A stretch of DNA of 64,000 bases from Phycisphaerales bacterium (lineage in GTDB: Bacteria > Planctomycetota > Phycisphaerae > Phycisphaerales > SM1A02). Below are positions 1 through 64,000 of the stretch, piece after piece (position 1 is the first letter of the stretch; every line of letters starts with the position of its first letter). The translations under genes and the position numbers were made by a program. Location of the stretch: contig SIAD01000007.1 of the NCBI GenBank assembly GCA_009691915.1, positions 1 through 64,000 of the forward strand. The letters are read 5' to 3'. Below the pieces are notes generated by a model, which did not search any database, had not been told where the DNA came from, and saw only the letters and a program-made list of their open reading frames with translations.

Positions 1-258
1 AGAGAGGGCGATCACGAGGCGCTTCGTTCCCGAGTTCCGTCGCGCCAAGGCGAGCCGACTAAGGTGTTCCTGTGTCCACTGTGTTCCGCATTCGGTGCAG
101 AGGAGTCGACTTCCCTCAATGAGGTGACCGCAGTGGCTGCACGCGGGCAGGGGGTCTCGTGCGAGCGCACGGAGCTTGAGTCCCGAGACGGCAAGCCACG
201 CCGCCACCGCAATCAGCGCAAGTCCGATGATCGGGCAGAGCATGGACATGGACACCAC
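1..258 (-). CDS. Small membrane protein with zinc-ribbon, 3' part outside window
   Basis: The reading frame runs off the left edge, so only the N-terminal ~86 residues are visible. They hold one hydrophobic helix (about residues 6-24, rich in Ile, Leu, Ala and Val), followed by two C-x-x-C pairs (CSHC-G and CTEC-G) that look like a zinc-ribbon or treble-clef metal site. A membrane-anchored zinc-ribbon protein is all that can be said; I do not recognise the family. In-frame starts are GTG at 258 and 255 and ATG at 249 and 243. I prefer GTG 258 because a TAGACT box ends 7 nt before it. The gene is divergent from dut. Confidence 0.5.
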   Translation of the reverse strand, partial: MVSMSMLCPIIGLALIAVAAWLAVSGLKLRALARDPLPACSHCGHLIEGSRLLCTECGTQWTQEHLSRLALARRNSGTKRLVIALS

Positions 259-265
259 CCAGGCG

Positions 266-271
266 AGTCTA
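266..271 (-). promoter_or_regulatory. -10 box TAGACT, 7 nt before GTG start
   Basis: On the minus strand TAGACT sits 7 nt upstream of the GTG at 258. With the usual 6-8 nt from -10 box to transcription start, the transcript would begin at or next to the start codon. No Shine-Dalgarno is visible. See the leaderless-start finding. Confidence 0.4.
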
Positions 272-279
272 GGCGCACC

Positions 280-285
280 TACACT
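280..285 (+). promoter_or_regulatory. -10 box TACACT, 6 nt before dut ATG
   Basis: TACACT ends 6 nt before the dut ATG at 292, with no Shine-Dalgarno in between, consistent with a leaderless transcript. No good -35 is visible 17 nt upstream. Confidence 0.4.
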
Positions 286-291
286 CGCGGG

Positions 292-735
292 ATGCTGAAG
301 GTCGATGTAAGGTTTCGGTCGATGTCGGCGCTGGCCACGATGCCGGCATACCAGAGCGAGCACGCCGCAGGGATGGACTTGCACGCCGCGATAGCCGCGG
401 CGCTTGTCATAGCCCCCGGTGCCATCGAGATTGTTCCGCTCGGGTTCTCCGTCGAGATTCCCCGTGGGTACGAGGGACAAGTGCGGCCGCGCAGTGGGCT
501 CGCGACAAAGCACGGGATCACCGTCCCCAACGCACCCGGGACTGTCGATGCTGACTACCGAGGAGAGATGAAGGTGGCACTCATCAACCTCGGACGAGGA
601 CCCTTCACAGTCGAGCCATCAATGAGGATCGCTCAACTGGTCATCTCTCCAGTGGCGCATGCGACGATGGTCGTCGTTGAAGAACTCACAACCACCGCGC
701 GTGGCGCAGGCGGCTTTGGATCAACGGGACACTGA
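292..735 (+). CDS. dut: dUTP diphosphatase (dUTPase)
   Basis: Hydrolyses dUTP to dUMP and pyrophosphate, keeping uracil out of DNA and supplying dUMP for thymidylate synthesis; cytosolic trimer. The 147-residue length is normal for the trimeric family. Visible signatures: motif I AGMDLHA (26-32), the RSGLATKHG block (67-75), motif III GTVDADYRGE (83-92) with the catalytic Asp, and the C-terminal Gly-rich motif V RGAGGFGSTG (137-146) that closes over the substrate. The frame is open upstream to 64, but ATG 292 fits the family N-terminus and lies 6 nt after a TACACT box. The 3' end overlaps the convergent PIG-L gene by 15 nt. Confidence 0.95.
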   Translation: MLKVDVRFRSMSALATMPAYQSEHAAGMDLHAAIAAALVIAPGAIEIVPLGFSVEIPRGYEGQVRPRSGLATKHGITVPNAPGTVDADYRGEMKVALINLGRGPFTVEPSMRIAQLVISPVAHATMVVVEELTTTARGAGGFGSTGH

Positions 736-1419
736 CGGCTCTGGGCGCGCGAGCCACCCGAAATCAAAGCCAATGCACGCCGGGCTGAAGAACGGTTCGG
801 CGGTCTCGGTCCCGATCCGGCTTCCGAAGTAGATCCCCTGGGCGTCGATCCAGTCGGGGACGGCGCGGTTTGACTCGCAGGCAACGAACTGACTGTGGTA
901 GGCGAGGATCGAGCGCCGCTTCGTGGAGGCGAATCCGCTCGTATCTGCCACCAGCGATGGCTGGGGGACCGCGCGCAGATGAATAGAGAAGTACTGAAAG
1001 AGAGCGCGCGCATGCCAAGGCTCCCCCGAAAGATCGCACTTTGTGAGTCGTGCCGCGAACCGTCCCCCATCGACGAGTGCGGACGCTGCGACATGATCGG
1101 GGTGGGAGTCGAGCCCGTGGTGCGCGAAGAGGATGTCGGGTCGGAGCGTACGGATCGCCGTCGCGACCGCGTGGCGAGACTCGATGTCGTTGACGAGTTC
1201 GCGGTTGCGCAGCCCCAGCTGGATCCGGCTCACTCCGAGGATCCGAGCCGCCTCGGCCGCCTCGCGTGCACGGAGTTCGGGCGACCCCTCAGGGGTTGGT
1301 TCCCCATCGGTCATGTCGACCAATGTCACCTCATGACCATCGCGTGCGAGCCGCGCGATGGTGCCTCCCATCCCCAGCTCCTGATCGTCCGGGTGCGCTC
1401 CGAAGACAACGACTCGCAT
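721..1419 (-). CDS. PIG-L family N-acetylglucosamine deacetylase (BshB1-like)
   Basis: Zinc-dependent LmbE/PIG-L deacetylase, 232 residues. The family signature AHPDD is at residues 8-12, and a second metal/catalytic block, HPDH, lies at 106-109 after HHGLDS. Relatives remove the acetyl group from GlcNAc conjugates such as GlcNAc-malate (BshB in bacillithiol synthesis), GlcNAc-inositol (MshB) or GlcNAc-PI. The neighbouring gene is a glycosyltransferase, which resembles the bshA-bshB arrangement, but that enzyme lacks obvious BshA features, so the substrate is left open. ATG 1419 is preceded by TAGAGT and a 6-nt gap. Last gene of a minus-strand run; its end overlaps dut. Confidence 0.85.
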   Translation of the reverse strand: MRVVVFGAHPDDQELGMGGTIARLARDGHEVTLVDMTDGEPTPEGSPELRAREAAEAARILGVSRIQLGLRNRELVNDIESRHAVATAIRTLRPDILFAHHGLDSHPDHVAASALVDGGRFAARLTKCDLSGEPWHARALFQYFSIHLRAVPQPSLVADTSGFASTKRRSILAYHSQFVACESNRAVPDWIDAQGIYFGSRIGTETAEPFFSPACIGFDFGWLARPEPSVSR

Positions 1420-1425
1420 CCTCTC

Positions 1426-1431
1426 ACTCTA
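1426..1431 (-). promoter_or_regulatory. -10 box TAGAGT, 6 nt before PIG-L ATG
   Basis: Minus-strand TAGAGT ends 6 nt upstream of ATG 1419, inside the 25-nt gap after the GT4 gene. It suggests that the deacetylase gene has its own leaderless transcript. Confidence 0.4.
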
Positions 1432-1444
1432 CCTCGTGGGAGTG

Positions 1445-2608
1445 TCAGGGTGCGCCAAGGGATCGATACAGAGCGAGCAGCCGCTGCGACATCGTGCGCC
1501 AGTCAAACTCTGCGCGGAGGGCGGCGCGACCGTGCTCGCCCATCGTGCGGCGCGCGTCGGGGTTCGCGGCCATCCACGCGACGGCGTTTCTGATGCCGCC
1601 GATGTCTCCCGGTTTCACGAGGATCCCCGTGTGGTTGGGAACGCAGACCTCGCGTGCACCGTCGATGTCATACGCGATCACAGGTTTCCCGGCGAGCAAT
1701 CCCTGCACGACCGCGCGGGGCAACCCCTCTCGATAAGAGGGATGGACGATGACATCCATCGCGCCGACAAGCGCGGGGATCTCGCTCGGGTCGACAAGAC
1801 CACTGAGCGCGACCAGCGCGTCGATCCCACGCGCATTGAGTCGGGCCACGAGTCTCTTTCGCCACCAGCCATCACCGACCCAGAACAGCGCGATCCGCGG
1901 TCGCTGGGCGGACAGAAGCCTGTCGCTAAGCGCGTCGATCAGATCGTCATGCCCCTTGTTCTCGGCCAACCGTGCGATGGTTCCGAGGACGAGTGTGTCG
2001 GGCTCCCATCCATAGCGGGCGCGGATCTCCTCCCGGCGGGTCGGTTCGGCGAGGAACGGTTCGACCTCCATGCCGCTGCGGATCGTCACATACTGACTTG
2101 GGATACCAACTCCACGCGCAAGAGCCTGCACTGTCATCGCGTCGGCGACGCTGACGATCGCATGACAGCGCCGTGCAGCCCACCGCTCGGCGCAGACATA
2201 GATCGCGTTACGAAGCCGGTTCTCAAACCGGTGGAAGGGGAGGCCGTGAACGGTGTGGACAATGACTCCGACTCGCTCCCGCCACGCCGCGGCGCGGCCG
2301 ACGACACCGGCCTTGGACGAGTGAGTATGAACGACATCGGGTTTCCACTCTCGAATGAGCGACCTCAGCTGCCGTGCGCATGCGAGGTCTCGAAGTAGCG
2401 AGGCATCGCGCACGAGATCGCGGACTTCGAACCGTTCGATCCGTGGGTCGCCGAGGAGTCTAGGGAGGAGTGACCCCTCCGGACCGTAGATCGGGCCGAA
2501 GGCGAGAGCGACCGAGTGGCCCGCATCAGCAGCAGCGCGGCAGGAGAGCAGCGTGTTCTCCTGGGACCCTCCGACGATGAGTCGCGTCGAGATGTGCAGG
2601 ATCCTCAC
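1445..2608 (-). CDS. Glycosyltransferase family 4
   Basis: A 387-residue GT-B glycosyltransferase that would transfer a sugar from a nucleotide-sugar donor to a lipid or saccharide acceptor at the inner membrane. The N-terminal Rossmann half has MRILHIST, a glycine loop VGGSQENT (12-19) and the acceptor-side block HTHSSKAGVVGR (94-105). The donor-side half has LGTIARLAENKGHDDLI and YREGLPRAVVQG. The second Glu of the usual E-x7-E motif is Gln, as in many EPS-type GT4 enzymes (EGLPRVVVQ). The GTG start overlaps the truA stop by 4 nt (GTGA), so the two are translationally coupled. Donor and acceptor are unknown. Confidence 0.85.
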   Translation of the reverse strand: MRILHISTRLIVGGSQENTLLSCRAAADAGHSVALAFGPIYGPEGSLLPRLLGDPRIERFEVRDLVRDASLLRDLACARQLRSLIREWKPDVVHTHSSKAGVVGRAAAWRERVGVIVHTVHGLPFHRFENRLRNAIYVCAERWAARRCHAIVSVADAMTVQALARGVGIPSQYVTIRSGMEVEPFLAEPTRREEIRARYGWEPDTLVLGTIARLAENKGHDDLIDALSDRLLSAQRPRIALFWVGDGWWRKRLVARLNARGIDALVALSGLVDPSEIPALVGAMDVIVHPSYREGLPRAVVQGLLAGKPVIAYDIDGAREVCVPNHTGILVKPGDIGGIRNAVAWMAANPDARRTMGEHGRAALRAEFDWRTMSQRLLALYRSLGAP

Positions 2609-3441
2609 GACGCCGTCCTCGGGGCGCCGTCATCGCCAACGGGCGCGCCATCCGCGCCACCGTAGTGAATCCACTCGAGGCAGAGCCCCTCGGGCGGCAT
2701 CGTCGGACCCGCGCGCGAGCGGTCGCGCGCCGCCATGATCTCGCCCACCCGATCGGGGGGCGTCCGTCCTCGTCCAACCTCCACCAGGGTTCCCACGATG
2801 ATCCGCACCATGTGGTGGAGAAACCCGCTGCCCGCCACATCGAAGCGGATGACTCCCGGCCGTGCTTCGTTCACGCTGATGCCATGCACCGTTCGAATGG
2901 TCGTCTCGCGCTCATCAGGGTTGTGCGCAAAGGCGCGGTAGTCGTGAGTGCCCGTCAACGGCGCACTGGCCGTGCGCATCGAGGTCAGATCCAGATGATG
3001 GCGCACATGGGCGGTCGAGAGTCGCTCGAATGGATCGGCCCGCCCCTCGAGTCCCGGTGGCCGCCCCGCATCGCCGTGTCTCAGGTGGTATGAGTACGAC
3101 TTGCTCACGCAGTGACGCACGGGGTCGAAGTCGTCGTTGACACGCGATGCCACGCGCACTTCGATATCTCTGGGCAGCCGCGTGTTGAGCGCCATCGCGA
3201 GGCGCTCAATGGGGATCCGTGGATTCTCCACGGTGAACGCGGCGACCTGTCCGCGCGCGTGGACTCCCGAGTCGGTCCGGCTCGCACCATCGACCTTGAG
3301 CCCCATTCCGAAGAGATCGACAACTGCCTCAGTAAGAACTCCCTGGGCCGTTCTGAGCGGTGGCAGCCCCGGCGGTTCCTGTCTCTGCCATCCGTGAAAG
3401 TCGGTCCCGTCGTAGGCGATCTGGAGACGGAACCTCGGCAC
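2605..3441 (-). CDS. truA: tRNA pseudouridine(38-40) synthase
   Basis: Isomerises uridines 38, 39 and 40 in the anticodon stem-loop of many tRNAs to pseudouridine. The 278-residue protein has the N-terminal IAYDGTDFHGWQ block (8-19) and the catalytic motif RTDSGVHA (55-62) with nucleophile Asp57. Length is typical, with a short extra C-terminal tail ending in acidic and basic residues. The start is GTG, preceded on the minus strand by GGGAG about 8 nt away. It lies between the AdkA/NDT-like fusion gene (21-nt gap) and the GT4 gene (4-nt overlap). Confidence 0.95.
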   Translation of the reverse strand: MPRFRLQIAYDGTDFHGWQRQEPPGLPPLRTAQGVLTEAVVDLFGMGLKVDGASRTDSGVHARGQVAAFTVENPRIPIERLAMALNTRLPRDIEVRVASRVNDDFDPVRHCVSKSYSYHLRHGDAGRPPGLEGRADPFERLSTAHVRHHLDLTSMRTASAPLTGTHDYRAFAHNPDERETTIRTVHGISVNEARPGVIRFDVAGSGFLHHMVRIIVGTLVEVGRGRTPPDRVGEIMAARDRSRAGPTMPPEGLCLEWIHYGGADGAPVGDDGAPRTAS

Positions 3442-3462
3442 GGGCTACTCCCAAGAATCCAG

Positions 3463-4596
3463 TCAGTGTCCGAACAGCGACGCGGGCGAGAGCATTCCCT
3501 TGGCGTCAAAGTAGGAGAGTGCCTCGTCGACGCTTCGGAACACACGCGTCGCGGTTTCGCTGATGAACGGGCTGGGATTCTTCCGTGGCTTCCACACCAC
3601 ATACACCTCCTTGGTGTGCTCGAAGGCGTGGTGCAGTTCCCGTTCCACGCCACTGGACAGCGCAGGCACGCCTCCTGGGAGTTCCGGCACCAGCGAGACG
3701 ATCATGTCGCTCTGGTCGATGAGCTTGAAGTCTCGCATGTAGATCTGTCCATCGATGTCGCCCGCGATGTCAAGGACCTCGCGCACCGGAAGGCGCATCA
3801 CCGGATTGCCCTCGCGCGCGCCGAAGGCGTGCGGTTTGATCTCCACGAAGTCCTCCCCCTTGCGCGCCGCTTCCAGGGCCCGGTCGAGCAGGAGTTTTTC
3901 ATCGACATCTCCGGGATCAAAGGTGATGAAGTGTCTGGCGAGTTCGGCGCGGAAGTGGTTGATCTCCGCGAGCACTTCGGGCATGTCGACGACATGGCTC
4001 ATGGGGAAGGACGGGTAGACCTTCCTCATGTCGGGTCGAGTGACCAGCCGGAGGCAGGTCTCGATGGTGTCACTCTGGCGACCGCGGCTCAGGATGTAGA
4101 AGTTGTTCGCGCACCCCATCGCCTGAGCCATGATCTCTGTGGCGAGGATCTCCTCCTCCCGCCACACCATGCAGTCCTTGAGGGTCGCGTCGACGACATG
4201 CTCCTTATGCAGCCGATGATGCACCGTCTCAACATTGTCAACGAGGCAGATGAAGCAGTTTGGCTCGAGCTTCTGGAGTTGGTCGAAGTCGAAGGCGCTG
4301 AAGAGGCCGTGTCGCCAGCGAAAAGTGGCGTGGGTATTGACGATGAAGTTGGGGTGCTCGGTCTTGGGGTGGGTAGTCGCGATGACATCCTTGAAGGCCG
4401 CGCGGCGGAGGCTCGCAAGGCGAGATATCGGAAGGTCGAGAATCCTCCCAGGCGTGATGTCCGATCCCTCGGCGTACATGAGGTCGCCGATGTTGAAGAG
4501 CTCGATACGCTCCCCGCGGTCGTTTCCCGCCGCCAACACATCGCGAAGATACGGTTTCTTGTCGACCCCGATCTGTCCTGTCACGATCGCTCGCAT
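3463..4596 (-). CDS. Archaeal-type adenylate-kinase-like domain fused to nucleoside deoxyribosyltransferase-like domain
   Basis: A 377-residue protein with two apparent nucleotide-handling domains. Residues 1-185 resemble archaeal AdkA-type kinases: VTGQIGVDK at the P-loop position (5-13), ELFNIGDLM (32-40), a NTHATFRW block (87-94) and EIMAQAMG (154-161). The P-loop is degenerate, since GxxGxDK lacks the Thr/Ser after Lys. Residues 192-362 look like the deoxyribosyltransferase/RCL fold: KVYPSFPMSH (192-201), FDP (226-228), MRDFKLIDQSDMIV (287-300) and SSGVERELHHA (314-324), where a Glu matches the usual catalytic position. A role in nucleotide salvage or sensing is inferred only. ATG 4596 follows TATACT by 7 nt. 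Confidence 0.6.
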   Translation of the reverse strand: MRAIVTGQIGVDKKPYLRDVLAAGNDRGERIELFNIGDLMYAEGSDITPGRILDLPISRLASLRRAAFKDVIATTHPKTEHPNFIVNTHATFRWRHGLFSAFDFDQLQKLEPNCFICLVDNVETVHHRLHKEHVVDATLKDCMVWREEEILATEIMAQAMGCANNFYILSRGRQSDTIETCLRLVTRPDMRKVYPSFPMSHVVDMPEVLAEINHFRAELARHFITFDPGDVDEKLLLDRALEAARKGEDFVEIKPHAFGAREGNPVMRLPVREVLDIAGDIDGQIYMRDFKLIDQSDMIVSLVPELPGGVPALSSGVERELHHAFEHTKEVYVVWKPRKNPSPFISETATRVFRSVDEALSYFDAKGMLSPASLFGH

Positions 4597-4603
4597 GAAA
4601 CCG

Positions 4604-4609
4604 AGTATA
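4604..4609 (-). promoter_or_regulatory. -10 box TATACT, 7 nt before ATG
   Basis: A near-consensus TATACT on the minus strand ends 7 nt before ATG 4596, in the 45-nt gap after ispF. This is one of the clearest leaderless-start candidates and implies an internal promoter in this gene run. Confidence 0.5.
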
Positions 4610-4641
4610 CGACCCGTGCCGTGGTGTCCCGCGCGGCCTGG

Positions 4642-5136
4642 CTACTTCATCAGCGTGAGCAATGCACTCGCGTGCACCTCGATTGCGCGTCCCTCACCGA
4701 CCGCATCGACCCGTTCGTGCGTCTTTCCCTTCACATTGATCGCACTTGGCTGGCATCCCAGGATCCGAGCAATGTTTGCGGCGATCTCCTCGCGGCGTGG
4801 AGAAATCTTCGGCTCCTCGCAGATGACCGTGCAGTCGACATTTCCGATCGCGTAGCCGGCATCGCGCATTCGTCGAGCCGCCTCGTGGAGAAAGCGCGAC
4901 GAGTCCACTCCCTCGTTCGCCGGGTTCTGGTCCGGAAAGAGCTGGCCGATGTCGGGCTGTCCGAGCGCACCGAGGATCGCGTCGGTCACGGCGTGCAGCA
5001 GTGCGTCGCCGTCTGAGTGCGCCACCGGTCCAGCCGGATGGTCGAAGTGGATCCCCCCAAGGACAAACGCGCGGCCCGATCCATGAGGAGGTCGGGGCTC
5101 GAGCCGGTGGAGGTCGTACCCGTGCCCGATTCGCAT
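4642..5136 (-). CDS. ispF: 2-C-methyl-D-erythritol 2,4-cyclodiphosphate synthase
   Basis: Fifth step of the MEP pathway: cyclises CDP-methylerythritol 2-phosphate to MEcPP with release of CMP, feeding isoprenoid and undecaprenyl-phosphate synthesis. The 164-residue protein opens with RIGHGYDLHRL, giving the zinc ligands Asp8 and His10, and has HSDGDALLHAVTDAILGA, which carries the third ligand and the substrate loop. The frame also has a TTG one codon upstream (5139); ATG 5136 fits the family. It starts just after the upstream lipoprotein stop (5143), so they are probably co-transcribed with murD. Confidence 0.95.
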   Translation of the reverse strand: MRIGHGYDLHRLEPRPPHGSGRAFVLGGIHFDHPAGPVAHSDGDALLHAVTDAILGALGQPDIGQLFPDQNPANEGVDSSRFLHEAARRMRDAGYAIGNVDCTVICEEPKISPRREEIAANIARILGCQPSAINVKGKTHERVDAVGEGRAIEVHASALLTLMK

Positions 5137-5142
5137 CAATGG

Positions 5143-5667
5143 TCAGTCTCTCGGCCGCCCCGGAGTATGAAGCCCACCTTCGGGTGAGTCCGGGCCGGGG
5201 CTCGGCGGTACCGAGTCAGGAGGAACTATCAGCGTCGGGTCTGGAAGTGGATCCTCCGGGACCGGACGGAAACTGACATCGATGCGGCGGCACGATCGCG
5301 GCGGGCAGACCATCTGGTTGCGAAGCGATCCGAACTCGGTGTGCGCGTCCCACACCTCCCAGAGCAACTTCGACGGCTGGAGGCGCGAACCGCTTCCCGT
5401 CCCCTCAACGAACTTGAAAGTTAGTTGCTTTCCTGGCGGGATGTCCATATGGAAGAACGGTTCGCCATTGCGGGTGTCGATGAGCGTGATGCTCACCGGT
5501 CGTGTCGGGGTCGAGATGTAGACAAATCCCCGGTCGGAGGTCGAGAACCATCCACCGCCGGGCTGATAGCAGGCGGAGAGAATGGTCCCGACAGCCAGGG
5601 CTGCCGCCACGACGACAAGTGATCCGAGTAGGTGACGCACGACAACTGTATGGGCGCTCGTGATCAT
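5143..5667 (-). CDS. Putative lipoprotein of unknown function
   Basis: A 174-residue protein with a lipoprotein signal: charged start, hydrophobic stretch from about residue 12, and lipobox LSAC with the lipidated Cys near residue 33. The middle region (about 50-130) looks like a small beta-rich domain. The last ~40 residues are rich in Pro, Asp and Gly and probably disordered. Residues just after the lipobox are not the Asp typical of inner-membrane retention, so outer-membrane anchoring is possible. ATG 5667 lies 15 nt after the murD stop, and the longer frame upstream is the shadow of murD. I recognise no family. Confidence 0.7.
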   Translation of the reverse strand: MITSAHTVVVRHLLGSLVVVAAALAVGTILSACYQPGGGWFSTSDRGFVYISTPTRPVSITLIDTRNGEPFFHMDIPPGKQLTFKFVEGTGSGSRLQPSKLLWEVWDAHTEFGSLRNQMVCPPRSCRRIDVSFRPVPEDPLPDPTLIVPPDSVPPSPGPDSPEGGLHTPGRPRD

Positions 5668-5681
5668 CGTCGGGATCGAGT

Positions 5682-7103
5682 CTAGCAGCGTGCTGAGGCG
5701 CTGCGTCGATGCACCAGCGCGACGAAGCATCTGCCTCGCGCTTCGAAGTTCAAGAACTGATCCCAGCTGGCGCAGCCCGGAGAGAGGAGCACGATATCGC
5801 CGGGGCGGGCGTGGGAAAACGCATCGTCGACTGCCCGATCCAGCGTTCCGCATCGGCGCGCTGCGCTGTGACCGCCCACGAGTGGTTCGGTCGCCCCTAT
5901 CGCATACAGACCGGCCAGCGTCGGCGCGAGACGGCTGATGGCGCTCAAGTCGACTTTCTTGTCGTACCCACCGGCGATGAGGTGAATCCGCGCTGGATCG
6001 CCGAGCGAGTCGATCGCCAGCAGCGTTGCCTCGGGAGTCGTGGCCTTCGAGTCGTTGAAGCAGCGGATGCCTTCGCATTCCCCCACGAACTGGAGCCGAT
6101 GCTCGAGTCCGGCGAACCCCGCGAGTGCCGTGCACGCATGGTCAAGGTGCGCGATCCCCCGATCCACTTCGGCGCATGCAGCGACGATCGAGAGTGCAAG
6201 CCGTGCGTTGCGTTGCTGATGTTCCCCAGGCACCGCGAGGCGGATGCTGCTTGTATCTGGGAGTTGCGCGTGCCACCCGCCGTCCCACCACGCGCCATCC
6301 GGTGAGGCCAATTGGGCGGCGGCCGCGGCCTGAGGGCACTCTGCACCGAACGACGACAGGAAGATCCCCCCCGGTGGTTGCGAGCACCGGATCTGCGCCT
6401 TTGCACCGATGTAGTGTGAGAGCGATCCATGCCAGTCGACATGGTTTGGAGCGATGTTGGTGAGTGCCGCGATGGTGGGGGACCAGCCTGACGCGCCAGC
6501 TTCTTCGGAGAGCCACCACAATTGGGCACTGGAGAGTTCGAGGACGATCCACTCTTCAGGATGGCTCGGTGATGTACCGAGAAGCGATCCGCCGAAGTTG
6601 CCGCCGACGCGCACTCTTCGTCCTGACGCCTCTAGCGCGCATGCCGCCATCGCAGCAGTCGTCGACTTTCCGGCACTGCCTGTGATCCCAATGGTGTGCC
6701 GCGTTCCCAGCCGGGCGATAGCGAGGCGGATCTCTGTAGTCACTTCGACACCGTGCTGACGCGCAGCGCACAGATACCGGTTGTCCCATGGATGACCGAC
6801 CGCGGCGTTCGCGACGACGAGGTCGGCTGAGGCGAAGTCTTCCACGCGATGTTCACCAAGTCGGAGCGTGATCTCCCCTCGCTGGATCGGGGCGGAGATA
6901 GCCGCAAGCGAGCTTCCCAGCGCTTTCTCGTCGGCCGCATCGGTGACTAGGACGCGCGCACCCTGCGCGTGCAGCCATCGCACCACGCCGAGGCCGCCCC
7001 CGAACTGACCGAGACCCATGACGGTGACTGACTTCCCGCGAAACCAGCCGTCGTCGCGGCAAGAGGGGTCGCGGGGGTTCTCAGTGTCTTGGGTACGCAC
7101 CAT
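5682..7103 (-). CDS. murD: UDP-N-acetylmuramoyl-L-alanine--D-glutamate ligase
   Basis: ATP-dependent cytoplasmic ligase adding D-Glu to UDP-MurNAc-L-Ala in peptidoglycan precursor synthesis. The 473-residue protein has an N-terminal Rossmann domain with [11 protein letters not shown] (29-39), the Mur ligase P-loop [11 protein letters not shown] (139-149), and the central and C-terminal blocks of the family, including [14 protein letters not shown] with its Lys and [14 protein letters not shown]. This is direct evidence for a peptidoglycan wall. It lies apart from ftsW-murG, about 9 kb away on the other strand. Its ATG directly follows the mlaF stop codon. Confidence 0.95.
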
Positions 7104-7994
7104 CTACCTGCGGCCGTGGTTCACTGGGATCAATCCCGCGGACTCGCTGCCATCCATCCCTAGGAGATCCTCGCGGTAGTCGTCGGCACTGCGACGGCGT
7201 GTGATCGGGCCGTCCGCGGAGCCTCGGAGAAACTGATGGACGATCTGCTCATCCTCGGTCAGGCCAAGCGCTTGCTCCGGAGAGAGCTGTCTGATCCGCT
7301 CGAACTCCGCCTTAGTGTCACTCTTGAGCACCCTGCCGCCGTCGAGCATCACCATCCGGTCGGCGATAGTGAACGCAGAGTCCATCTCGTGCGTGACGAC
7401 GATGCTCGTGACCCCTAAGCTCCGTGTCAACTCAATGATGAGCTGATCGATTTCGGCACTGGTCACCGGATCGAGCCCTGCGCTTGGTTCGTCGTAGAAG
7501 AGGATCTTGGGGTCCATGGCCATTGCCCGGGCGAGTCCAGCGCGCTTCATCATGCCACCAGAGATCTGCGAGGGCAGCTTGTTGGCGTGCTCACGGAGTC
7601 CCACGAGTTCGAGCTTCATCTTGACCACCATCGCGATGACCTCAGGCGCGAGGTCGGTGTGCTCCCTCAGCGGAAGTGCGACATTCTCGCCGACGGTCAT
7701 CGACTGAAAGAGCGCCCCCGATTGGAAGAGGATCCCGAACTGCTTGCGCAGCTGATCGAATTGCTCTCCAGTCAGCGCGCCGATGTCCTGCCCGAGTATG
7801 GAAATCGAGCCGGAAGTCGGAGTGTGCGAGCCGATTAGGAGGCGCAGCAGCGTTGTCTTCCCACATCCCGAGCCTCCCATAATCACGACGGTCTCCCCCC
7901 CATGGACATCAAGGTCGACTCCGGTGAGGACCGTCTGAGACCCGAACACTTTCGAGAGGCCGCGAGTCGAGACACGGACTTCACTCTCGGCCAT
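7104..7994 (-). CDS. mlaF: ABC transporter ATPase, MlaF-type
   Basis: ATPase of a probable Mla-type phospholipid transporter that maintains outer-membrane lipid asymmetry. The 296-residue protein has Walker A MGGSGCGKTT (39-48), a signature in the MlaF form SGGMMKRAGLARAM and Walker B ILFYDEPSAGLDP, then an H-loop (VVTHEMDSAF). The GGM-x-KR form separates the MlaF/Ttg2A family from ordinary importers. The ~40-residue C-terminal extension is not family-typical. No permease (mlaE) or MCE-domain gene (mlaD) is adjacent in the window, so the partners must be elsewhere. It overlaps the upstream membrane-protein gene by 14 nt. Confidence 0.85.
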   Translation of the reverse strand: MAESEVRVSTRGLSKVFGSQTVLTGVDLDVHGGETVVIMGGSGCGKTTLLRLLIGSHTPTSGSISILGQDIGALTGEQFDQLRKQFGILFQSGALFQSMTVGENVALPLREHTDLAPEVIAMVVKMKLELVGLREHANKLPSQISGGMMKRAGLARAMAMDPKILFYDEPSAGLDPVTSAEIDQLIIELTRSLGVTSIVVTHEMDSAFTIADRMVMLDGGRVLKSDTKAEFERIRQLSPEQALGLTEDEQIVHQFLRGSADGPITRRRSADDYREDLLGMDGSESAGLIPVNHGRR

Positions 7995-8691
7995 TGGTCC
8001 CTTCCTTAGGCTCAGGCGGCGCCGATGGCGGGTAACGCAGGTCGCCGATGGTTGAGTCGTGGATCACGAGTTCCAAGAGCTGAAGCGAGAGTTGTCCCCG
8101 TGAGTCCCAGATTTCAATAGTACAGGTCGCCGCAATCTTGCCATTGACGAAGGTCAGCCCGTAGTCCGCCACGAACTGCTGATCTGACGACTGTGGGCGG
8201 CTGGCGGCGGAGTCCTGATCCAGTTGCGCCGACTCGAACGCTCCGTACCGACGGGTCAATGCCTCGCAGAACGCTCGCGCGTGCTCTTCGGATGTTCGGC
8301 CATTTGTGGTCGCCGGGCGAAATGACTCCTGGAACGAGGCGATGTCGCCCGAAGTACCCGCGGCCAGTGCCGCTTGCGGGCCAGTTAGAAACGGCAGGAA
8401 CACATGGTCGTACGAGAACCGGAGAACGGCGTACTGTCCGATGGTCGCGCTCAATCCGATCACGATGGCGGCGAGCGCAAGCCATCCACCCTTCAGCGAG
8501 GCGTTTCTGCGCGTGGCGAACCACGCGATGACCCCAGTGACCACCCCGGCGAGAGTCGTCAGCGGGCAGCAGACGACGACTGAAAGGACGAGCGAGGTGA
8601 TGGCGAGATCGCTCGTGCGCGTGGGCTGGTGAGATCCAAAGGCGACTGTCTCTGCGGCGTCACGACTCCACGGCGGCTGGATCTGGTTCAT
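7981..8691 (-). CDS. Membrane protein with DUF4190-like N-terminus
   Basis: 236 residues. A short cytoplasmic N-terminus leads into two predicted membrane helices (about residues 28-56 and 68-92), with the Ser/Leu/Val and Thr-Arg-Arg-Asn-Ala-Ser pattern seen in DUF4190-type proteins. The rest is a soluble domain with no recognised motif; it may face the periplasm. The adjacent 8706 gene encodes a similar two-helix protein, so the pair probably arose by duplication. It overlaps mlaF by 14 nt, which suggests co-expression. A weak TACTCT lies 8 nt before the ATG but falls between two co-directional genes. Confidence 0.65.
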   Translation of the reverse strand: MNQIQPPWSRDAAETVAFGSHQPTRTSDLAITSLVLSVVVCCPLTTLAGVVTGVIAWFATRRNASLKGGWLALAAIVIGLSATIGQYAVLRFSYDHVFLPFLTGPQAALAAGTSGDIASFQESFRPATTNGRTSEEHARAFCEALTRRYGAFESAQLDQDSAASRPQSSDQQFVADYGLTFVNGKIAATCTIEIWDSRGQLSLQLLELVIHDSTIGDLRYPPSAPPEPKEGTNGRE

Positions 8692-8705
8692 CGGGGCGCA
8701 GAGTA

Positions 8706-9287
8706 TCAGGGGATCTTCGCGGGACAGTCGAGCGGCAGCGGGTTGGTCAATCCATCACCGTCGCCTGTACCGATCGAGATCGCAGTGAGCCGGACCGACG
8801 GCAGCCAGGTCGAAGGATCCGACGCGAGTTGCGCATCGACTGATCCAACCCGGCGGGCTTGCTCCGACTCGAGGAGGATCCGGAAGCTTGCGGTCATCGG
8901 AAGTCCAAGTTGGGAGTTCGTGATCGTCACGCTCGTGACCTCAGCGCTTCCGATCTCATCGCGCACCCGTTCTCTGAACGCGAGGAGCTCCTCGACCGAG
9001 ACCCCAGACCACCATGCGGACGGATCAAGGTCACTGCCCAAGAGTTGATTCACCGCGCTGCGGATCTCCGAGACCATCTTCGCCTCGCTCGCACCCTGAA
9101 GCCGCGCACCAACGACGAGCGACACGCAGCCGAGCACCAGACTCACGATGACCGCCGCCGCCGCCAGCCCCGCGCCGCGGCGCTGTCCGCTGGACGCGCG
9201 AACCCTCCACCATCCAATGGCGCCTAGAACAACACCGATGAGTGCCGCGGCCGGGCAACATGCCAGCAGCGACCAACCAAATCCCAA
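8706..9287 (-). CDS. Small two-helix membrane protein
   Basis: About 193 residues with two hydrophobic helices near the N-terminus (starting about residues 6 and 38) and a soluble C-terminal domain. The layout resembles the next gene downstream, with a Gly/Ala-rich second helix. The start is uncertain: the frame is open upstream to the preceding gene and the chosen codon is TTG 9287; no ATG, Shine-Dalgarno or clear -10 box decides it. The C-terminal region ends in LDCPAKIP. No family is recognised; a membrane-anchored accessory protein is the most that can be said. Confidence 0.55.
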   Translation of the reverse strand: MGFGWSLLACCPAAALIGVVLGAIGWWRVRASSGQRRGAGLAAAAVIVSLVLGCVSLVVGARLQGASEAKMVSEIRSAVNQLLGSDLDPSAWWSGVSVEELLAFRERVRDEIGSAEVTSVTITNSQLGLPMTASFRILLESEQARRVGSVDAQLASDPSTWLPSVRLTAISIGTGDGDGLTNPLPLDCPAKIP

Positions 9288-9337
9288 GAGGGCAACTCGG
9301 TCAATTGGTGGCCGCGGCGTCGGGATTGTCGACCCGC

Positions 9338-11665
9338 TCAGGGGCAGTTGCCCCAGGCCGCGAGGATTGCGGAAAGGTCGATGGCATCAACCGTTCCGCT
9401 TGCGTTGACATCTCCGCTACCACTGCCACCCCAATTGGCAAGAACCACGGAGAGGTCGGTGGCATTGATGACCGAATCACCATTGAGGTCAGCTGGGCAG
9501 GCCACCGAGCACGAGATGTTCAGAGTTCCGGCACCTCCCGCCGTCGTAGTAGCTCCTCCGACGCGCATGTAGTAGGTCGCCCCTGCGACCGAGGTAAAGG
9601 TTGCCGACGATGTGCCACTGGCACACTCGGTTCCGTTGTCATTACACGCCGCAATCGCGGACGAGCCTGTGGGGCACGAGGCGTTGTTGACATACACCAC
9701 GAGCCTCGTATCGAACGCCGCGGTCGAGCAGGTTGAGACAGTCGTTGAGCCCACGCACGACGGCACATACTTGAACCAGACATCCTTGGAGATAGTGGTC
9801 GAGCTGTTGGCGGTGCAGATCGAGGGAATGGCCGGGGAACTGTCAGTTGCATTGGTGCTGTCGAACGCGGTCGCGCCGATCGCGGCGGTCGTCGCACCAG
9901 TGCACTCGTCATTGGCGGGCGGGGGTGGAGGCGTCGTCGTGTAGACGGTGACATCGTCGACATACCAAGTGTCCGCTGCATCATCGCCATTGGTTCGGAA
10001 CCGGAGACGGAACTTGTCGTGGCGGGCGGCTGCGGGAAGTGCATGCTCGTAGGTCGTGAAGACTGTCTGGTTGGTCCCGTCGGAGGTGAGCGTGTTGAGT
10101 GCCACCCAGTCAAGCGTGTTATTGAAGTACTCGACGACCAGCGTCTCACCAGTCTCAACGCCCGTGCGCTCTATCTTGTATGACGCAGTCGCGATAGCCG
10201 ATCCGCCCAGCAGGATGTAGTTGGTGCGGATCTCGTCGTCGTCGTAGGCGTTGACGCCCGTCGAGTTGAGCGCCAGTGAGTACGGCGCGCTCGGTTCGTT
10301 GGTCGCCGCCGAACTCACGCCACCTCCGTCGTTGTAGGTCCAGCGGGCCGTCGTCAGGGTTCCTGACGCGAAGGGCTCCGTGAACGGGACCGCGACCGGA
10401 AGCGGCCTAGTGAAGTCGCACGCGACCTGTCCGAGATAGGTCGTGATCTCCGAGATGGAGAGCGGGTCGAGCTTGAGGTTCGAGCCCGAGATTCCCCCAC
10501 ACGCCCCGTTGGAAGAGCACATGATGTGGCACGCGCTGGTTCCCTGTGAGTCACAGTGGGTCGCGTCCCAGTTGTGCCCGAGTTCATGGGCCGAAAGTGA
10601 GATTCGGTAGTTGAGAGTGGTCGTATACCGGCTCTCAACGACTCCGTACTGCCCCTGAGTGATCGAGGCGCACACACCACCCAGATACGCGAGTCCGATC
10701 GTCCCGCCAGAGAAGGAGTATCCGGAAAACATGTGAACATCGTCGCGGTAGATGCCCGACTCGGGTGACGACGCCCACTTCGTTTCGAGTTCGCCTAGCC
10801 GACCGCCAATCGTGCCGGTCGTGTACGGATCTGCGGACACGCTGCGCACAACAATCGTGCCCAACTCAAAGATGATGTTCACATCGCGGTCGTAGATCGT
10901 GTTGACATTCGAGACAATGAGTTCGATGTCGTTGATCGTGTTGGCAATGCTGCTCGAGTTCTTCGTGAAGAACTCATAGTCGGTCTCGCACGCCAGTTCG
11001 ACCTGAGAAGGAGTCGTTCCAGCGATCCCCCCCTGATCCTGCCCTTGGCCGTCCGCAATGGCCTGGGAGAGCGGAGATCGATACTTGGAGAGTGGGAACC
11101 CGGGACGGCCGAGTGCGCACCCACGTCCGTCGGGGATCACATCGGTGGCTGCGAATGAGACATGCTCGCCATGGCGCGGCAGGTCTGGGCGGAAATCGCT
11201 CAGTGGTTGAATGACCCAGTTCGCCCCATCGGCACGAGTGATCATTCCGCTGAAGCCGGTGGCGAGCAGCGATCCCGTGACGATCGAACCCGGCTGGTCT
11301 TCAAGAGTCCCACGATAGGTTCGGATGGCGGGGGGGTCGGAGTGCTCAAGCACACCGTTCCCACGATCGACGAGCACCGTGAACGAGTCGCCCCTGATCG
11401 AGTGTTTGGCGAGCTGGATCTTGGCGGGAGCACCGCCCAAGGTCGCATCGAACTCAAAGGACGCAGGCAGATCCATTGGCAGCTTCGGGGAGAAGTGCTC
11501 GCATCGCACGAGCTCGGAGATCGCGATCTGGGCGTCGGCCGCGCCGACCAACGGGCCACGCTTCGGTGGCGTCGCCACGCCACTCTGGAGGGCGGCGAGC
11601 ACAGCGATTGACCCGAGAGACAACGAAACGACACCGACAAGGCGTCGAGGGTGGGGGGATGCCAT
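9338..11665 (-). CDS. Secreted metzincin (M12-like) zinc protease with dockerin-like tail
   Basis: 775 residues. Signal peptide (about 1-32), propeptide-like region with a single Cys, then a metzincin domain with HELGHNWDATH (360-370) supplying three His ligands and the catalytic Glu, followed by Cys and a Met-turn (HIMC, 380-383). The usual Gly of HExxHxxGxxH is Asp367. After the protease come a beta-sandwich-like region (about 430-580) and a Cys-rich domain beginning NDECTGA. The last ~55 residues hold two dockerin-like calcium repeats (ADLNGDSVINATDL and GDVNASGTVDAIDL), each followed by a Trp. Probably exported and surface-anchored or assembled. ATG 11665 follows TATATT by 5 nt. Confidence 0.85.
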   Translation of the reverse strand: MASPHPRRLVGVVSLSLGSIAVLAALQSGVATPPKRGPLVGAADAQIAISELVRCEHFSPKLPMDLPASFEFDATLGGAPAKIQLAKHSIRGDSFTVLVDRGNGVLEHSDPPAIRTYRGTLEDQPGSIVTGSLLATGFSGMITRADGANWVIQPLSDFRPDLPRHGEHVSFAATDVIPDGRGCALGRPGFPLSKYRSPLSQAIADGQGQDQGGIAGTTPSQVELACETDYEFFTKNSSSIANTINDIELIVSNVNTIYDRDVNIIFELGTIVVRSVSADPYTTGTIGGRLGELETKWASSPESGIYRDDVHMFSGYSFSGGTIGLAYLGGVCASITQGQYGVVESRYTTTLNYRISLSAHELGHNWDATHCDSQGTSACHIMCSSNGACGGISGSNLKLDPLSISEITTYLGQVACDFTRPLPVAVPFTEPFASGTLTTARWTYNDGGGVSSAATNEPSAPYSLALNSTGVNAYDDDEIRTNYILLGGSAIATASYKIERTGVETGETLVVEYFNNTLDWVALNTLTSDGTNQTVFTTYEHALPAAARHDKFRLRFRTNGDDAADTWYVDDVTVYTTTPPPPPANDECTGATTAAIGATAFDSTNATDSSPAIPSICTANSSTTISKDVWFKYVPSCVGSTTVSTCSTAAFDTRLVVYVNNASCPTGSSAIAACNDNGTECASGTSSATFTSVAGATYYMRVGGATTTAGGAGTLNISCSVACPADLNGDSVINATDLSVVLANWGGSGSGDVNASGTVDAIDLSAILAAWGNCP

Positions 11666-11670
11666 GCCGA

Positions 11671-11676
11671 AATATA
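11671..11676 (-). promoter_or_regulatory. -10 box TATATT, 5 nt before protease ATG
   Basis: The strongest -10 match in this stretch. Minus-strand TATATT ends 5 nt upstream of ATG 11665, leaving no room for a Shine-Dalgarno. Confidence 0.45.
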
Positions 11677-11712
11677 CGCCGGGGCGGACCCATCGCCACG
11701 GAATTCAAAGAA

Positions 11713-11740
11713 AAGCGGCCTAGCAAATGCCAGGCCGCTT
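11713..11740 (-). terminator. Intrinsic terminator after the 11769-13199 gene
   Basis: Perfect 9-bp inverted repeat (AAGCGGCCT at 11713-11721 and AGGCCGCTT at 11732-11740) with a 10-nt loop. On the minus strand the right side is followed by TTCTTT. A GAATTC flanks each side of the hairpin. Confidence 0.75.
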
Positions 11741-11768
11741 GAATTCCCAATGTCGCCGGACCAGTCTG

Positions 11769-13199
11769 TCAGGAGGTCCAGGCACCGAAGATCGTGGAGA
11801 GATCCTGGCCATCGGTGGCACCGTCTGCATTGACATCTCCGCAGGCGGCGCCCCAGCAGCCAAGGACTGCTGAGAGGTCGGAGGCGTTTACGAGGCCGTC
11901 ACAGTTGATGTCTGCGGGGACGCACGGCGGGGCAGCAGCTGTCGGCTTCCTGCCGAGAACCGAGATCGAAGCCTCCGGGCTCGATGCCGTCGTTGCCTTC
12001 CAGATTCCAAGGGTGAGTAGTTGCGACGCATCGGTCGGAGCCGAGTTCGCATCGAACTCGAAGGTGTGCGTCGTTGACCAGCGGATCGCATGAGCGTTGG
12101 CATTCGTGTTCGGTTCGCAGCTCCATGTGATGCTGGCTGCGGTGACCGTTGAGGTCCACGGAGTGTTGGTAAAGACATCGCCGGAGTGATTGAACGGAGC
12201 GGAGTACTTGATGTTGGTCAGCACAACACCCGTTGCTAGCGGCACACTGAACGAGCCACCGTTTCGATCACTGTTGAGATTCTGAACCGCGTACGCGTAG
12301 TGCCAAGTTCCGTCGGCGTTCTGGAACGACCGACTTCCGACCAGGAAGCGCCCGTCGCCGACGACATCGTATTCACGCACAGCGGCATCGGCGTGAATCA
12401 CCTGCCAGGCGTACATAGCCGGGGCCTGCTGGACTGTGCCGCCACTGAAACTGAGCGCGTAGCCGCTGGTAGTCGAGTATGTCGTTCCGACAGTGATGCG
12501 CCGATAAGACGCATTGTTGTTGTCGTTGTTGTTTGAGGCATCCGCCGGGTGCACATACTGGCACTCGACGAAATACGCGGCCCCTGGATTGAGGGCTGCA
12601 GTGAGATCGTCCTTTGGAACGGTGACTCGCTCGCGGATGGTGCTCGGATATCCAGTCGGAATCGCGGGATCCGAATAGGTTCCCGAAAAGTAGCCGGTCG
12701 ATGCGTTGATGCCTGAGCGGCTCTTGAGGTCGCTCTGGCCTCCGTTGAGGCTCGACTCGTACGGATCCGAGCAGCCGATTCCAAGGACCGAGGGGCATCC
12801 GGATCCGGCCGGCGTGCACGCGCCGCACAGGGTTCCCTGAAGCGCACAGAAGCCGTGCTTCACCCAACTCTGGCCGATCTGCGTGAGGACGCCGTTCTTC
12901 ACTCGGTACATGTTCTGAGGGATCACCGGGTGCAGATTGCTCGGATTCGCTTGCCACTGAAGTTGCTGGTTCCCAATGTTGCAACTGGTCGTGCCGACCG
13001 CGTAGCCAACATAGGTGACCCCACCCCAGATCCCTTGGCCGTAGGCCGAAATGTTCTGCATGGTTCCAACGATCACATCGGGTCCGGCGGCAACGCCGCC
13101 GTCGCCGCCATCACCAGGCAGCGCGACCGCATCCAGTTGACCGATGAATACCGCGAGTCCGCAAAGTCCGAGCGATCCGACGAGTGTTCCAATCTTCAC
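11769..13199 (-). CDS. Secreted protein with dockerin-like tail
   Basis: 476 residues. Signal peptide (about 1-26), a long Ser/Thr/Gly/Asn-rich beta-type body with several Cys, and a C-terminal pair of dockerin-like repeats: ADINCDGLVNASDL and GDVNADGATDGQDL, each leading to a Gly-x-Trp-Gly/Gly-Ala-Trp. The body has no recognised enzymatic motif. The start is GTG 13199, supported by a GGAGAG Shine-Dalgarno at 13206-13211. An intrinsic terminator follows. The tail is shared with the neighbouring protease, the 42390 gene and the 52576 gene, pointing to a common sorting or assembly route. Confidence 0.75.
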   Translation of the reverse strand: MKIGTLVGSLGLCGLAVFIGQLDAVALPGDGGDGGVAAGPDVIVGTMQNISAYGQGIWGGVTYVGYAVGTTSCNIGNQQLQWQANPSNLHPVIPQNMYRVKNGVLTQIGQSWVKHGFCALQGTLCGACTPAGSGCPSVLGIGCSDPYESSLNGGQSDLKSRSGINASTGYFSGTYSDPAIPTGYPSTIRERVTVPKDDLTAALNPGAAYFVECQYVHPADASNNNDNNNASYRRITVGTTYSTTSGYALSFSGGTVQQAPAMYAWQVIHADAAVREYDVVGDGRFLVGSRSFQNADGTWHYAYAVQNLNSDRNGGSFSVPLATGVVLTNIKYSAPFNHSGDVFTNTPWTSTVTAASITWSCEPNTNANAHAIRWSTTHTFEFDANSAPTDASQLLTLGIWKATTASSPEASISVLGRKPTAAAPPCVPADINCDGLVNASDLSAVLGCWGAACGDVNADGATDGQDLSTIFGAWTS

Positions 13200-13408
13200 A
13201 GTTATCTCTCCGTGCGTGAGGTTTTGGACTGAAAGTAAACACCAGTTCCAGCCCAGTTAAGGGGGTGGATCAAAGCGACAAACCGACAGCATACCCTACG
13301 CCACAATGCCCTGGGGCGCGGCCTTTCCCCAACATTTTTTTCGAGAAATCAGGTATGGAGTGAGTGCGCCAGCCAAACTCTGGACCCCACCTCGAGCGCC
13401 AGAAACAC

Positions 13409-13437
13409 CTGCGCCGCCGATCGTGCCGGCGGCGCAG
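13409..13437 (-). terminator. GC-rich hairpin downstream of the 13473-14141 gene
   Basis: Perfect 11-bp stem (CTGCGCCGCCG at 13409-13419, CGGCGGCGCAG at 13427-13437) with a 7-nt loop. The minus-strand downstream side reads GTGTTTCTGG, so the T-tract is weak. The remaining intergenic sequence (13200-13472) holds nothing else I can identify beyond the leader of the 13199 gene. Confidence 0.6.
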
Positions 13438-13472
13438 TGCGAGTGCAGAAATATCTGGAAAGGTCCGTTGAC

Positions 13473-14141
13473 CTATTGGTGTCTGCGGCGTCCGCGGCGC
13501 GAGAACTGGAGTGCCAGTGCTCCCAGTGCTGCGACACCGGGGGCCGGGATCACGACGGACACCGGGGATGAGGTAATGGCGGAACTCTGTGTCTCCCTCC
13601 AGTCGATGTTCAACGAGAAACTGAATGCGAATGCCCCTGGGGCGAGGGTGGTTCCAGCGATCTGCATCACCTTGATCTCAGCGGTTCCAGCGAGAACGGG
13701 GTCGTTGTATGGAGTCGCGCCGCCACCGGTGCCGAGCTGTTGGCTCCACCCTGCACCCGCCGGGATCGTCGCGCCGCCACCAGGCCACCCGAGGACTGTG
13801 TTTTCTGTCGACGAGAGGAACTGGCCGTCGATTGAGACCCAGGAGTCGCTCCCAGCCCATGTCGTTGCACCGTTGAAGTTCCACGCCGGATTCCATGTGC
13901 CGCTGCCGTAGTCGCGGTGTTCCACTCCCGCCATCGACCCACCGGTCAGTTGGAAGCTGTTCACGGCAACGAGGCGATCGTTCGTGTCCGAGAAGCTTAG
14001 GTACACCCCCCAGACCCACCTTCCGGCGACCTGCGTGGGAGCAACCAGCTGCGCCGAAACAAACGCTCCGTCACTTTCTCGCGTGGCGGTGACCGCAACC
14101 ATGGCAGCCAATACGCCACAGAATGTCTTTCCTGAGAGCAT
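13473..14141 (-). CDS. Secreted protein with PEP-CTERM-like tail
   Basis: 222 residues. Signal peptide (about 1-22), a beta-rich Trp/Gly body without recognised catalytic motifs, and a C-terminal sorting-type tail. The tail has the motif IPAPG, a hydrophobic stretch of Ala, Leu and Gly, and then SRRGRRRHQ. Such tails are removed by exosortase-like enzymes in known systems, but none is in this window. A frame extends to 14222, but ATG 14141 is chosen because GGGAAGAG lies directly upstream. A strong hairpin follows the gene. Confidence 0.7.
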   Translation of the reverse strand: MLSGKTFCGVLAAMVAVTATRESDGAFVSAQLVAPTQVAGRWVWGVYLSFSDTNDRLVAVNSFQLTGGSMAGVEHRDYGSGTWNPAWNFNGATTWAGSDSWVSIDGQFLSSTENTVLGWPGGGATIPAGAGWSQQLGTGGGATPYNDPVLAGTAEIKVMQIAGTTLAPGAFAFSFSLNIDWRETQSSAITSSPVSVVIPAPGVAALGALALQFSRRGRRRHQ

Positions 14142-14303
14142 CTCTTCCCTTTCCCATTGTGGGTCACCTAACAGCGCGTGCCCAGTACCAATTTTCTGTT
14201 CCATCTCCCAAATCCCATCCACATCACCAGCCTTCCAGGCGGCGAAGCTTCACCCCTCAGAGTGGCACCAACCTCCAGGATTGCAAGCCGAACACAATAA
14301 AAA

Positions 14304-14333
14304 TACCACCGCCATCTTTCGATGGCGGTGGTA
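14304..14333 (-). terminator. Strong intrinsic terminator after the 14398-15057 gene
   Basis: Perfect 13-bp stem (TACCACCGCCATC at 14304-14316, GATGGCGGTGGTA at 14321-14333) with a TTTC loop. The minus-strand 3' side continues TTTTATTGTG. The rest of 14142-14397 holds the leader of the gene starting at 14141 and no other feature. Confidence 0.9.
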
Positions 14334-14397
14334 AGATTCACCTACCTAGTTCTGAGTGATCCGGCTTCACGCCGGATGATTATCGGACGGTAGTCGC

Positions 14398-15057
14398 TCA
14401 GGCGCGACGACGACGGCTGACGAGACCCGCGATCCCCAAGAGCGCGATTGCGCCTGGAGCAGGAATGCCGACCGTGTAGTCGCCCCAACCCCACACCGCA
14501 GTCGTGGAGGCTGTCGAGGACTTGTAGCCCATGCCAAGGTGCGCGGTGTAGCCCGTATCACCAGTGGCGAGAGCGATCTGCATCATCTTGATGCGCTTGG
14601 TCGCCCCGACCACGATCGCAACCGAGGGGTTCGCGGTGTACCAGCCAGCGTGGTAGGGGATGCTGTTGGTGGCCACGCCCGTGCCAAAGCTGGGATCGAG
14701 AGCGGTTGACGACTGTGCGCCGGTCTTGCCAGTCATCGTGACAAAGGAGTCGCGGAACTGGTTCGAAGTGGCTGCCGTCGACGCGCTGGTGTAGGACGCA
14801 TTCCAGTGTCCGATGGCCATGCTGGAGTCGTCCAGATAAGCGTCGGTGTGGAGGGCGTTGAGCGACCCGGCGACGATGTCGTGCTGAAGGCAATTCAGCA
14901 CAACGTTGCTCGCGTTGTCGAACACAGCCCAGACTTGGTAGATCTCGCGACCGGCGACGGTGCCCATGACCACAACTTCCCAATTGGTGAATGTTGCATT
15001 AGCAGCCGAAGTCGCGATGAGCGCAGAAGCGCCCACGAGTAGGGAGAGGGACTTCAT
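14398..15057 (-). CDS. Secreted protein with PEP-CTERM-like tail
   Basis: 219 residues. A clean signal peptide (MKSLSLLVGAS..., cut near ANA at about 22), a body of about 165 residues without recognised motif, and the tail GIPAPGAIALLGIAGL followed by VSRRRRA. This is the textbook layout of proteins sorted by exosortase-like systems, with the PAPG variant common in planctomycetes. ATG 15057 has the Shine-Dalgarno AAGGAT about 10 nt upstream. The gene is isolated, with a strong terminator behind it. Function is unknown. Confidence 0.75.
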   Translation of the reverse strand: MKSLSLLVGASALIATSAANATFTNWEVVVMGTVAGREIYQVWAVFDNASNVVLNCLQHDIVAGSLNALHTDAYLDDSSMAIGHWNASYTSASTAATSNQFRDSFVTMTGKTGAQSSTALDPSFGTGVATNSIPYHAGWYTANPSVAIVVGATKRIKMMQIALATGDTGYTAHLGMGYKSSTASTTAVWGWGDYTVGIPAPGAIALLGIAGLVSRRRRA

Positions 15058-15189
15058 TTCTTGGTGATCCTTTCAGACTAGGGAGCGAAACAAGTGTCCA
15101 ACGCATCCCTTTGCCGACCCCCATGGATCTCAACCTAGCCCGCATACGTGGGCAGTCAAGACAAATGATCTATTCTTGACCGTTTAAAC

Positions 15190-16809
15190 TTAACTTGATG
15201 CGGTGGGACCGCCGACACTGAGGCGCCCATGAAGCAGCAATGGTGAGGCCCGCGTGATGAACACCGAAGCCAATTCTCCAACATGATGCCCAAAATCTGT
15301 CGAAGAGTCACAGTCCATCGCAACAATTATGTCTCCCGAGGTTCTCCCGACAAATTGAGCAGATACAGAATCGCTCTGAGAAACACTCGCTTGCTCGACG
15401 ACAGACGCGCCGTTTACTGTTATCAGCCCAATGTGGTTCCGGCCGCGTTGGCTTGAGCGGGTCGTCCGAATATCGTCGATGAGCACCGTCTGAGTTGATC
15501 CGACCAGCTGTGCGTGAACGGCTGCCGAGACTTCGCTCTGAAGCGACAGTAGGGCGTTGTTTCTCGCGCGCTTCACAGGGTCCGGGACATCATCGGCCAG
15601 GCGACTGAACGCGGAGGTCCCGGGTCGCGGCGAGTACTTGAAGATGAAGTTGTTCTTGAACGGAAGCCGCCGCACGAGATCACATGTCGCTGCGAAGTCC
15701 TCGTCCGTTTCGGTTGGAAATCCGACAATGAAGTCCCCTGCGAGCGTCGCATCGGGAAGGTGAGTGAACGCTCGGTCGACGAAGTCGATGTACTCATTTA
15801 CCGAGTATCCGCGATTCATGAGCCGAAGAATCCGGTCTGATCCGCTCTGCGCCGGGGCGTGTAGATATCGGCAAATCCTCGCGGAATCACGCATGGCTTC
15901 GAGAATGTCATCTCCGAAGTCACGGGGATAACTCGTGACGAAACGAAGGCGGGCGAGGTCGGGAATCTCATCATGGATTCTTCTCAAGAGGTCGGCAAAG
16001 GTCGTGGTTCCCGCGCCTCCCCTGGCGCGGAACACCGAGAGCCCCGGGCCGACCTGGGCGGCCTCTTCTCCCGACGCGGTGACCGCGACGCCATGCTGAT
16101 ACCGGTAGTGATTGACAGTCTGTCCGAGGAGCGTGATCTCCTTGACTCCGAGATCGACGAGCTTCCGGCACTCGTCGATGACATGCTGCGGCGGCCGGTG
16201 GACTTCCGCACCGCGTGTGTTCGGGACGACGCAGTAGGTGCAAAACTTGTTGCATCCGCGGGTGATCCTGACATAGGCCCGATGCCTGGGCTGGCCGGTT
16301 GTCTCCGGATCGAAGGCCCGGGAGAGATCAAGCGATTCAAGGTTGTCTTCCGCCGCGGCCAGCGTGGTTGACCGCCTGCTCTTATTGCCCGAGAGGGCGG
16401 CGCGTTCGGCCAGCGACGGCCTCTCAGTCGCTCCCTCGTGGGACGCAAGATCTGCCCGTCTGGCCGAGTCGATGAGGTGGGGGAGTTTGTCGAGCTCGCC
16501 CGGACCGCACAGAAAGTCCACCTGGGGATGCCGCCGGAAAATGTCCGTGCCGTCGCGTTCGGCCATGCATCCGATGACGCCGAGAATCACCCGCTCGCCA
16601 GCTCGCTTGCGCACACCCACGAGCCCGATGCGACTGAGTGCCTTCTGCTCCGCCTGCTCCCTCACCGAACAGGTGTTGTAGAGCACGATCTCCGCCTCCT
16701 CTGGGCGGTCGACGAATTGGTATCCGATGGCGCGAAGCTGCCCTGCCACCAGCTCACTATCGAGCTCGTTCATTTGACAGCCGAAAGTCTCGAGGAATAC
16801 CGAAGTCAT
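15190..16809 (-). CDS. miaB: tRNA-2-methylthio-N6-dimethylallyladenosine synthase
   Basis: Radical-SAM methylthiotransferase that adds the 2-methylthio group to i6A37 in tRNAs reading UNN codons. The N-terminal domain has FLETFGCQMN and further Cys at NTCSVRE and VIGCMAE (one iron-sulfur cluster). The radical SAM motif is RGCNKFCTYC. About 60 residues of low-complexity sequence separate the two, longer than usual, and another insert follows the SAM motif (rich in Gly and Ala). The TRAM-like C-terminal end is extended; total 539 residues versus 440-480 in typical members. ATG 16809 matches the family N-terminus. Divergent from ftsW. Confidence 0.9.
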   Translation of the reverse strand: MTSVFLETFGCQMNELDSELVAGQLRAIGYQFVDRPEEAEIVLYNTCSVREQAEQKALSRIGLVGVRKRAGERVILGVIGCMAERDGTDIFRRHPQVDFLCGPGELDKLPHLIDSARRADLASHEGATERPSLAERAALSGNKSRRSTTLAAAEDNLESLDLSRAFDPETTGQPRHRAYVRITRGCNKFCTYCVVPNTRGAEVHRPPQHVIDECRKLVDLGVKEITLLGQTVNHYRYQHGVAVTASGEEAAQVGPGLSVFRARGGAGTTTFADLLRRIHDEIPDLARLRFVTSYPRDFGDDILEAMRDSARICRYLHAPAQSGSDRILRLMNRGYSVNEYIDFVDRAFTHLPDATLAGDFIVGFPTETDEDFAATCDLVRRLPFKNNFIFKYSPRPGTSAFSRLADDVPDPVKRARNNALLSLQSEVSAAVHAQLVGSTQTVLIDDIRTTRSSQRGRNHIGLITVNGASVVEQASVSQSDSVSAQFVGRTSGDIIVAMDCDSSTDFGHHVGELASVFITRASPLLLHGRLSVGGPTASS

Positions 16810-16875
16810 TGGGGGAGGGTCGAAGGTACCTCGGAGCGCGGTTTCTTCGCCCGCACGGGGCGTCCTTGCCGATAC

Positions 16876-18108
16876 ATGGGCGTGCTCAGGGCAGGACAAG
16901 GTATCGGTCTGTGCGCGATCTGCCTCCTCGTCTGTGGGGTGGTGTTCGTCAACTCCGCCAGCCTCGATGTGGCTGGTGACGCAAAGACAACCCTAGATGG
17001 AATGCTCTTCGGTCGATCGACCGTCTTTGCCCTGCTGTCGATTGCGTGCTTGGCACTCGGGGCGGCGATACCGCTGGATCGGCTTGGCCGCGCCAGGGGG
17101 ATCACCAATCCCGTCTGGTGGATTCTCCTCGCGACCTTTGGAGGCATTGTGCTCGTGCATGTGCCCGGGATCGGCCGCGAGGTCAATGGGGCGAGTCGGT
17201 GGATCGCTGTGGGTCCGATCACCTTCCAGCCGAGCGAGATTGCCAAGTGGGGGATGCCGCTGGTGCTTGCGTGGTGGTGCTGCGCCCGCGCGGCATCGAT
17301 GGAGAGGTTCTGGAGCGGATTCCTCCCCCCGGTTGCGATCGCTGCGCTCGTTTCGATGGGAATCGCGGTTGAAGATCTCGGTACGGCGACGCTTGTGATG
17401 AGCGTCTCGCTCCTGATTGTCGTCGCGGCGGGATGCCGATGGTGGCACGCGGCACTGCTTGCGCCAGTTGGGATCGCGGGGTTTGTCGCCCTCGTGATCG
17501 TCAGTCCCTACCGGGTGAACCGAATCATCGCCTATCTCGACCCGTACGCGGATTCGCAGGGGATCGGCTACCACATCATTCAGTCGATGGGTGCAATCTC
17601 CGGTGGCGGGATCGCCGGACGCGGCCTTGGCAACAGCATTCAGAAGTTCGGGTACCTGCCCGAAGGTACGACCGACTTCATCTACTCGATCATCTGCGAG
17701 GAGACCGGGATGATCGGAGCATTTCTCGTCGTCACGCTCTATGCCATCCTGCTGTGGTGCGGGTGGAGCGTCATCGGCGCGACGACCCAGGCGGGCAGTT
17801 CGGTGAGTCGGAGGGTGCCACGCCTCAGCCGCTACGCACGACTCGTGGGGCTCGGCGTCCTCGCGACGATCGGCCTGCAGGCGTTGATCAATGTGCTGGT
17901 CGTCACGGGGATCGCGCCCACCAAGGGGATCGCACTTCCGCTCATCTCCCGTGGGGGGACAGGATGGATGTTGACCTGTGTCTCGCTCGGCCTAGTGATG
18001 TCGCTGGACCGAGTCCTGGCGCGTGAGGACCGGCGCGCACTGCAAGATCCGTCGGCGTGCGATGGCTCGTTCGCCGACGCGCCTTCACCACTAGTTGCCT
18101 CAGGATGA
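16876..18108 (+). CDS. ftsW: SEDA-family peptidoglycan polymerase FtsW
   Basis: Multi-pass inner-membrane glycosyltransferase that polymerises lipid II, normally during septal synthesis. About 410 residues with nine to ten hydrophobic segments. Diagnostic SEDA blocks are present: FQPSEIAKWG, EDLGTATLVM, a loop ending GRGLGNSIQKFGYLPEG and FIYSIICEETG, and near the C-terminus GIALPLISRGGTG. It is assigned FtsW and not RodA because murG follows with a 4-nt ATGA overlap, as in dcw clusters. ATG 16876 is the first Met before the first helix. No ftsQ, ftsA or ftsZ follows. Confidence 0.9.
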   Translation: MGVLRAGQGIGLCAICLLVCGVVFVNSASLDVAGDAKTTLDGMLFGRSTVFALLSIACLALGAAIPLDRLGRARGITNPVWWILLATFGGIVLVHVPGIGREVNGASRWIAVGPITFQPSEIAKWGMPLVLAWWCCARAASMERFWSGFLPPVAIAALVSMGIAVEDLGTATLVMSVSLLIVVAAGCRWWHAALLAPVGIAGFVALVIVSPYRVNRIIAYLDPYADSQGIGYHIIQSMGAISGGGIAGRGLGNSIQKFGYLPEGTTDFIYSIICEETGMIGAFLVVTLYAILLWCGWSVIGATTQAGSSVSRRVPRLSRYARLVGLGVLATIGLQALINVLVVTGIAPTKGIALPLISRGGTGWMLTCVSLGLVMSLDRVLAREDRRALQDPSACDGSFADAPSPLVASG

Positions 18109-19313
18109 TGACAGCGGTGCTCTCCATGTCCAACGGAGGCATTCCAGCGGAAACGGTTCCCACCAAGGGGCTCTCTCGGCGATCGCCGACGATTGTTCTC
18201 GCGGGCGGTGGCACCGGAGGTCACATCTCTCCCGGCCTGGCGATCGCAGAGCGGCTGCGCGCGCTTGATGCGGGCGCGCGAATCGTGTTCGCCTGTTCTG
18301 CGCGGAAGATTGATTCCGTCATGCTGACAGAGGCCGCGGCGGAACACGGCGCGATCCACGCAGAGGGGTTCTCGCCGAGTCCAGGGAAGTTCATTCGCTT
18401 TGTCGCTGGGCTCGCCCGTGGGCGCGCGGACGCTCGGCGGCTGATCGAGTCAGTTCGCCCGGACTGGATCGTCTCGCTCGGCGGCTTTGTGACGCCACCC
18501 GTCGTCGTCGCCGCCAGGAAACGCGGAATTCCAGTGCTCCTGGTGAATCTGGACGCGACCCCCGGCCGCGCAAACCGCTGGGTCAGAAAGCGAGCGACAT
18601 TGACCGTGTCCGCGGTGCCGGTTCCGTCCATCATGGGATTCGCAGCGGCTGTCATCGGAATGCCCATCCGCAGCATCGCGCTCGCGCCCGCGTCGCAGGA
18701 ACTCTGCCGTGCCGAGCTTGGGCTTGACCCGACCGTGCCGGTGCTCCTCATCACAGGAGCGTCGCAGGGATCCCAGAGCCTGAACGACCTTGCCATCGCG
18801 CTGGCGAGAGGGCGCTCCGAAGAGTTCAAGGCATGGCAAGTCCTTCATCTGTGCGGTGGCACTCCTGCCGGAGGGATCGCCCGCTACGAACGGGCGTGGC
18901 GCGAGGCTGGTGTGCGCGCCGCCGTCCTGCCGTTTCTCCACCGGATGGGGGTCGCTTGGGGAGCAGCGGAAGTCGCCCTAAGTCGGGCTGGCGCAAGCTC
19001 AGTAGCCGAGGTGCAGGCCAACCGTGTGCCGACCGTGTTCGCTCCGTATCCGTACCACAGGGATCTCCACCAACGCGAGAACGCGATGCCGCTGGTGCAG
19101 GCTCAGGCGGCACTGATGGAGTCCGACCGAGTTGATCCTGTACGGAATCTGACCGGACTCGGCGCGCGTGTGCTGGAGCTGATGCGCTCCGGGGAGCGGC
19201 GTCACCTTATGCGTCAGGCACTGGCGGTCCTCCCACCCCCCGACAGTGCCGAACAGATTGCGGAGTTTCTTGTGCACGGGAGGTCGTTTCACAGTCAGGT
19301 TGTTCCGGCGTAG
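18105..19313 (+). CDS. murG: UDP-GlcNAc:lipid I N-acetylglucosaminyltransferase
   Basis: Transfers GlcNAc from UDP-GlcNAc to lipid I, giving lipid II at the inner face of the membrane. The 402-residue protein carries the family hallmark GGGTGGHISPGLAIAERL near residue 35, a SLGGFVTPPVVVAA block, TGASQGSQSLND in the C-terminal half and LSRAGASSVAE near the donor site. It has ~30 residues before the first strand, more than in E. coli. The start ATG overlaps the ftsW stop (ATGA at 18105-18108). The following gene is unrelated to cell division. Confidence 0.95.
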   Translation: MMTAVLSMSNGGIPAETVPTKGLSRRSPTIVLAGGGTGGHISPGLAIAERLRALDAGARIVFACSARKIDSVMLTEAAAEHGAIHAEGFSPSPGKFIRFVAGLARGRADARRLIESVRPDWIVSLGGFVTPPVVVAARKRGIPVLLVNLDATPGRANRWVRKRATLTVSAVPVPSIMGFAAAVIGMPIRSIALAPASQELCRAELGLDPTVPVLLITGASQGSQSLNDLAIALARGRSEEFKAWQVLHLCGGTPAGGIARYERAWREAGVRAAVLPFLHRMGVAWGAAEVALSRAGASSVAEVQANRVPTVFAPYPYHRDLHQRENAMPLVQAQAALMESDRVDPVRNLTGLGARVLELMRSGERRHLMRQALAVLPPPDSAEQIAEFLVHGRSFHSQVVPA

Positions 19314-19360
19314 CGCCGAGCCCTCAGGCGGTGGTGCGGACTCGCGCCGTGACCCCTGAT

Positions 19361-19366
19361 TAGGAT
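19361..19366 (+). promoter_or_regulatory. -10 box TAGGAT, 7 nt before ATG 19374
   Basis: TAGGAT ends 7 nt before ATG 19374. An earlier in-frame ATG (19365) lies inside the box itself, so the box argues for the second Met as the real start. Confidence 0.4.
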
Positions 19367-19373
19367 GACGGCG

Positions 19374-20831
19374 ATGCTCGCAGAAGTTTCTCCCGGCGAC
19401 GCGTGGCTCAACTTCTTGGGTGCGCTTCACCCCGTGCTTGTGCACTTTCCGATCGCCCTAGCAGTGGTCGCAGCGATTGTCGAGTCGTGGCGCGCGATTC
19501 GCCGTGATCCGGGGCTCTCTCCGTTCGCGTGTACTGCCGTGACCTTCGCGGCGCTATCCGCCGTCGCCACGGCAACCAGTGGATGGTTCAACGCCGTCGC
19601 GTCCGATGACGCCGCCTCCGGAGGCCTCTTCCTGCACCGATGGAGCGGAATCTGCGCGGCCTCACTGCTCGTTGGACTCGCCCTGAGCGCCCCTTTGATC
19701 CGGCGGATGGGGACGGCACGGGCACTCGGGGCATGGCGATCGTCGCTCTTGCTGTGCGTCGGCATCGTCTCGGTCGCGGGGTGGTATGGCGGGAATCTTG
19801 TCTACGGTGACGGCCATCTCACCGATCCTTTGTGGAAGGCGATCGATTCCACTGAGCGGAGCCAGCGCGTCGAGGCCGAGGCCGATGCGCGCGCGCAGTT
19901 GGGGTGGCCTCCTGCCGAGGTCGCCAACGCTGAGGCGACGAGCGTGCCGCAACCAACCTCGTCGGTGCCCGATGGAACCCTCGCGCACATCGACTTTTCC
20001 TCGCAGATCCTCCCGATCTTCGAGTCTCGCTGCTACGAGTGCCATGGCCGGGGAAAGAAGAAGGGGGGGGTGAGGCTCGACGACCTCGCGCGAGTGACTT
20101 GCGAGCGAGATGGCGAATGGGTCGTGAAGCCGGGCGATCCTTCGGCAAGTCTGCTCATACGGATGGTGTCGATGCCTTCCGACTCCGACGAGCGCATGCC
20201 CCCCGAAGGAGATCCTCTGACTGAGGCGCAGATCGCGCTTCTGTCGAGTTGGATCAGCGAGGGGGCAAAGAGCCCTGCGGTTCCCGCGACGCCCTCGGTG
20301 TCGTCGGATCGCTGGTCAGTGCCCGAGCGCACGATCACTCAGGAGGACTTCGCGACCATAGAGCTCGAGAGGACGACGCTGCGGCGTCTCGGAATCGACT
20401 TGCGTCCGATCTCTGCGGGGTCGTCGAGTTACGAATTGGATGCCTCTCACGCAACGCAGCCTGTGACCGATGCAGAGATTGAGCGGATCGCGGCGTCGAA
20501 GGTTCTGGCATCAATCGTGGTGTCGCTCAATGCGACCCGCAGTGCGCTCACCGAATCGTGCGCACAGTCCATCGCGCAGATGACAAACCTCAGGGAGATC
20601 CGTGTCGATTTCACCGCGGTCGGGGACGCCGTCGCAGACGCCGCCGCGACCCTGCCGCACCTTGAGGCGGCAAATTTCGTCTCTACGCAGTTGACCGACG
20701 GAGGGATCGAGGCGCTCGCGAAATCCAAGTCGTTGAGGCGGCTCTTCGTGTGGAAGTCGCGGGTCACCCCGATGGGAGTGTCTAAGTTCCGCGAGGCCTG
20801 CGCTGGCGTTCGCCTTGTCGACGGAGCATAG
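19374..20831 (+). CDS. DUF2231-like membrane domain + planctomycete cytochrome c-like domain + LRR-like region
   Basis: About 485 residues in three parts. An N-terminal membrane module of four to five helices (about 15-150), with HPVLVHFPIALAV and HRWSGICAA as in DUF2231, may bind heme through its His. A periplasmic domain has the heme-attachment site CYECHG, followed by a Met-rich segment with ERMPPEGDPLT and the WI...G end of planctomycete cytochromes. The C-terminal ~130 residues show leucine-rich-repeat periodicity (LREIRVDFT, LEAANFVSTQLTDGGIEAL). Probable role: redox or sensing at the inner membrane. It follows murG after a 60-nt gap. Confidence 0.75.
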   Translation: MLAEVSPGDAWLNFLGALHPVLVHFPIALAVVAAIVESWRAIRRDPGLSPFACTAVTFAALSAVATATSGWFNAVASDDAASGGLFLHRWSGICAASLLVGLALSAPLIRRMGTARALGAWRSSLLLCVGIVSVAGWYGGNLVYGDGHLTDPLWKAIDSTERSQRVEAEADARAQLGWPPAEVANAEATSVPQPTSSVPDGTLAHIDFSSQILPIFESRCYECHGRGKKKGGVRLDDLARVTCERDGEWVVKPGDPSASLLIRMVSMPSDSDERMPPEGDPLTEAQIALLSSWISEGAKSPAVPATPSVSSDRWSVPERTITQEDFATIELERTTLRRLGIDLRPISAGSSSYELDASHATQPVTDAEIERIAASKVLASIVVSLNATRSALTESCAQSIAQMTNLREIRVDFTAVGDAVADAAATLPHLEAANFVSTQLTDGGIEALAKSKSLRRLFVWKSRVTPMGVSKFREACAGVRLVDGA

Positions 20832-20833
20832 GT

Positions 20834-22654
20834 TCACACGCGGGGGATCAACTGGGAGATCGCGTCCCATGCTCGGGGCGCGGCCCGGCCGTGCGCCGAT
20901 GTCGTGGGCTTAGAGTCCGGCCGCGTGCTCGGCACGAAGGTGTGAGGCCCGTTGTGGACACGGGCGCGGTTGAGTGCTTCGGAGAGGGCGACAACCGCTG
21001 GATCGCTCTCGGGCGAGACCTCCGCACTCGGATCTTCGCGAAGCAGCGAGAGCCTCCCAACTATCTGGGTCCAGCTCAGGAGATCCTCTGGCGTCTCGGC
21101 GTGCGCACAGGCCACTTCCCCACAGTGGGCGGCAGCCCAGAATCGCCCCGCACCTGTGGCGGCGAGACACCCCGTCCGAAGCTGCCCATAGTCGAGCCTC
21201 CGCGCGACCTGTCGGTGGCGATCGACGACGAAGCGCACCGAATCCGCAGGCGCCCCCGCGGCGTTGAGAGACTCCGCGAAGGTCTCAAGGGCCGCGAGAT
21301 CGTGGCTCGACATGCCATCTTTCGCCCGCAGTGCTTCGCAGGCTGAGAGGGTTCCCGAGAGGGCCGCAGTGTCTCCCTCCATGGCGAAGATCCAGGCGTT
21401 GGCGCAGAGCACCGCTCTTCGCGCAGCTCCACCGTGCGCCCGGGCAATCACCGACTCGGGAAACGGCGGCGGCGGGGATGGACTCTCCTGAGCCGCGCGG
21501 ATTTTCATCATCGCGTGTGTCCACGCGTGCCCTTCGGGAGGCTGTGAGTCGATGCGGACTTCAGCACGCTCGACGGTGCGGACGGATTCGAAGTGAGCCC
21601 ACGCAATCAGCTCGCCCGCGACACGCAGCTCCATCTGCAACACTCCTGGGAAGTCACCGCCGCGCTCCCGTGAGGACGGCGCCTTGAAGCCGATCATTAG
21701 CGTTGTCTCTGGCGGCACCGTCGCCACGGCAGTTTCGATGGCAAGGGTTCGGCTTGCTGGTTGGGAGTGATCCTCCCACGCATCTCCGGTCGCGAGCGAG
21801 TATCCAGCGCTTCGTGGAGTCATCGATTCCCTCAGCCGAATCTCAAGGGTCCAGCGACCATCAAGGGATCTGCGCCACTCCAGTGAGCGCGGCGTCGATG
21901 GACTTTCGGTCGACAGAACAACGCTGGCACGCTGCGACGGATCACGGTGGTGCGCCCAGTGCCAGGTACGCAGCGCGGCGAACGGGTCGTACTCGTCAGC
22001 GATGTGAGCAAACGATGGACCTTCTGTAGGCCATGCCTGCTCCCACGGCTCCGACATTCCGAGCACACTGATCCGCATGAACCTGTCATCCCATGAGATC
22101 GTGGTTCGGTCGGGTGGGAGCGGGTAGTCGAAGCCACGCATGGCCAGACACGGTTCGTACCAGTCGGCGCTGAGGGAGTTCGCGCTTCGTGAGGAGACTC
22201 CCGACCAGTGAATCGCGGCGGGAACCTCCGATGAGGTTCCGACCACGACCTGTGCGCTGTACGAGAACTCGAGTGCCCCCTTGCGCTCGTTGAGCGAAGC
22301 GCACCATCGCGCGACTTCCGCTGGCATGGGGGTCGCCCGACCTTCAAGCAGCTGAGCGCACCCGTAGCCGTCATCGAGCGCTGCGCACCACGCCTCTGGT
22401 GGCAGTCCCCGCCGGATCTCCGAAAGAAGCAGGGCGGGGGCCATCGACCAGTCGACCGCCCGCTTTCTGCCCAGTAGCACGGCATGGTCGCGAGCGGCAA
22501 ACTCGCGGCGCATGTGCTCGGCCGACTGCTCCAGACTGCCCGCGAGAATCATCTCGGCTGACGCTCGTGCCTCGTCCCCTCGGGCGAGATGTGTCGCATG
22601 CGTCGTGATGGCCACGACGGCACACGCCACAAACAGTACCTGTAGCGCGCTCAT
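20834..22654 (-). CDS. Large exported or membrane-anchored protein of unknown function
   Basis: 606 residues. An N-terminal hydrophobic segment (about 4-20, VLFVACAVVAITTHA) could be a signal or anchor. The rest is soluble and Trp/Arg/Glu-rich, with a central beta-type region and an alpha-helical C-terminal third rich in Ala and Cys that could be repeat-like. No family motif is recognised. ATG 22654 overlaps the stop of the upstream gene (22651) by 4 nt, so the two are coupled and probably work together. The longer frame to 22852 is a shadow of the upstream gene. Confidence 0.6.
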   Translation of the reverse strand: MSALQVLFVACAVVAITTHATHLARGDEARASAEMILAGSLEQSAEHMRREFAARDHAVLLGRKRAVDWSMAPALLLSEIRRGLPPEAWCAALDDGYGCAQLLEGRATPMPAEVARWCASLNERKGALEFSYSAQVVVGTSSEVPAAIHWSGVSSRSANSLSADWYEPCLAMRGFDYPLPPDRTTISWDDRFMRISVLGMSEPWEQAWPTEGPSFAHIADEYDPFAALRTWHWAHHRDPSQRASVVLSTESPSTPRSLEWRRSLDGRWTLEIRLRESMTPRSAGYSLATGDAWEDHSQPASRTLAIETAVATVPPETTLMIGFKAPSSRERGGDFPGVLQMELRVAGELIAWAHFESVRTVERAEVRIDSQPPEGHAWTHAMMKIRAAQESPSPPPPFPESVIARAHGGAARRAVLCANAWIFAMEGDTAALSGTLSACEALRAKDGMSSHDLAALETFAESLNAAGAPADSVRFVVDRHRQVARRLDYGQLRTGCLAATGAGRFWAAAHCGEVACAHAETPEDLLSWTQIVGRLSLLREDPSAEVSPESDPAVVALSEALNRARVHNGPHTFVPSTRPDSKPTTSAHGRAAPRAWDAISQLIPRV

Positions 22655-23598
22655 CGGATCGAGAGAAACAGGGTGGCGCACCCACTTCCGCTGGCGCTCC
22701 CATTGGAGTCCACCGACACGGCGCCCACGGCATTGGCACTGCCTGTCCACCGTGTGTGGATCGGAATGTTTGTGAGCGCGCAGTAACTGCGGTCGGGCTT
22801 CACCGTGAAGGCGAGTGCACCCGTGGCCGATCCGGTTCCCTTGGCGACCCAACTGCTCGCTGAGTTGTACGAGCCGGTAAGCGACGGCGCCTCAAACGGA
22901 ATGACCGTCCCGATGTTTCCCGAGATCATGAAGTCGCGCGAGGATTCGGTGTAGCTCGTGTTTGCGCTGATGGTGGGCACGGTGATCTCGGCGTTGGCGT
23001 TGCCGCGACTGGCCGCAAATCCAGAGACTGAGGCGGACGAGGACGCAGTACACCCCGGTCGTGCGGCGCAGGCGGCCGCAGCCGTCACCGCGCCCCGCCC
23101 GCAGGCGGCCAGCATGACATAGCGCGGGCACGCGGGAAATGACCCCTCCCATGTCTCCTTCCATCCGCTGGAGAATGCTGCCGAGACCGTCGTTGTGCTC
23201 GTTCCCGCGTCCCACCATGAACTCTTTCCGGAGATGCCGAAGGCCGCGCCTGCCGATGTCGCGCTGGCGTAGGCATTCTGGTCGATGTCGAATGTGCAGT
23301 TTGCGAGTCGCTTGTGGTGTGATTGGTCGAGCGGCTCGGTGGGGAGTGTCACAGTCAGCGAATCACGCCGCACCCACTGGCCGGGACCGCAGATGCACAT
23401 CGGTTCCTCGCCCCCACCGGGTGGCGGCGAGTAGTCGCCGCACATGCGCTCGATATCAGGACACGGTGGCGGGCCATCGTCGGCGCACGCCCGCGGGTGG
23501 TGTGCGCCGAGTGGCACGCCGATGCCGGAAAGTGTGGCAGTAACTACGAGTGCCGCGGTGCGAACGGGGAATCGACCATTCTTCGAGTTGCAGTTCAT
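22651..23598 (-). CDS. Secreted Cys- and Ser/Thr-rich protein
   Basis: 315 residues. Basic N-terminus and signal-like hydrophobic stretch (about 12-32), then a Pro/Cys segment (DGPPPCPDIERMCGD, MCICGPGQW) and a long Ser/Thr/Ala/Gly body with five to six further Cys, consistent with a disulfide-stabilised exported protein. No enzyme motif or known sorting tail is present. ATG 23598 has GGAGGC about 6 nt upstream (Shine-Dalgarno). Coupled to the following 606-residue gene by an ATGA overlap. Confidence 0.6.
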   Translation of the reverse strand: MNCNSKNGRFPVRTAALVVTATLSGIGVPLGAHHPRACADDGPPPCPDIERMCGDYSPPPGGGEEPMCICGPGQWVRRDSLTVTLPTEPLDQSHHKRLANCTFDIDQNAYASATSAGAAFGISGKSSWWDAGTSTTTVSAAFSSGWKETWEGSFPACPRYVMLAACGRGAVTAAAACAARPGCTASSSASVSGFAASRGNANAEITVPTISANTSYTESSRDFMISGNIGTVIPFEAPSLTGSYNSASSWVAKGTGSATGALAFTVKPDRSYCALTNIPIHTRWTGSANAVGAVSVDSNGSASGSGCATLFLSIR

Positions 23599-23657
23599 GG
23601 TGCCTCCAGATTCTCACGCGCTCCGCGACGCCGCGAAGGTTCGCGCGCGGCGGCACC

Positions 23658-24446
23658 CTACGCCTCGGCCATGGCACGCTCGAAAAGTGTGCCGCTAATT
23701 CTTTCAGCGTCTGCCAGCCTCGCACCGTCGGCCCGCGCCCCAGAGGCGAGATGGCCGTAGGCCGCGCGGCTTGCAGCGACCGCGATGTTGAACAGCAGGC
23801 GCTCGCGACGATCGCAGCGGGAGAGGAGCGCGGCGGCATCCACACGCAGGCGGATCGGCGCCGCGGTCACCCCCGCGTCCCGTAGTGCTCGGCGGGCGAG
23901 ACGGCGCGGACACTCAAGAAGTCCCCATCCCTCAGGCACCTCCCGTGGACGGATCATCCCCTGAGGACACAGCAAGTAGCAGCGATCTGCCAGTCGATAG
24001 CGAACCGCTAGGCAGAACTTTGTCTCACCGTGCAGCGATTGATCCACACGCCTCAGTCCGAGGAGCACTCGGCGGTAATCGGCGAGCTTGCTCCGAGTGA
24101 AATCCCATGCAGCGCGCTCCTCGAAGAGTCCTGGTTCCCATGTGCGCAGGTGGGGCTCGTACACCTTCACCCTCGTCTCCTCGATCTGAGTCCGACGGGT
24201 AGTCAGTCGCAGGCGCTCAGCGACGAGGGCGTCGAGGTGTTCATCGTCGCGGAGGAAGTCGGCGCGCGACTGCTTGCACTCGACGACAATCGACTCAGCC
24301 CCGAGAGCTGTGCGCTTCCACCCAGCGGCGTCAAATCGCCATCGCGGGATCGCGCAGGTCACCTCCAGGGCAACTGCGCGGCATCCCTGAGCGATCAGCC
24401 ATGAGATGGCGAGCGACTTGAGCGCACGATGGTCGATCGTCTCCAC
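23658..24446 (-). CDS. MmcB-like PD-(D/E)xK nuclease-family protein
   Basis: About 262 residues. The N-terminal half shows the core of the MmcB/DUF-type restriction-endonuclease-like fold: RWRFDAAGW supplies the conserved Asp and VVECKQSRADFLRDDEHL the E-x-K followed by the SR-x-DF motif typical of MmcB. This family is linked to DNA repair in Caulobacter. The C-terminal ~100 residues are Arg/Ala-rich and helical. The start is set at GTG 24446 because TATCGT ends 6 nt upstream; a TTG lies one codon before. The gene is alone, so no operon partner helps to assign a pathway. Confidence 0.6.
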   Translation of the reverse strand: METIDHRALKSLAISWLIAQGCRAVALEVTCAIPRWRFDAAGWKRTALGAESIVVECKQSRADFLRDDEHLDALVAERLRLTTRRTQIEETRVKVYEPHLRTWEPGLFEERAAWDFTRSKLADYRRVLLGLRRVDQSLHGETKFCLAVRYRLADRCYLLCPQGMIRPREVPEGWGLLECPRRLARRALRDAGVTAAPIRLRVDAAALLSRCDRRERLLFNIAVAASRAAYGHLASGARADGARLADAERISGTLFERAMAEA

Positions 24447-24452
24447 CAAAGC

Positions 24453-24458
24453 ACGATA
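24453..24458 (-). promoter_or_regulatory. -10 box TATCGT, 6 nt before GTG start
   Basis: Minus-strand TATCGT ends 6 nt before GTG 24446, with no Shine-Dalgarno between. Confidence 0.35.
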
Positions 24459-24511
24459 GTGTTCGGAGTCTGTTCGGTCTATCGACCTGCGGCGAATTCG
24501 GCCCGTCGGGC

Positions 24512-24817
24512 TCAGCTCGGCTTCTGATACTGGCTCTGACTAGTCGACTGATGGGTCGACGAACCGGCGCTCCCAGGAGGGAGAGTTGGAGCCGCAGAGG
24601 CCGGCCCGCCCTGCGGGGGCTGGGTCGAGGTCGTCTGGTGAACATCGGTCTGGACATCAGCGAGCCCCTTCTTGAACTCGACAATCGTCTTGCCCACCGA
24701 ACGCCCTAGTTCCGGGAGCCGCCTTCCGAAGATCAGGAGGCCAAGCACCAAGATGATCGCAAGTTCCCATCCGGAGAAGTTGAAGAATGCCAGCGAGGTC
24801 TGGTTGGTCAGGATCAT
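24512..24817 (-). CDS. tatA: Twin-arginine translocase subunit TatA
   Basis: Forms the variable pore for export of folded proteins with twin-Arg signals. The 101-residue protein has the short N-terminal membrane helix (about 14-30) with FNFSGWELAIILVLGLLIFG, the conserved FG hinge, then the amphipathic helix LPELGRSVGKTIVEFKKGL, and a disordered Ser/Gln/Pro tail. ATG 24817 is chosen since the frame to 24853 adds only a non-conserved stretch, and TATGCT lies 9 nt before it. No tatB or tatC is adjacent. Divergent from mltA across 71 nt. Confidence 0.9.
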   Translation of the reverse strand: MILTNQTSLAFFNFSGWELAIILVLGLLIFGRRLPELGRSVGKTIVEFKKGLADVQTDVHQTTSTQPPQGGPASAAPTLPPGSAGSSTHQSTSQSQYQKPS

Positions 24818-24826
24818 GGCTTCCAA

Positions 24827-24832
24827 AGCATA
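24827..24832 (-). promoter_or_regulatory. -10 box TATGCT, 9 nt before tatA ATG
   Basis: Minus-strand TATGCT ends 9 nt upstream of ATG 24817. It is one of a pair of divergent boxes in the tatA-mltA gap. Confidence 0.35.
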
Positions 24833-24875
24833 CACCTTTGAGGGTGGAAACATGGGATGGATGGGTGCGCTTTGG

Positions 24876-24881
24876 TACCTT
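24876..24881 (+). promoter_or_regulatory. -10 box TACCTT, 7 nt before mltA ATG
   Basis: TACCTT ends 7 nt before ATG 24889. The gap is pyrimidine-rich (TCCCCCT), so no Shine-Dalgarno exists. Confidence 0.35.
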
Positions 24882-24888
24882 TCCCCCT

Positions 24889-26169
24889 ATGCAAGGATGC
24901 ACCACGATTGTCGGTATTTCCCTTCTCGCCCTCGTCAGTGTCGCAGTGATCGGCTGCGAGGCGCCGCCGAAGCCGGGTCCTGAGCCGGAGTACGCGCGAC
25001 CGCTGGCTCCGGGGGAGTGCGCGCTGCGCAAGCTCGGTCCCGACGAAGCATGGCCCGATGTGGCTGCAGCATGGCAGGCGCGCGATGCGTACCTCGAGGA
25101 GGCGATCAATCAGGACCAGAAGTGGTTTGAGTCGCTGTCGAGCCGTGCGCGCTTCCCGCAGATGTTTCCGTTTCCCGAAGTGTGCTCGTGGGATCAGGCT
25201 GCCTCGAGCGTGATTGCGTTCCGGCAGATTCTCGCCGACAGTACCGACCAGTCGGCGTTCGATGCGGCGTTCAAGCAAATGTTCGATTGCTGGCAGACCA
25301 AGGGTTGGAACGGGAAGGGCGGCGTCCTCTTCACCGGCTACTACGCGCCGGAGTTTCGGGCATCGCTGACGAAGCAGCCTGGCTTCGAGTATCCGATCTA
25401 CCGCCGACCGAAGGAGCTTGAGACTGATCCCGTTACTGGCAAGCCGGTGGGGCGGCGTGTCGGCGAGTCTTCAGTCGTTCCGTGGCCGGGCCGCGCTGAA
25501 ATCGACTCAAGCGGAATGCTCGCGGGGCTCGAGCTTGCGTGGTTCGCAACACCTCTCGACGCCTACATCGTGCAGGTCAACGGCAGCGCGAAACTCCTGC
25601 TTCCCGAAGGCAAGGTGATGTTCATCGGATACGCGGGGGCGACGGACGGCGAGTACAAAGGACTGGGAACGAGTCTCGTCGAGTGTGGCGCAATCGACGG
25701 GGCGAGTCTCAATCTCACCGCCATCAAGCGGCTCTACGAGAGTGACCCAGCTCTCGTGGTCGAGAAGCTCAACCTGAACAATCGGTATGTGTTCTTCGCC
25801 AATTACGACGGCAAGACATGGCCCGCGGGGAGTCTCGGTGTGAAGGTGACCGCCAAGACTTCTTTGGCGACGGACAAGAGCGTCTATCCCCCGGGCGGGA
25901 TCATCTTTGTGGACACTCAGGCGAGTTCCTACAGTGGGTCGCGGCAGCCGTTCAAGCGGTTCATGCTCGACCAGGACACTGGTGGCGCGATTCTCGCCCC
26001 CGGCCGCGCGGACATCTTCATGGGGATCGGCCCTTCGGCGGAGATCCTCGCCGGTGGCCAGTACTGCGAAGGGACGCTTTACTATTACTTTCTGAAGCCC
26101 GAGTATGTCTCGCAGTATCCGCTGCCGGACCGAAAGCCACCAACTCCACCGAAGGGCACCGCGGGCTGA
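24889..26169 (+). CDS. mltA: Membrane-bound lytic murein transglycosylase A
   Basis: Cleaves peptidoglycan glycan strands to form 1,6-anhydroMurNAc ends. The 426-residue protein has an N-terminal lipoprotein-type signal with Cys in VAVIGCEAP (about residue 23), so it is probably outer-membrane anchored. MltA blocks: FTGYYAPEF, EYPIYRRP, the beta-barrel core with LAWFATPLDAYIVQVNGSAK, then FIGYAGATDGEYKGLG, and near the end the 3D domain FMLDQDTGGAILAPGRADIFMG with its catalytic Asp. ATG 24889 sits 7 nt behind TACCTT. The peptidoglycan context fits murD, murG and ftsW elsewhere in the window. Confidence 0.92.
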   Translation: MQGCTTIVGISLLALVSVAVIGCEAPPKPGPEPEYARPLAPGECALRKLGPDEAWPDVAAAWQARDAYLEEAINQDQKWFESLSSRARFPQMFPFPEVCSWDQAASSVIAFRQILADSTDQSAFDAAFKQMFDCWQTKGWNGKGGVLFTGYYAPEFRASLTKQPGFEYPIYRRPKELETDPVTGKPVGRRVGESSVVPWPGRAEIDSSGMLAGLELAWFATPLDAYIVQVNGSAKLLLPEGKVMFIGYAGATDGEYKGLGTSLVECGAIDGASLNLTAIKRLYESDPALVVEKLNLNNRYVFFANYDGKTWPAGSLGVKVTAKTSLATDKSVYPPGGIIFVDTQASSYSGSRQPFKRFMLDQDTGGAILAPGRADIFMGIGPSAEILAGGQYCEGTLYYYFLKPEYVSQYPLPDRKPPTPPKGTAG

Positions 26170-26201
26170 CCCCACGCGGCACCCTCGGCTTATCGCGAAC
26201 G

Positions 26202-27266
26202 CTAGTAGTCGCGGCGCACGAACACGGCTGTGGCGATCCACAACATGACGGCCTCGAAAGCGAGGCTCGTCCCGAGCACCCACCAGAGTGAACGGGATGC
26301 CGACTGCTCGTGCACGGCTGCCTGGAATTCCTCGACTGTTGCTTCGTTGGGCTCGAAGACACGGGGTCCGCTGAACGCTTCGCCTTTCAGGCCGGAGGGA
26401 ATCTTGGCAGTGTCGATGAGCACGCGTTCCATCGCATCGAGCGTCTCCGCAGTCTTGGGAAGGCCGACATAGATCCAGTAGAACCACCCGTGGGCCGTCA
26501 GCCAGTTCGGCCGCGACTCCATCGCGTGGGCCAGTCGCTCCTCGACCTCTGCTCTGCGATCCTCGTCCGGAGGCTTGGTGGTGTCGGCGAGCACCCGTTC
26601 GCACGCGACGATGTCCATGGTGTTGGCAAGGAGTCCCTGATTGGTCAGCCACTCGCCGAATGTGACCGCAGAGATCGCGGCCCACGCCATCACGGTAAGG
26701 ATGAGAGAGGCAATTGAGGAGCGCGTCACCATCCCGACCATCGCGCAGATCGAAAACAGCAGGCTGTAGAAAAAGGTCACGATCGGTACGGCGAGAAACA
26801 GGGCCCATTCCCAGGCGCCGCCGCGTATGCCGATGACGAAGAACACGGCTGTCGAGAAGATGAGAACCTGCAGTGCCGCGAAGAGAAGCCCAGTCGCGTA
26901 CTTCGTGAGAAAGAGCCGTGGCCGGGAGATCGGTTTCGCCAGAATTAGGTCGATGGATCCCGGTGCGACGAGGTCCGGAACGATTCCGCAGGTGGTGACG
27001 AGCGCTAGCACAGTGGCGAGCATCCCGAGCCACCACTCGATCCCGAACTTGACGAAGAAGAGCTTGTAGAAAGTCTCGGGTGACATCGCGTTGGTGTTGA
27101 AGAACGGGCTGGCGCCATTCAATCCAAAGAGCGTGAGTCCAATCTCGTTGATTCCCACCGACGCGAAGATCCCTACGACGAGCAGCGTCGTCCCCAGCGC
27201 GAGCCAGAAGAGCCGCCGTGCGCTGAGCTCGCGGTACGCGGCGACAAAGATGGCGATCGTCTGCAT
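26202..27266 (-). CDS. ABC-2 type transporter permease
   Basis: About 354 residues with six or more hydrophobic helices and a large soluble loop near the C-terminal half (about 220-310). It would form the membrane part of an exporter with the ATPase encoded upstream. The order and spacing support this: the ATPase stop and the permease ATG overlap by one base (TGATG, at 27266). A GTG one codon earlier (27269) is the alternative start. Substrate unknown; polysaccharide, lipid or drug export is common for this class. Confidence 0.8.
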   Translation of the reverse strand: MQTIAIFVAAYRELSARRLFWLALGTTLLVVGIFASVGINEIGLTLFGLNGASPFFNTNAMSPETFYKLFFVKFGIEWWLGMLATVLALVTTCGIVPDLVAPGSIDLILAKPISRPRLFLTKYATGLLFAALQVLIFSTAVFFVIGIRGGAWEWALFLAVPIVTFFYSLLFSICAMVGMVTRSSIASLILTVMAWAAISAVTFGEWLTNQGLLANTMDIVACERVLADTTKPPDEDRRAEVEERLAHAMESRPNWLTAHGWFYWIYVGLPKTAETLDAMERVLIDTAKIPSGLKGEAFSGPRVFEPNEATVEEFQAAVHEQSASRSLWWVLGTSLAFEAVMLWIATAVFVRRDY

Positions 27267-28264
27267 CACGACGCGGCGCCAGGTTTGAAGATGAGTCCTG
27301 TTGTGGGATCGGTGACCGCGCGCATGAAGAGGTCCTCGAGCGACTCGCGCACAGTCTGCACGGCGACCACCGTCCGTCCCTCGGTTCGCAGTCGGTCGAG
27401 GATCGGCTGCGCCGCGGCCGCATCAAGACCGAGGAATACCAGACGGGTGCCGGCGCCCGAGATCCCGGCCGTCAGCAGAGATCCAGGGGGCATCGCCTGC
27501 ACGGCCACAGAGGTTCCGCACCACAGCGGAACCGTGCCCTCGATGACGATCTCATAGCGACGGCTCGATGCGGTGAGTTCGTCGATCGTTCCTTGCGATA
27601 CGACACGCCCCTGCACCATGATCGCCACCCGCGAGCAGACGGTCTCGACCTCGGAGAGCAGGTGCGAATTGAGCATCACCGTGCGGCCTTCGTCGCGCAG
27701 TGCCACGATGAGGTCGCGAAACTCGCGCCGACCCACCGGATCGACGCCATCGGTTGGTTCGTCGAGCACCACGAGCTGTGGTTCGTTGACCAGCGCCGCG
27801 GCGAGCCCCGCGCGCTGCCGCATTCCCTTGGAGTACGAGGAGAGGGGCCGTCGTCCCCACGCACCCAGCCCCACTCGATCAAGGAGTGCCCCCGCGCGAA
27901 TCTTGCGTTCTCGCCGTGGCACCAGAGACATCGCGCCGCTGAACTCAACGACTTGGCGCCCGGTGAGGTAGGGTGGGAATCGGTGGTGTTCGGGCAGGTA
28001 CCCGATCGTCGCGAGAGCCCCCTTATCCCCGACGGCGCGGCCCAGCACCGTGCCTTGGATCGAATCCGGCCGCACAATGGTCATCATCACCTTGACCAGC
28101 GTGCTCTTCCCCGCGCCGTTGGGACCCAGAAGGCCGTAGATCTCGCCGCGGCGAACATGGATGTCCACTCCCACGAGGGCGCGAACGCGTCGGCCGTAAG
28201 ACTTTGACACGCCGGAGAGGTCGATGGCCAGTGGGCCTTCGTTCGGGTTCGACCCCTGAGTCAT
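27266..28264 (-). CDS. ABC-2 type transporter ATPase
   Basis: 332 residues with Walker A GPNGAGKSTLVK (about residues 47-58), Q-loop region near YLPEHHRFPP, signature YSKGMRQRAGLAAAL, Walker B LVVLDEPTDGVDP and H-loop NSHLL. The C-terminal ~100 residues match the regulatory extension of CcmA/YadG-type exporters. It is coupled to the permease downstream and lies 2 nt after the proC stop, so proC, ATPase and permease probably share a transcript. Confidence 0.88.
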   Translation of the reverse strand: MTQGSNPNEGPLAIDLSGVSKSYGRRVRALVGVDIHVRRGEIYGLLGPNGAGKSTLVKVMMTIVRPDSIQGTVLGRAVGDKGALATIGYLPEHHRFPPYLTGRQVVEFSGAMSLVPRRERKIRAGALLDRVGLGAWGRRPLSSYSKGMRQRAGLAAALVNEPQLVVLDEPTDGVDPVGRREFRDLIVALRDEGRTVMLNSHLLSEVETVCSRVAIMVQGRVVSQGTIDELTASSRRYEIVIEGTVPLWCGTSVAVQAMPPGSLLTAGISGAGTRLVFLGLDAAAAQPILDRLRTEGRTVVAVQTVRESLEDLFMRAVTDPTTGLIFKPGAAS

Positions 28265-28266
28265 GA

Positions 28267-29112
28267 CTAGGCGACCCCTGTTGATCCGGTCCCCTGCGGC
28301 GCATGGGCTGCCGCCGCAGCGGCGAGGTCGACCCCACGGTCTCTGGCAGCGCGCAGTGCATCGTTGATCATCGGCCGGAATCCGTGCGCGTCGAGCACAG
28401 CGAGTGCCGCGCTCGTCGTCCCTCCCCGACTCGTAACTGCGGCGCGATGATCGGCTGGAGACGTTCCTGATCGTGCGAGCATGGTCGAGGCGCCCAGTAG
28501 AGTCTGGCGGACGAGCCGCTCCGCTGTGGGTTGGTCAAGTCCCAGCCGCACCGCGCTCTCGATCATCGCCTCCGCGAGGAGAAAGAGATACGCGGGGCCT
28601 GATCCGCTGACGGCGGTCGCCGCGTCGAAGAGATGCTCGGGAAGTTCGACCGCAATCCCCAGCGCCCCAAGCAATCGAAGTGCGAAGTCACGGTCTTCAG
28701 AAGTGCATGCTGTCGAGCAGGCGAAGACCGTGGCGGCGAGGCCGGTCTGCGCCGCCACATTGGGCATGCAGCGGACAGTGCGCACGCTGGGAGAGAGTGC
28801 CTCCGCGATGCGCGTCATCGAGACGCCCGCCATCACCGAGATGACCAGCGTGGGCGCGCTGAGTTGTCCAAGCGATTGGGCAACCTCGGGGAAGGACTGG
28901 GGCTTGACGGCCAGCGCGATGCGCTCGACTCCCACGCAGTAGGAAGGGTCTGCCGCGACGCGGCAGCCCAGCCGTTCAGCGCGTGCTCTTGCGGATGGAT
29001 CGGGATCGACGATCAGAATGTCCCGCGGTTCGATAAGGCTTGCGCGCAGCGTCCCCGAAACAAGCGCGCTTCCCATCACGCCGAATCCGAGGACAGCAAG
29101 ACCTGTGGGCAT
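28267..29112 (-). CDS. proC: Pyrroline-5-carboxylate reductase
   Basis: Last step of proline synthesis: NAD(P)H-dependent reduction of 1-pyrroline-5-carboxylate. The 281-residue protein has the Rossmann motif VLGFGVMGSAL (7-17), AVKPQSFPEV, VRCMPNVAAQ with the conserved Met-Pro-Asn, AVSGSGPAYLFLLAEAM, and the terminal TSRGGTTSAALAVLD. Length is normal. ATG 29112 follows TATTGT by 6 nt, divergent from accA across 36 nt. The three-gene set downstream ends in an exporter. Confidence 0.95.
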   Translation of the reverse strand: MPTGLAVLGFGVMGSALVSGTLRASLIEPRDILIVDPDPSARARAERLGCRVAADPSYCVGVERIALAVKPQSFPEVAQSLGQLSAPTLVISVMAGVSMTRIAEALSPSVRTVRCMPNVAAQTGLAATVFACSTACTSEDRDFALRLLGALGIAVELPEHLFDAATAVSGSGPAYLFLLAEAMIESAVRLGLDQPTAERLVRQTLLGASTMLARSGTSPADHRAAVTSRGGTTSAALAVLDAHGFRPMINDALRAARDRGVDLAAAAAAHAPQGTGSTGVA

Positions 29113-29118
29113 CGCAGG

Positions 29119-29124
29119 ACAATA
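29119..29124 (-). promoter_or_regulatory. -10 box TATTGT, 6 nt before proC ATG
   Basis: Minus-strand TATTGT ends 6 nt before ATG 29112. The accA box lies 10 nt away on the other strand, so the two promoters are back to back. Confidence 0.4.
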
Positions 29125-29134
29125 GCACGGGTGG

Positions 29135-29140
29135 TAGGAT
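29135..29140 (+). promoter_or_regulatory. -10 box TAGGAT, 8 nt before accA ATG
   Basis: TAGGAT ends 8 nt before ATG 29149 in the 36-nt gap between proC and accA. The same hexamer sits before the DUF2231 and kdsC genes. It could also act as a weak Shine-Dalgarno (AGGA). Confidence 0.35.
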
Positions 29141-29148
29141 TTCGCCCA

Positions 29149-30147
29149 ATGTCGCGTGGCGGAACTGGCGCAGTGGCGATGCTCGACTTCGAACAGCCGG
29201 TCGCTGAGATCGAGAGGCAGATCGCCGCGCTGGAAGCGAAGGCCGAGGAGGGATCCGCCTCCGAGCTAGAGACGCTGGTTGCTACGAGAGCCGCACTTCT
29301 CACCAAGGCGTACGCCGACCTCTCTCCCTGGCAGACCGTTCGCGTGGCCCGCCACGGCGCCAGACCCCAGACCCTCGACTACATCGATCTCATCTGCCGC
29401 GACTTCTGCCAGCTGCACGGAGATCGGCGGTTCGCAGACGATCCGGCAATTGTCACAGGCTTTGCGCGGATCGGCCCGTTCAAGGTTCTAGTCGTTGGTC
29501 ACCAGAAAGGTCGGACGACTCCAGAGCGGATCTCGTGCCGGTTCGGCTGCGCGAATCCGGAGGGCTATCGCAAAGCACTCCTGAAGATGAAGATCGCCGA
29601 GAAGTTTGGCCGTCCGATCGTGACCTTCGTCGACACGCCCGGGGCCTACCCGGGGATCGACTCGGAGCAGCGCGGGCAGGCGGAGGCGATCGCAGTCAAT
29701 CTCCGGGAGATGAGCCGACTGAAAACTCCGATCGTCTCGATCGTGATCGGCGAAGGGGGTTCGGGTGGAGCCTTGGGGATCGCCGTGGCGGATCGGGTGG
29801 CGATGATGGAGCATGCGTGGTACTCGGTGATTTCGCCCGAGGGATGCGCGGCCATCCTGTGGAAGGAAGCGAACGAGCGGACCAACCCTCTGGCGGCGAA
29901 GGCGCTGTCGTTGACCGCGCGCGACAACCTTCGCAATGGGCTCATCGATGCCGTGGTGCGCGAGCCCCTTGGTGGGGCGCACCGCGACCCCAAGGCGGCC
30001 GCGGCGAGTGTGCAGGGATGGATCGTCGAACAACTCAAGGTGCTCTGCGCGATGCCGCTCGATGCGCTGGTCCGCGCGCGATACGACAAGTACCGCCGGA
30101 TCGGCTCAGTGAAGGCTGATCCGGGCGCAGCCGATTCGGGCGTTTGA
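29149..30147 (+). CDS. accA: Acetyl-CoA carboxylase carboxyltransferase subunit alpha
   Basis: Transfers the carboxyl group from biotin to acetyl-CoA together with AccD, committing carbon to fatty acid synthesis. The 332-residue protein has MLDFEQPVAEIERQI from about residue 11, a DFCQLHGDRRFADDPAIV block, the acyl-CoA site around FVDTPGAYPG and the oxyanion glycine region IVIGEGGSGGALG, followed by SVISPEGCAAILWK. ATG 29149 is preferred over ATG 29179 because TAGGAT lies 8 nt before it; both fit the family. accD is not in the window. Confidence 0.95.
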   Translation: MSRGGTGAVAMLDFEQPVAEIERQIAALEAKAEEGSASELETLVATRAALLTKAYADLSPWQTVRVARHGARPQTLDYIDLICRDFCQLHGDRRFADDPAIVTGFARIGPFKVLVVGHQKGRTTPERISCRFGCANPEGYRKALLKMKIAEKFGRPIVTFVDTPGAYPGIDSEQRGQAEAIAVNLREMSRLKTPIVSIVIGEGGSGGALGIAVADRVAMMEHAWYSVISPEGCAAILWKEANERTNPLAAKALSLTARDNLRNGLIDAVVREPLGGAHRDPKAAAASVQGWIVEQLKVLCAMPLDALVRARYDKYRRIGSVKADPGAADSGV

Positions 30148-30171
30148 CTTGAGGGCAAGTCACGGTAAAGT
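30144..30171 (+). promoter_or_regulatory. Sigma70-type promoter TTGACT-16-TAAAGT before the DksA-like gene
   Basis: TTGACT (30144-30149) and TAAAGT (30166-30171) are spaced by 16 nt. The -35 overlaps the accA stop codon. Ten nt after the -10 lies GTG 30182. This is one of only two sites in the window where both hexamers are recognisable. Confidence 0.6.
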
Positions 30172-30181
30172 CCGCAGTTCC

Positions 30182-31108
30182 GTGTCAGCCAAGAAGACAT
30201 CTGCGATGGGGTCAAAGCCTCGGCCGGGGGCTCGTTCGGCGGCTCGCCCAGGGGAAAAGTCCAAGCTGATCCCCGCGAAGGCCAAGCCCGTTCCGGCCCC
30301 GGTGCCCCTGAAGAAGCATCAACCGCCGACGGCGCCCCAGCTCACGAAACTTCCGCCACCCAAGCAGATATTCGTGATGCCTAAGAGCATCGTCGGGGAG
30401 CCGCCGCCGCCGCCGAAGCGGTCCAAGGGTGCGCCTCCTCCGGTGATTGCCAAGCCGAAGGTAAAGCACAAGGCCGCGTCGAGTGGCGACCGCTCGAGGG
30501 AGCCGAGAAAGAAAATCGACATGGCGCACGCGGTGACCGTGGCGCAGGCCGCGGCACGGGCGGCGGCAACGCAAAAGGTGGTCGGCGGATATGTCGTGAT
30601 AAACGGTCGTAAGGTCCGAGTGGTCTCGGTCAAGGGCGTGAAGATCCCGAGGAAAAAGGCCGGGCAGGTCAAACTCGAGGCGGGCGAGGATGATTCGGAA
30701 GTCTCGACGGCGCCGGTCAAGTTGGGGAAGTGCAGGATTCCGGCGAAGGAGCTGGAGCGCTATCACGCCATGCTGCTCAAGCTGCGCACGGAACTCGTGG
30801 GTCGCGTCGAGGGAACGGAGAAGGAAGCCCTCAAGAGCAACGATGGCAATCTCTCGACAATGCCCTTGCACATGGCGGACATCGGGACCGACACTTTTGA
30901 GCAGGATTTCGCGCTAGGAATTGCCCAGCACGATCGCGCGATCGTGGTGGAGGTCGACGAAGCGCTGGCCCGCGTCAAGGATGGGACCTACGGACTCTGC
31001 CTGATGTCGGGAAAGGCGATCCCGAGGGGGCGCCTGCAGGCGAAACCGTGGGCGAAGTACACGATCGAGACGGAGCGGATCGTGGAGCGCACTCGAGGCC
31101 GCACTTGA
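30182..31108 (+). CDS. DksA/TraR-type protein with long basic, proline-rich N-terminus
   Basis: About 308 residues. The first ~190 are Lys/Pro/Ala-rich (KPRPGARSAARPGEKSK, PAKAKPVPAPVPLKK) and look disordered and nucleic-acid binding. The last ~110 resemble DksA/TraR proteins: a helical region with RYHAMLLKLRTELVGRV, then ADIGTDTFEQDFALGI and YGLCLMSGKAIPRGRLQAKPWAKY. DksA zinc fingers carry four Cys; only one Cys remains here, so zinc binding is probably lost. GTG 30182 is favoured by the promoter; ATG 30206 is the alternative. The end overlaps lspA (TTGA). Confidence 0.75.
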   Translation: MSAKKTSAMGSKPRPGARSAARPGEKSKLIPAKAKPVPAPVPLKKHQPPTAPQLTKLPPPKQIFVMPKSIVGEPPPPPKRSKGAPPPVIAKPKVKHKAASSGDRSREPRKKIDMAHAVTVAQAAARAAATQKVVGGYVVINGRKVRVVSVKGVKIPRKKAGQVKLEAGEDDSEVSTAPVKLGKCRIPAKELERYHAMLLKLRTELVGRVEGTEKEALKSNDGNLSTMPLHMADIGTDTFEQDFALGIAQHDRAIVVEVDEALARVKDGTYGLCLMSGKAIPRGRLQAKPWAKYTIETERIVERTRGRT

Positions 31109-31743
31109 CCGAGGATCGGCGGGCGTGGTGCTCGCCACGCGCATGGACAACCCTTCTCGCGGTGTTTGCGATCGCGCTTGCCGTCGACTTGGCGACGAAG
31201 TCGATCGCCTTCGCGCGGGTCTCGTCTGAGAGCGTGGATCTCTCGAACCGCGAGGTGGTCGCGGACCCATCATTCCGCCTTCCCTGGCATGAGGGAATCC
31301 GAGCGGTGCCGCCGGATCTCCTCGACTTTCACCTCGTCGTCAATCATGGCGCGGTCTTCGGAATCGGCCAGAACGCCCGTGGCGTGTTCATCGGGTTCAC
31401 GATCGTTGCGGTTATCGCGGGCGTGGCCATCTTCGGGTGGTGGACGCTCGCACGCTCGACCTGGGCCCATGTGGCGATCGGTCTCATTCTGGCTGGAGGA
31501 ATCGGCAATCTCTACGACCGGGTGGTGTTCGGCGCGGTGCGCGACTTCCTCTATCTGTTGCCTCGGCGGCAACTGCCGTTCGGAATGGAATGGCCGGGCG
31601 GGAGCCGAGAGCCGTTCCCCTGGGTGTTCAATGTCGCGGACATGCTCTTACTCGCAGGGATGGCGATCCTCATACTCCACGCGCGGACCGACGACCGGCG
31701 GCGTTGCGCCGCTCAGGCCGAGCCCGGCGGCGCGGGGAGTTGA
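31105..31743 (+). CDS. lspA: Lipoprotein signal peptidase (signal peptidase II)
   Basis: Inner-membrane aspartyl protease removing signal peptides from prolipoproteins. About 212 residues, with four hydrophobic segments. The family blocks are visible: a DLATKSIAF region, NHGAVFGIG, then GGIGNLYDRVVFGAVRDFL with the first catalytic Asp and FNVADMLLLAG with the second. An unusual insert lies between the first helix and NHGAVFG. The start is TTG 31105, overlapping the upstream stop (TTGA). The 3' end overlaps convergent truB by 31 nt. It would process the lipoproteins seen nearby. Confidence 0.9.
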   Translation: MTEDRRAWCSPRAWTTLLAVFAIALAVDLATKSIAFARVSSESVDLSNREVVADPSFRLPWHEGIRAVPPDLLDFHLVVNHGAVFGIGQNARGVFIGFTIVAVIAGVAIFGWWTLARSTWAHVAIGLILAGGIGNLYDRVVFGAVRDFLYLLPRRQLPFGMEWPGGSREPFPWVFNVADMLLLAGMAILILHARTDDRRRCAAQAEPGGAGS

Positions 31744-32447
31744 ATGAGGCTTGACTGCGTGATCGAACCGGGGAGCGAGTCGAGTGGAATGGCATCGGCG
31801 ATCGAGAAGGGGGCGCTGAAGGTGCGGCGAATGGTGCGGCAGTGTCCGCCGGTGCGAAGAGCCCGGCCGAGATCGCGCGCGAGACTCCGTACATAGAACC
31901 CCTTGGCGCAGTGGATGTCGAGTGCCAGGAGCGGCCATCGGTAATCACGCATCAGAAGTTCATGAACGAACGCGCCGCGAGGGGCGGGCGCCGGAGCTGG
32001 TTCCTGTTCAGGACGAGCGAGATTGCGCCGCGCGAGGTCGTAGGCGCGGCGCCCACCGATCTTCACCGCGCTGAAGGCCGGCGGTGCCTGCATGATCGAG
32101 CCACGAAATGCCTCAAGCGCGCGCTCAATCTCCGCCTCCGTCGGGGGCCTCGGGGGATGCACTCGTGTGGGTTCGCCTTCGCGGTCGTCGGTTGTCGTGA
32201 ATGCGGTCAGGTCGATCACCGTCTCATACCGCTTGGCCCCTCCCATGAGGGATTCGAGCATTCGCGTGAACGGTCCCAGCGCGATGACCAGGAGTCCAGT
32301 CGCCAGTGGGTCCAGCGTGCCTGCATGTCCGCAGCGGACACCTCCGGCCGCGCGGCGCACGCGTTCGACTGCACGCATGCTCGTCGGTCCCTCCGGCTTG
32401 TCGATGAGGAGGATCCCAGCAAGATTGACTGGTTCGGTGCCTGTCAT
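31713..32447 (-). CDS. truB: tRNA pseudouridine(55) synthase
   Basis: Makes pseudouridine 55 in the T-loop of nearly all tRNAs. The 244-residue protein has GILLIDKPEGPTSM, the catalytic motif HAGTLDPLATG with its Asp, AFTTTDDREGE, QAPPAFSAVKIGGRRAYDLAR and the KGFYVRSLARDLG block. The C-terminal domain is short. It lies next to two tRNA genes and its upstream region overlaps that of tRNA-Ser. Overlaps lspA at the 3' end. Confidence 0.95.
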   Translation of the reverse strand: MTGTEPVNLAGILLIDKPEGPTSMRAVERVRRAAGGVRCGHAGTLDPLATGLLVIALGPFTRMLESLMGGAKRYETVIDLTAFTTTDDREGEPTRVHPPRPPTEAEIERALEAFRGSIMQAPPAFSAVKIGGRRAYDLARRNLARPEQEPAPAPAPRGAFVHELLMRDYRWPLLALDIHCAKGFYVRSLARDLGRALRTGGHCRTIRRTFSAPFSIADAIPLDSLPGSITQSSLIQLPAPPGSA

Positions 32448-32458
32448 AGGGGGATCGC

Positions 32459-32465
32459 TAGACTA
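32459..32465. promoter_or_regulatory. Overlapping divergent -10 boxes for tRNA-Ser and truB
   Basis: The near-palindrome GCTAGACTAGC gives TAGACT on the plus strand, 10 nt before tRNA-Ser, and TAGTCT on the minus strand, 12 nt before the truB ATG. The two promoters probably exclude each other. No -35 is evident. Confidence 0.35.
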
Positions 32466-32474
32466 GCCCGCTCT

Positions 32475-32561
32475 GGACAGGTGTCCGAGTGGTCGAAGGA
32501 GCAGCATTGGAAATGCTGTATACGGGTAACCGTATCGAGAGTTCGAATCTCTCCCTGTCCG
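32475..32561 (+). tRNA. tRNA-Ser(GGA)
   Basis: An 87-nt class II tRNA reading UCC/UCU codons. Acceptor stem GGACAGG pairs with CCTGTCC (discriminator G at 32561); the anticodon loop contains GGA flanked by TT and AA; a long variable arm (TACGGGTAACCGTA) marks a serine tRNA; the T-arm has GTTCGAATC. CCA is not encoded. Confidence 0.95.
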
Positions 32562-32635
32562 TTGCGGTTAGGTAGTCGAGTGGTGCGGTGCGCGCACGTC
32601 AAAGGCCCGTGCCGGAGGAATCGCGCGGCCTTCGC

Positions 32636-32641
32636 TATACT
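32636..32641 (+). promoter_or_regulatory. -10 box TATACT before tRNA-Pro
   Basis: TATACT ends 13 nt before the tRNA-Pro 5' end, in the 93-nt gap after tRNA-Ser. It may give tRNA-Pro its own promoter. No TTGACA-like hexamer is seen upstream. Confidence 0.35.
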
Positions 32642-32654
32642 CGCCTTTCTGTCT

Positions 32655-32728
32655 CGGGCTGTAGCGCAGTTTGGTAGCGCGTTTGACTGGGGGTCAAAAG
32701 GTCGTGGGTTCAAATCCCGCCAGCCCGA
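32655..32728 (+). tRNA. tRNA-Pro(GGG)
   Basis: A 74-nt tRNA. Acceptor stem CGGGCTG pairs with CAGCCCG, discriminator A at 32728. The C1-G72 pair is typical of bacterial tRNA-Pro. The anticodon stem TTTGA/TCAAA encloses CTGGGGG, giving anticodon GGG. T-arm GTTCAAATC. CCA is not encoded. Confidence 0.95.
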
Positions 32729-32790
32729 CTTTGGATTTGAGCGGGGCGAGGTGCCGTGGCGCACCACATCGGATTTCACGAGCCTGCGTC

Positions 32791-32796
32791 TATAGT
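32791..32796 (+). promoter_or_regulatory. -10 box TATAGT at the head of the arn operon
   Basis: TATAGT ends 9 nt before the arnB ATG. The gap reads GGAGGATCC, so this gene has both a -10 box close to the start and a GGAGG. If transcription starts 6-7 nt after the box, the GGAGG would lie outside the mRNA. Confidence 0.4.
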
Positions 32797-32805
32797 GGAG
32801 GATCC

Positions 32806-34011
32806 ATGCGGAAGGAGTTTTTGCCATTTTGCCGCCCCTCGATCACCGAGTCGGACATAGCGGCCGTCGGGGATGTCCTGCGCAGCGGATGGATCACGAC
32901 CGGCCCAAAGGTGCAGGAACTGGAGCGGATGGTTGCTGTGCGCACGGGTGCGAAAGAGGCCATCGCGGCAACCTCCGGGACCGCGCTAATGCATCTGGCG
33001 CTGACCGCCCTCGGCATTGGTCGGGGTGACGAAGTGATCGGTCCGTCGATGACATGGGTCTCGACTCCCAACATGGTCGAACTCATGGGCGCTCGCAATG
33101 TCTTTGTGGATGTCGACCGCGAGACGCAGCTGGTGTCCTCCGAGGCGATCGATGCGGCGATCACGCCTCGCACTCGACTGGTCATACCCGTCCACTACGC
33201 CGGGGCGCCCTGCGATCTCGACGCTATCCGCGCGGTCTGCCGCCGTCGCGGTGTCCCGATCCTCGAGGATGCCGCCCACGCCATCGGGACGCAGTACAAG
33301 GGCCGTGAGATCGGCGGCGAGGACACGGCAATTTTCTCCCTGCACCCGATCAAGAACATCACCTCGGGCGAGGGCGGAGTGCTGACGACCAACGACGAGG
33401 CGCTGGCCTCCCGCATCCGACGACTTCGCTTTCATGGCCTTGCGGTCGACGCCAATGACCGGAAGCAGCAGGGGCGGTCGCCGCAGTCAGAAGTCGAAGA
33501 GCCGGGCTACAAACAGAACATGCCCGACATGAACGCGGTGCTTGCGGTACGGCAGCTGCCAAGGCTCGACTCGTTCATCGCGCGGCGCGAGCAGATTGCG
33601 AGCGCGTACAAGAAACGCCTCGCGGAGATCGAAGGGATCCTGCCACTGGCCGATCCGCCCTGGCCTCATCGTCACGCGCGCCATCTTGTCGTCGTTCGGG
33701 TTGATGAGCGCGCCTCGGGTATCGACCGCCTCGCCTTCACGGAGGGACTCAAGGAGCGCAACATCGGGACGGGAATCCACTTCCTCGCCGCGCATACTCA
33801 GCGGTGGTATCGGGAGCAACGGCCCGAATGGATGGGCAGACTGCCCAACACCGAGTGGAACTCGGCGCGGATCTGCACGCTTCCGTGCTTCCCCGACATG
33901 ACCGACGACGATGTGACGAGCGTCGTCGACGCGATCAAGGACACGATCTCTCAGGCGCGGACACGCGTCCCGGGCGGCCGAAACGCCAGAGCGGGAGTCA
34001 CCGCGCCATGA
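32806..34011 (+). CDS. arnB: UDP-4-amino-4-deoxy-L-arabinose aminotransferase
   Basis: PLP enzyme transferring an amino group from glutamate to UDP-4-ketoarabinose to make UDP-L-Ara4N in lipid A modification. The 401-residue protein closely follows the E. coli enzyme along its length: FLPFCRPSITESDIAAV, SGWITTGPKVQELE, GDEVIGPSMTWVSTPNM, IPVHYAGAPCDLDAI, the PLP lysine at SLHPIKNITSGEGG (Lys183), RFHGLAVDANDR and TEWNSARICTLPCFPDMT. First gene of an arnBCADT run, with translational coupling to arnC (ATGA). ATG 32806 has GGAGG upstream; the open frame before it covers the tRNA-Pro gene. Confidence 0.95.
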   Translation: MRKEFLPFCRPSITESDIAAVGDVLRSGWITTGPKVQELERMVAVRTGAKEAIAATSGTALMHLALTALGIGRGDEVIGPSMTWVSTPNMVELMGARNVFVDVDRETQLVSSEAIDAAITPRTRLVIPVHYAGAPCDLDAIRAVCRRRGVPILEDAAHAIGTQYKGREIGGEDTAIFSLHPIKNITSGEGGVLTTNDEALASRIRRLRFHGLAVDANDRKQQGRSPQSEVEEPGYKQNMPDMNAVLAVRQLPRLDSFIARREQIASAYKKRLAEIEGILPLADPPWPHRHARHLVVVRVDERASGIDRLAFTEGLKERNIGTGIHFLAAHTQRWYREQRPEWMGRLPNTEWNSARICTLPCFPDMTDDDVTSVVDAIKDTISQARTRVPGGRNARAGVTAP

Positions 34012-35000
34012 GCCACGACGCACCCTCGGTCACGGTCGTCATCCCCGTCTACAACGAACGAGGCAATATCGCCGCGCTCCTCGAACGGACGCTCTCGGCG
34101 TGCCGAGGACTGGGACGATCATTTGAACTCCTCCTCGTTGACGATGGAAGCCGCGATGGCTCCTCGGAGCTTCTTGCCCAGGCCGCGCGCGACCACCCCG
34201 GAGAGGTGAAGGCGATCATTCTCAATCGGAATTACGGCCAGCACAACGCGATCCTCTGCGCGTTTGCGGCGGCGCAGGGGGATATCCTCGTCACCTTGGA
34301 CGCGGATCTCCAGAACCCGCCCGAAGAGATTGGTCGGCTCGTCGCCACTATCGACGAGGGATTCGATGTCGTCGGAAGTGTCCGTCAGGACCGCCATGAC
34401 GCGATCTTCCGCAAAGTGTTCTCGGGGATCATCAACCTCATGGTGCGGCGGACGACTGGGGTAAAGCTTCACGACTACGGCTGCATGTTGCGCGCCTATC
34501 GCCGCCGGGTCGTCGAGGCGATGCTCAGTTGCCGCGAGCGGCACACCTTCATCCCCGTCCTCGCCAACCTCTTCGCCAAGCGGGTCACCGAGATCAATGT
34601 CGGCCACGCCGAGCGGCAGGAGGGGACGAGCAAGTACTCGATCCTCAAACTTGTCAATCTGCAATTCGATCTGCTGACCTGCATGACGACCGCGCCATTG
34701 CGCATGCTCTCCTGGGTCGGTGCCGGAATCTCTGCGCTCTCCATCGGATTCGGTGGGCTGCTCCTCATCCTCCGGGTGATCTACGGTCCCGAGTGGGCCG
34801 AACAGGGGGTGTTCACCCTGTTTGCCGTCGTGTTCTTCTTCATCGGCGTCCAGTTCATCGCGCTCGGGATGATGGGCGAGTACATCGGGCGCATTCATGC
34901 GGATGTCCGGGAGCGCCCCCGCTACATCGTCGACAGGATCGTCGGCGAGACGCTGGGGGAGCGCGCGGCACCTCAAGAGATTCGCGGGCGATCGGCCTAG
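34008..35000 (+). CDS. arnC: Undecaprenyl-phosphate 4-deoxy-4-formamido-L-arabinose transferase
   Basis: Membrane-bound GT2 enzyme moving formylated L-Ara4N from UDP to undecaprenyl phosphate. The 330-residue protein has the GT2 opening [38 protein letters not shown], and the block [18 protein letters not shown], nearly identical to E. coli ArnC, followed by [14 protein letters not shown]. Two C-terminal membrane helices (about 235-305) anchor it. The start overlaps the arnB stop by 4 nt. Confidence 0.95.
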
Positions 35001-35020
35001 CACTTCACGGAGCCACACAC

Positions 35021-37057
35021 ATGAGAACCGTCGTCCTTGCGTATCACGAGATTGGCGCCGCCGCCCTGGAACAGGTCATCACGAGCGGCCTCGAGGTCGT
35101 GGCGGTCTTCACCCACAAGGATGATCCTGCCGAGGGCGGCTGGTACGCCAGCGTCGCACGCATCGCCGCAAAGCACCAGATCCCGGTCCACGCGCCGGAG
35201 CGCCTCGACCACCCCATCTGGCTGGACCGAATCAAGGCGATGAAGCCCGACCTGCTTCTGTCGTTTCACTACCGAAACATGGTGGGCCCGAAGGTGCGCA
35301 CGCTCTTCCCGAAGGGGTGCATCAATCTTCACTCGGCGCTGCTGCCGCGGTATCGAGGGCGATGTCCGATCAACTGGGTACTCGTCAATGGCGAGACGGA
35401 AACGGGAGTCACTCTTCACTTCATGGAGGACAAGGCCGACGCGGGTGACATCATCGCGCAGCAGAGGGTCGCCATCGCGGAGGATGATGATGCCCGTTCG
35501 CTGACGGCGAACATTGCGAGGGCGTCCGGCGAACTGCTCGCCAAGACCATTCCCCTGATCAAGTCCGGGAAGGCGCCGCGGACGCCGCAGGACGAGGCAC
35601 GGGCGACCGTGATGGGTCGGCGAACTCCCGCCGACGGGCTGATCGACTGGACCGAAAGCGCGCAGTCGATCCGCAATCTCGTGCGCGCGGTCGCACATCC
35701 GTGGCCGGGTGCGTTTACGACGGCCGGAGCGCGCAAGATCATGGTGTGGCGGGTACGGCTGGCAGCGGGAAGCGGGCAGCCGGGCGAGATTCTCTCATCG
35801 ACTCCACTCGTCATCGCCTGCGGTTCGGGAGCCATTGAAATCCTCGAAGGGCAGGGACCGGACGGTGTCTGGAGTTCGGGATCGCAACTCGCGTGCGATC
35901 TCAATCTCGTGGCGAAGGTTCGTCTCGGTGCGCGGCCCAGTGTCGCCAAGCGCCGCCGGACCTCGGTGCTGATCCTTGGCGTCAATGGATTCATCGGCAG
36001 TCACCTCTCCGAGCGGATTCTCCGTGAGGACGGCTACGAGGTCTACGGCATGGACCTAAACTCGGAGAACCTCGGTGCGCTCACCGAGCATCCGAGATTC
36101 CATTTCGTCGAAGGGGACATTTCGATCAATCGCGAGTGGGTCGAGTACCACGTGCGAAAGTGCGATGTGGTGTTGCCGCTCGTCGCCATCGCCACACCGA
36201 TCGAGTATGTCCGCAATCCGCTGCGGGTCTTCGAGCTCGACTTCGAGGAAAACCTCCGGGTCATCCGCGATTGTGTCAAGTTCGGGAAGCGCCTCGTCTT
36301 TCCCTCCACCAGCGAGGTCTACGGGATGTGCACCGACGGCGAGTTCGACGAGGAGACGAGCCCGCTGGTGACCGGCCCCATCCATCGACAGCGGTGGATC
36401 TACTCCGCGAGCAAACAACTTCTGGACAGGGTCATCTGGGCGTACGGTGCGCAGCGGGGATTCAAGTTCAGCCTCTTCCGCCCCTTCAACTGGATCGGTC
36501 CTCGGCTCGATTCGCTGGACTCGGCGCGCATCGGATCGTCGCGAGCGATCACTCAACTGATCCTAAACCTGGTCGAGGGGACGCCGATCCTTCTCGTCGA
36601 TGGCGGCGCACAGAAGCGCTGCTTCACCGATGTCGACGAAGGAATCGAGTGTCTCTTCCGGGTCATTGACAACGACCGCTCAAAGTGCGACGGGCGCATT
36701 TTCAACATTGGAAACCCGAAGAATGAAGCGTCGATCAAGGAACTCGCCGAGAGTCTCGTCGAAGCGTTCGACCGTCATCCGCTGCGTTCATGCTTCCCGC
36801 CCTTCGCGGGATTCCAGGTGGTTGAGAGCAGTGCCTACTACGGCGCGGGATACGAAGATGTCCAGCACCGTCTTCCGAGCATCCGCAACGCGCAGACCGT
36901 GCTGGGATGGACCCCGACGATTTCGACGGCGTCGAGTGTCGAGCGCACACTGGACTGGTTCCTCCAGCAGCACGCACGGACGAATGGACTGACACCCCTC
37001 GCGCCACCCAAGAGCGCGGTGAAACCGGCGGCGGCGAAGAAGACCGTCCGAGCATGA
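35021..37057 (+). CDS. arnA: Bifunctional UDP-Ara4N formyltransferase / UDP-glucuronate decarboxylase
   Basis: 678 residues, a full fusion as in E. coli (660). The N-terminal formyltransferase domain (1-300) has the catalytic triad Asn102 and His104 ([13 protein letters not shown]) and Asp140 (EDKADAGDI), numbers that match the E. coli enzyme. The C-terminal SDR domain (315-655) has GVNGFIGSH (320-328), STSEVYG (429-435) and YSASK (461-465), oxidatively decarboxylating UDP-GlcA to UDP-4-ketoarabinose. A Lys/Ala/Pro tail of ~25 residues is extra. It lies 20 nt after arnC. Substrate for ArnB and formylated product for ArnC come from this one protein. Confidence 0.96.
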
Positions 37058-37067
37058 CAGAGTCCCC

Positions 37068-37964
37068 GTGAGCATCGGCCTTCGAATCGATGTCGACACA
37101 TTCCGGGGAACACGCGATGGCATCCCCAAGCTGCTGAGGATTCTCTCCAAGCGGGATATCCAGGCGACCTGGTACATGACACTCGGCCCCGACAACATGG
37201 GGCGGCATTTGCGTCGCATGCTCCGCCCATCGTTCGCCCTGAAGATGGTGCGTTCGGGTGCCCCGAGCCTGTACGGGTGGGACATCATCCTGCGAGGCAC
37301 CATCTGGCCGGGTCAGGTGATCAGCGAGCATCTCGCCACGACGCTGCGAAAGCCGGCGGATGCGGGTCATGAAGTCGGCGTCCACGCATGGGATCATCAC
37401 CGGTGGCAGGTAGGGATCGACTCACTCTCTGACACGGAACTCGATGCGGAATTGGCGCGCGCCTGTGAAGCATTTGTCGCGGTGTACGGACGGGAGGCCA
37501 GTACCGCCGCGGCGCCCGGGTGGCGCTGCACACAGCGAGTGCTCGGGCTCCACTCGTCGATGTCTCTCAAGTATCGAAGCGACTGCCGAGGGCCCGCGCG
37601 TGCCTTCCGTCCGCGCGTTGCGGGCCACGCGATCGACCAGCCCCAGATTCCGGTCGATCTGCCGACCTATGACGAGGGCTTCGCTGGAAGCAGTCGCTCC
37701 GATGCCTCGTGGAACGACCTGCTCCTTGCGCGCATCGGCGACGACAAGCCGCATGTCCTCACGATTCATGCCGAGAGCGAGGGTGGATCAAAGGCATCGG
37801 TCTTCGAGGAATTCCTCGACCGCGCATTGGCAAGTGGGCACTTCTTCGAGCCGCTTCGGGACTGGCTCGCGAGGCATCCGCCATCGGGCGAGGGGTCGAT
37901 TGTGAAGGGAACGGTTCCCGGGCGCGAGGGATGGGTCGGCGTCGTCGGTGGGGGCGGTCGTTAG
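37068..37964 (+). CDS. arnD: 4-deoxy-4-formamido-L-arabinose-phosphoundecaprenol deformylase
   Basis: NodB-type deacetylase-fold enzyme that removes the formyl group once the sugar is on undecaprenyl phosphate, which makes transfer irreversible. The 298-residue protein has LRIDVDTFRGTRDGIPKLL (about 4-22), ATWYMTLGPDNMGR, the metal-site block EVGVHAWDHHRWQ and a C-terminal TIHAESEGGSK. Start is GTG 37068, 10 nt after the arnA stop; no ATG in frame fits. The C-terminus ends in a Gly-rich stretch. Confidence 0.93.
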   Translation: MSIGLRIDVDTFRGTRDGIPKLLRILSKRDIQATWYMTLGPDNMGRHLRRMLRPSFALKMVRSGAPSLYGWDIILRGTIWPGQVISEHLATTLRKPADAGHEVGVHAWDHHRWQVGIDSLSDTELDAELARACEAFVAVYGREASTAAAPGWRCTQRVLGLHSSMSLKYRSDCRGPARAFRPRVAGHAIDQPQIPVDLPTYDEGFAGSSRSDASWNDLLLARIGDDKPHVLTIHAESEGGSKASVFEEFLDRALASGHFFEPLRDWLARHPPSGEGSIVKGTVPGREGWVGVVGGGGR

Positions 37965-37976
37965 GATCAGCGATCG

Positions 37977-39668
37977 ATGACCCTGAGGAGCCAGTGGATC
38001 TGGGCAACGCTGCTGTTTGTGATCGTCGGTGTGGCGGTGCTCGGTGTACGGCCGATGGTTCCTCCAGACGAACCTCGCTACGGAATCATCGCAGCCGAGA
38101 TGGCCGAGACGGGCCACTGGCTCTCGCTGAGGATGGCGGGATTCCACTACTACGAGAAGCCGCCCTTGGCATATTGGCTGATGGCTGCGAGTGTGTCGCT
38201 CTTCGGGGAGAACGCCTTTGCGCTGCGGCTGCCAGGGGCGTTCGCCACAGGAGTGACCGCGCTTGTCACGGGCCTTCTATGTGCGCGGATGACTGCGCGA
38301 CGCGAACTTGGCCCCGTGGCTTTCGCGGTGCAAGCAACGACGATCGGTCCAGCCGTGCTGGGAACGGTCGCAACGATCGATCCGATCTTCACGATGTGGA
38401 TCACCCTGTCCCTCGCCTCGCTTTACGCCGCGCTTTCGAGCCGTGGGAGAGTGCGCCTCATAGCCCTTGTGGGCGCTGGGGCCGCGGCGGGACTGGCGTT
38501 CCTGACCAAGGGAGCGCTCGGCGTGGCGATTCCCGCCGTAGCCGGCGCCGGATTCCTGAGTTGGGAGCGGCGCTGGCGGGATCTGCTGATCATGCCGTGG
38601 ATCCCGCTGCTGGCAGCCGCCGCAGTGGTGGCACCATTCGCGCTCGCTCTCCACAGGGCGGAGCCGGGATTCTGGGAGTACTTCCTGGTTGTCGAGCACT
38701 GGCGACGCTTCACCCAACCCGACTCCAACCAGCACGCCGAGCCGGCGTGGTTCCTCGTGGCAGCGCTCCCCGTCCTTGGCGTCATGTGGACGCTGATGTG
38801 GTGGCAGGCGGGGAAGGGGATTGCGCGCGTGGCTGCGTCGCGCACTGCCGTTCGATTTGCCGCGGCGTGGATTTTCTTCGCGCTGACCATCCTCTCGCTG
38901 AGCCTAGGGAAGGTGCCTACCTACATCCTGCCTCTGTTCCCGGCGGTCTCGATCCTGGTGACGATCGGTCTCGCCCAGGCGCATGACGCGGGTATCGTCG
39001 CGGGCGCGCCATCCCACACCGTCGGGCGGTGGATCCTCTGTGTGCTCGGCGCGGGCGCACTGGCACTAGCGATCTTCGGGACGCAGTGGCTCGGAGCGGA
39101 GACGCTGTGGGCGTCATCGGAAACGATTCGCTGGTCGGCGCTGGCCACCGCACTCTTCGCCTGGGCGGTCATCGATCGGTGGAGCTCTCGGGCGGCCACT
39201 ACTGCTTCCTGGCTGCTGCGCGCGGCAACGGCACCGGTGGCAGTCATCGCGCTGATCCCCGCGCTCTTTCCGACCGCAGGGATCCGCACTTCGGCGATCC
39301 CGTGGCGGATACTCGCGGAAAACGCCACGGCGATCCGAACGGCCGAGTCCATCCTGTCTACCTCGCAGATGGCTCACTGTGTCAGCTGGACGACTGGTCG
39401 ACGGGATCTCATGATCGTCGGCTACCCGAGCGAATTCGACAACGAGCTAGCGATCCCCGACGAGGCCGCGCGGCTCTTGACCCTCGAAGAAGCCATCGAG
39501 CGCGTCCGCACGGCGACGGCAAGGAGCGAGTCTGTCGCGCTTGTCGTACTACCCTCCGAGGCCGCGACGGCTGAGCGCGCGGCGGGTATTCCCGCACCGA
39601 CGACGCGTGCCATCGACGGAGATGTTGCGATCCTCGTCTGGTCGGGCGCGTCCAAGGGGATTCCATGA
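37977..39668 (+). CDS. arnT: Undecaprenyl phosphate-alpha-L-Ara4N transferase (GT83)
   Basis: Integral membrane glycosyltransferase moving L-Ara4N from undecaprenyl phosphate to lipid A phosphates on the periplasmic side. 563 residues, about 12 membrane helices. The first periplasmic loop has PPDEPRYGIIAAEM with the catalytic Asp-Glu pair, and YYEKPPLAYWL matches the EKP block of the ArnT/PMT family. The C-terminal soluble domain (about 440-563) has no recognised motif. ATG 37977 is 12 nt after the arnD stop. A TAGGAT lies 9 nt before it, but it includes the arnD stop codon, so it is not counted as a promoter. Confidence 0.93.
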   Translation: MTLRSQWIWATLLFVIVGVAVLGVRPMVPPDEPRYGIIAAEMAETGHWLSLRMAGFHYYEKPPLAYWLMAASVSLFGENAFALRLPGAFATGVTALVTGLLCARMTARRELGPVAFAVQATTIGPAVLGTVATIDPIFTMWITLSLASLYAALSSRGRVRLIALVGAGAAAGLAFLTKGALGVAIPAVAGAGFLSWERRWRDLLIMPWIPLLAAAAVVAPFALALHRAEPGFWEYFLVVEHWRRFTQPDSNQHAEPAWFLVAALPVLGVMWTLMWWQAGKGIARVAASRTAVRFAAAWIFFALTILSLSLGKVPTYILPLFPAVSILVTIGLAQAHDAGIVAGAPSHTVGRWILCVLGAGALALAIFGTQWLGAETLWASSETIRWSALATALFAWAVIDRWSSRAATTASWLLRAATAPVAVIALIPALFPTAGIRTSAIPWRILAENATAIRTAESILSTSQMAHCVSWTTGRRDLMIVGYPSEFDNELAIPDEAARLLTLEEAIERVRTATARSESVALVVLPSEAATAERAAGIPAPTTRAIDGDVAILVWSGASKGIP

Positions 39669-40249
39669 ACGACATAGACACTCGCGAGCCGGTCATCGTA
39701 GTTTCAGGATTGCCGCGCTCGGGCACCAGTATGGCGATGCAGATGCTGCAGGCCGGGGGAATCGCGGTCATGACCGACGCGCGCCGCACGCCCGACCTCG
39801 ACAATCCCCGTGGCTACCTCGAATTCGAGCGAGTGAAGCAGCTCAAGTCCGACAAGTCGTGGCTTGCGGATGCTCAGGGCAAGGCTGTCAAGGTGATCCA
39901 TCTCCTCGTCATGGAACTCCCGGAAGACCGTCGGTATCGCGTGATTTTCATGCGCCGCGACCTGCGAGAGGTGGTGCGCTCGCAGGCGGTCATGCTGGAG
40001 CGCAGCGGCAAGGCGGGGGGCGCGCTGGCTCCGCAGCGGATGATGGCGTTGTACGAACAGCAACTGCAGTCGGTGTTCACGTGGCTTGCCGCCCGGCCCG
40101 GTTTCGAGGTTCTCGAACTCGATCACGCGGCGTGTCTCGCGGATCCCCGTTCTGCCGCGGCCCAGATCAATGCGTTCCTCGGGGGGACGCTCAACGAGTC
40201 GGCGATGGTCGCGGCGGTTGATCCGTCGCTGCACCGAAACAAGACCTAG
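39665..40249 (+). CDS. Sulfotransferase-like P-loop protein coupled to arnT
   Basis: 194 residues. The N-terminus reads VIVVSGLPRSGTSMAMQML (about 10-28), the 5'-phosphosulfate loop typical of sulfotransferases. A second part, VIFMRRDLREVVRSQ, matches the 3'-phosphate motif with Arg and Ser. The length is short for the family but the core is intact. It starts with an ATGA overlap inside the arnT stop, so it belongs to the arn transcript. A role in modifying LPS or another envelope glycolipid is an inference; a kinase-like or hydrolase-like role is less likely. Its end overlaps the convergent PDE gene by 4 nt. Confidence 0.75.
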   Translation: MNDIDTREPVIVVSGLPRSGTSMAMQMLQAGGIAVMTDARRTPDLDNPRGYLEFERVKQLKSDKSWLADAQGKAVKVIHLLVMELPEDRRYRVIFMRRDLREVVRSQAVMLERSGKAGGALAPQRMMALYEQQLQSVFTWLAARPGFEVLELDHAACLADPRSAAAQINAFLGGTLNESAMVAAVDPSLHRNKT

Positions 40250-42315
40250 GTCTTGAGAAGCGACGCCGCAAAGGCGGCCGGACCCCAGAGTTCGGCTGGT
40301 GGCGGCGGAAGAGTCGCATCGGCCATGAGCTTCGCGACCGCTTCGCTGTGGGCGGCGGCTTTCGCAGAATCCCCCTCGGCCTCCGCGAGAGTCACGAGGA
40401 ACCGGTGCGCGTCGACGAGCCCTGGTCGCATTGCCACGGCATGGCCAAACGACTGGATCGCGTGGGCATGGTCGCCGAGCCACGCCAGCGCCACGCCAAG
40501 CAAGTCGTGCGCCTCCGGGGTCAGGTGCCGCTTCTCGCACGCATCGAGGCAGTGTTCGACGGCCTCATCCCAACACTTGTCATGGAGCGCGATCCGCGCC
40601 AGCCCAACACTCGGCCGTGGTTCCTTCGCGTCGTGAGCCTTCGCGCGCTCATAGTGCGCGGCTGCCTCCCGGTTCTGCCCCAAGAGCGAGCGCAGGTCCC
40701 CCCACGCCAAGGCGAGATCGGGGCGCGCAGGAGTGCTTCGCTCAAGGAGGTCGGCGAGTCGCCGTGCCTCGTCCAGCTGTCCTGACTGGGCCAGCGATGC
40801 CACGAGTTGGATTCCGACTTCGGCGTTCTCCCGGTGCCGCTGATGAAACGGCGTGAGAAGTGCGACGGCCCGGGAGTGCTCGCGCAATGCAAGGAGACAG
40901 TTCCCGAGATTCACGACGAACCGGCTCTCGTCGGGGTTGTCCTTGACGAGCTGCTCGAGGATCGGCACCGCGAGCGCAGGTCTCGCCGTCGACATGTATA
41001 CGACCGCCAGATTCGCCTGCGACTCACGGCGGGCCAGCGCGATCGACGCCTGCACATTCCCCTCGAGTGAGGGCATATAGCCGAGATCAATGAGCTGCTT
41101 GAGTGCGTCGGCGGACTCGAAGGGATCCTGCCGACCGTCGGCAGGGTGCATCCCGCACTCCCCATCAACTGCATCCCAGCTTGGGATCTCTCGGCGTTCA
41201 TACGATCCGGCCAATGCCTCCGCTAGAACGCGACCGTCCATGTCCTGTCCGACACTGAGACCCAGCAGGGCGAGCGCAGTGGGAGTGATGGCAAGTAGCG
41301 TCGGCGAGTGAACCGTCGCCCCCTGCGCCACTCCCGGCCCGGACATGACGAGGACGCCGAAGGGTCGGTGCCAGCTCGCCTCGACGGCTGCGCGGTCAAG
41401 GGGATCAAGATTCCGTGTCACCGGCCGCTCCAAACCGGAGTGGAATCCGTGGTCGGAGAGGAGCAGAACCGTCGTGTCTGCACCGGCCGCGGCGAGGAGC
41501 TCCCCGAGGGCATGATCGTGCGCCTCATACACCCTCGGCATGACCTCGGCGTAGAGGCGGGCATCGTCCTTGGAGACATGGGCCATCCGCGGAGGGAAGT
41601 ATTCCATGAAGTGATGGCCCACGGTGTCGATCGTCTCGTAGAAGACCATCGTGCAGTCCCACTCTCGATTGGTATTGAGCACTTCCAGCGCGGCGCCGTG
41701 GACAGTGCGCATCCGTGCCAGTTGCTTGGCGAGTGTCTGCGGCCGAGTGTCGTCCGACCGTGTCTGGGAGATCGCGGGGATGAACTGGGAGATAGCGGTC
41801 CTCGAGATGTCGCGGACACCCACTCGCCGCGCCGCGATCCGCTCCGAGCAGGCCTCGGGATGAACGGTTCCCTGCTTGATGGGCCACGGGACGCCAGTCT
41901 TTCCAGGCTCGCCATCCTGGAAAAGGTTGGTGACGCAGACTCCCGAGATGGCCTCCGCCGGGTGTGACGCATACCAGGCGATCACATTGACTCGCATCTG
42001 CTCCTGCGTGAGGATGTTCCAGAGCGCCTTGGTACTGCGGGTTGTGCTCGAGCTGACGCGCAGGGCGTCGCCTTCGGGGGTGGGCTCGACGAAGTTCAGA
42101 ATCCCGTGCTTGTCAGCGGTCTTGCCGGTCGCGATGGAGGACCAGAGCAGGGGAGAGAGCTTGGGTTCGAGCGTTGCGAGGTCGGCTCGGACCCCGGCCT
42201 CAATGAGCCGCTTCAGGTTGGGCATCTTCCCACGAGCCAGAATGGCGTCGATGAGGATCCAGTCTGCGGCATCCCAACCGACGATCAGGAGTTTCTTTGC
42301 GCGCCGTGTCACCAT
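40246..42315 (-). CDS. Type I phosphodiesterase/nucleotide pyrophosphatase domain with C-terminal TPR region
   Basis: 689 residues. The N-terminal ~400 residues belong to the alkaline phosphatase superfamily: IVGWDAADWILIDAI (metal-binding Asp), SPLLWSSIATGKTADKHGI with the probable nucleophile Ser/Thr, and LLLSDHGFHSG with Asp-His. The C-terminal ~250 are helical with TPR-like periodicity (AVALLTPFHQRHRENAEVG, AAAHYERAKAHDAKEPRPSVG). There is no signal peptide. Cytosolic phosphodiesterase or phosphoglycerol-transferase-like activity is possible. ATG 42315 follows TAGGAT by 9 nt. Confidence 0.75.
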   Translation of the reverse strand: MVTRRAKKLLIVGWDAADWILIDAILARGKMPNLKRLIEAGVRADLATLEPKLSPLLWSSIATGKTADKHGILNFVEPTPEGDALRVSSSTTRSTKALWNILTQEQMRVNVIAWYASHPAEAISGVCVTNLFQDGEPGKTGVPWPIKQGTVHPEACSERIAARRVGVRDISRTAISQFIPAISQTRSDDTRPQTLAKQLARMRTVHGAALEVLNTNREWDCTMVFYETIDTVGHHFMEYFPPRMAHVSKDDARLYAEVMPRVYEAHDHALGELLAAAGADTTVLLLSDHGFHSGLERPVTRNLDPLDRAAVEASWHRPFGVLVMSGPGVAQGATVHSPTLLAITPTALALLGLSVGQDMDGRVLAEALAGSYERREIPSWDAVDGECGMHPADGRQDPFESADALKQLIDLGYMPSLEGNVQASIALARRESQANLAVVYMSTARPALAVPILEQLVKDNPDESRFVVNLGNCLLALREHSRAVALLTPFHQRHRENAEVGIQLVASLAQSGQLDEARRLADLLERSTPARPDLALAWGDLRSLLGQNREAAAHYERAKAHDAKEPRPSVGLARIALHDKCWDEAVEHCLDACEKRHLTPEAHDLLGVALAWLGDHAHAIQSFGHAVAMRPGLVDAHRFLVTLAEAEGDSAKAAAHSEAVAKLMADATLPPPPAELWGPAAFAASLLKT

Positions 42316-42324
42316 TACACACGG

Positions 42325-42330
42325 ATCCTA
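42325..42330 (-). promoter_or_regulatory. -10 box TAGGAT, 9 nt before PDE ATG
   Basis: Minus-strand TAGGAT ends 9 nt before ATG 42315, immediately beyond the terminator of the upstream gene, so the promoter follows the terminator directly. Confidence 0.35.
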
Positions 42331-42335
42331 GAAAA

Positions 42336-42362
42336 AACCCCTCGGCGTAGGGCCGAGGGGTT
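42336..42362 (-). terminator. Strong intrinsic terminator after the 42390 gene
   Basis: 11-bp perfect stem (AACCCCTCGGC at 42336-42346, GCCGAGGGGTT at 42352-42362) with a 5-nt loop. The stem ends in AA/TT and the minus strand continues in T (six A on the plus strand at 42332-42337). Confidence 0.95.
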
Positions 42363-42389
42363 GAATGTCAATCGTGCGAAGACGGGCCG

Positions 42390-43133
42390 TTACGGGCAGG
42401 TGCCCCAGCCCGAGAGGATGACCGCCATGTCGAGGCCGTCAGTCGTTCCGTCGCTATTCAAGTCACCTGACGCGGTTCCCCAGCCCGAGAGGATGACTGC
42501 CATGTCAAGCCCGTCGCGGAACCCGTCGAGATTGAAGTCGCCGCTGCACGCTGGTGGCGGAGGAGGGCCGACATCGCCGGCATTGATCGTTACACCTGCC
42601 ACATCATTCCACGCGTACTCGACAAGCGTACGAGTCGCGGCGTTCGCGCCGATCGACATTCGTGCCCAGCCGTAGTGGGTGAGACCATCAGCTGCGAGGA
42701 ACTTGAATCCAAAGATTCCAGTTGAATTGGCGGTCCATTGACCGACGAGGGTTCCGATCGTTGCATTCGAACTTCCGTAGAAGAACGATGCAGCGCCGAT
42801 AGCGGTTCTTGCAGCGATGTTTGTGCGGGAAGTGCTAGTTCCAGCGCCTGGATTGCGCATGTAACCAGTTCCCGTCGCCGCATAGAGCGAGACGCCAGTT
42901 AATGAAGTTCCATAGGGATTGACATCCCAACCTGGTACCCCTGATCCCGGGCCATTGAGATACTGCCCAGTCTGGCAGTTGACGTACAGCCCATCAATGT
43001 TCGCCTGGATGACGACATTGATCACACCGCTGTGAACGACTGCGGCGTCGGATTGCGAAGCCGTTGCGACTGTCGCCATGGCGGCAGCACACACCGAAAA
43101 GTGACCTAGAAGTCTCTGAGAACGAGTTTTCAT
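42390..43133 (-). CDS. Secreted protein, paralog A: dockerin-like tail
   Basis: 247 residues. Signal peptide (cut near SDAAV, residue ~31), then a ~155-residue beta-rich domain shared with the next gene, a Pro-rich linker (GPPPPPAC), and two dockerin-like repeats: GDFNLDGFRDGLDMAVILSG and GDLNSDGTTDGLDMAVILSG, each followed by Trp-Gly. ATG 43133 has AGGAGAAGG upstream. The shared domain is nearly identical to paralog B over ~77 codons, but the ends differ completely. The domain itself is not recognised; Gly/Asn/Ser-rich loops (FYGSSNATIGTL) suggest a beta-sandwich. Confidence 0.75.
   Translation of the reverse strand: MKTRSQRLLGHFSVCAAAMATVATASQSDAAVVHSGVINVVIQANIDGLYVNCQTGQYLNGPGSGVPGWDVNPYGTSLTGVSLYAATGTGYMRNPGAGTSTSRTNIAARTAIGAASFFYGSSNATIGTLVGQWTANSTGIFGFKFLAADGLTHYGWARMSIGANAATRTLVEYAWNDVAGVTINAGDVGPPPPPACSGDFNLDGFRDGLDMAVILSGWGTASGDLNSDGTTDGLDMAVILSGWGTCP
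42699..42929. repeat. Copy 1 of 231-nt near-identical tract
   Basis: Aligned without gaps to 43531-43761 (offset 832), it differs at 4 positions. Identity drops sharply on both sides. It lies inside paralog A. Confidence 0.9.
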
Positions 43134-43263
43134 TGAACCTTCTCCTCGCGGCTTTGCCGCAATGCGCTTGTTTCCCACTTGTGTAAAACTGCTTTGCCGT
43201 CGCAGCAGTAATAGCCGCTAAACGAGCGTATACAACCCTTGCCCCTCTTCAACTTAAAAAAAA

Positions 43264-43289
43264 CATCGGCGGCCACGGGGCCGCCGATG
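43264..43289 (-). terminator. Strong intrinsic terminator after paralog B
   Basis: 11-bp perfect stem (CATCGGCGGCC at 43264-43274, GGCCGCCGATG at 43279-43289), loop ACGG. The minus strand continues with a run of about 8 T. The rest of 43134-43338 is the leader of paralog A, with no other feature. Confidence 0.95.
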
Positions 43290-43338
43290 GAGTTTCAAAT
43301 CGTGATCTGCGTCCTAAAGCCGCAGAATTGAGTCAGAA

Positions 43339-43953
43339 TCAGGCGCGTCGACGACGGTTGATGAGACCTGCGAGACCGAGAAGCGCAACCGCTCCAGGGG
43401 CTGGAGCTCCAGCGGCAATCGTTGTAGCAGCGGTTGACTCAAATCCATAGTCCACGATCGTGCGCGTTGCTGCGTTGGCACCGATGGCGAGACGCATCCA
43501 ACCGTAATGGGTCAAATTGTCTGCGGCTACGAACTTGAATCCAAAGATTCCAGTTGAATTGGCGGTCCATTGACCGACGAGGGTTCCGATCGTTGCATTC
43601 GAACTTCCGTAGAAGAACGATGCAGCGCCGATAGCGGTTCCTGCAGCGATGTTTGTGCGGGAAGTGCTAGTTCCAGCGCCAGGATTGCGCATGTAACCAG
43701 TTCCCACCGCCGCATAGAGCGAGACGCCAGTTAATGAAGTTCCATAGGGATTGACATCCCATCCAGGAACTCCCGCGCCTGCGCCGGCGAGATACTGCCC
43801 GGTTTGAACATTCATGTAAATGCCGTCAATGTTGGCGGGAACCACGATGTTGACAACGCCGCTGTAGACAACGACTGCATCCGCAGACGCGACCACGGCC
43901 ACGGCCGCCGCTGCAGCAACGAAGTGCTTGTTCAGACGATTCGAGATACTCAT
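43339..43953 (-). CDS. Secreted protein, paralog B: PEP-CTERM-like tail
   Basis: 204 residues. Signal peptide (MSISNRLNKHF..., cut near ASADA), the same beta-rich domain as paralog A, and a C-terminal tail APAPGAVALLGLAGL followed by INRRRRA. So the same domain is delivered by two different tails. ATG 43953 has the Shine-Dalgarno GGAG in the reverse complement of CTCC upstream; the longer frame (to 44016) is not supported. The leader of about 60 nt and the gene end at 44126 leave 172 nt with no other gene. Function is unknown. Confidence 0.75.
   Translation of the reverse strand: MSISNRLNKHFVAAAAAVAVVASADAVVVYSGVVNIVVPANIDGIYMNVQTGQYLAGAGAGVPGWDVNPYGTSLTGVSLYAAVGTGYMRNPGAGTSTSRTNIAAGTAIGAASFFYGSSNATIGTLVGQWTANSTGIFGFKFVAADNLTHYGWMRLAIGANAATRTIVDYGFESTAATTIAAGAPAPGAVALLGLAGLINRRRRA
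43531..43761. repeat. Copy 2 of 231-nt near-identical tract
   Basis: Partner of 42699-42929: 4 mismatches over 231 aligned positions (one in GCGGTTCCTG, one in GCGCCAGG, two in TTCCCACC). It lies inside paralog B. Confidence 0.9.
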
Positions 43954-44125
43954 TGGTTTCTCCACAAGAAAGGGACTAGAACTTGGAGCATCAGTTACGG
44001 GGTTAGGGACCCGCAAATGAAGGTGCTCGGAGAACTCCCGAACACGCAGTTACTGTGACTCGGAATTGTGGGGACGCAAGTTGGTCTCCACAATAAAACG
44101 CCAAAAACCTGCGGTTGCGTCCAGC

Positions 44126-45220
44126 TCAGGGCCGGGGCTGAAATGCGCGCCCAGATGGCCGTCCGGCGGGCTGATTCGGCTTTGAAGGCCTGTTTTTTGC
44201 GTGAAACTCGGGTTCGAACCAGTCGGAGGTCTGCTGGAGTTGGCTCGATGGACGCCGAGAGGCCCCTTCGAGGAGCTCCAAGTTGATGCGCTTGGCAAAT
44301 GGACCCATCCTCGCCCCCGACTGCGATCCTGCGTCGATCCACTCCAAATGGGCCCTGAGTACCTCATAGGTCTGTGCGTCCGCCACGACCATCGCATGTC
44401 GAGGTCCTGGAGTCCGTCCAGCCGTTCCCTTCCTCGTGAACGACACGGTCATCGTCGGGCGGTCGCCCGGCTGGCTCTCCATGGGTGAGGGTTCGAACGA
44501 GGTCGTGTACCCACGGTCGAGCTTCGCAAGCATCGACTCCAGCGTGAGTGGCTCAAGCTCAACGGACTCGCCCTGATCGATCACGCCGCCTGACTCGAGC
44601 GTCCCAAGAAACATCGGGAGATTGAGCTCGCGCATCGACTTCGCAGTGCGCACTTCGCCGTGGGGATCGATCAACCAGTAGACGGTTCCATTGAACCCGA
44701 AGTTCACCCGGAGACGGGGAGTCCGCGGCTTGGACTCATCGCCAGACTCATTGGGCGGCGGGGACGGTGGTTGGAAGGCAAGCATCCACCGGCCACCGGG
44801 CCCAAGGACGAGCTCGCCCGCGCGGCTGACTCCCTTTGACGGAGAGTTCTCCAACTCCATTGTGATCCGGTAGGTGCGCACTCCCTCGCGGGCGGTCGCG
44901 CGAATCGACTCGAGCGCGGCGTACGCCCTGGAATCAGAGTCGGAGGGGACGAAGAACACCGCCAGCACGATCGCCGCGGCAATCCCGACCGAGCCGCCGA
45001 TCCAGGCCACTCGTTGCCGGACGCGCAGGCGAAATCGGCCATTCTCCCGGCGAATTGTGTCAATCGCGCGATCGACGCGCCGCTGCACCCTCGCCGCCTC
45101 TCCCGGGAGGAGCAGCGCGAGCAGTCCATGCACGACGGCACTGTCCGCGGCGACATGGTCCGGGGCGACATGGTCCGGGGCGCCATCGCTCTCGCGGGCG
45201 AAGGGATCTCTCTCGTTCAT
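44126..45220 (-). CDS. Membrane regulator paired with ECF sigma (putative anti-sigma)
   Basis: 364 residues. Cytoplasmic N-terminus (~80 residues, Asp/Val/Ala-rich, then Arg-rich), one membrane helix (about 88-107, IGGSVGIAAAIVLAVFF), and a large exported domain (about 120-340) that resembles the LolA/RseB-type beta-sheet layout. The N-terminus lacks the His-Cys-Cys zinc motif of classical zinc anti-sigma factors. Its ATG overlaps the sigma stop by 4 nt, so the two are coupled. A single protein could then sense the periplasm and bind sigma; this is inferred from order and topology. Pro/Arg-rich C-terminus. Confidence 0.6.
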   Translation of the reverse strand: MNERDPFARESDGAPDHVAPDHVAADSAVVHGLLALLLPGEAARVQRRVDRAIDTIRRENGRFRLRVRQRVAWIGGSVGIAAAIVLAVFFVPSDSDSRAYAALESIRATAREGVRTYRITMELENSPSKGVSRAGELVLGPGGRWMLAFQPPSPPPNESGDESKPRTPRLRVNFGFNGTVYWLIDPHGEVRTAKSMRELNLPMFLGTLESGGVIDQGESVELEPLTLESMLAKLDRGYTTSFEPSPMESQPGDRPTMTVSFTRKGTAGRTPGPRHAMVVADAQTYEVLRAHLEWIDAGSQSGARMGPFAKRINLELLEGASRRPSSQLQQTSDWFEPEFHAKNRPSKPNQPAGRPSGRAFQPRP

Positions 45221-45759
45221 CGCGGCACCTCCGTGGCTGGAACAAAGATGCTCTTCGCGCGCAGGCACTCGGCTAGGGCTAGGCGCGCGCGGTATAGCCG
45301 CTTGCGGAAGGTCTCGTCGTTGGTGGCAAGAGTCCGCGCCGCCGCGGTGGCGTCGAGCCCCCGGACATAGACGAGATCGACCGCCTCCCGCGCGTCCGGG
45401 GAAAGCCTTTCTATGCAGTCACGCAATGATTCGAGGCGGTCAGCGAATGTGTCGCCGGGTGAGCCATTGATCCGATCGATTTGCTGATCGACCCGGCGCT
45501 GCAGAAGCTCGTCGAGGTGCGCCTTGTAGCGGCGATTCCCCCGGGCAGTATTCAGAATGTGGTTGCGGGCGATCCCCCTAAGCCAGGGGCCGAACGGGCG
45601 GGTCGCATCGAACTCCTCAATCCGCTGCCAGGCGGTGATGACGGTCTCCTGAAAGATGTCGTCGACCGCGGAGCGATCGAACGCGACCGCATGAATGAAC
45701 GCGCTGAGCATCTCCGCGTGCTGCCTGATCAAGATGTTGAAGAGGTTTTCCGCTCGCAT
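45217..45759 (-). CDS. ECF-type sigma factor (copy 1)
   Basis: About 180 residues. Region 2 reads AFDRSAVDDIFQETVITAWQRIEEF, with a FGPWLRGIARNHILNTAR helix for the -10 element; region 4 is the C-terminal RLSPDAREAVDLVYVRGLDATAAARTL helix-turn-helix. Both regions are separated by a linker of ~45 residues, as in planctomycete ECFs. The start is uncertain: ATG 45759 or 45792. Divergent from a MacB-type exporter (45849), with the membrane regulator coupled behind. Likely targets: its own operon and possibly the exporter. Confidence 0.85.
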   Translation of the reverse strand: MRAENLFNILIRQHAEMLSAFIHAVAFDRSAVDDIFQETVITAWQRIEEFDATRPFGPWLRGIARNHILNTARGNRRYKAHLDELLQRRVDQQIDRINGSPGDTFADRLESLRDCIERLSPDAREAVDLVYVRGLDATAAARTLATNDETFRKRLYRARLALAECLRAKSIFVPATEVPR

Positions 45760-45848
45760 GCCAGCCTGCAACGGTAGTTCGCCGCAGATCATCCCGGGGG
45801 GACACCGACTGGGTCGAAGTAGCATCGCCCGCCCGGAGACGGGAGGCC

Positions 45849-47012
45849 ATGCCGATCTTCGCGCTCAAGATGCTGTTTGGTGACTCGGCACGGTTCTACG
45901 GGATGCTGCTCGGCCTAGCGTTCTCGACCCTGCTCATCTCCCAGCAGGCATCGATCTTCGTCGGCCTGATGACCAGGACCTTTGGCTTCATCACAGACAC
46001 GCAGCAGCCGGACCTCTGGATCGCCGACCCGGTACAGCGGTTTCTTGATGACAACAAGCCGTTGCGTTCGACTGCCGTTCAGCGAATCCGATCAATTGAG
46101 GGGATCGACTGGGCGGTCCCGCTCTACAAGGGGCTCCTGAGCGTCGCGCTCCCGGATGGGAAGCGGCAGATGTCGCAGGTCATCGGAATCGACGACGCGA
46201 GCCTGATTGGTGGACCGGCCACGATGCTCGAGGGAAGCCTCACCGACCTGAGAAAGCCCGATGCAATCATTGTGGATGTCCGCGCCACCAAACGGGAGTT
46301 CAGGCTGACCAACCCCCCGGAGGGTGGTCCTCCGAGGGATCTGAGAGTTGGAGACTCGATGGAACTCAACGATCGGCGCGCGGAAGTGGTGGGGATCTGC
46401 CGGGCTACCCAGACCTTTCAGAGCCAGCCGGTCATCTACACCACCTACAACCGAGCGATCGGATTCGCACCCCGAGAGCGCCGGATGGTCACGATGGTGC
46501 TGGCCGGACTGACGGCGGGAGCCGACGAGCATCAGGTGGTTGCGGACATTGACGAGCGCACCGGTCTCGCGGCCTACACGGGTCCGGAGTTCGAAGAGAA
46601 GACCGTCGGCTACTGGATGTCCGAGACCGGAATCCCAATCAACTTCGGAACGGCGATCCTGCTGGGTTTCTTCGTCGGGATCGCGGTGGCTGGCCAGATG
46701 TTCTACAACTTCGTTCTCGACAATCTCAAGTACTTCGGCGCGATGAAGGCCATGGGCGCTTCGCGACGGACGCTGCTGGGGATGGTGGTCCTGCAGGCGT
46801 CGACGGTGGCGTTTCTTGGCTTCGGGATTGGAATCGGACTGACAAGCGCATTCGGGATCTCGCTCCCTGAAGGACGGCTCGCGTTCCGGATGGTCTGGCA
46901 GATTCCACTGATGGCCGCCTGTGCCGTCACGGTGATCTGTGCCCTGAGCGCCGCACTTGGGTTGTGGCGCGTCATCCGTCTTGATCCTGCCGATGTCTTC
47001 CAGGGCACATGA
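45849..47012 (+). CDS. MacB/DevC-type ABC transporter permease
   Basis: 387 residues with four membrane helices: one at the N-terminus (about 18-40) and three at the C-terminus (about 265-290, 320-345, 355-380). Between them lies a large periplasmic domain. The layout is the FtsX/MacB type seen in DevC of heterocyst glycolipid export. The C-terminal loop MKAMGASRRTLLGMV fits the coupling helix. ATG 45849 has GGGAGG nearby. It overlaps the ATPase gene by 4 nt (ATGA) and stands 23 nt from the sigma-factor frame on the opposite strand. Confidence 0.85.
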   Translation: MPIFALKMLFGDSARFYGMLLGLAFSTLLISQQASIFVGLMTRTFGFITDTQQPDLWIADPVQRFLDDNKPLRSTAVQRIRSIEGIDWAVPLYKGLLSVALPDGKRQMSQVIGIDDASLIGGPATMLEGSLTDLRKPDAIIVDVRATKREFRLTNPPEGGPPRDLRVGDSMELNDRRAEVVGICRATQTFQSQPVIYTTYNRAIGFAPRERRMVTMVLAGLTAGADEHQVVADIDERTGLAAYTGPEFEEKTVGYWMSETGIPINFGTAILLGFFVGIAVAGQMFYNFVLDNLKYFGAMKAMGASRRTLLGMVVLQASTVAFLGFGIGIGLTSAFGISLPEGRLAFRMVWQIPLMAACAVTVICALSAALGLWRVIRLDPADVFQGT

Positions 47013-47746
47013 TGATTGCAACCCCGACGAGTCCGGAGATTGCCGTGGGGGCGCGTGGCATCGAGAAGGTCTATGTGACTGGGGACACACGAGTCACGGC
47101 GCTTAGAGGGGCGGATCTCGAAGTCCGATCGGGAGAGTTGGTGATGCTGGTGGGGCCGTCGGGGTGTGGCAAGACATCCCTCATTTCGATCATCGCCGGG
47201 TTGCTGCGGCGCGATTCCGGAGAGCTCGCCGTGCTGGGGCAGGACCCGCAGGCGCTCACCAACGAACAGCGCACCTCGTGGCGGCTTCGTCACATCGGCT
47301 TCGTCTTTCAGCAGTTCAACCTGATCCCGACCTTGTCGATCGCCGAAAATGTGGCGATCCCGCTGATCCTTCAGGGGACTGACCGACGCACTGCGTGTCA
47401 GCGCGCCAAGGAAGCACTCGCCGAAGTGGGGCTCGAAGGACGCGAGAGTTCTGGGCCGAACCTCCTCTCGGGTGGGCAGCAGCAGCGAGTTGCGATCGCA
47501 CGGGCCCTTGTGAACGGCCCCAGCGTGCTCGTGTGCGATGAGCCGACGAGCGCCCTCGACGGCCACACCGGGCTGCGCATCATGGAACTGGTAGCGCGCG
47601 TGGGAAGACGGCCCGGTCGCGCCGCGATCATCGTGACCCACGACGAACGGATCTTCCACCTTGCCGACCACATCGTCCACATGGACGATGGGCGTGTCGA
47701 CCGAATCGAAAGACCTCCCTCGAGGACACACCATGTTGCAACCTAG
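47009..47746 (+). CDS. ABC transporter ATPase (LolD/MacB-type)
   Basis: 245 residues with Walker A GPSGCGKTSL (about 49-58), Q-loop at FVFQQFNLIPTLS, signature LLSGGQQQRVAIARAL, Walker B VLVCDEPTSALD and H-loop VTHDERIF. The motif FQQFNLIP marks the MacB/LolD/DevA subclass. It is coupled by ATGA to the permease and overlaps the membrane-fusion gene by 14 nt. The three genes (permease, ATPase, HlyD-type adaptor) form one tripartite export system. Confidence 0.9.
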   Translation: MMIATPTSPEIAVGARGIEKVYVTGDTRVTALRGADLEVRSGELVMLVGPSGCGKTSLISIIAGLLRRDSGELAVLGQDPQALTNEQRTSWRLRHIGFVFQQFNLIPTLSIAENVAIPLILQGTDRRTACQRAKEALAEVGLEGRESSGPNLLSGGQQQRVAIARALVNGPSVLVCDEPTSALDGHTGLRIMELVARVGRRPGRAAIIVTHDERIFHLADHIVHMDDGRVDRIERPPSRTHHVAT

Positions 47747-48842
47747 GCCAAAGCGCAGACTGCCTCCACTTCGATACATCGTCATCCCGGTGCTTGCCGT
47801 CATCGGCGTGGCGACATCAATCTATACGGTGCGTGCCCAGATTCCATCCGCCGCGGTTCCCCAAGCGATGGCGTCCCCCCCAAGGAGCCCGTTCGCACAA
47901 CGGGTCGCGGGAATAGGTACGGTGCTTCCCTCGTCGGACATTGTGAGTGTCGGCACGGTGATGCCGGGGGTCGTCGAAGAGGTCGCGGTCACCGAAGGAC
48001 AGAGGGTGCAAAAGGGGGCGATGCTCTTTCGGATCGACGGTCGCATGACGAAGGCGGATCTTGCCGTCGCGCGCGCAAGGCTATCGGTGGCCCAGGCGGC
48101 GCTTGCTGGTGTCATCGCACTGCCGCGGGAGACTTCGGTGCGCGATGCCGAGGCGGTCGTCGCTGGTGCCTCGGCGCAGGTCGTCGATGCGAAGGGACGA
48201 CTGGATCGGTTGGTCGAACTGGGGCCGGCAGCGGTGACGAGCAAGAACGAGAAGCCGCGGCTCGAGTACGAGTTGGCGGCGGCACAGAGTGCCCTCGAGC
48301 AGTCGCAGGCCCGACTGGATGCGGTTCGCGAGGGTGCGTGGCCGGAGGATGTCGCGGTCGGGAAGGCGCAGGTCGCGGTCGCCGCCGCGGAAGTTGGCCG
48401 ACTTGAGACTCAGTTTGAGCTTGAGACGGTCCGTGCTCCATTCGACGGTGCCATCCTCTATGTAGACATCGATCCCGGCGAGCATGTGGTCCCCGGATCG
48501 GTACAGCAGATGGTTGCGATCGGCGTGCTCGACCCGCTGCATGTGCGCGTTCAGATCGACGAGATTGACGCGTGGAGATTCCGCCCTCAATCGAAGGCCG
48601 TGGCAATCCCGCGCGGCGGAGCTCCCGGCGAGTTTGAACTCAAGTTTCTCCGGGTGATTCCGCTGGTCATCCCCAAGCGACTCCTGAGCGGTGACTCTGC
48701 GGAGCGCGTCGATGTGCGGATCATGGAAATCGAGTACGAACTTCCGAACCCGGGGACGATGGCGCTCCTGCCTGGGCAGGTGGTAGATGTGTTCATCGCC
48801 GCGCCCGAGGATCCTCCTCCGGAATCCGCGGGCGACGCTTGA
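47733..48842 (+). CDS. HlyD/DevB-type membrane-fusion protein
   Basis: 369 residues. One N-terminal membrane helix (about 14-33, LRYIVIPVLAVIGVATS), a lipoyl-like half (VGTVMPGVVEEVAVTEGQRVQKGAML), a long coiled-coil region (about 115-225, rich in Ala, Glu and Arg), and a beta-barrel part with FDGAILYVDIDPGEHV. These are the hallmarks of adaptor proteins that link an inner-membrane ABC pump to an outer-membrane channel. ATG 47733 has GAGGA upstream. No TolC homologue is in the window. The 3' end overlaps the rsmF-like remnant by 50 nt. Confidence 0.85.
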   Translation: MLQPRPKRRLPPLRYIVIPVLAVIGVATSIYTVRAQIPSAAVPQAMASPPRSPFAQRVAGIGTVLPSSDIVSVGTVMPGVVEEVAVTEGQRVQKGAMLFRIDGRMTKADLAVARARLSVAQAALAGVIALPRETSVRDAEAVVAGASAQVVDAKGRLDRLVELGPAAVTSKNEKPRLEYELAAAQSALEQSQARLDAVREGAWPEDVAVGKAQVAVAAAEVGRLETQFELETVRAPFDGAILYVDIDPGEHVVPGSVQQMVAIGVLDPLHVRVQIDEIDAWRFRPQSKAVAIPRGGAPGEFELKFLRVIPLVIPKRLLSGDSAERVDVRIMEIEYELPNPGTMALLPGQVVDVFIAAPEDPPPESAGDA

Positions 48843-49334
48843 TAAGGATCGCGATGAAGAATCCTTCAAGAGGCGGGAGGATTCGGCGGGCGCGTCCCAT
48901 CGGGCCCGTAATGGCGCGTCCCTTCCACTGCGTGAGTGCGGGCACACCCACAGACTCTGCGAGCAGTGTGGGCACGAGTTTGACCATTTCTTCGTATCGT
49001 TCGAGCGCTCGTGCGATCACGAGCTCGTTCTCTTCGGGTGCGAGCGTGCAGGTCGAGTAGACAAGGGTGCCCCCGTCGCGCAGCGCGTCGAGGCCTGAGT
49101 GAACGAGTGCCTTCTGCCACGAGGCGAGACGACGGACTTTCGAAAGCGACTGAATGTGGAATGCTATGGCCGCGTGAGCTTCGAGTGACTGCAGTGTTCG
49201 CACATCGGCGCGAGCGACGACAGCCTCGGCGCACCATCATCTTCCATTGCGTGCATTGCGGCATCAAGCACCTCGGACGGAAGGATTGATCGCCAGCGGT
49301 CGAGGAGTTCGGCCGGGATGGGTGACTGCGTCAT
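48793..49334 (-). pseudogene. Internally deleted RsmF/NSUN-type rRNA m5C methyltransferase
   Basis: The ATG at 49334 opens a frame coding a plausible N-terminus (AELLDRWRSILPSEVLDAAM) that soon stops. In another frame (GTG 49203 to 48793) follows the family C-terminal half: LASWQKALVHSG, GGTLVYSTCTLAPEENELV (the conserved Tyr-Ser-Thr-Cys block) and a hydrophobic C-terminal end. The SAM-binding segment and the DAPCSGEG catalytic block are absent, so roughly 250 residues are missing. Total coding potential is ~175 residues versus ~430. The ATG overlaps the LCM-like gene stop by 4 nt, so it was once a normal operon member. A sequencing or assembly cause is possible but does not account for the missing centre. 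Confidence 0.7.
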
Positions 49335-50182
49335 GCAGCGCCCGGCGCGAGGAGCGCGACCCGCATCGCCGAGTCATCGGGCCCCGAGAAGTGCCTCTCC
49401 CAACCGAGTTCCGTCTCGATCTCGCCGGGGTGAACGATCCGCTCCAAGTGGGCGTCAGTGTCCTTCACGACGGCGTCAATGTCCGTCTCGGCGAGTCGTG
49501 TTCCCCCAAGGAGTGTTGCGATCTTGTCGTGGAATGCCTCGGTCCGGGCTCGTGCGTGGGGTGTGAGCAGGGCGCGTGGACAGCTGAACTCGAGAATGAT
49601 TCGCGTCAGGGGGCTGCCGCGTAGGGCAAGCCGCACGAGGGCGCAGAGTTCTTCATGCGAGATGTAGTAGGAAAGCCCCTCGATGACCCAGACCGAGGGC
49701 CGAGAGGGGTGCCACCCGGCGACCAGCAGCGCTGCGCGAGTCGCCTCGATGTCACGGGTGTCGCATTCGAGGCAGCGGATTCTGGCGGCAACACTCTCGC
49801 TCGCCGACCGCCGGATGAGATCACGCTTCGCCTCGACATGTTCGTAGTCGAGTTCGACGGCCCGCGCGGTCGGATTCATCGAACACCAGTCCAACGCGAG
49901 CGGACCCAATCCGGCTCCTGGGATGATGAGGGTCTGCACGGCCTCCATCTGCTGATCGCGCAGTGTCTCGAGCCAGCGTCGGATGCACGCCTTTCGCAAT
50001 CGGACTCGGAGCGCGGCATCTGAAGACTCGCGGTTGGCGATCGCGGCGAAGACAACGCCCGAACTCAAGTCGAGCGAGGCTACGAGTCGGCGACCCTCGT
50101 CGGTCGCGGCGACCTCCGCGCCACCCAAGAGCATCGCCATCGCCGCGGTCGGACCCGCGCTGACCGTGAATGGACCGTCCAC
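49331..50182 (-). CDS. Class I SAM methyltransferase, leucine carboxyl methyltransferase-like
   Basis: 283 residues. A Rossmann region with LIIPGAGLGPLALDWC (SAM-binding glycines), acidic loop around AVELDYEHVE, and VWVIEGLSYYIS, a stretch resembling the WVIEGLLMYL block of LCM-type methyltransferases. Start GTG 50182 is chosen because TATTCT ends 6 nt before it; the frame is open to 50290 but would run into the divergent gene. Substrate unknown; small-molecule O-methylation is common in this family. Co-directional with, and overlapping, the rsmF-like remnant. Confidence 0.6.
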   Translation of the reverse strand: MDGPFTVSAGPTAAMAMLLGGAEVAATDEGRRLVASLDLSSGVVFAAIANRESSDAALRVRLRKACIRRWLETLRDQQMEAVQTLIIPGAGLGPLALDWCSMNPTARAVELDYEHVEAKRDLIRRSASESVAARIRCLECDTRDIEATRAALLVAGWHPSRPSVWVIEGLSYYISHEELCALVRLALRGSPLTRIILEFSCPRALLTPHARARTEAFHDKIATLLGGTRLAETDIDAVVKDTDAHLERIVHPGEIETELGWERHFSGPDDSAMRVALLAPGAA

Positions 50183-50188
50183 AGCGTG

Positions 50189-50194
50189 AGAATA
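50189..50194 (-). promoter_or_regulatory. -10 box TATTCT, 6 nt before GTG 50182
   Basis: Minus-strand TATTCT ends 6 nt before GTG 50182, which helps to fix that start. The intervening CACGCT offers no Shine-Dalgarno. The remaining ~100 nt up to the divergent gene show nothing else. Confidence 0.45.
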
Positions 50195-50294
50195 CGCGCG
50201 CGTGTCCTGCCTACACTCTGTGACATCACCAAGGTTGCGTAGCGGTCGTGGGTGGTCCGCCTGATAGCAGTGTCCTGATCCCAGAGGCATCCCG

Positions 50295-50954
50295 ATGGAA
50301 GATTCTCTAAGTTACGGATTTGCGGCGCTTGTCGGATTTGCGCTGTCTGCGGCATGCGGAATGCGGATCTTTGCCCCCTTGGCGATTATCTCGGTGGCCG
50401 CGCACTACGGCTGGATCGACACCGGTGATGGCTTCGCGTGGATTGCCACGACCCCCGCGATGCTCTGCTTTGTCGTCGCCTGCACCATCGAAATCGTCGG
50501 GATGCTGGTGCCAATCGTCGATCATGTTCTAGATGTCGCGGGGGCACCGGTCGCCGCAGTCGCCGGGACGCTCGTCATGGCTTCACAGTTGGCCAACGCG
50601 GGAGGGGTGGACACGAGTGGGGTACCCGCATGGGCCACCTGGGCGCTCGCCGCCGTCGTGGGAGGCGGGGTCGCGGTAGGAATTCACGCCGCGGCGGGGA
50701 CCGTGCGCGTCGGTTCGACCGCTGTGAGTGGAGGAGTACTGAATCCGGTGTTCTCGATCATTGAGACCGTCGGAAGCCTGATGGTTGCCGTGCTCGCAAT
50801 CGTGGTGCCCGTTCTCGCCGTGATCGCGGCGATCGCACTGATTGCGGGGCTGCTGGTAACGGCTTGGATTGCGACGAAGCTCCTGCGCCGGGCGCGGCGT
50901 GCTGACGGCAGGAAAAAGGGGAGTGTTTCCGAAGTGTCGCACGCGCCGCGATAG
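50295..50954 (+). CDS. DUF4126 family membrane protein
   Basis: 219 residues, almost wholly hydrophobic with about six helices. The opening YGFAALVGFALSAACGMRIFAPL and the SQLANAGG/VLNPVFSIIETVGS blocks fit DUF4126, a family of unknown function. A Lys/Arg-rich C-terminal tail (about 195-219) probably faces the cytoplasm. ATG 50295 has AGAGG about 9 nt upstream, a weak Shine-Dalgarno. Divergent from the LCM-like gene by about 110 nt. Confidence 0.8.
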   Translation: MEDSLSYGFAALVGFALSAACGMRIFAPLAIISVAAHYGWIDTGDGFAWIATTPAMLCFVVACTIEIVGMLVPIVDHVLDVAGAPVAAVAGTLVMASQLANAGGVDTSGVPAWATWALAAVVGGGVAVGIHAAAGTVRVGSTAVSGGVLNPVFSIIETVGSLMVAVLAIVVPVLAVIAAIALIAGLLVTAWIATKLLRRARRADGRKKGSVSEVSHAPR

Positions 50955-51042
50955 GTTCCCCGCCGCAGCGTCGGGTGCGTGCCCGGCGTGCGTGCGATGG
51001 GTGCTGCACGCGATGCGTCTGACTGCACTCGGAGCGAGCGAA

Positions 51043-51756
51043 ATGGACTTTCAAAGAATGGTGGCGATGGCGTTCGCCACAGCAGTGGCGGCCTCGGCCG
51101 ATGGTGGCATCATCTTCACGGCATGGAACTTCAACGGTCCGCAGGGGACTTCCAATCCGTCGATTGGCGTGGGAGTCGCCTTGGCGGTCGGAGGTACCTC
51201 CGCGAACTTCGCCGCAGGTGATCCCGCCGACTCGGGTGCTCCCACCACGGCAGAGAACAAGGGGTGGAACATCGCCTCGTTTGCCGCACAGGGCTCCCAG
51301 TCCGGCGAGCGAGGCGTGCAATTCAGCGCATCGACACACGGGTATGACTCGATTGCCATCACCTGGCACGAGCGGCACTCAAACTCCGCCAGTCGATTCG
51401 TGCAGTGTCAATACACCGTCGATGGAACCGTGTTCACAAGCGCGGGTATCCCCAACGACGGGATCTTTGAGGCGGTGCTCGGCGGCGAAGTCTGGCAGTC
51501 CGAGCGGAGGGTAGAACTCAAGGGGGTGGCGGGGGTCTCAGGCAATGCCAAGTTCGCCGTTCGGATAGTGAGCATCTTTGGGCCTGGATCCACCCAGTTT
51601 GTCCCAACGAGTCCGACCGCGAGTTACTCCGCGAGCGGAACGATTCGCTTTGACCTTGTCAACATTGAGGGTGTCGCGGTGCCATCACCTGCGGTCCTTG
51701 CCCTCGGGGCCTCGGGCGCGATTCTGGCATCGCGCACACGGCGGAGGGCGAACTGA
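51043..51756 (+). CDS. Secreted protein with PEP-CTERM-like tail
   Basis: 237 residues. Signal peptide (MDFQRMVAMAFATAVAASA, cut near ADGG), a Gly/Ser/Asn-rich beta-type body of about 190 residues with TAWNFNGPQG early, and the tail VAVPSPAVLALGASGAILASRTRRRAN. The PSPA motif differs from the PAPG of the other proteins, so it may be a variant or degenerate sorting signal. Start ATG 51043 has GGAG 9-12 nt upstream. Function unknown. Confidence 0.7.
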   Translation: MDFQRMVAMAFATAVAASADGGIIFTAWNFNGPQGTSNPSIGVGVALAVGGTSANFAAGDPADSGAPTTAENKGWNIASFAAQGSQSGERGVQFSASTHGYDSIAITWHERHSNSASRFVQCQYTVDGTVFTSAGIPNDGIFEAVLGGEVWQSERRVELKGVAGVSGNAKFAVRIVSIFGPGSTQFVPTSPTASYSASGTIRFDLVNIEGVAVPSPAVLALGASGAILASRTRRRAN

Positions 51757-51780
51757 GAGTGTCGATGGCGGCGCGCGGCG

Positions 51781-52149
51781 TCAGGCCTGTGGAGCTGGCG
51801 TCGGCGGCGGAGTCTGCTGCTGCTTCTCGAGTGCCTCGTTCTTGAGCTTCTCCTGGCGGAGTTGCTCCTTGAGCGCGTCGTTCTGGGTCTGAGTCGTCGA
51901 ATTGGCGTTCGTCTGCGACGCCTCTCGCTGCTTTGCGTCAGAACTGTCCATCAGGTTCCCGATGGCCGCGCCACCGAGTGCGCCGGCTCCGGCACCGATG
52001 GCCGCTCCCCCCCAGCCGCCGATGAGGCCCCCGGCAAGCCCACCCGCGCCCGCTCCGATCAGCGCCGCCGATTCAGTCTTGTTCTGGCAGCCGCCGAGAG
52101 CGATGGTCACTGCGGCGGCAATGAGTACGAAGCAGTGGGTTTCTTTCAT
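51781..52149 (-). CDS. Glycine-zipper lipoprotein
   Basis: 122 residues. Lipoprotein signal with lipobox LGGC (Cys near residue 21), then a Gly/Ala-rich helix pair of glycine-zipper type (GAGAGGLAGGLIGGWGGAAI) that could insert in or pack against a membrane, and a Gln/Lys/Glu-rich C-terminal coil ending in Pro-rich sequence. Such proteins are outer-membrane or periplasmic structural lipoproteins. ATG 52149 follows TAGGAT by 9 nt. Processing would need the LspA encoded in this window. Confidence 0.75.
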   Translation of the reverse strand: MKETHCFVLIAAAVTIALGGCQNKTESAALIGAGAGGLAGGLIGGWGGAAIGAGAGALGGAAIGNLMDSSDAKQREASQTNANSTTQTQNDALKEQLRQEKLKNEALEKQQQTPPPTPAPQA

Positions 52150-52158
52150 GGCACATCC

Positions 52159-52164
52159 ATCCTA
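52159..52164 (-). promoter_or_regulatory. -10 box TAGGAT, 9 nt before lipoprotein ATG
   Basis: Minus-strand TAGGAT ends 9 nt before ATG 52149, in the 24-nt gap after the STAS gene. AGGA within it could instead serve as a Shine-Dalgarno. Confidence 0.35.
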
Positions 52165-52173
52165 CCTAGGCCC

Positions 52174-52527
52174 TCAGCGCAGTTCCGCCATTGCCTGCTG
52201 CAGGGTCGGGGCAATCGGTATGACCTGGTCGATCGCCGAGACCTGTACCGTCTCCATCACCGCCGATGACGCAATGCACACGGCCAACTTGCCTCCCGCA
52301 TCGCGCGCCGCCCGGTGTGCGAGGATGATCGCCCTCAGCCCGGCACTGCTCATGAATGTCGTGTGAGAGCAGTCGAGGAGGATTCGCTGGTGGTGCTTGG
52401 TGGCTTCGATGAACTTCGCTTGTGCGTCCGGTGAAGTGTGGCTGTCGAGCCGTCCGGCGATTTCGATGATGCACATCCCATCATGGAGTACCTGTGAAAT
52501 CGTTAGTGGGGAGTCGGTCGGGGCCAT
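52174..52527 (-). CDS. STAS-domain anti-anti-sigma factor-like protein
   Basis: 117 residues. A single STAS domain: IIEIAGRLDSHTSP, then LLDCSHTTFMSSAGLRAIILAHRAA, where a Ser in MSSAG is the expected phosphorylation site of SpoIIAA-type proteins. The family switches anti-sigma kinases. No RsbW-type kinase or sigma-B-type factor is adjacent, so the partner is elsewhere. ATG 52527 is chosen because TAGCGT ends 7 nt before it; a frame opens at 52563. Confidence 0.8.
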   Translation of the reverse strand: MAPTDSPLTISQVLHDGMCIIEIAGRLDSHTSPDAQAKFIEATKHHQRILLDCSHTTFMSSAGLRAIILAHRAARDAGGKLAVCIASSAVMETVQVSAIDQVIPIAPTLQQAMAELR

Positions 52528-52534
52528 GCCTGTC

Positions 52535-52540
52535 ACGCTA
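52535..52540 (-). promoter_or_regulatory. -10 box TAGCGT, 7 nt before STAS ATG
   Basis: Minus-strand TAGCGT ends 7 nt before ATG 52527 and separates this start from the longer frame. Confidence 0.35.
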
Positions 52541-52575
52541 CTCCTCTGCCGCATGTACGGCAAGGCGCGGAGCGC

Positions 52576-53601
52576 TCACACCGACCAGTTGCTAAACAGG
52601 GCAGTCAGGTCTAGGCCATCGACTGTGCCGTCCCCGTTGATGTCTGCTGAGGCACTGGAGGTGCCCCACGCGCTGAAAAGCGCCGTCAGATCCATGCCAT
52701 CGACCGTGCCGTCGCCGTTGACGTCCCCCATGATCGGGCTTGGGACGCCGCTTGCCACCAAGGAGAGGTCAAGCGTCGAGGATCCTGAACCATCGGAGAA
52801 GGTCCCAGAGAAGAGAAGGTTGGCCGTGAGTGTCCCGGGCGGGATTGTCGGGAGGGCGACCGGCATATTGACAAGCGGCGGGGGCGGCGGCAACGGACCT
52901 ATTGGTTCGCTCGAGTGGACGGTCGATGTGAGCGACGCAGTTGACCCACGCGGTGTCAGCGTCCCGGTCAGCGTGAAGATCGCGGGTGTCGGATCTGGAG
53001 GAAGTGGCTGGCCACCCACGCTTCCGGTGACACTCACGAGTACCGGGATTGCGACAGCGACCGTAACAGTTCCGCTCCCCGACGGAGTTGCCGTCCCCAG
53101 AGCGGGGCCTGCCTGAACCGCAATCGCCGCCGTGATGGTCCCCGAGCCCACCGGAATGGTCACTGGGCCCAGTGATGGATAAATCGATGACGGGGCGACG
53201 GTGTGAAAGGTGGAGTAGGTCAGGATCAGATCGGATGTCACCGTCCCGGGGAACCCATTGACAAGATCGCACGCGAAGCCGGTGACCTGACAAGCGCCCG
53301 GAGCGACCAGGGCAAGGGTGAATGTTCCGGCGGGATGGGAGTTGATGGCATTGCTCGTTCGCGAAGTTGATGTGTACGGAATGGCGTTGTTTCCCGATCC
53401 GCCAAAGAAGCCGGGAAGGGTGCGAGTCCCTGTGGGGTTTGCCGCCGCGTCGTAGTTGCCGATGAAGGTCCCGGCAAGCGGATACTGGACGGTCATCGAC
53501 TGGGTTGCGGTGCTCGCGCTCTGAAGCGTGAAGTCGTAGGAGTCCGCAGCAACGGCAGCGCAACCAAGACACGCCGCGATCGGGAGCACGCAGAGATGCA
53601 T
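52576..53601 (-). CDS. Secreted protein with dockerin-like tail
   Basis: 341 residues. Signal peptide (MHLCVLPIAACLGCAAVAA), a Thr/Ser/Pro-rich beta-type body of ~250 residues (GTVTVAVAIPV, TPAIFTLTGTLT), and two dockerin-like repeats at the C-terminus: GDVNGDGTVDGMDLTALFSAW and ADINGDGTVDGLDLTALFSNW, close to consensus with all Asp/Asn ligands kept. ATG 53601 has a full promoter whose predicted start falls at the ATG. No enzymatic motif is recognised. Confidence 0.8.
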   Translation of the reverse strand: MHLCVLPIAACLGCAAVAADSYDFTLQSASTATQSMTVQYPLAGTFIGNYDAAANPTGTRTLPGFFGGSGNNAIPYTSTSRTSNAINSHPAGTFTLALVAPGACQVTGFACDLVNGFPGTVTSDLILTYSTFHTVAPSSIYPSLGPVTIPVGSGTITAAIAVQAGPALGTATPSGSGTVTVAVAIPVLVSVTGSVGGQPLPPDPTPAIFTLTGTLTPRGSTASLTSTVHSSEPIGPLPPPPPLVNMPVALPTIPPGTLTANLLFSGTFSDGSGSSTLDLSLVASGVPSPIMGDVNGDGTVDGMDLTALFSAWGTSSASADINGDGTVDGLDLTALFSNWSV

Positions 53602-53607
53602 CCACAC

Positions 53608-53636
53608 ACTATAACTGCAGTCCCTGTCAATTCCAA
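53608..53636 (-). promoter_or_regulatory. Promoter TTGGAA-17-TATAGT, transcription start predicted at ATG
   Basis: Minus-strand -10 TATAGT (53608-53613) and -35 TTGGAA (53631-53636), spacer 17 nt. Six nt (GTGTGG) separate the -10 from ATG 53601, so the transcript should start at the start codon. No Shine-Dalgarno. Confidence 0.6.
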
Positions 53637-53660
53637 TTGACCCGCCTAGTTGCGGGCGGA

Positions 53661-54398
53661 TTACCCCGCGCGCCGGGACTTCAAGATGACCCATAGCGCT
53701 CTCAGGCCGTCACGAAGCCCGATCTTCTTGCCATCGTGGCGCGAGCGGGGGGCGTAGGAGACTGGGACCTCGGTGATCGGAACGCGCGCTCGGGCCAGCG
53801 CGGCCACCAGTTGCGGCTCGATCCCGAAGCGCTTCTCGGTGAGGCGCGGAAGGATTTCACGCAGGACACCGACGGGCATCGCCTTGTAGCAGCACTCCAT
53901 GTCCTTGATTGAAAGACCGGTCAATGCATTGCTGGAGAGTGTCAGCAGCCTGTTGACGAGCATGTGGAGCCGGCCCTTGAGGCCGCGAATGACCTGCCCG
54001 CGGTGCCAGCGATTGCCGACGACTGCCACACGATCCGGAGCTGTCTTGAGCGCCGCAATGATTGACCCGAAGTCGTGGGGGTCGTACTCGAGGTCGGCGT
54101 CCTGGATGACCACCGCGTCGCCAGCGTCGCGAGACACCGCGATCGCGTGGGCAAACCCGGTGGCGAGCGCAGCACCCTTGCCCCAGTTGTTCGGGTGGGC
54201 GATGCACTCGATCAGAGACGAATGGTTGCGCGCAACATCCGCCAGCGCGGACCGGGTCACCGCGTCAGACCCGTCGTCGACCGCGATGATCCGAAGCAAC
54301 CACCCAGACGGCATGACGACCGACGCCATCCGCGCAACGCACGGGCTCAGTGTTGTCGGCTCGTTGTAGACAGGGACGATCGCGAAGAGCGTCGGCAC
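53661..54398 (-). CDS. Glycosyltransferase family 2 (polyprenyl-phosphate mannosyltransferase-like)
   Basis: 245 residues. GT-A fold: FAIVPVYNEPTTL, IIAVDDGSDAVTR, VVIQDADLEYDPHDFGSII (DxD-like), the acceptor region RGLKGRLHMLVNRLL and EKRFGIEPQLVAALAR, as in DPM1-like synthases. It lacks C-terminal membrane helices, so it probably works at the cytosolic face with a lipid-phosphate acceptor. The start is uncertain: GTG 54398 fits the family; ATG 54470 would overlap the upstream gene by 49 nt. It lies between a dockerin-tail gene and the second sigma/regulator pair. Confidence 0.85.
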   Translation of the reverse strand: MPTLFAIVPVYNEPTTLSPCVARMASVVMPSGWLLRIIAVDDGSDAVTRSALADVARNHSSLIECIAHPNNWGKGAALATGFAHAIAVSRDAGDAVVIQDADLEYDPHDFGSIIAALKTAPDRVAVVGNRWHRGQVIRGLKGRLHMLVNRLLTLSSNALTGLSIKDMECCYKAMPVGVLREILPRLTEKRFGIEPQLVAALARARVPITEVPVSYAPRSRHDGKKIGLRDGLRALWVILKSRRAG

Positions 54399-54421
54399 CT
54401 CGCAATGTGTACCCGACCCGG

Positions 54422-55390
54422 TCAGGGACGAGGCGGGGCTGGTCGTGCCCAGGTGGGGGCATCGAACCATGCGGTGTCAAACTTCGACACACTGGTGCGC
54501 GTGAACACGATCACCGAGGGCGGTCCAGGAGGCGGCATCATCGTTCCGTCATGCGGGGGCGGCGGCCGTTGTCCGTGTCGTGGGCCGCGGGGCTCCTTGG
54601 GACCTGCGCCACCCGCTGTCGCGTCAAAGTTCATCTGAAGGCGCGTGACCTCGCCGGAGGCATCATCGACGCAGAGATCGATCGTCGTTGGCCGTTTCGG
54701 GTCATCCGATGCTTCTCGGGTCGCGCGCACTTGACGGGTGCCCACGGCACAGGGGGAATTCGCGTCGACTCGCTCCAGCGTGTAGTCGCTGCCGATTCCC
54801 TCGAGCACACCCGACATCGAGTCGACCAGCAGCGACCCATCGGGGGTTTCGATCCACCGAGGCCAAGGAACGCTCCGGTCAAAGGTCACGGCGTCGCCGT
54901 TCGAGTGGATCTCCCATGCCCCGTCGCCGCAACGGCCGCGCACACTGACTCGGCCGTCGGGGTAGCGGATCTCGCAGCGCATGTGCTCGGCATCGCGGAC
55001 ATCCAGAGTCGTGACCACCGGCGGCGGCGTATGGCCGTTGCGATGCGCCACCGATGTCATCTCGATGACATACTGCCGATCCCCATGGATCGCCGCGGCG
55101 CGGATCGCAGACCGCATGAGTGAGGTCGCCGAACTGGTTGTCGGGATGAACAGGAAGGAGACTGCCACGAGGGCCGCGAGTGGAAGCGCCCATCGCTCCC
55201 ATGACCATCCCCACCATAGTCCCGCGCGTTGTGGGGAGGCGCCGAGCGCGCGCATCGTGCCGGTGATGCGCTGTTCCATCGAATGCTCCGACTCCGTGAG
55301 GTGGTGCTCGAGCAGCGCGTCGATATACCGGTCCCGTGCCGAGTTCTGCGTCGAGCCGGAACCATCGGTCGGTGTCAATTGGTCGTTCAT
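54422..55390 (-). CDS. Membrane regulator paired with ECF sigma (putative anti-sigma, copy 2)
   Basis: 322 residues. Cytoplasmic N-terminal segment (~60 residues), one membrane helix (about 68-84, WALPLAALVAVSFLFIP), and an exported domain (about 95-265) with alternating beta-strand patterns (YVIEMTSVAHRN, VTTLDVRD, GAWEIHSNGD) that resembles LolA/RseB-type folds, then a Pro-rich C-terminus. It has the same architecture as the 44126 gene, with no obvious zinc anti-sigma motif. It overlaps the sigma stop by 4 nt. Anti-sigma function is inferred from order and topology. Confidence 0.6.
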   Translation of the reverse strand: MNDQLTPTDGSGSTQNSARDRYIDALLEHHLTESEHSMEQRITGTMRALGASPQRAGLWWGWSWERWALPLAALVAVSFLFIPTTSSATSLMRSAIRAAAIHGDRQYVIEMTSVAHRNGHTPPPVVTTLDVRDAEHMRCEIRYPDGRVSVRGRCGDGAWEIHSNGDAVTFDRSVPWPRWIETPDGSLLVDSMSGVLEGIGSDYTLERVDANSPCAVGTRQVRATREASDDPKRPTTIDLCVDDASGEVTRLQMNFDATAGGAGPKEPRGPRHGQRPPPPHDGTMMPPPGPPSVIVFTRTSVSKFDTAWFDAPTWARPAPPRP

Positions 55391-55932
55391 GCGAGGACTC
55401 CCTTTCGTTGGAGACAGTCACCCAGGAGGGCGCGGGCGCGCTGTACCCGCTTCTTGATCGTCTCTTCGGTGACCGTGAGCCGAGTGGCAATGGCCCGAAG
55501 CGGCAGGTTCGCTGTGTATGTGAGGCGGATGACTTCAGCAGAGTCACTGGGGAGCCGTTCGATGCACTCATCCAGCGAGGCCAGCCTGGCCCTGAAGGAG
55601 AGCGCATGGTCGCCGTCGAACGCGGACGCGTGGCGCTCGAGTTCTGCGAGCATGGCAGGGTCGGCTACGGCCACGCGACGCCGCCCCGCATGATCCATCG
55701 CCACACGCGATCCGATCCCACGGATCCACGCCCCGAAGCTGCGCGAGCGGTCGAAGTCGGCAAGCCTGCGCCAAGCCACCATCATCGTCTCCTGGAAGAT
55801 GTCGTCCACCGCGGACTTGTCCCGTACAACGGCCCTGAGGAAGACGAGCAGATGATCGGAGTGGTCACGGGCGAGGATCTCGAAGACCTCATGGGCGCTT
55901 GGCTCTCGTCGCAGGGTCATCTCGCAGGTCAT
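55387..55932 (-). CDS. ECF-type sigma factor (copy 2)
   Basis: 181 residues. Region 2 is DKSAVDDIFQETMMVAWRRLADF with SFGAWIRGIGSRVAMDHAG; region 4 is RLPSDSAEVIRLTYTANLPLRAIATRL followed by VTEETIKKRVQRARALL. Close to copy 1 in region 2 (AVDDIFQET identical). ATG 55932 overlaps the antiporter stop (ATGA), so antiporter, sigma and regulator could be one transcript. The longer frame (to 56073) is a shadow. Confidence 0.85.
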   Translation of the reverse strand: MTCEMTLRREPSAHEVFEILARDHSDHLLVFLRAVVRDKSAVDDIFQETMMVAWRRLADFDRSRSFGAWIRGIGSRVAMDHAGRRRVAVADPAMLAELERHASAFDGDHALSFRARLASLDECIERLPSDSAEVIRLTYTANLPLRAIATRLTVTEETIKKRVQRARALLGDCLQRKGVLA

Positions 55933-57128
55933 TGGTGCGCGGAGGACGACGGGGACTCCGCTGGGTTGGATTTCTCCCTCAGCCGAGGAACAAACCGCTG
56001 CACGATGGGTGTAGCAACCATGGTGATCGCGATGACCACGATCGCCGCGTCGGCGCGCGCGGGTGTCGCCCATCCGATTGAGAGGGTGGCGGCGGCGACG
56101 ACGAATCCGAACTCACCGACCTGCGAGAGAAGGAGTGCGAGCCGCCAGGCAACCTCGTGGGTGCTCCGCATCGATCGCGCGACACCGTAGATCACCAGCG
56201 CCTTGAGAAACAGGGTCGCGGGAGCGATCACGAGGATGGCCCCCCACGCCGGGTCGAGATCATCCGTGCGGATGCTCATTCCCACAGTCACGAAGAACAG
56301 TGCGAGCAATAGCGACTGATGGGGCATGACCACGCGGGCGATGCGCTCCCGCTCAGAGGACGCCGCCAGGGCCAGACCAGCGACAAACGCACCCAGCGTC
56401 ATGGGAAGGCCCGCGGCATCGACGATTACCGCTGAACCCAGAACCAGGAGTGCGACTGTCGCCCCAATCGAGACCGTGTCCTGCCGCCGTGCGAGGTGCG
56501 CGATGAGCGTGGGGACGAGGAACCGGGCGACGACTGCGACGATCACGATCGCACCTATGGGCAGTGCGATGTCCCTGGCCTCGAGCGTGGCGCTCTCAGG
56601 TGTGATGAGGAGGGGATTGACCATCGGCACGATGGCCAGAAGCGGCACGACCGCCAGATCCTGCACCACGAGGATGGCGAGGGCCTTGTGACCGAGATCG
56701 GAGCCGAGCTCGCCGCGCTCGCGCAGCGTCTGCATCGCCAGCGCAGTCGAGGACATCGCCAGCGTGAATCCTGCGATGACCGCTCCAATCCAGTATTCCG
56801 TGTAGGTCACCATCAGGAGAGTGAGGACCGCGCCAGTCAGGATGACCTGAAGGATCCCCAGCATCACGAGGTGCCGCCATGAGCGGCCCATTCGCCCAGG
56901 CTGGAGTTCAAGGCCGATCACAAAGAGGAAGAGGACGATGCCGAGTTCGGAGATCGTGTGGAGTGATCCAGTGGCCTCGATGATCCCTGCGCCGCCGGGG
57001 CCGAGTAGGAATCCACCGACGAGGAGACCGAGGATTCCGCCAAAGCGCAACCGGTTAGAGAGGATGAGGCACGGCACGAGCACCACGAGAAGAAGGCAAA
57101 CCTCTCGAAGGATGGTGCCGAGCGTCAC
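55929..57128 (-). CDS. Kef-type cation/proton antiporter (CPA2)
   Basis: About 399 residues with 11-13 hydrophobic segments, carrying the family blocks LGPGGAGIIEATGSLHTISELGIVLFLFVIGLEL, SSTALAMQTL, VVQDLAVVPLLAIV and LGAFVAGLALAAS. It has no C-terminal RCK/TrkA-N domain, so nucleotide or glutathione control as in KefB/C is missing here. Exchange of K+ or Na+ for H+ at the inner membrane is expected. GTG 57128 is supported by TACCGT 7 nt upstream. The sigma factor coupled behind it suggests a stress link. Confidence 0.85.
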   Translation of the reverse strand: MTLGTILREVCLLLVVLVPCLILSNRLRFGGILGLLVGGFLLGPGGAGIIEATGSLHTISELGIVLFLFVIGLELQPGRMGRSWRHLVMLGILQVILTGAVLTLLMVTYTEYWIGAVIAGFTLAMSSTALAMQTLRERGELGSDLGHKALAILVVQDLAVVPLLAIVPMVNPLLITPESATLEARDIALPIGAIVIVAVVARFLVPTLIAHLARRQDTVSIGATVALLVLGSAVIVDAAGLPMTLGAFVAGLALAASSERERIARVVMPHQSLLLALFFVTVGMSIRTDDLDPAWGAILVIAPATLFLKALVIYGVARSMRSTHEVAWRLALLLSQVGEFGFVVAAATLSIGWATPARADAAIVVIAITMVATPIVQRFVPRLREKSNPAESPSSSAHQ

Positions 57129-57135
57129 GGCGACA

Positions 57136-57145
57136 ACGGTACCGT
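57136..57145. promoter_or_regulatory. Palindromic divergent -10 boxes for antiporter and pcp
   Basis: The palindrome AACGGTACCGTT (57135-57146) gives TACCGT on both strands: 7 nt before GTG 57128 (minus) and 10 nt before ATG 57156 (plus). The two boxes share the central TA, so polymerase can bind only one at a time. Confidence 0.45.
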
Positions 57146-57155
57146 TCGCACTCTG

Positions 57156-57788
57156 ATGGCGAGGATTCTCATTACCGGCTTTGAACCGTTCGGCTCGAGC
57201 GACCTGAACCCGAGTGAGCAAGTGGCGTGCGCGTTCGGAGCGGAGGAACTACCCGGTGCAAGGGTGGCGCATGTGGTGCTGCCGGCCGTTGGCGGTGTCG
57301 GCGAAGCCAGTGGGTTTGGCGCTCTTGAGGCCGCTGTGAGGCGCTTCACACCGACAGCCATCGTTGCGCTGGGAGAGTCGGCGAAGTCCACGCAGATTGC
57401 CTTCGAGCGCGTCGCAATCAACTGGCGCGACGACCGGATAGCGGACAACGCCGGTGTTCAGCTGGTCGATCGACCAATTGTCGAGGGCGGAGCCGCGGCT
57501 CACTTCTCGACGCTGCCCGTGCGCGCAATGCGCGATGCGTGCGAGGGGGAAGGGGTTCCGGCGCTCCTCTCCGACTCAGCAGGAACCTTTCTGTGCAACG
57601 AGCTCATGTACCTGATCCTCGATGCTGTGGCGCGCGGAAAGTGGGTGTCAGTCGAGCGCGCTGGATTCATCCATCTTCCGCAGCTCCCGCAGCAGGCGGC
57701 AGCGCGTGGCGGGGTCTCGATGCGCCTCGACTTCATGATGCTGGGACTTCGAGCTGCGCTGCGTGAACTCACGACGCCACTTGGGTGA
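57156..57788 (+). CDS. pcp: Pyroglutamyl-peptidase I
   Basis: Cysteine peptidase removing N-terminal pyroglutamate from peptides. The 210-residue protein opens with ILITGFEPFGSSDLNPSE and has the catalytic Glu in FERVAINWRDDRIADN, the Cys in SAGTFLCNELMY and the His in AGFIHLPQLP, the C15 triad. Divergent from the antiporter gene, 27 nt apart. Confidence 0.93.
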   Translation: MARILITGFEPFGSSDLNPSEQVACAFGAEELPGARVAHVVLPAVGGVGEASGFGALEAAVRRFTPTAIVALGESAKSTQIAFERVAINWRDDRIADNAGVQLVDRPIVEGGAAAHFSTLPVRAMRDACEGEGVPALLSDSAGTFLCNELMYLILDAVARGKWVSVERAGFIHLPQLPQQAAARGGVSMRLDFMMLGLRAALRELTTPLG

Positions 57789-57809
57789 GGACTGGCTCGA
57801 TGCGCGGGC

Positions 57810-57815
57810 TAGGAT
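57810..57815 (+). promoter_or_regulatory. -10 box TAGGAT, 6 nt before kdsC ATG
   Basis: TAGGAT ends 6 nt before ATG 57822. The same TAGGATGACG string precedes the DUF2231 gene at 19361. Confidence 0.4.
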
Positions 57816-57821
57816 GACGCC

Positions 57822-58427
57822 ATGACACGCAGGGAATCCGTCACTGAAGGCGCCGCCGAATCAGCCGACTGCGGCGCAGGGTGGGCTGGCATTCGCGCCA
57901 TCGTGTGCGATGTCGATGGAACTCTCACCGCAGGGACGATCGCCATCAATGACTGCGGGCAAGAGACGAAAGAGTTCTGTGTACGCGACGGACTGGCCGT
58001 GTCGCTCTGGCGTGAGTCGGGCGGCAGGCTGGGTGTTGTGACCGGGCGCCAGGGGCTGGCGCTGCGCCATCGTCTCGAAGAACTCGGGGTTGATGCGGTG
58101 GTGCAGGGATCGCGCGACAAGGTCGCGGCGCTTGATACTTTTTGCGTTAGGTGGCGGTTGACACGCGGCGAGTGCGCGTTTGTCGGGGACGACCTCCCCG
58201 ACCTCGCCGCCATGCTGGCATCGGGTCTTGCGGTCGCGGTCGCCGGAGCGGATCCCGAAGTCTCCAAGCGCGCGGCCTACACGACTATCGCGCGGCCCGG
58301 TCATGGCGCGCTACGGGAAGTGATCGAGCTCGCGCTCAAGGCGCAGGGAAAGTGGGAGGCCGTGATCTCCCGATTCGAACATGGATCGCCGCCACCTGCC
58401 GCGACCCGGCGCGAGGTCAACTTGTGA
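57822..58427 (+). CDS. kdsC: KdsC-type HAD phosphatase
   Basis: 201 residues. HAD motif I AIVCDVDGTLTAGTI, motif II VVTGRQG, KVAAL and the motif IV block CAFVGDDLPDLAAM, in the short cap-less C0 form typical of KdsC. It would remove phosphate from Kdo-8-phosphate to yield Kdo for the LPS inner core. An N-terminal extension of about 25 residues is non-conserved. Its stop overlaps the GH29 start (TGATG). A close relative acting on another sugar phosphate cannot be excluded. Confidence 0.8.
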   Translation: MTRRESVTEGAAESADCGAGWAGIRAIVCDVDGTLTAGTIAINDCGQETKEFCVRDGLAVSLWRESGGRLGVVTGRQGLALRHRLEELGVDAVVQGSRDKVAALDTFCVRWRLTRGECAFVGDDLPDLAAMLASGLAVAVAGADPEVSKRAAYTTIARPGHGALREVIELALKAQGKWEAVISRFEHGSPPPAATRREVNL

Positions 58428-59755
58428 TGGCCGCGTTTGCCCTCGCCGGCGCGCTCGCAGCGGGAGGCGTTGATGAGGTGTTCGGCCCTGTGCCATCTCC
58501 CCGCCAATTGCGCTGGCAGGCACACGAACAGTGCATGTTCATCCACTTTGGTGTGAATACATTCACCGGTGCCGAGTGGGGCCAGGGGAAGGAGAGCCCA
58601 GCGATCTTCGACCCCAAGGAGCTCGACTGCCGGCAGTGGGTGCGTGTCGCCAGAGAGGCGGGATTCAAAGGCATCGTGATCACAGCCAAGCACCACGATG
58701 GCTTCTGCCTATGGCCGTCGCCGCTCACCGAGCACTCGGTCAAGGCGGCTCCGTGGCGCGGCGGATCCGGTGATGTGCTGCGCGAACTCTCGGCGGCATG
58801 CCGTGAGGCGGGGATGGGCTTCGGCGTGTATCTTTCGCCGTGGGATCGCAACAATCCCAAGTACGGCACCGGGGCCGAATACAACGACTACTTCGCCGCG
58901 CAGCTGCGGGATGTTCTGACGAACTACGGTCCGGTCTTCGAGGTCTGGTTCGACGGAGCGTGTGGGGAGGGACCAGACGGGCACCGCCAGGAGTACGACT
59001 GGAAGAAGTTTGTCGCTGTCGTTCGGGAGTGTCAGCCGGACGCAGTCATCTTCAGCGATGCTGGTCCCGACATCCGATGGGTGGGAAATGAGCGCGGGAT
59101 CGGCTGCGAGACGAACTGGTGTCGGCTCACGCTGAGCGACCTCTTCCCGGGGATTGCGGGGCGAAACGACGAACTCTGCCACGGCCAATGCGACGGCGTC
59201 GACTGGATTCAAGCGGAGGCGGATGTTTCGATTCGACCCGGATGGTTCTGGCGCGAGAGCGAGAGCGCTCAGGTCAAGACACCTGCCGAGCTCGTGCGGA
59301 TCTGGATTGAGAGCGTCGGGCGAGGGTGCAATCTTCTGCTCAATGTTCCCGTCGACCGGCGTGGACTCATTGGCGACGCCGATATCGCATCGCTGCGCGG
59401 GTTCGCCAGTGCGATCGCCGCGCGCACAGTCCGTGATGTGGGCTCGGACGCCGAGGTTGTCGTGACGGCGACCGAAACAATCGACACCCCCTCGACTACC
59501 GAGCTCCGCTGGAAAGCATCGGTCAGTCCACGCCTGATCCGTCTCGAGGAGTTTGTCCAGCTCGGTCAGCGCGTGGAGGCCTTCCGCCTCGAGAGCCTCG
59601 CCGCGGATGGGTCGTGGAGGAAGCTCGCCCACGCCACCACGATTGGAGTCCGCAGGATTCTGGAGGTCGAGCCGATGCCCACCCGCGCCATCCGGATCAT
59701 CGTCGAGAAGTCGCGTGCACGGGCACGGCTCTCGCGAGTGTCGGTCTACGAGTGA
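58427..59755 (+). CDS. Alpha-L-fucosidase, GH29
   Basis: 442 residues. Retaining glycosidase of family GH29: MFIHFGVNTFTGAEWG, KGIVITAKHHDGFCLWPS, the nucleophile block FEVWFDGACGEGP with its Asp, and QVKTPAELVRIWIESVGRG. A C-terminal beta-sandwich (about 345-442) has a carbohydrate-binding look. The N-terminus is only weakly signal-like (AAFALAGALAAGG), so secretion is uncertain. It overlaps kdsC by one base and the RND gene by 10 nt. It would release fucose from exogenous glycans such as algal fucans; that substrate is inferred. Confidence 0.88.
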   Translation: MAAFALAGALAAGGVDEVFGPVPSPRQLRWQAHEQCMFIHFGVNTFTGAEWGQGKESPAIFDPKELDCRQWVRVAREAGFKGIVITAKHHDGFCLWPSPLTEHSVKAAPWRGGSGDVLRELSAACREAGMGFGVYLSPWDRNNPKYGTGAEYNDYFAAQLRDVLTNYGPVFEVWFDGACGEGPDGHRQEYDWKKFVAVVRECQPDAVIFSDAGPDIRWVGNERGIGCETNWCRLTLSDLFPGIAGRNDELCHGQCDGVDWIQAEADVSIRPGWFWRESESAQVKTPAELVRIWIESVGRGCNLLLNVPVDRRGLIGDADIASLRGFASAIAARTVRDVGSDAEVVVTATETIDTPSTTELRWKASVSPRLIRLEEFVQLGQRVEAFRLESLAADGSWRKLAHATTIGVRRILEVEPMPTRAIRIIVEKSRARARLSRVSVYE

Positions 59756-62700
59756 CCCGTGGCCCGCCGTGAACCCAGCCCAAACTTCTCGAGCGCTGAG
59801 ACCAGCATGACGAAGAAGACGGGAACAACCAGTTGATCCATCGTGGCGGAGCCGATCATCCCGCCCAGCACGGTCGTTCCGATGGACTGGCGGCTCTGAG
59901 CGCCCGCGCCGGTAGCGATGGCCAACGGCAGGACGCCCAGCATGAAGGCGATGGCGGTCATCATGATTGGGCGCAGCCGTTGGTGTGATGCGTTGACCGC
60001 GGCGTCGATCACATTTTCCCCGCGGTCGTAGCGGAGCTTCGCAAACTCGACGATGAGGATCGCGTTCTTGGCGGCGAGGCCGACCAGCATCACCATTCCG
60101 ATCTGCGCGTAGACATCCAGCACCTTTCCGCGCGCGTGCATGAAGAGCAGTGCGCCCAGTGCGGCAAAGGTGACCGCGAGCAGCACATTGAAGGGGAGGA
60201 GCCAACTCTCGTAGAGCGCGGCGAGCAAGAGGTACACCGCGAGGATCGCCAGCGCGAAGATGATGGGCGCGTATCGGCCAGACTCGATCTGCTGATAGGT
60301 GACTCCCGTCCACTCGTAGGCGATTCCGTCGGGGAGGGTCGCAGCCGCCACCTCCTCGACGGCGCGGATCGCGTCGCCTGAGGCGAATCCCGGCCCGGAC
60401 GCACCGTTGATCTGGACGGTGCTGTACATGTTGTAGCGCGTCGCGTTGTCCGTGCCTACGCCGATGACAGTCTCTGCGATTGCCGCCATTGGCACCATCC
60501 CGCCGTCGCGGTTCTGCACATACCCCCTGAGGACATCGGCGACCTTCATGCGTCCGTGCGCGTCCGCCTGAATCATCACATTGTAAACCTGATTGAACTC
60601 ATTGAAATTGTTGATGTACGACTGACCCAGCGTCTGACCCAGCGTGTTGAACACGGTCGCCATGTCCAGTCCGAAGGTGAGTGCTCTGGTGCGATCGATC
60701 TTCACGGTGATGATCGGCACCTGAGACTGGAACGGGGTCGAGATGTTGGCGACCTCGGGCCGCTTCCCAAGTGCTTCAATGAAGTCGTTGGCGACAGCGG
60801 CCAACTGCGGGTATCCGATCCCGTTGACATCTTCAATCTGCATCTGCCAGCCAGCCACTTGGCCGAGCCCGGGGATGGGCGGAGGCGGGAAAGGCATGAC
60901 CGTCGCTTCGGGGATCGCGTAGAGCTGCGGGAACACGCGAACGATGATCGCGCGAAGGTTCTCAGTCCAGACATCGCGCTGGTCCCAGGGCTTGAGCGTG
61001 ACGATGATGAACCCCGCGTTGGTCGTGGCGACCTGCGTCAGGAAGTTGAATCCGTTGATCTGTATGACATCGACGACAGCCGGGTCCTTTCGGACGATCT
61101 CCAGAATCTGCTCGCTGACCGCTTCGCTGCGGTCAAGACTCGCCCCGGACGGCAGCGAGAACCCGATGAAGTAGTACCCCTGGTCCTCGTTGGGGATGAA
61201 TGCGGTCGCCGTCCTGTCTAGTTCGTAGGCGAGTGCGCACACGCCGACAAGGAAGGCTCCGGCAACGATCACCCAGCGGTGGGCCAGCCATCGCACCAAG
61301 TTCGAGTAGTGCCCCGTGCACCACTCGAAACCATGATTGAACAGCACGAAGGGGCGGAATGTTGTCGAGTGCGGCTTGTTCAGGAAGACGGCACACAGGG
61401 CGGGGGAGAGAGTCAGCGAATTGATCATGCTCAGCACGATGCTGAAGGCAATCGTCAGCGCGAACTGGTTGTAGAGCTGGCCTGTGATCCCCGGCATCAT
61501 CGCTGCGGGGATGAAGACCGCCAGAAGCACCGAGCTCGTGGCGACGATCGGTCCCGAGACCTCTTTCATCGCCCGTTCGGCAGCGACCGTGCCGCTCTCG
61601 GCCCCCATCTCCAGCTGGCGGTAGACATTCTCAACGACAATGATCGAGTCGTCGACGACCAGCCCGATCGCCAGAACCAGTCCAAGCAGGGTGAGCGTGT
61701 TGATGGAGAACCCAGCGGCCATCATGATGGCAAAGGTTCCTATGATCGACACGGGAATGGCGATCATCGGGATGATCGTGGCCCGCCAGCTCTGCAGGAA
61801 CAGGAATATCACGCCGAGCACCAGAAGCCCGGCTTCCATCAGCGTTGTCGTGAGGTCGTCAATCGAGGCGGACACGAAGGCCGTGCTGTCGTAGGTCACC
61901 TGCCAGACCACTCCCGGCGGAAACAGCGGCTCAAGCCGCTTCATCTGCTGTTTGACCCCCTCGACGACGGAGTAGGCATTGGCGGTCGGCAGCTGGTAGA
62001 TGCCCACCGTGCCGGTGCCCAGACCATTCAGCGTTGAGGTCGAGCCGTACTGGAAGGCGCCCAACTCAGCCCGCCCGATATCCCTGATGCGCACGACCGC
62101 GCCATCCGACCCGGTGCGCACGACGATGTCGCCGAATTCAGCTTCGCTTGTGAGCCGCCCGGTGGTTACGAGCGTCAGGTCGAATCCGGGATTGCCTGTC
62201 GTCGGGCTGGCCCCGACGCTTCCGATGGCGGCCTGCTGATTCTGATCCTTGACCGCCTGGACGACCTCTCCCGGCGAGAGATTCATGGCGGTCATCTTGA
62301 CGGGATCGAGCCAGACGCGCATCGAATACTGGAGGAGTCCGAAGACCGTAATCGTCCCGACGCCATCGATGCGTGCGAGCACCGGCTCAACCACGATATT
62401 GGCGTAGTTGGAGAGAAACTTGCTGTCGTAGGCACCATCATCGGACTTCAGTGAGACCACGACCGTCAGGTTCGTCGACTGCTTGGTGATCGTGATGCCC
62501 AGTTGTTGCACTTGCTGGGGCAACTGCGGCGTCGCCGACTGGACGCGATTGAGCACATCCACGGCGCCGATGTCGAGGTCGTAACCGACCTCGAAGGTCA
62601 CCGTGATGACGCTTGCCCCGTTGTTCGTGCTGTTTGAGGACATGTAGATCATGCCCTCCGTCCCATTGATCTGCTGCTCAAGCGGCATGGTGACCGCGTT

Positions 62701-62874
62701 GGCGACGGTGACCGCGTCGGCTCCGTTGTAGGTCGCGGTGACCTGCGCCGTCGGTGGCACGATGTTGGGGAACTGCGAGATTGGCAAGACCACCATGGCG
62801 ATCGTGCCGGCAATCGCGGTGATGATCGCGATCACGCCGGCAAAGATTGGACGATGGATGAAAAACTTCACCAT
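59746..62874 (-). CDS. RND multidrug efflux transporter (AcrB/MexB, HAE1)
   Basis: Proton-driven inner-membrane pump. 1042 residues, the usual length. First helix then FPNIVPPTAQVTATYNGADA, two large periplasmic loops, and central helix four LGLVLAIGLVVDDSIIVVENV carrying the two Asp of the proton relay. NEDQGYYFIGFSLPSGASL is the usual start of the second half, with GLAAKNAILIVEFAK and ALLFMHARG near the end. Its adaptor gene lies upstream with a 20-nt gap. No outer-membrane channel gene is in the window. Overlaps the fucosidase gene by 10 nt. Confidence 0.95.
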   Translation of the reverse strand: MVKFFIHRPIFAGVIAIITAIAGTIAMVVLPISQFPNIVPPTAQVTATYNGADAVTVANAVTMPLEQQINGTEGMIYMSSNSTNNGASVITVTFEVGYDLDIGAVDVLNRVQSATPQLPQQVQQLGITITKQSTNLTVVVSLKSDDGAYDSKFLSNYANIVVEPVLARIDGVGTITVFGLLQYSMRVWLDPVKMTAMNLSPGEVVQAVKDQNQQAAIGSVGASPTTGNPGFDLTLVTTGRLTSEAEFGDIVVRTGSDGAVVRIRDIGRAELGAFQYGSTSTLNGLGTGTVGIYQLPTANAYSVVEGVKQQMKRLEPLFPPGVVWQVTYDSTAFVSASIDDLTTTLMEAGLLVLGVIFLFLQSWRATIIPMIAIPVSIIGTFAIMMAAGFSINTLTLLGLVLAIGLVVDDSIIVVENVYRQLEMGAESGTVAAERAMKEVSGPIVATSSVLLAVFIPAAMMPGITGQLYNQFALTIAFSIVLSMINSLTLSPALCAVFLNKPHSTTFRPFVLFNHGFEWCTGHYSNLVRWLAHRWVIVAGAFLVGVCALAYELDRTATAFIPNEDQGYYFIGFSLPSGASLDRSEAVSEQILEIVRKDPAVVDVIQINGFNFLTQVATTNAGFIIVTLKPWDQRDVWTENLRAIIVRVFPQLYAIPEATVMPFPPPPIPGLGQVAGWQMQIEDVNGIGYPQLAAVANDFIEALGKRPEVANISTPFQSQVPIITVKIDRTRALTFGLDMATVFNTLGQTLGQSYINNFNEFNQVYNVMIQADAHGRMKVADVLRGYVQNRDGGMVPMAAIAETVIGVGTDNATRYNMYSTVQINGASGPGFASGDAIRAVEEVAAATLPDGIAYEWTGVTYQQIESGRYAPIIFALAILAVYLLLAALYESWLLPFNVLLAVTFAALGALLFMHARGKVLDVYAQIGMVMLVGLAAKNAILIVEFAKLRYDRGENVIDAAVNASHQRLRPIMMTAIAFMLGVLPLAIATGAGAQSRQSIGTTVLGGMIGSATMDQLVVPVFFVMLVSALEKFGLGSRRATGHS

Positions 62875-62894
62875 AATGTGGAGTGTCCGGGCGG

Positions 62895-64000
62895 CTACTT
62901 GACCGGGGGAGACTGTCCCGCTGGTGGCGTCCGAGGCGGAGCCTCGGCGACCTTTGATCCGGGTTTCAGCCGTTGGATCCCATCGACAACGATTCGATCG
63001 CCGGGCGCCGGGCCGCTCTTGAGCGCGACCGTCGGGCCGAGCTTTCGCAAGACCTCGACTCGCACGGTTTCCACAGTGTCGTCTGGCTTGACCCGCCAGA
63101 CAAAGAGGTCAGTCTCGCGGGCGAAGAGGGCCTCCTGCGGGATAACGAGCGTGTCTGGTTGATCCCCCAGCGCGACTTCGACATTTACATACACGCCGGG
63201 GCGGAAGATCGCCGTCGGGTTGGCAAACTCGACCCGCATCATGAGGGTCGCCGTGCTGGTCGAAGCCTGATTGTCAACGAAGATGACCTTCGCAGGCGCG
63301 GTGATCGTTTCGTTTCCACCAAAGACGACTTTCGCGGCCAGAGGTCCTCCAGCCATTCGGGCGCGAAAGGCCGGCCAACTGCTGGCGGCGGGACTGAACT
63401 GCGCCCACATCGGATCGAGCTGTACGAGCGAGTTCAGGTTCTGTGTTGCTGCGGTCCCGACAACGGCTCCCTCGAAGTACCTGCTCGGCCCGAGCAGACC
63501 AACGAACGGCGCGGTCATCGTGCAGTACGAGAGATTGATCGTTGCGCTGGTCACATTGGCCTGGGCGGTGAGGACCTGGCCTTCCGCCTCCTGATAGTTG
63601 GCGACGAGCTGGTCAAAGTTCTGCTGGCTGATCGCGCTGATCTTGACGAGCGGCGCGTTGCGTTCCATTTCCTTCTTGGCATAATCACGCTGGGCTGTGG
63701 CCGTGACGAGCTGGCCCTCGGCCGCAGCAAGAGCAGCTTCAAAGGGGCGCGGATCGATCCGGTAGACCACCTCGTCAGGCTTGGTGATCGCACCATCGGG
63801 AATGGCCTGTTTCAGCAGGAATCCCTCGACTCGCGCGTCGATCTCGATCGAGCGAGGCGAGACGGTGAATCCCGGGAGTGTCTGATGTAGTGCTATGGTT
63901 TCAGAGACGACGGTCGCGGTGCGAACTGGGACCGTCGTGGGCCGTTGAGGAACATGCGGTTGCTCGACGCAGCCGGACAGCGCGCTGAGCACTGCAAGCG
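62895..64000 (-). CDS. RND periplasmic adaptor (AcrA/MexA type), start outside window
   Basis: At least 365 residues visible; the 5' end is cut. The visible start (LAVLSALSGCVEQP) is a lipoprotein signal with Cys, so only a few residues are missing. The lipoyl half has RVEGFLLKQAIPDGAITKPDEVVYRIDPRPFEAALA, a coiled-coil with QRDYAKKEMER follows, then the beta-barrel APFVGLLGPSRYFEGAVVG and a membrane-proximal domain. It connects the RND pump to a TolC-type channel. The C-terminus ends in Pro-rich sequence. Confidence 0.93.
   Translation of the reverse strand, partial: LAVLSALSGCVEQPHVPQRPTTVPVRTATVVSETIALHQTLPGFTVSPRSIEIDARVEGFLLKQAIPDGAITKPDEVVYRIDPRPFEAALAAAEGQLVTATAQRDYAKKEMERNAPLVKISAISQQNFDQLVANYQEAEGQVLTAQANVTSATINLSYCTMTAPFVGLLGPSRYFEGAVVGTAATQNLNSLVQLDPMWAQFSPAASSWPAFRARMAGGPLAAKVVFGGNETITAPAKVIFVDNQASTSTATLMMRVEFANPTAIFRPGVYVNVEVALGDQPDTLVIPQEALFARETDLFVWRVKPDDTVETVRVEVLRKLGPTVALKSGPAPGDRIVVDGIQRLKPGSKVAEAPPRTPPAGQSPPVK

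Follow-up and report, generated by a model that had tools for sequence, protein, structure and literature searches.

The window, the whole stretch of 64,000 nucleotides analysed here, comes from the genome of an uncultured lake planctomycete, referred to below as G000, and carries on its minus strand two adjacent genes, A and B, arranged head to tail with B first and A second. Both encode secreted proteins that have in common a domain some 155 residues long, termed the head below, as the preliminary description had it. The features of the locus and its neighbourhood are as follows.

40246..42315, minus strand: phosphodiesterase/TPR gene; a synteny anchor that comes after the array in several relatives
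42336..42362, minus strand: predicted intrinsic terminator 3' of A
42390..43133, minus strand: gene A, from the open reading frame and homologues; secreted protein of 247 aa with signal peptide, head domain and dockerin-like tail ending WGTCP
42393..42566, minus strand: dockerin-like tail of A, with repeats at 42399-42440 and 42474-42515; PF00404 sub-threshold
42576..43040, minus strand: mature head domain of A, from alignments
42699..42929, minus strand: putative acceptor tract of the conversion in A; matches B at 227/231 bases and 76/78 third positions, nested in the B clade (97/96)
43264..43289, minus strand: predicted intrinsic terminator 3' of B
43339..43953, minus strand: gene B, from the open reading frame and homologues; secreted protein of 204 aa with signal peptide, head domain and PEP-CTERM-like tail PAPGAVALLGLAGLINRRRRA
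43342..43407, minus strand: PEP-CTERM-like tail of B; TIGR02595 up to 15.8 bits (cut-off 16)
43408..43875, minus strand: mature head domain of B; structure model all-beta, pLDDT 83.5, pTM 0.81
43531..43761, minus strand: matching tract in B (probable donor), in a clade with the G018 and G014 B genes
44126..45268, minus strand: pre-array gene without a Pfam family; synteny anchor
45217..45825, minus strand: ECF sigma factor (TIGR02989); synteny anchor

Shine-Dalgarno sequences lie 5' of the ATG of both genes, AGGAGAAGG for A and GGAG for B. Because B has its own terminator, A and B are probably transcribed separately; a sigma-70 scan of the locus detected no promoter. The source contig (83.9 kb) is continuous across the A/B locus and carries syntenic genes on both sides. 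A second cluster of secreted tail-bearing proteins occupies 9338-15057 of the window. Two of its ORFs are large and have dockerin-like tails, with tail matches at 9341-9502 and 11775-11933; it also includes a PEP-CTERM protein, at 14398-15057, weakly related to B (37%, E 8.6e-5). One more dockerin-like tail, 50% identical to the tail of A, lies at 52582-52743 on the minus strand.

The tail of A contains two calcium-loop (DxNxDGxxD) repeats in tandem, DFNLDGFRD and DLNSDGTTD. The corresponding DNA segments form a direct repeat, 90% identical and spaced 75 bases apart, and the two dockerin-like repeats described earlier for this protein are thus real, though the type I dockerin model PF00404 scores the tail at 13.7 bits, below its cut-off of 22.9. 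The tail matches 59 stretches in the 2.27 Mb genome, compared with seven PEP-CTERM matches, and is a general C-terminal module in G000. The Pfam cohesin model PF00963 matched none of 21 genomes at E<=0.001, and G000 is without a match. Between head and tail, the dockerin-tailed genes of most relatives (L053, L055, L057, L059, L060 and L067) encode a further region of about 300 residues that starts with PPxYDPC; this region is absent from G000, G017 and G008.

The tail of B has PAPG in place of PEP and falls below the cut-offs of both available models (11.7 of 20.7 bits for PF07589, 12-15.8 of 16 bits for TIGR02595). Its extreme C-terminus combines a hydrophobic stretch with a basic cluster, GAVALLGLAGLINRRRRA, and the genome encodes a single exosortase (G000:C17:35480-36271; PF09721, E=2.5e-44), a family found in 40 of 41 genomes.

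The head family has no assignment in Pfam, NCBIfam (above cut-off) or PHROGs. A PDB sequence search with the head gave no match, and Foldseek with the head model gave none at E<=0.001 (E>0.1). The six best VIA-align matches of the predicted head are all HmuY-like haem-binding lipoproteins, with Z of 7.2-8.5, rmsd of 3.5-3.8 and 122-129 residues aligned, below which the next unrelated structure has a Z of 6.0 and the following one 4.3. The likeness to the HmuY-like lipoproteins (PDB 8b6a, 6r2h, 3u22, 6eu8, 3h8t and 4gbs) lies in the predicted fold; the head has no sequence match, Foldseek significance or strictly conserved ligand residues. Only His120 (80%) and Met59 (53%) are prominent in the conservation profile, and no strictly conserved His or Met pair that could serve as haem ligands was found in the head. 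The predicted fold is closest to that of the HmuY-like proteins, which offers a weak lead towards a ligand-binding role.

Within the heads, 42699-42929 and 43531-43761 match at exactly 227 of 231 positions, as first reported, and base-by-base comparison at an offset of 832 places the four mismatches at 42809, 42849, 42874 and 42875. The flanks are indeed more divergent: codon-aligned nucleotide identity between A and B is 58% on the N-side, 98% in the tract and 58% on the C-side, and the 20-base bins flanking the tract match at 6-14 of 20 positions. Third-position identity is 16/60 on the N-side, 76/78 in the tract and 10/41 on the C-side, that is, 97% inside against 24-27% outside, so protein-level selection cannot account for the island. 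Where A and B encode the same residue, the codon is different at 2 of 76 positions within the tract and at 45 of 63 outside it (Fisher p=2.5e-19). Uniform divergence across the two domains was not seen, and a conversion test by permutation of mismatch positions gave p<=5e-5 for the island. The tract is bounded by conserved motifs, GWDxNPYG upstream and GFKF downstream.

A young tandem duplication whose flanks diverged fast would be in keeping with two genes that are adjacent, co-oriented and homologous across the whole head, but this explanation is exceedingly improbable: third positions outside the tract are saturated while those inside are 97% identical, the C-side tree parts A from B, and paired arrays are present in other species. 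The preliminary description had likewise argued against a young whole-gene duplication, and the saturated synonymous sites support it. There is also hardly any likelihood that a nucleotide-level constraint, such as RNA structure or codon use, produced the island in the absence of conversion. The tract is slightly better conserved than its flanks elsewhere, as in the comparison of the G000 and G002 B genes (79% vs 70-72%); third positions in the tract of this same pair, however, are only 55% identical, and fourfold identity of the head descends to 40-45% in many pairs, which together indicate that the tract is under no such constraint.

Phylogenetic analysis of the tract places A inside a clade of PEP-tailed B genes, together with B, G018 B and G014 B (97/96). 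On the C-side, by contrast, the AU test rejected both a grouping of A with B (p=0.00075) and a position of A within the B clade (p=0.02). The N-side tree is undecided, a grouping of A with B not being rejected (p=0.29), because this piece is short and saturated. Of the four tract sites that differ, three set A apart from B and from its G018 and G014 orthologs alike. Within the tract, A sits in the B clade and B keeps with its orthologs. The island is most likely the product of gene conversion, apparently copied from B to A, although the donor could have been a B-like gene of another species instead of the resident B. The recent gene conversion proposed at the outset is thus strongly supported by the sharp synonymous edges, the conflict between the tract and C-side trees, and the B-to-A direction. 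The conversion stops well short of the tail, and on this reading of the sequences no tail swap occurred between A and B in G000.

Such tracts recur. The third-position test, applied to 133 within-genome pairs, returned six significant tracts at 5% FDR, one each in G000, G012, G013, G151, G218 and G225. Every one of these pairs joins a PEP-tailed with a dockerin-tailed gene, two of the six dockerin partners being truncated by a contig end and assigned to their class from the linker. Tracts were present in 6 of 58 PEP-dockerin pairs and in none of the 75 other pairs (p=0.006); the remaining 52 of the 58 had no significant tract. That all six tracts among the 133 pairs are of the PEP-dockerin kind implies that genes of the two kinds have undergone conversion repeatedly and not in a single accident. 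A further candidate in G017, where 149 identical bases on two contigs form an exact end overlap, is probably an assembler k-mer and was not counted as conversion.

The chief weak point of this analysis is that the named relatives are metagenome assemblies, in which near-identical heads of co-occurring species could be falsely joined. An assembly artefact, in which one copy, or the copy of a co-occurring species, filled the other and created a false island, is nevertheless unlikely. It would agree with the contigs that end within family heads (the overlap of exactly 149 bases in G017, and the heads cut in G252, G091, G108 and G271) and with the similar B heads found in relatives from the same lake (Baikal). 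Against it, the 83.9 kb contig extends past the locus in both directions into syntenic genes, the A and B copies differ at four sites of which three are private to A, and the same kind of tract occurs in five further genomes.

Many contigs end inside family heads, including L064 and L065 (G017), L103/L161 (G252), L139, L140, L145, L182 and L183, as would be expected if near-identical copies confuse assemblers. Head arrays are probably under-reported in metagenome bins.

The family was traced through 61, later 301, genomes of the order. These yielded 128 head genes, of which 84 carry a PEP-CTERM-like tail and about 34 a dockerin-like tail or its preceding linker. The pair does occur in related genomes: G004, G012, G013 and G016 have arrays of one to several PEP-tailed tandem copies with the dockerin-tailed copy last, like the window. 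The syntenic locus in relatives is bounded by the phosphodiesterase/TPR gene and the ECF sigma factor region. The dockerin-tailed gene is elsewhere or was not seen in G018, G019 and G015. At the G018 locus (L047), gene A and the adjoining phosphodiesterase/TPR gene are both absent, as if they were jointly gained or lost; G019 is similar. The second gene of G014 was considered as an A gene with a swapped tail and rejected; given its place at the end of a contig and its similarity to the middle PEP-tailed copy in longer arrays, it provides no evidence for a tail swap.

The dockerin genes of G016, G012 and G013 are mostly 80-99% identical in flanks, linker and tail and 55-80% identical in the head, with the profiles of some adjacent pairs, whose upstream stretches had aligned to their own neighbour, left out. 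The G016 head is of a different type from the G012 and G013 heads. The linker/tail tree of these three genomes matches that of rpoB. In the head tree, by contrast, G016 groups with G035 (98/97); therefore the tails stay and the heads change. A single clade of all dockerin-tailed heads was rejected (p=9e-69), and at least nine tail changes are forced on the tree of 115 heads. The tail label is still clustered on that tree, with 20 changes vs 29.6 in shuffles, so head/tail exchange is not free. An apparent independence of head and tail at the genus level (11 changes vs 11.9 shuffled) became weaker once more genomes were included (20 vs 29.6).

These results also bear on the claim that the tails themselves are interchangeable modules, which is better inverted. 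The same head family does bear both tail types, but array position and the rpoB-like linker/tail tree identify the tails as resident and the heads as the parts that move. The converse arrangement, tails as moving parts swapped onto resident heads, finds some footing in the one head family with two tail types and in the 59 stretches of G000 that match the dockerin-like tail. We consider it quite improbable, as array position, flanks and linker/tail phylogeny cohere while the head changes (G016 vs G012/G013), and the conversion in G000 ends well before the tail.

Heads are also shared between species. Fourfold identity of head and rpoB (head/rpoB) is 99/56 for G183-G121 and 95/51 for G034-G240, both pairs from different genera, 97/41 for G015-G005 and 86/39 for G000-G018; in nine pairs the excess of the head over rpoB has a Fisher p of 2e-13 or lower. 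Signal peptides of the head-sharing pairs between species are 56-82% identical and upstream stretches 55-75%, and this divergence indicates that the shared piece has edges and that the contigs are not simply misplaced. Between G000 and G018 the tail is shared too (99%), and the genes adjoining the heads have a fourfold identity of 32-34%. Genes for DprA and ComEC were found in all 21 genomes tested, so DNA uptake is possible. A mosaic head in G252, from another genus (L103, 5923-6387), begins as the VNF...ADIDG type and from about GWDVNPYG onwards is like the B heads of the window's genus; the changeover falls close to the motif found at the edge of the tract in A.

Sequence comparison documents the island, the phylogenetic conflict, the recurrence, the resident tails and the sharing of heads between genera. 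The explanation that we regard as very probable is that A and B are tandem paralogs of long standing and that a B-to-A conversion of 231 bases is one case of recurrent head movement. The two genes would have a common secreted head and unlike C-terminal tails, and homologous recombination of the conversion type would recently have put 231 bases of the B head into A, leaving its signal peptide, the rest of its head and the tails untouched. The edge motifs GWDxNPYG and GFKF may have served as homology anchors. In lake planctomycetes, heads would travel between tandem copies regardless of tail and would also come in on DNA of other species or genera, whereas the signal peptide, the tail and the place of the gene would for the most part stay resident. 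Uptake of free DNA and RecA-type recombination is the likely route, presumably with the machinery that this implies. The benefit would probably be that one outward-facing binding domain is kept or refreshed on two differently placed proteins, of which one would be processed by exosortase and the other would carry a tail of calcium-binding-type repeats.

Gene conversion and surface-domain shuffling are already known kinds of event, and gene conversion between paralogs of surface proteins is best known in pathogens under immune attack. Here it occurs in free-living lake bacteria, between differently tailed copies, together with exchange between species and genera at near-zero synonymous divergence. 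The head thereby stands out as subject to unusual pressure, be it from phage, grazers, or particle or nutrient binding. Because both tails bear the same head, the system is a natural experiment on the roles of the tails. It also cautions that, for families of this kind, both gene trees and metagenome assemblies are mosaics. More speculatively, and on balance doubtfully, the head could be a community-wide cassette, a small surface-binding domain traded among lake planctomycete genera on two anchor types. If so, recombination at conserved edge motifs would give free-living bacteria a means of diversification akin to the antigen or receptor shuffling of pathogens, and every cell would present the heads it currently has on both anchors.

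Several known systems resemble parts of this arrangement. In the 'choice-of-anchor' protein families of NCBI, one domain family occurs with differing C-terminal anchor signals; the present head differs in lying below every NCBIfam cut-off and in having the two anchor types adjacent and recombining. The literature searched contained no paper on PEP-CTERM and gene conversion or on choice-of-anchor and PEP-CTERM, nor any case in free-living lake bacteria that combines two tail types with exchange between genera. The C-terminal motif, hydrophobic stretch, basic cluster and exosortase in the genome are like those of PEP-CTERM/exosortase sorting (Haft 2006, PMC1569441), unlike which the B tail has PAP, not PEP, and scores under both curated cut-offs. 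Paralogous expansion of PEP-CTERM proteins was noted in that work; as far as searched, it contains no description of conversion between paralogs that have different tails. Cohesins and dockerins have been reported from freshwater Phycisphaerae, for which a peptide-degrading (peptidase) complex was proposed (Andrei 2019, PMC6461901). With this planctosome of Nemodlikiaceae, CL500-3, the present system has in common the freshwater Phycisphaerae, the small genomes and the dockerin modules on non-cellulosomal proteins, but no cohesin was detected here with PF00963.

Parallels for the recombination itself come from surface proteins of pathogens. According to the abstract of PMC10919680, DBLMSP and DBLMSP2 of Plasmodium falciparum undergo nonallelic gene conversion and have deeply diverged domain lineages common to both; like A and B, they are diverged surface-protein paralogs with one domain shared through conversion. 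They belong to a eukaryotic parasite, and that abstract mentions neither a contrast of anchor tails nor exchange between genera. Surface proteins of Porphyromonas gingivalis undergo domain rearrangement and allelic exchange, with DNA acquired via competence and conjugation (PMC5266723), and there, too, variant surface-protein domains form a mosaic unrelated to the genome tree. Exchange in P. gingivalis takes place within one species, whereas the heads described here cross species and genera, and do so on two tail types.
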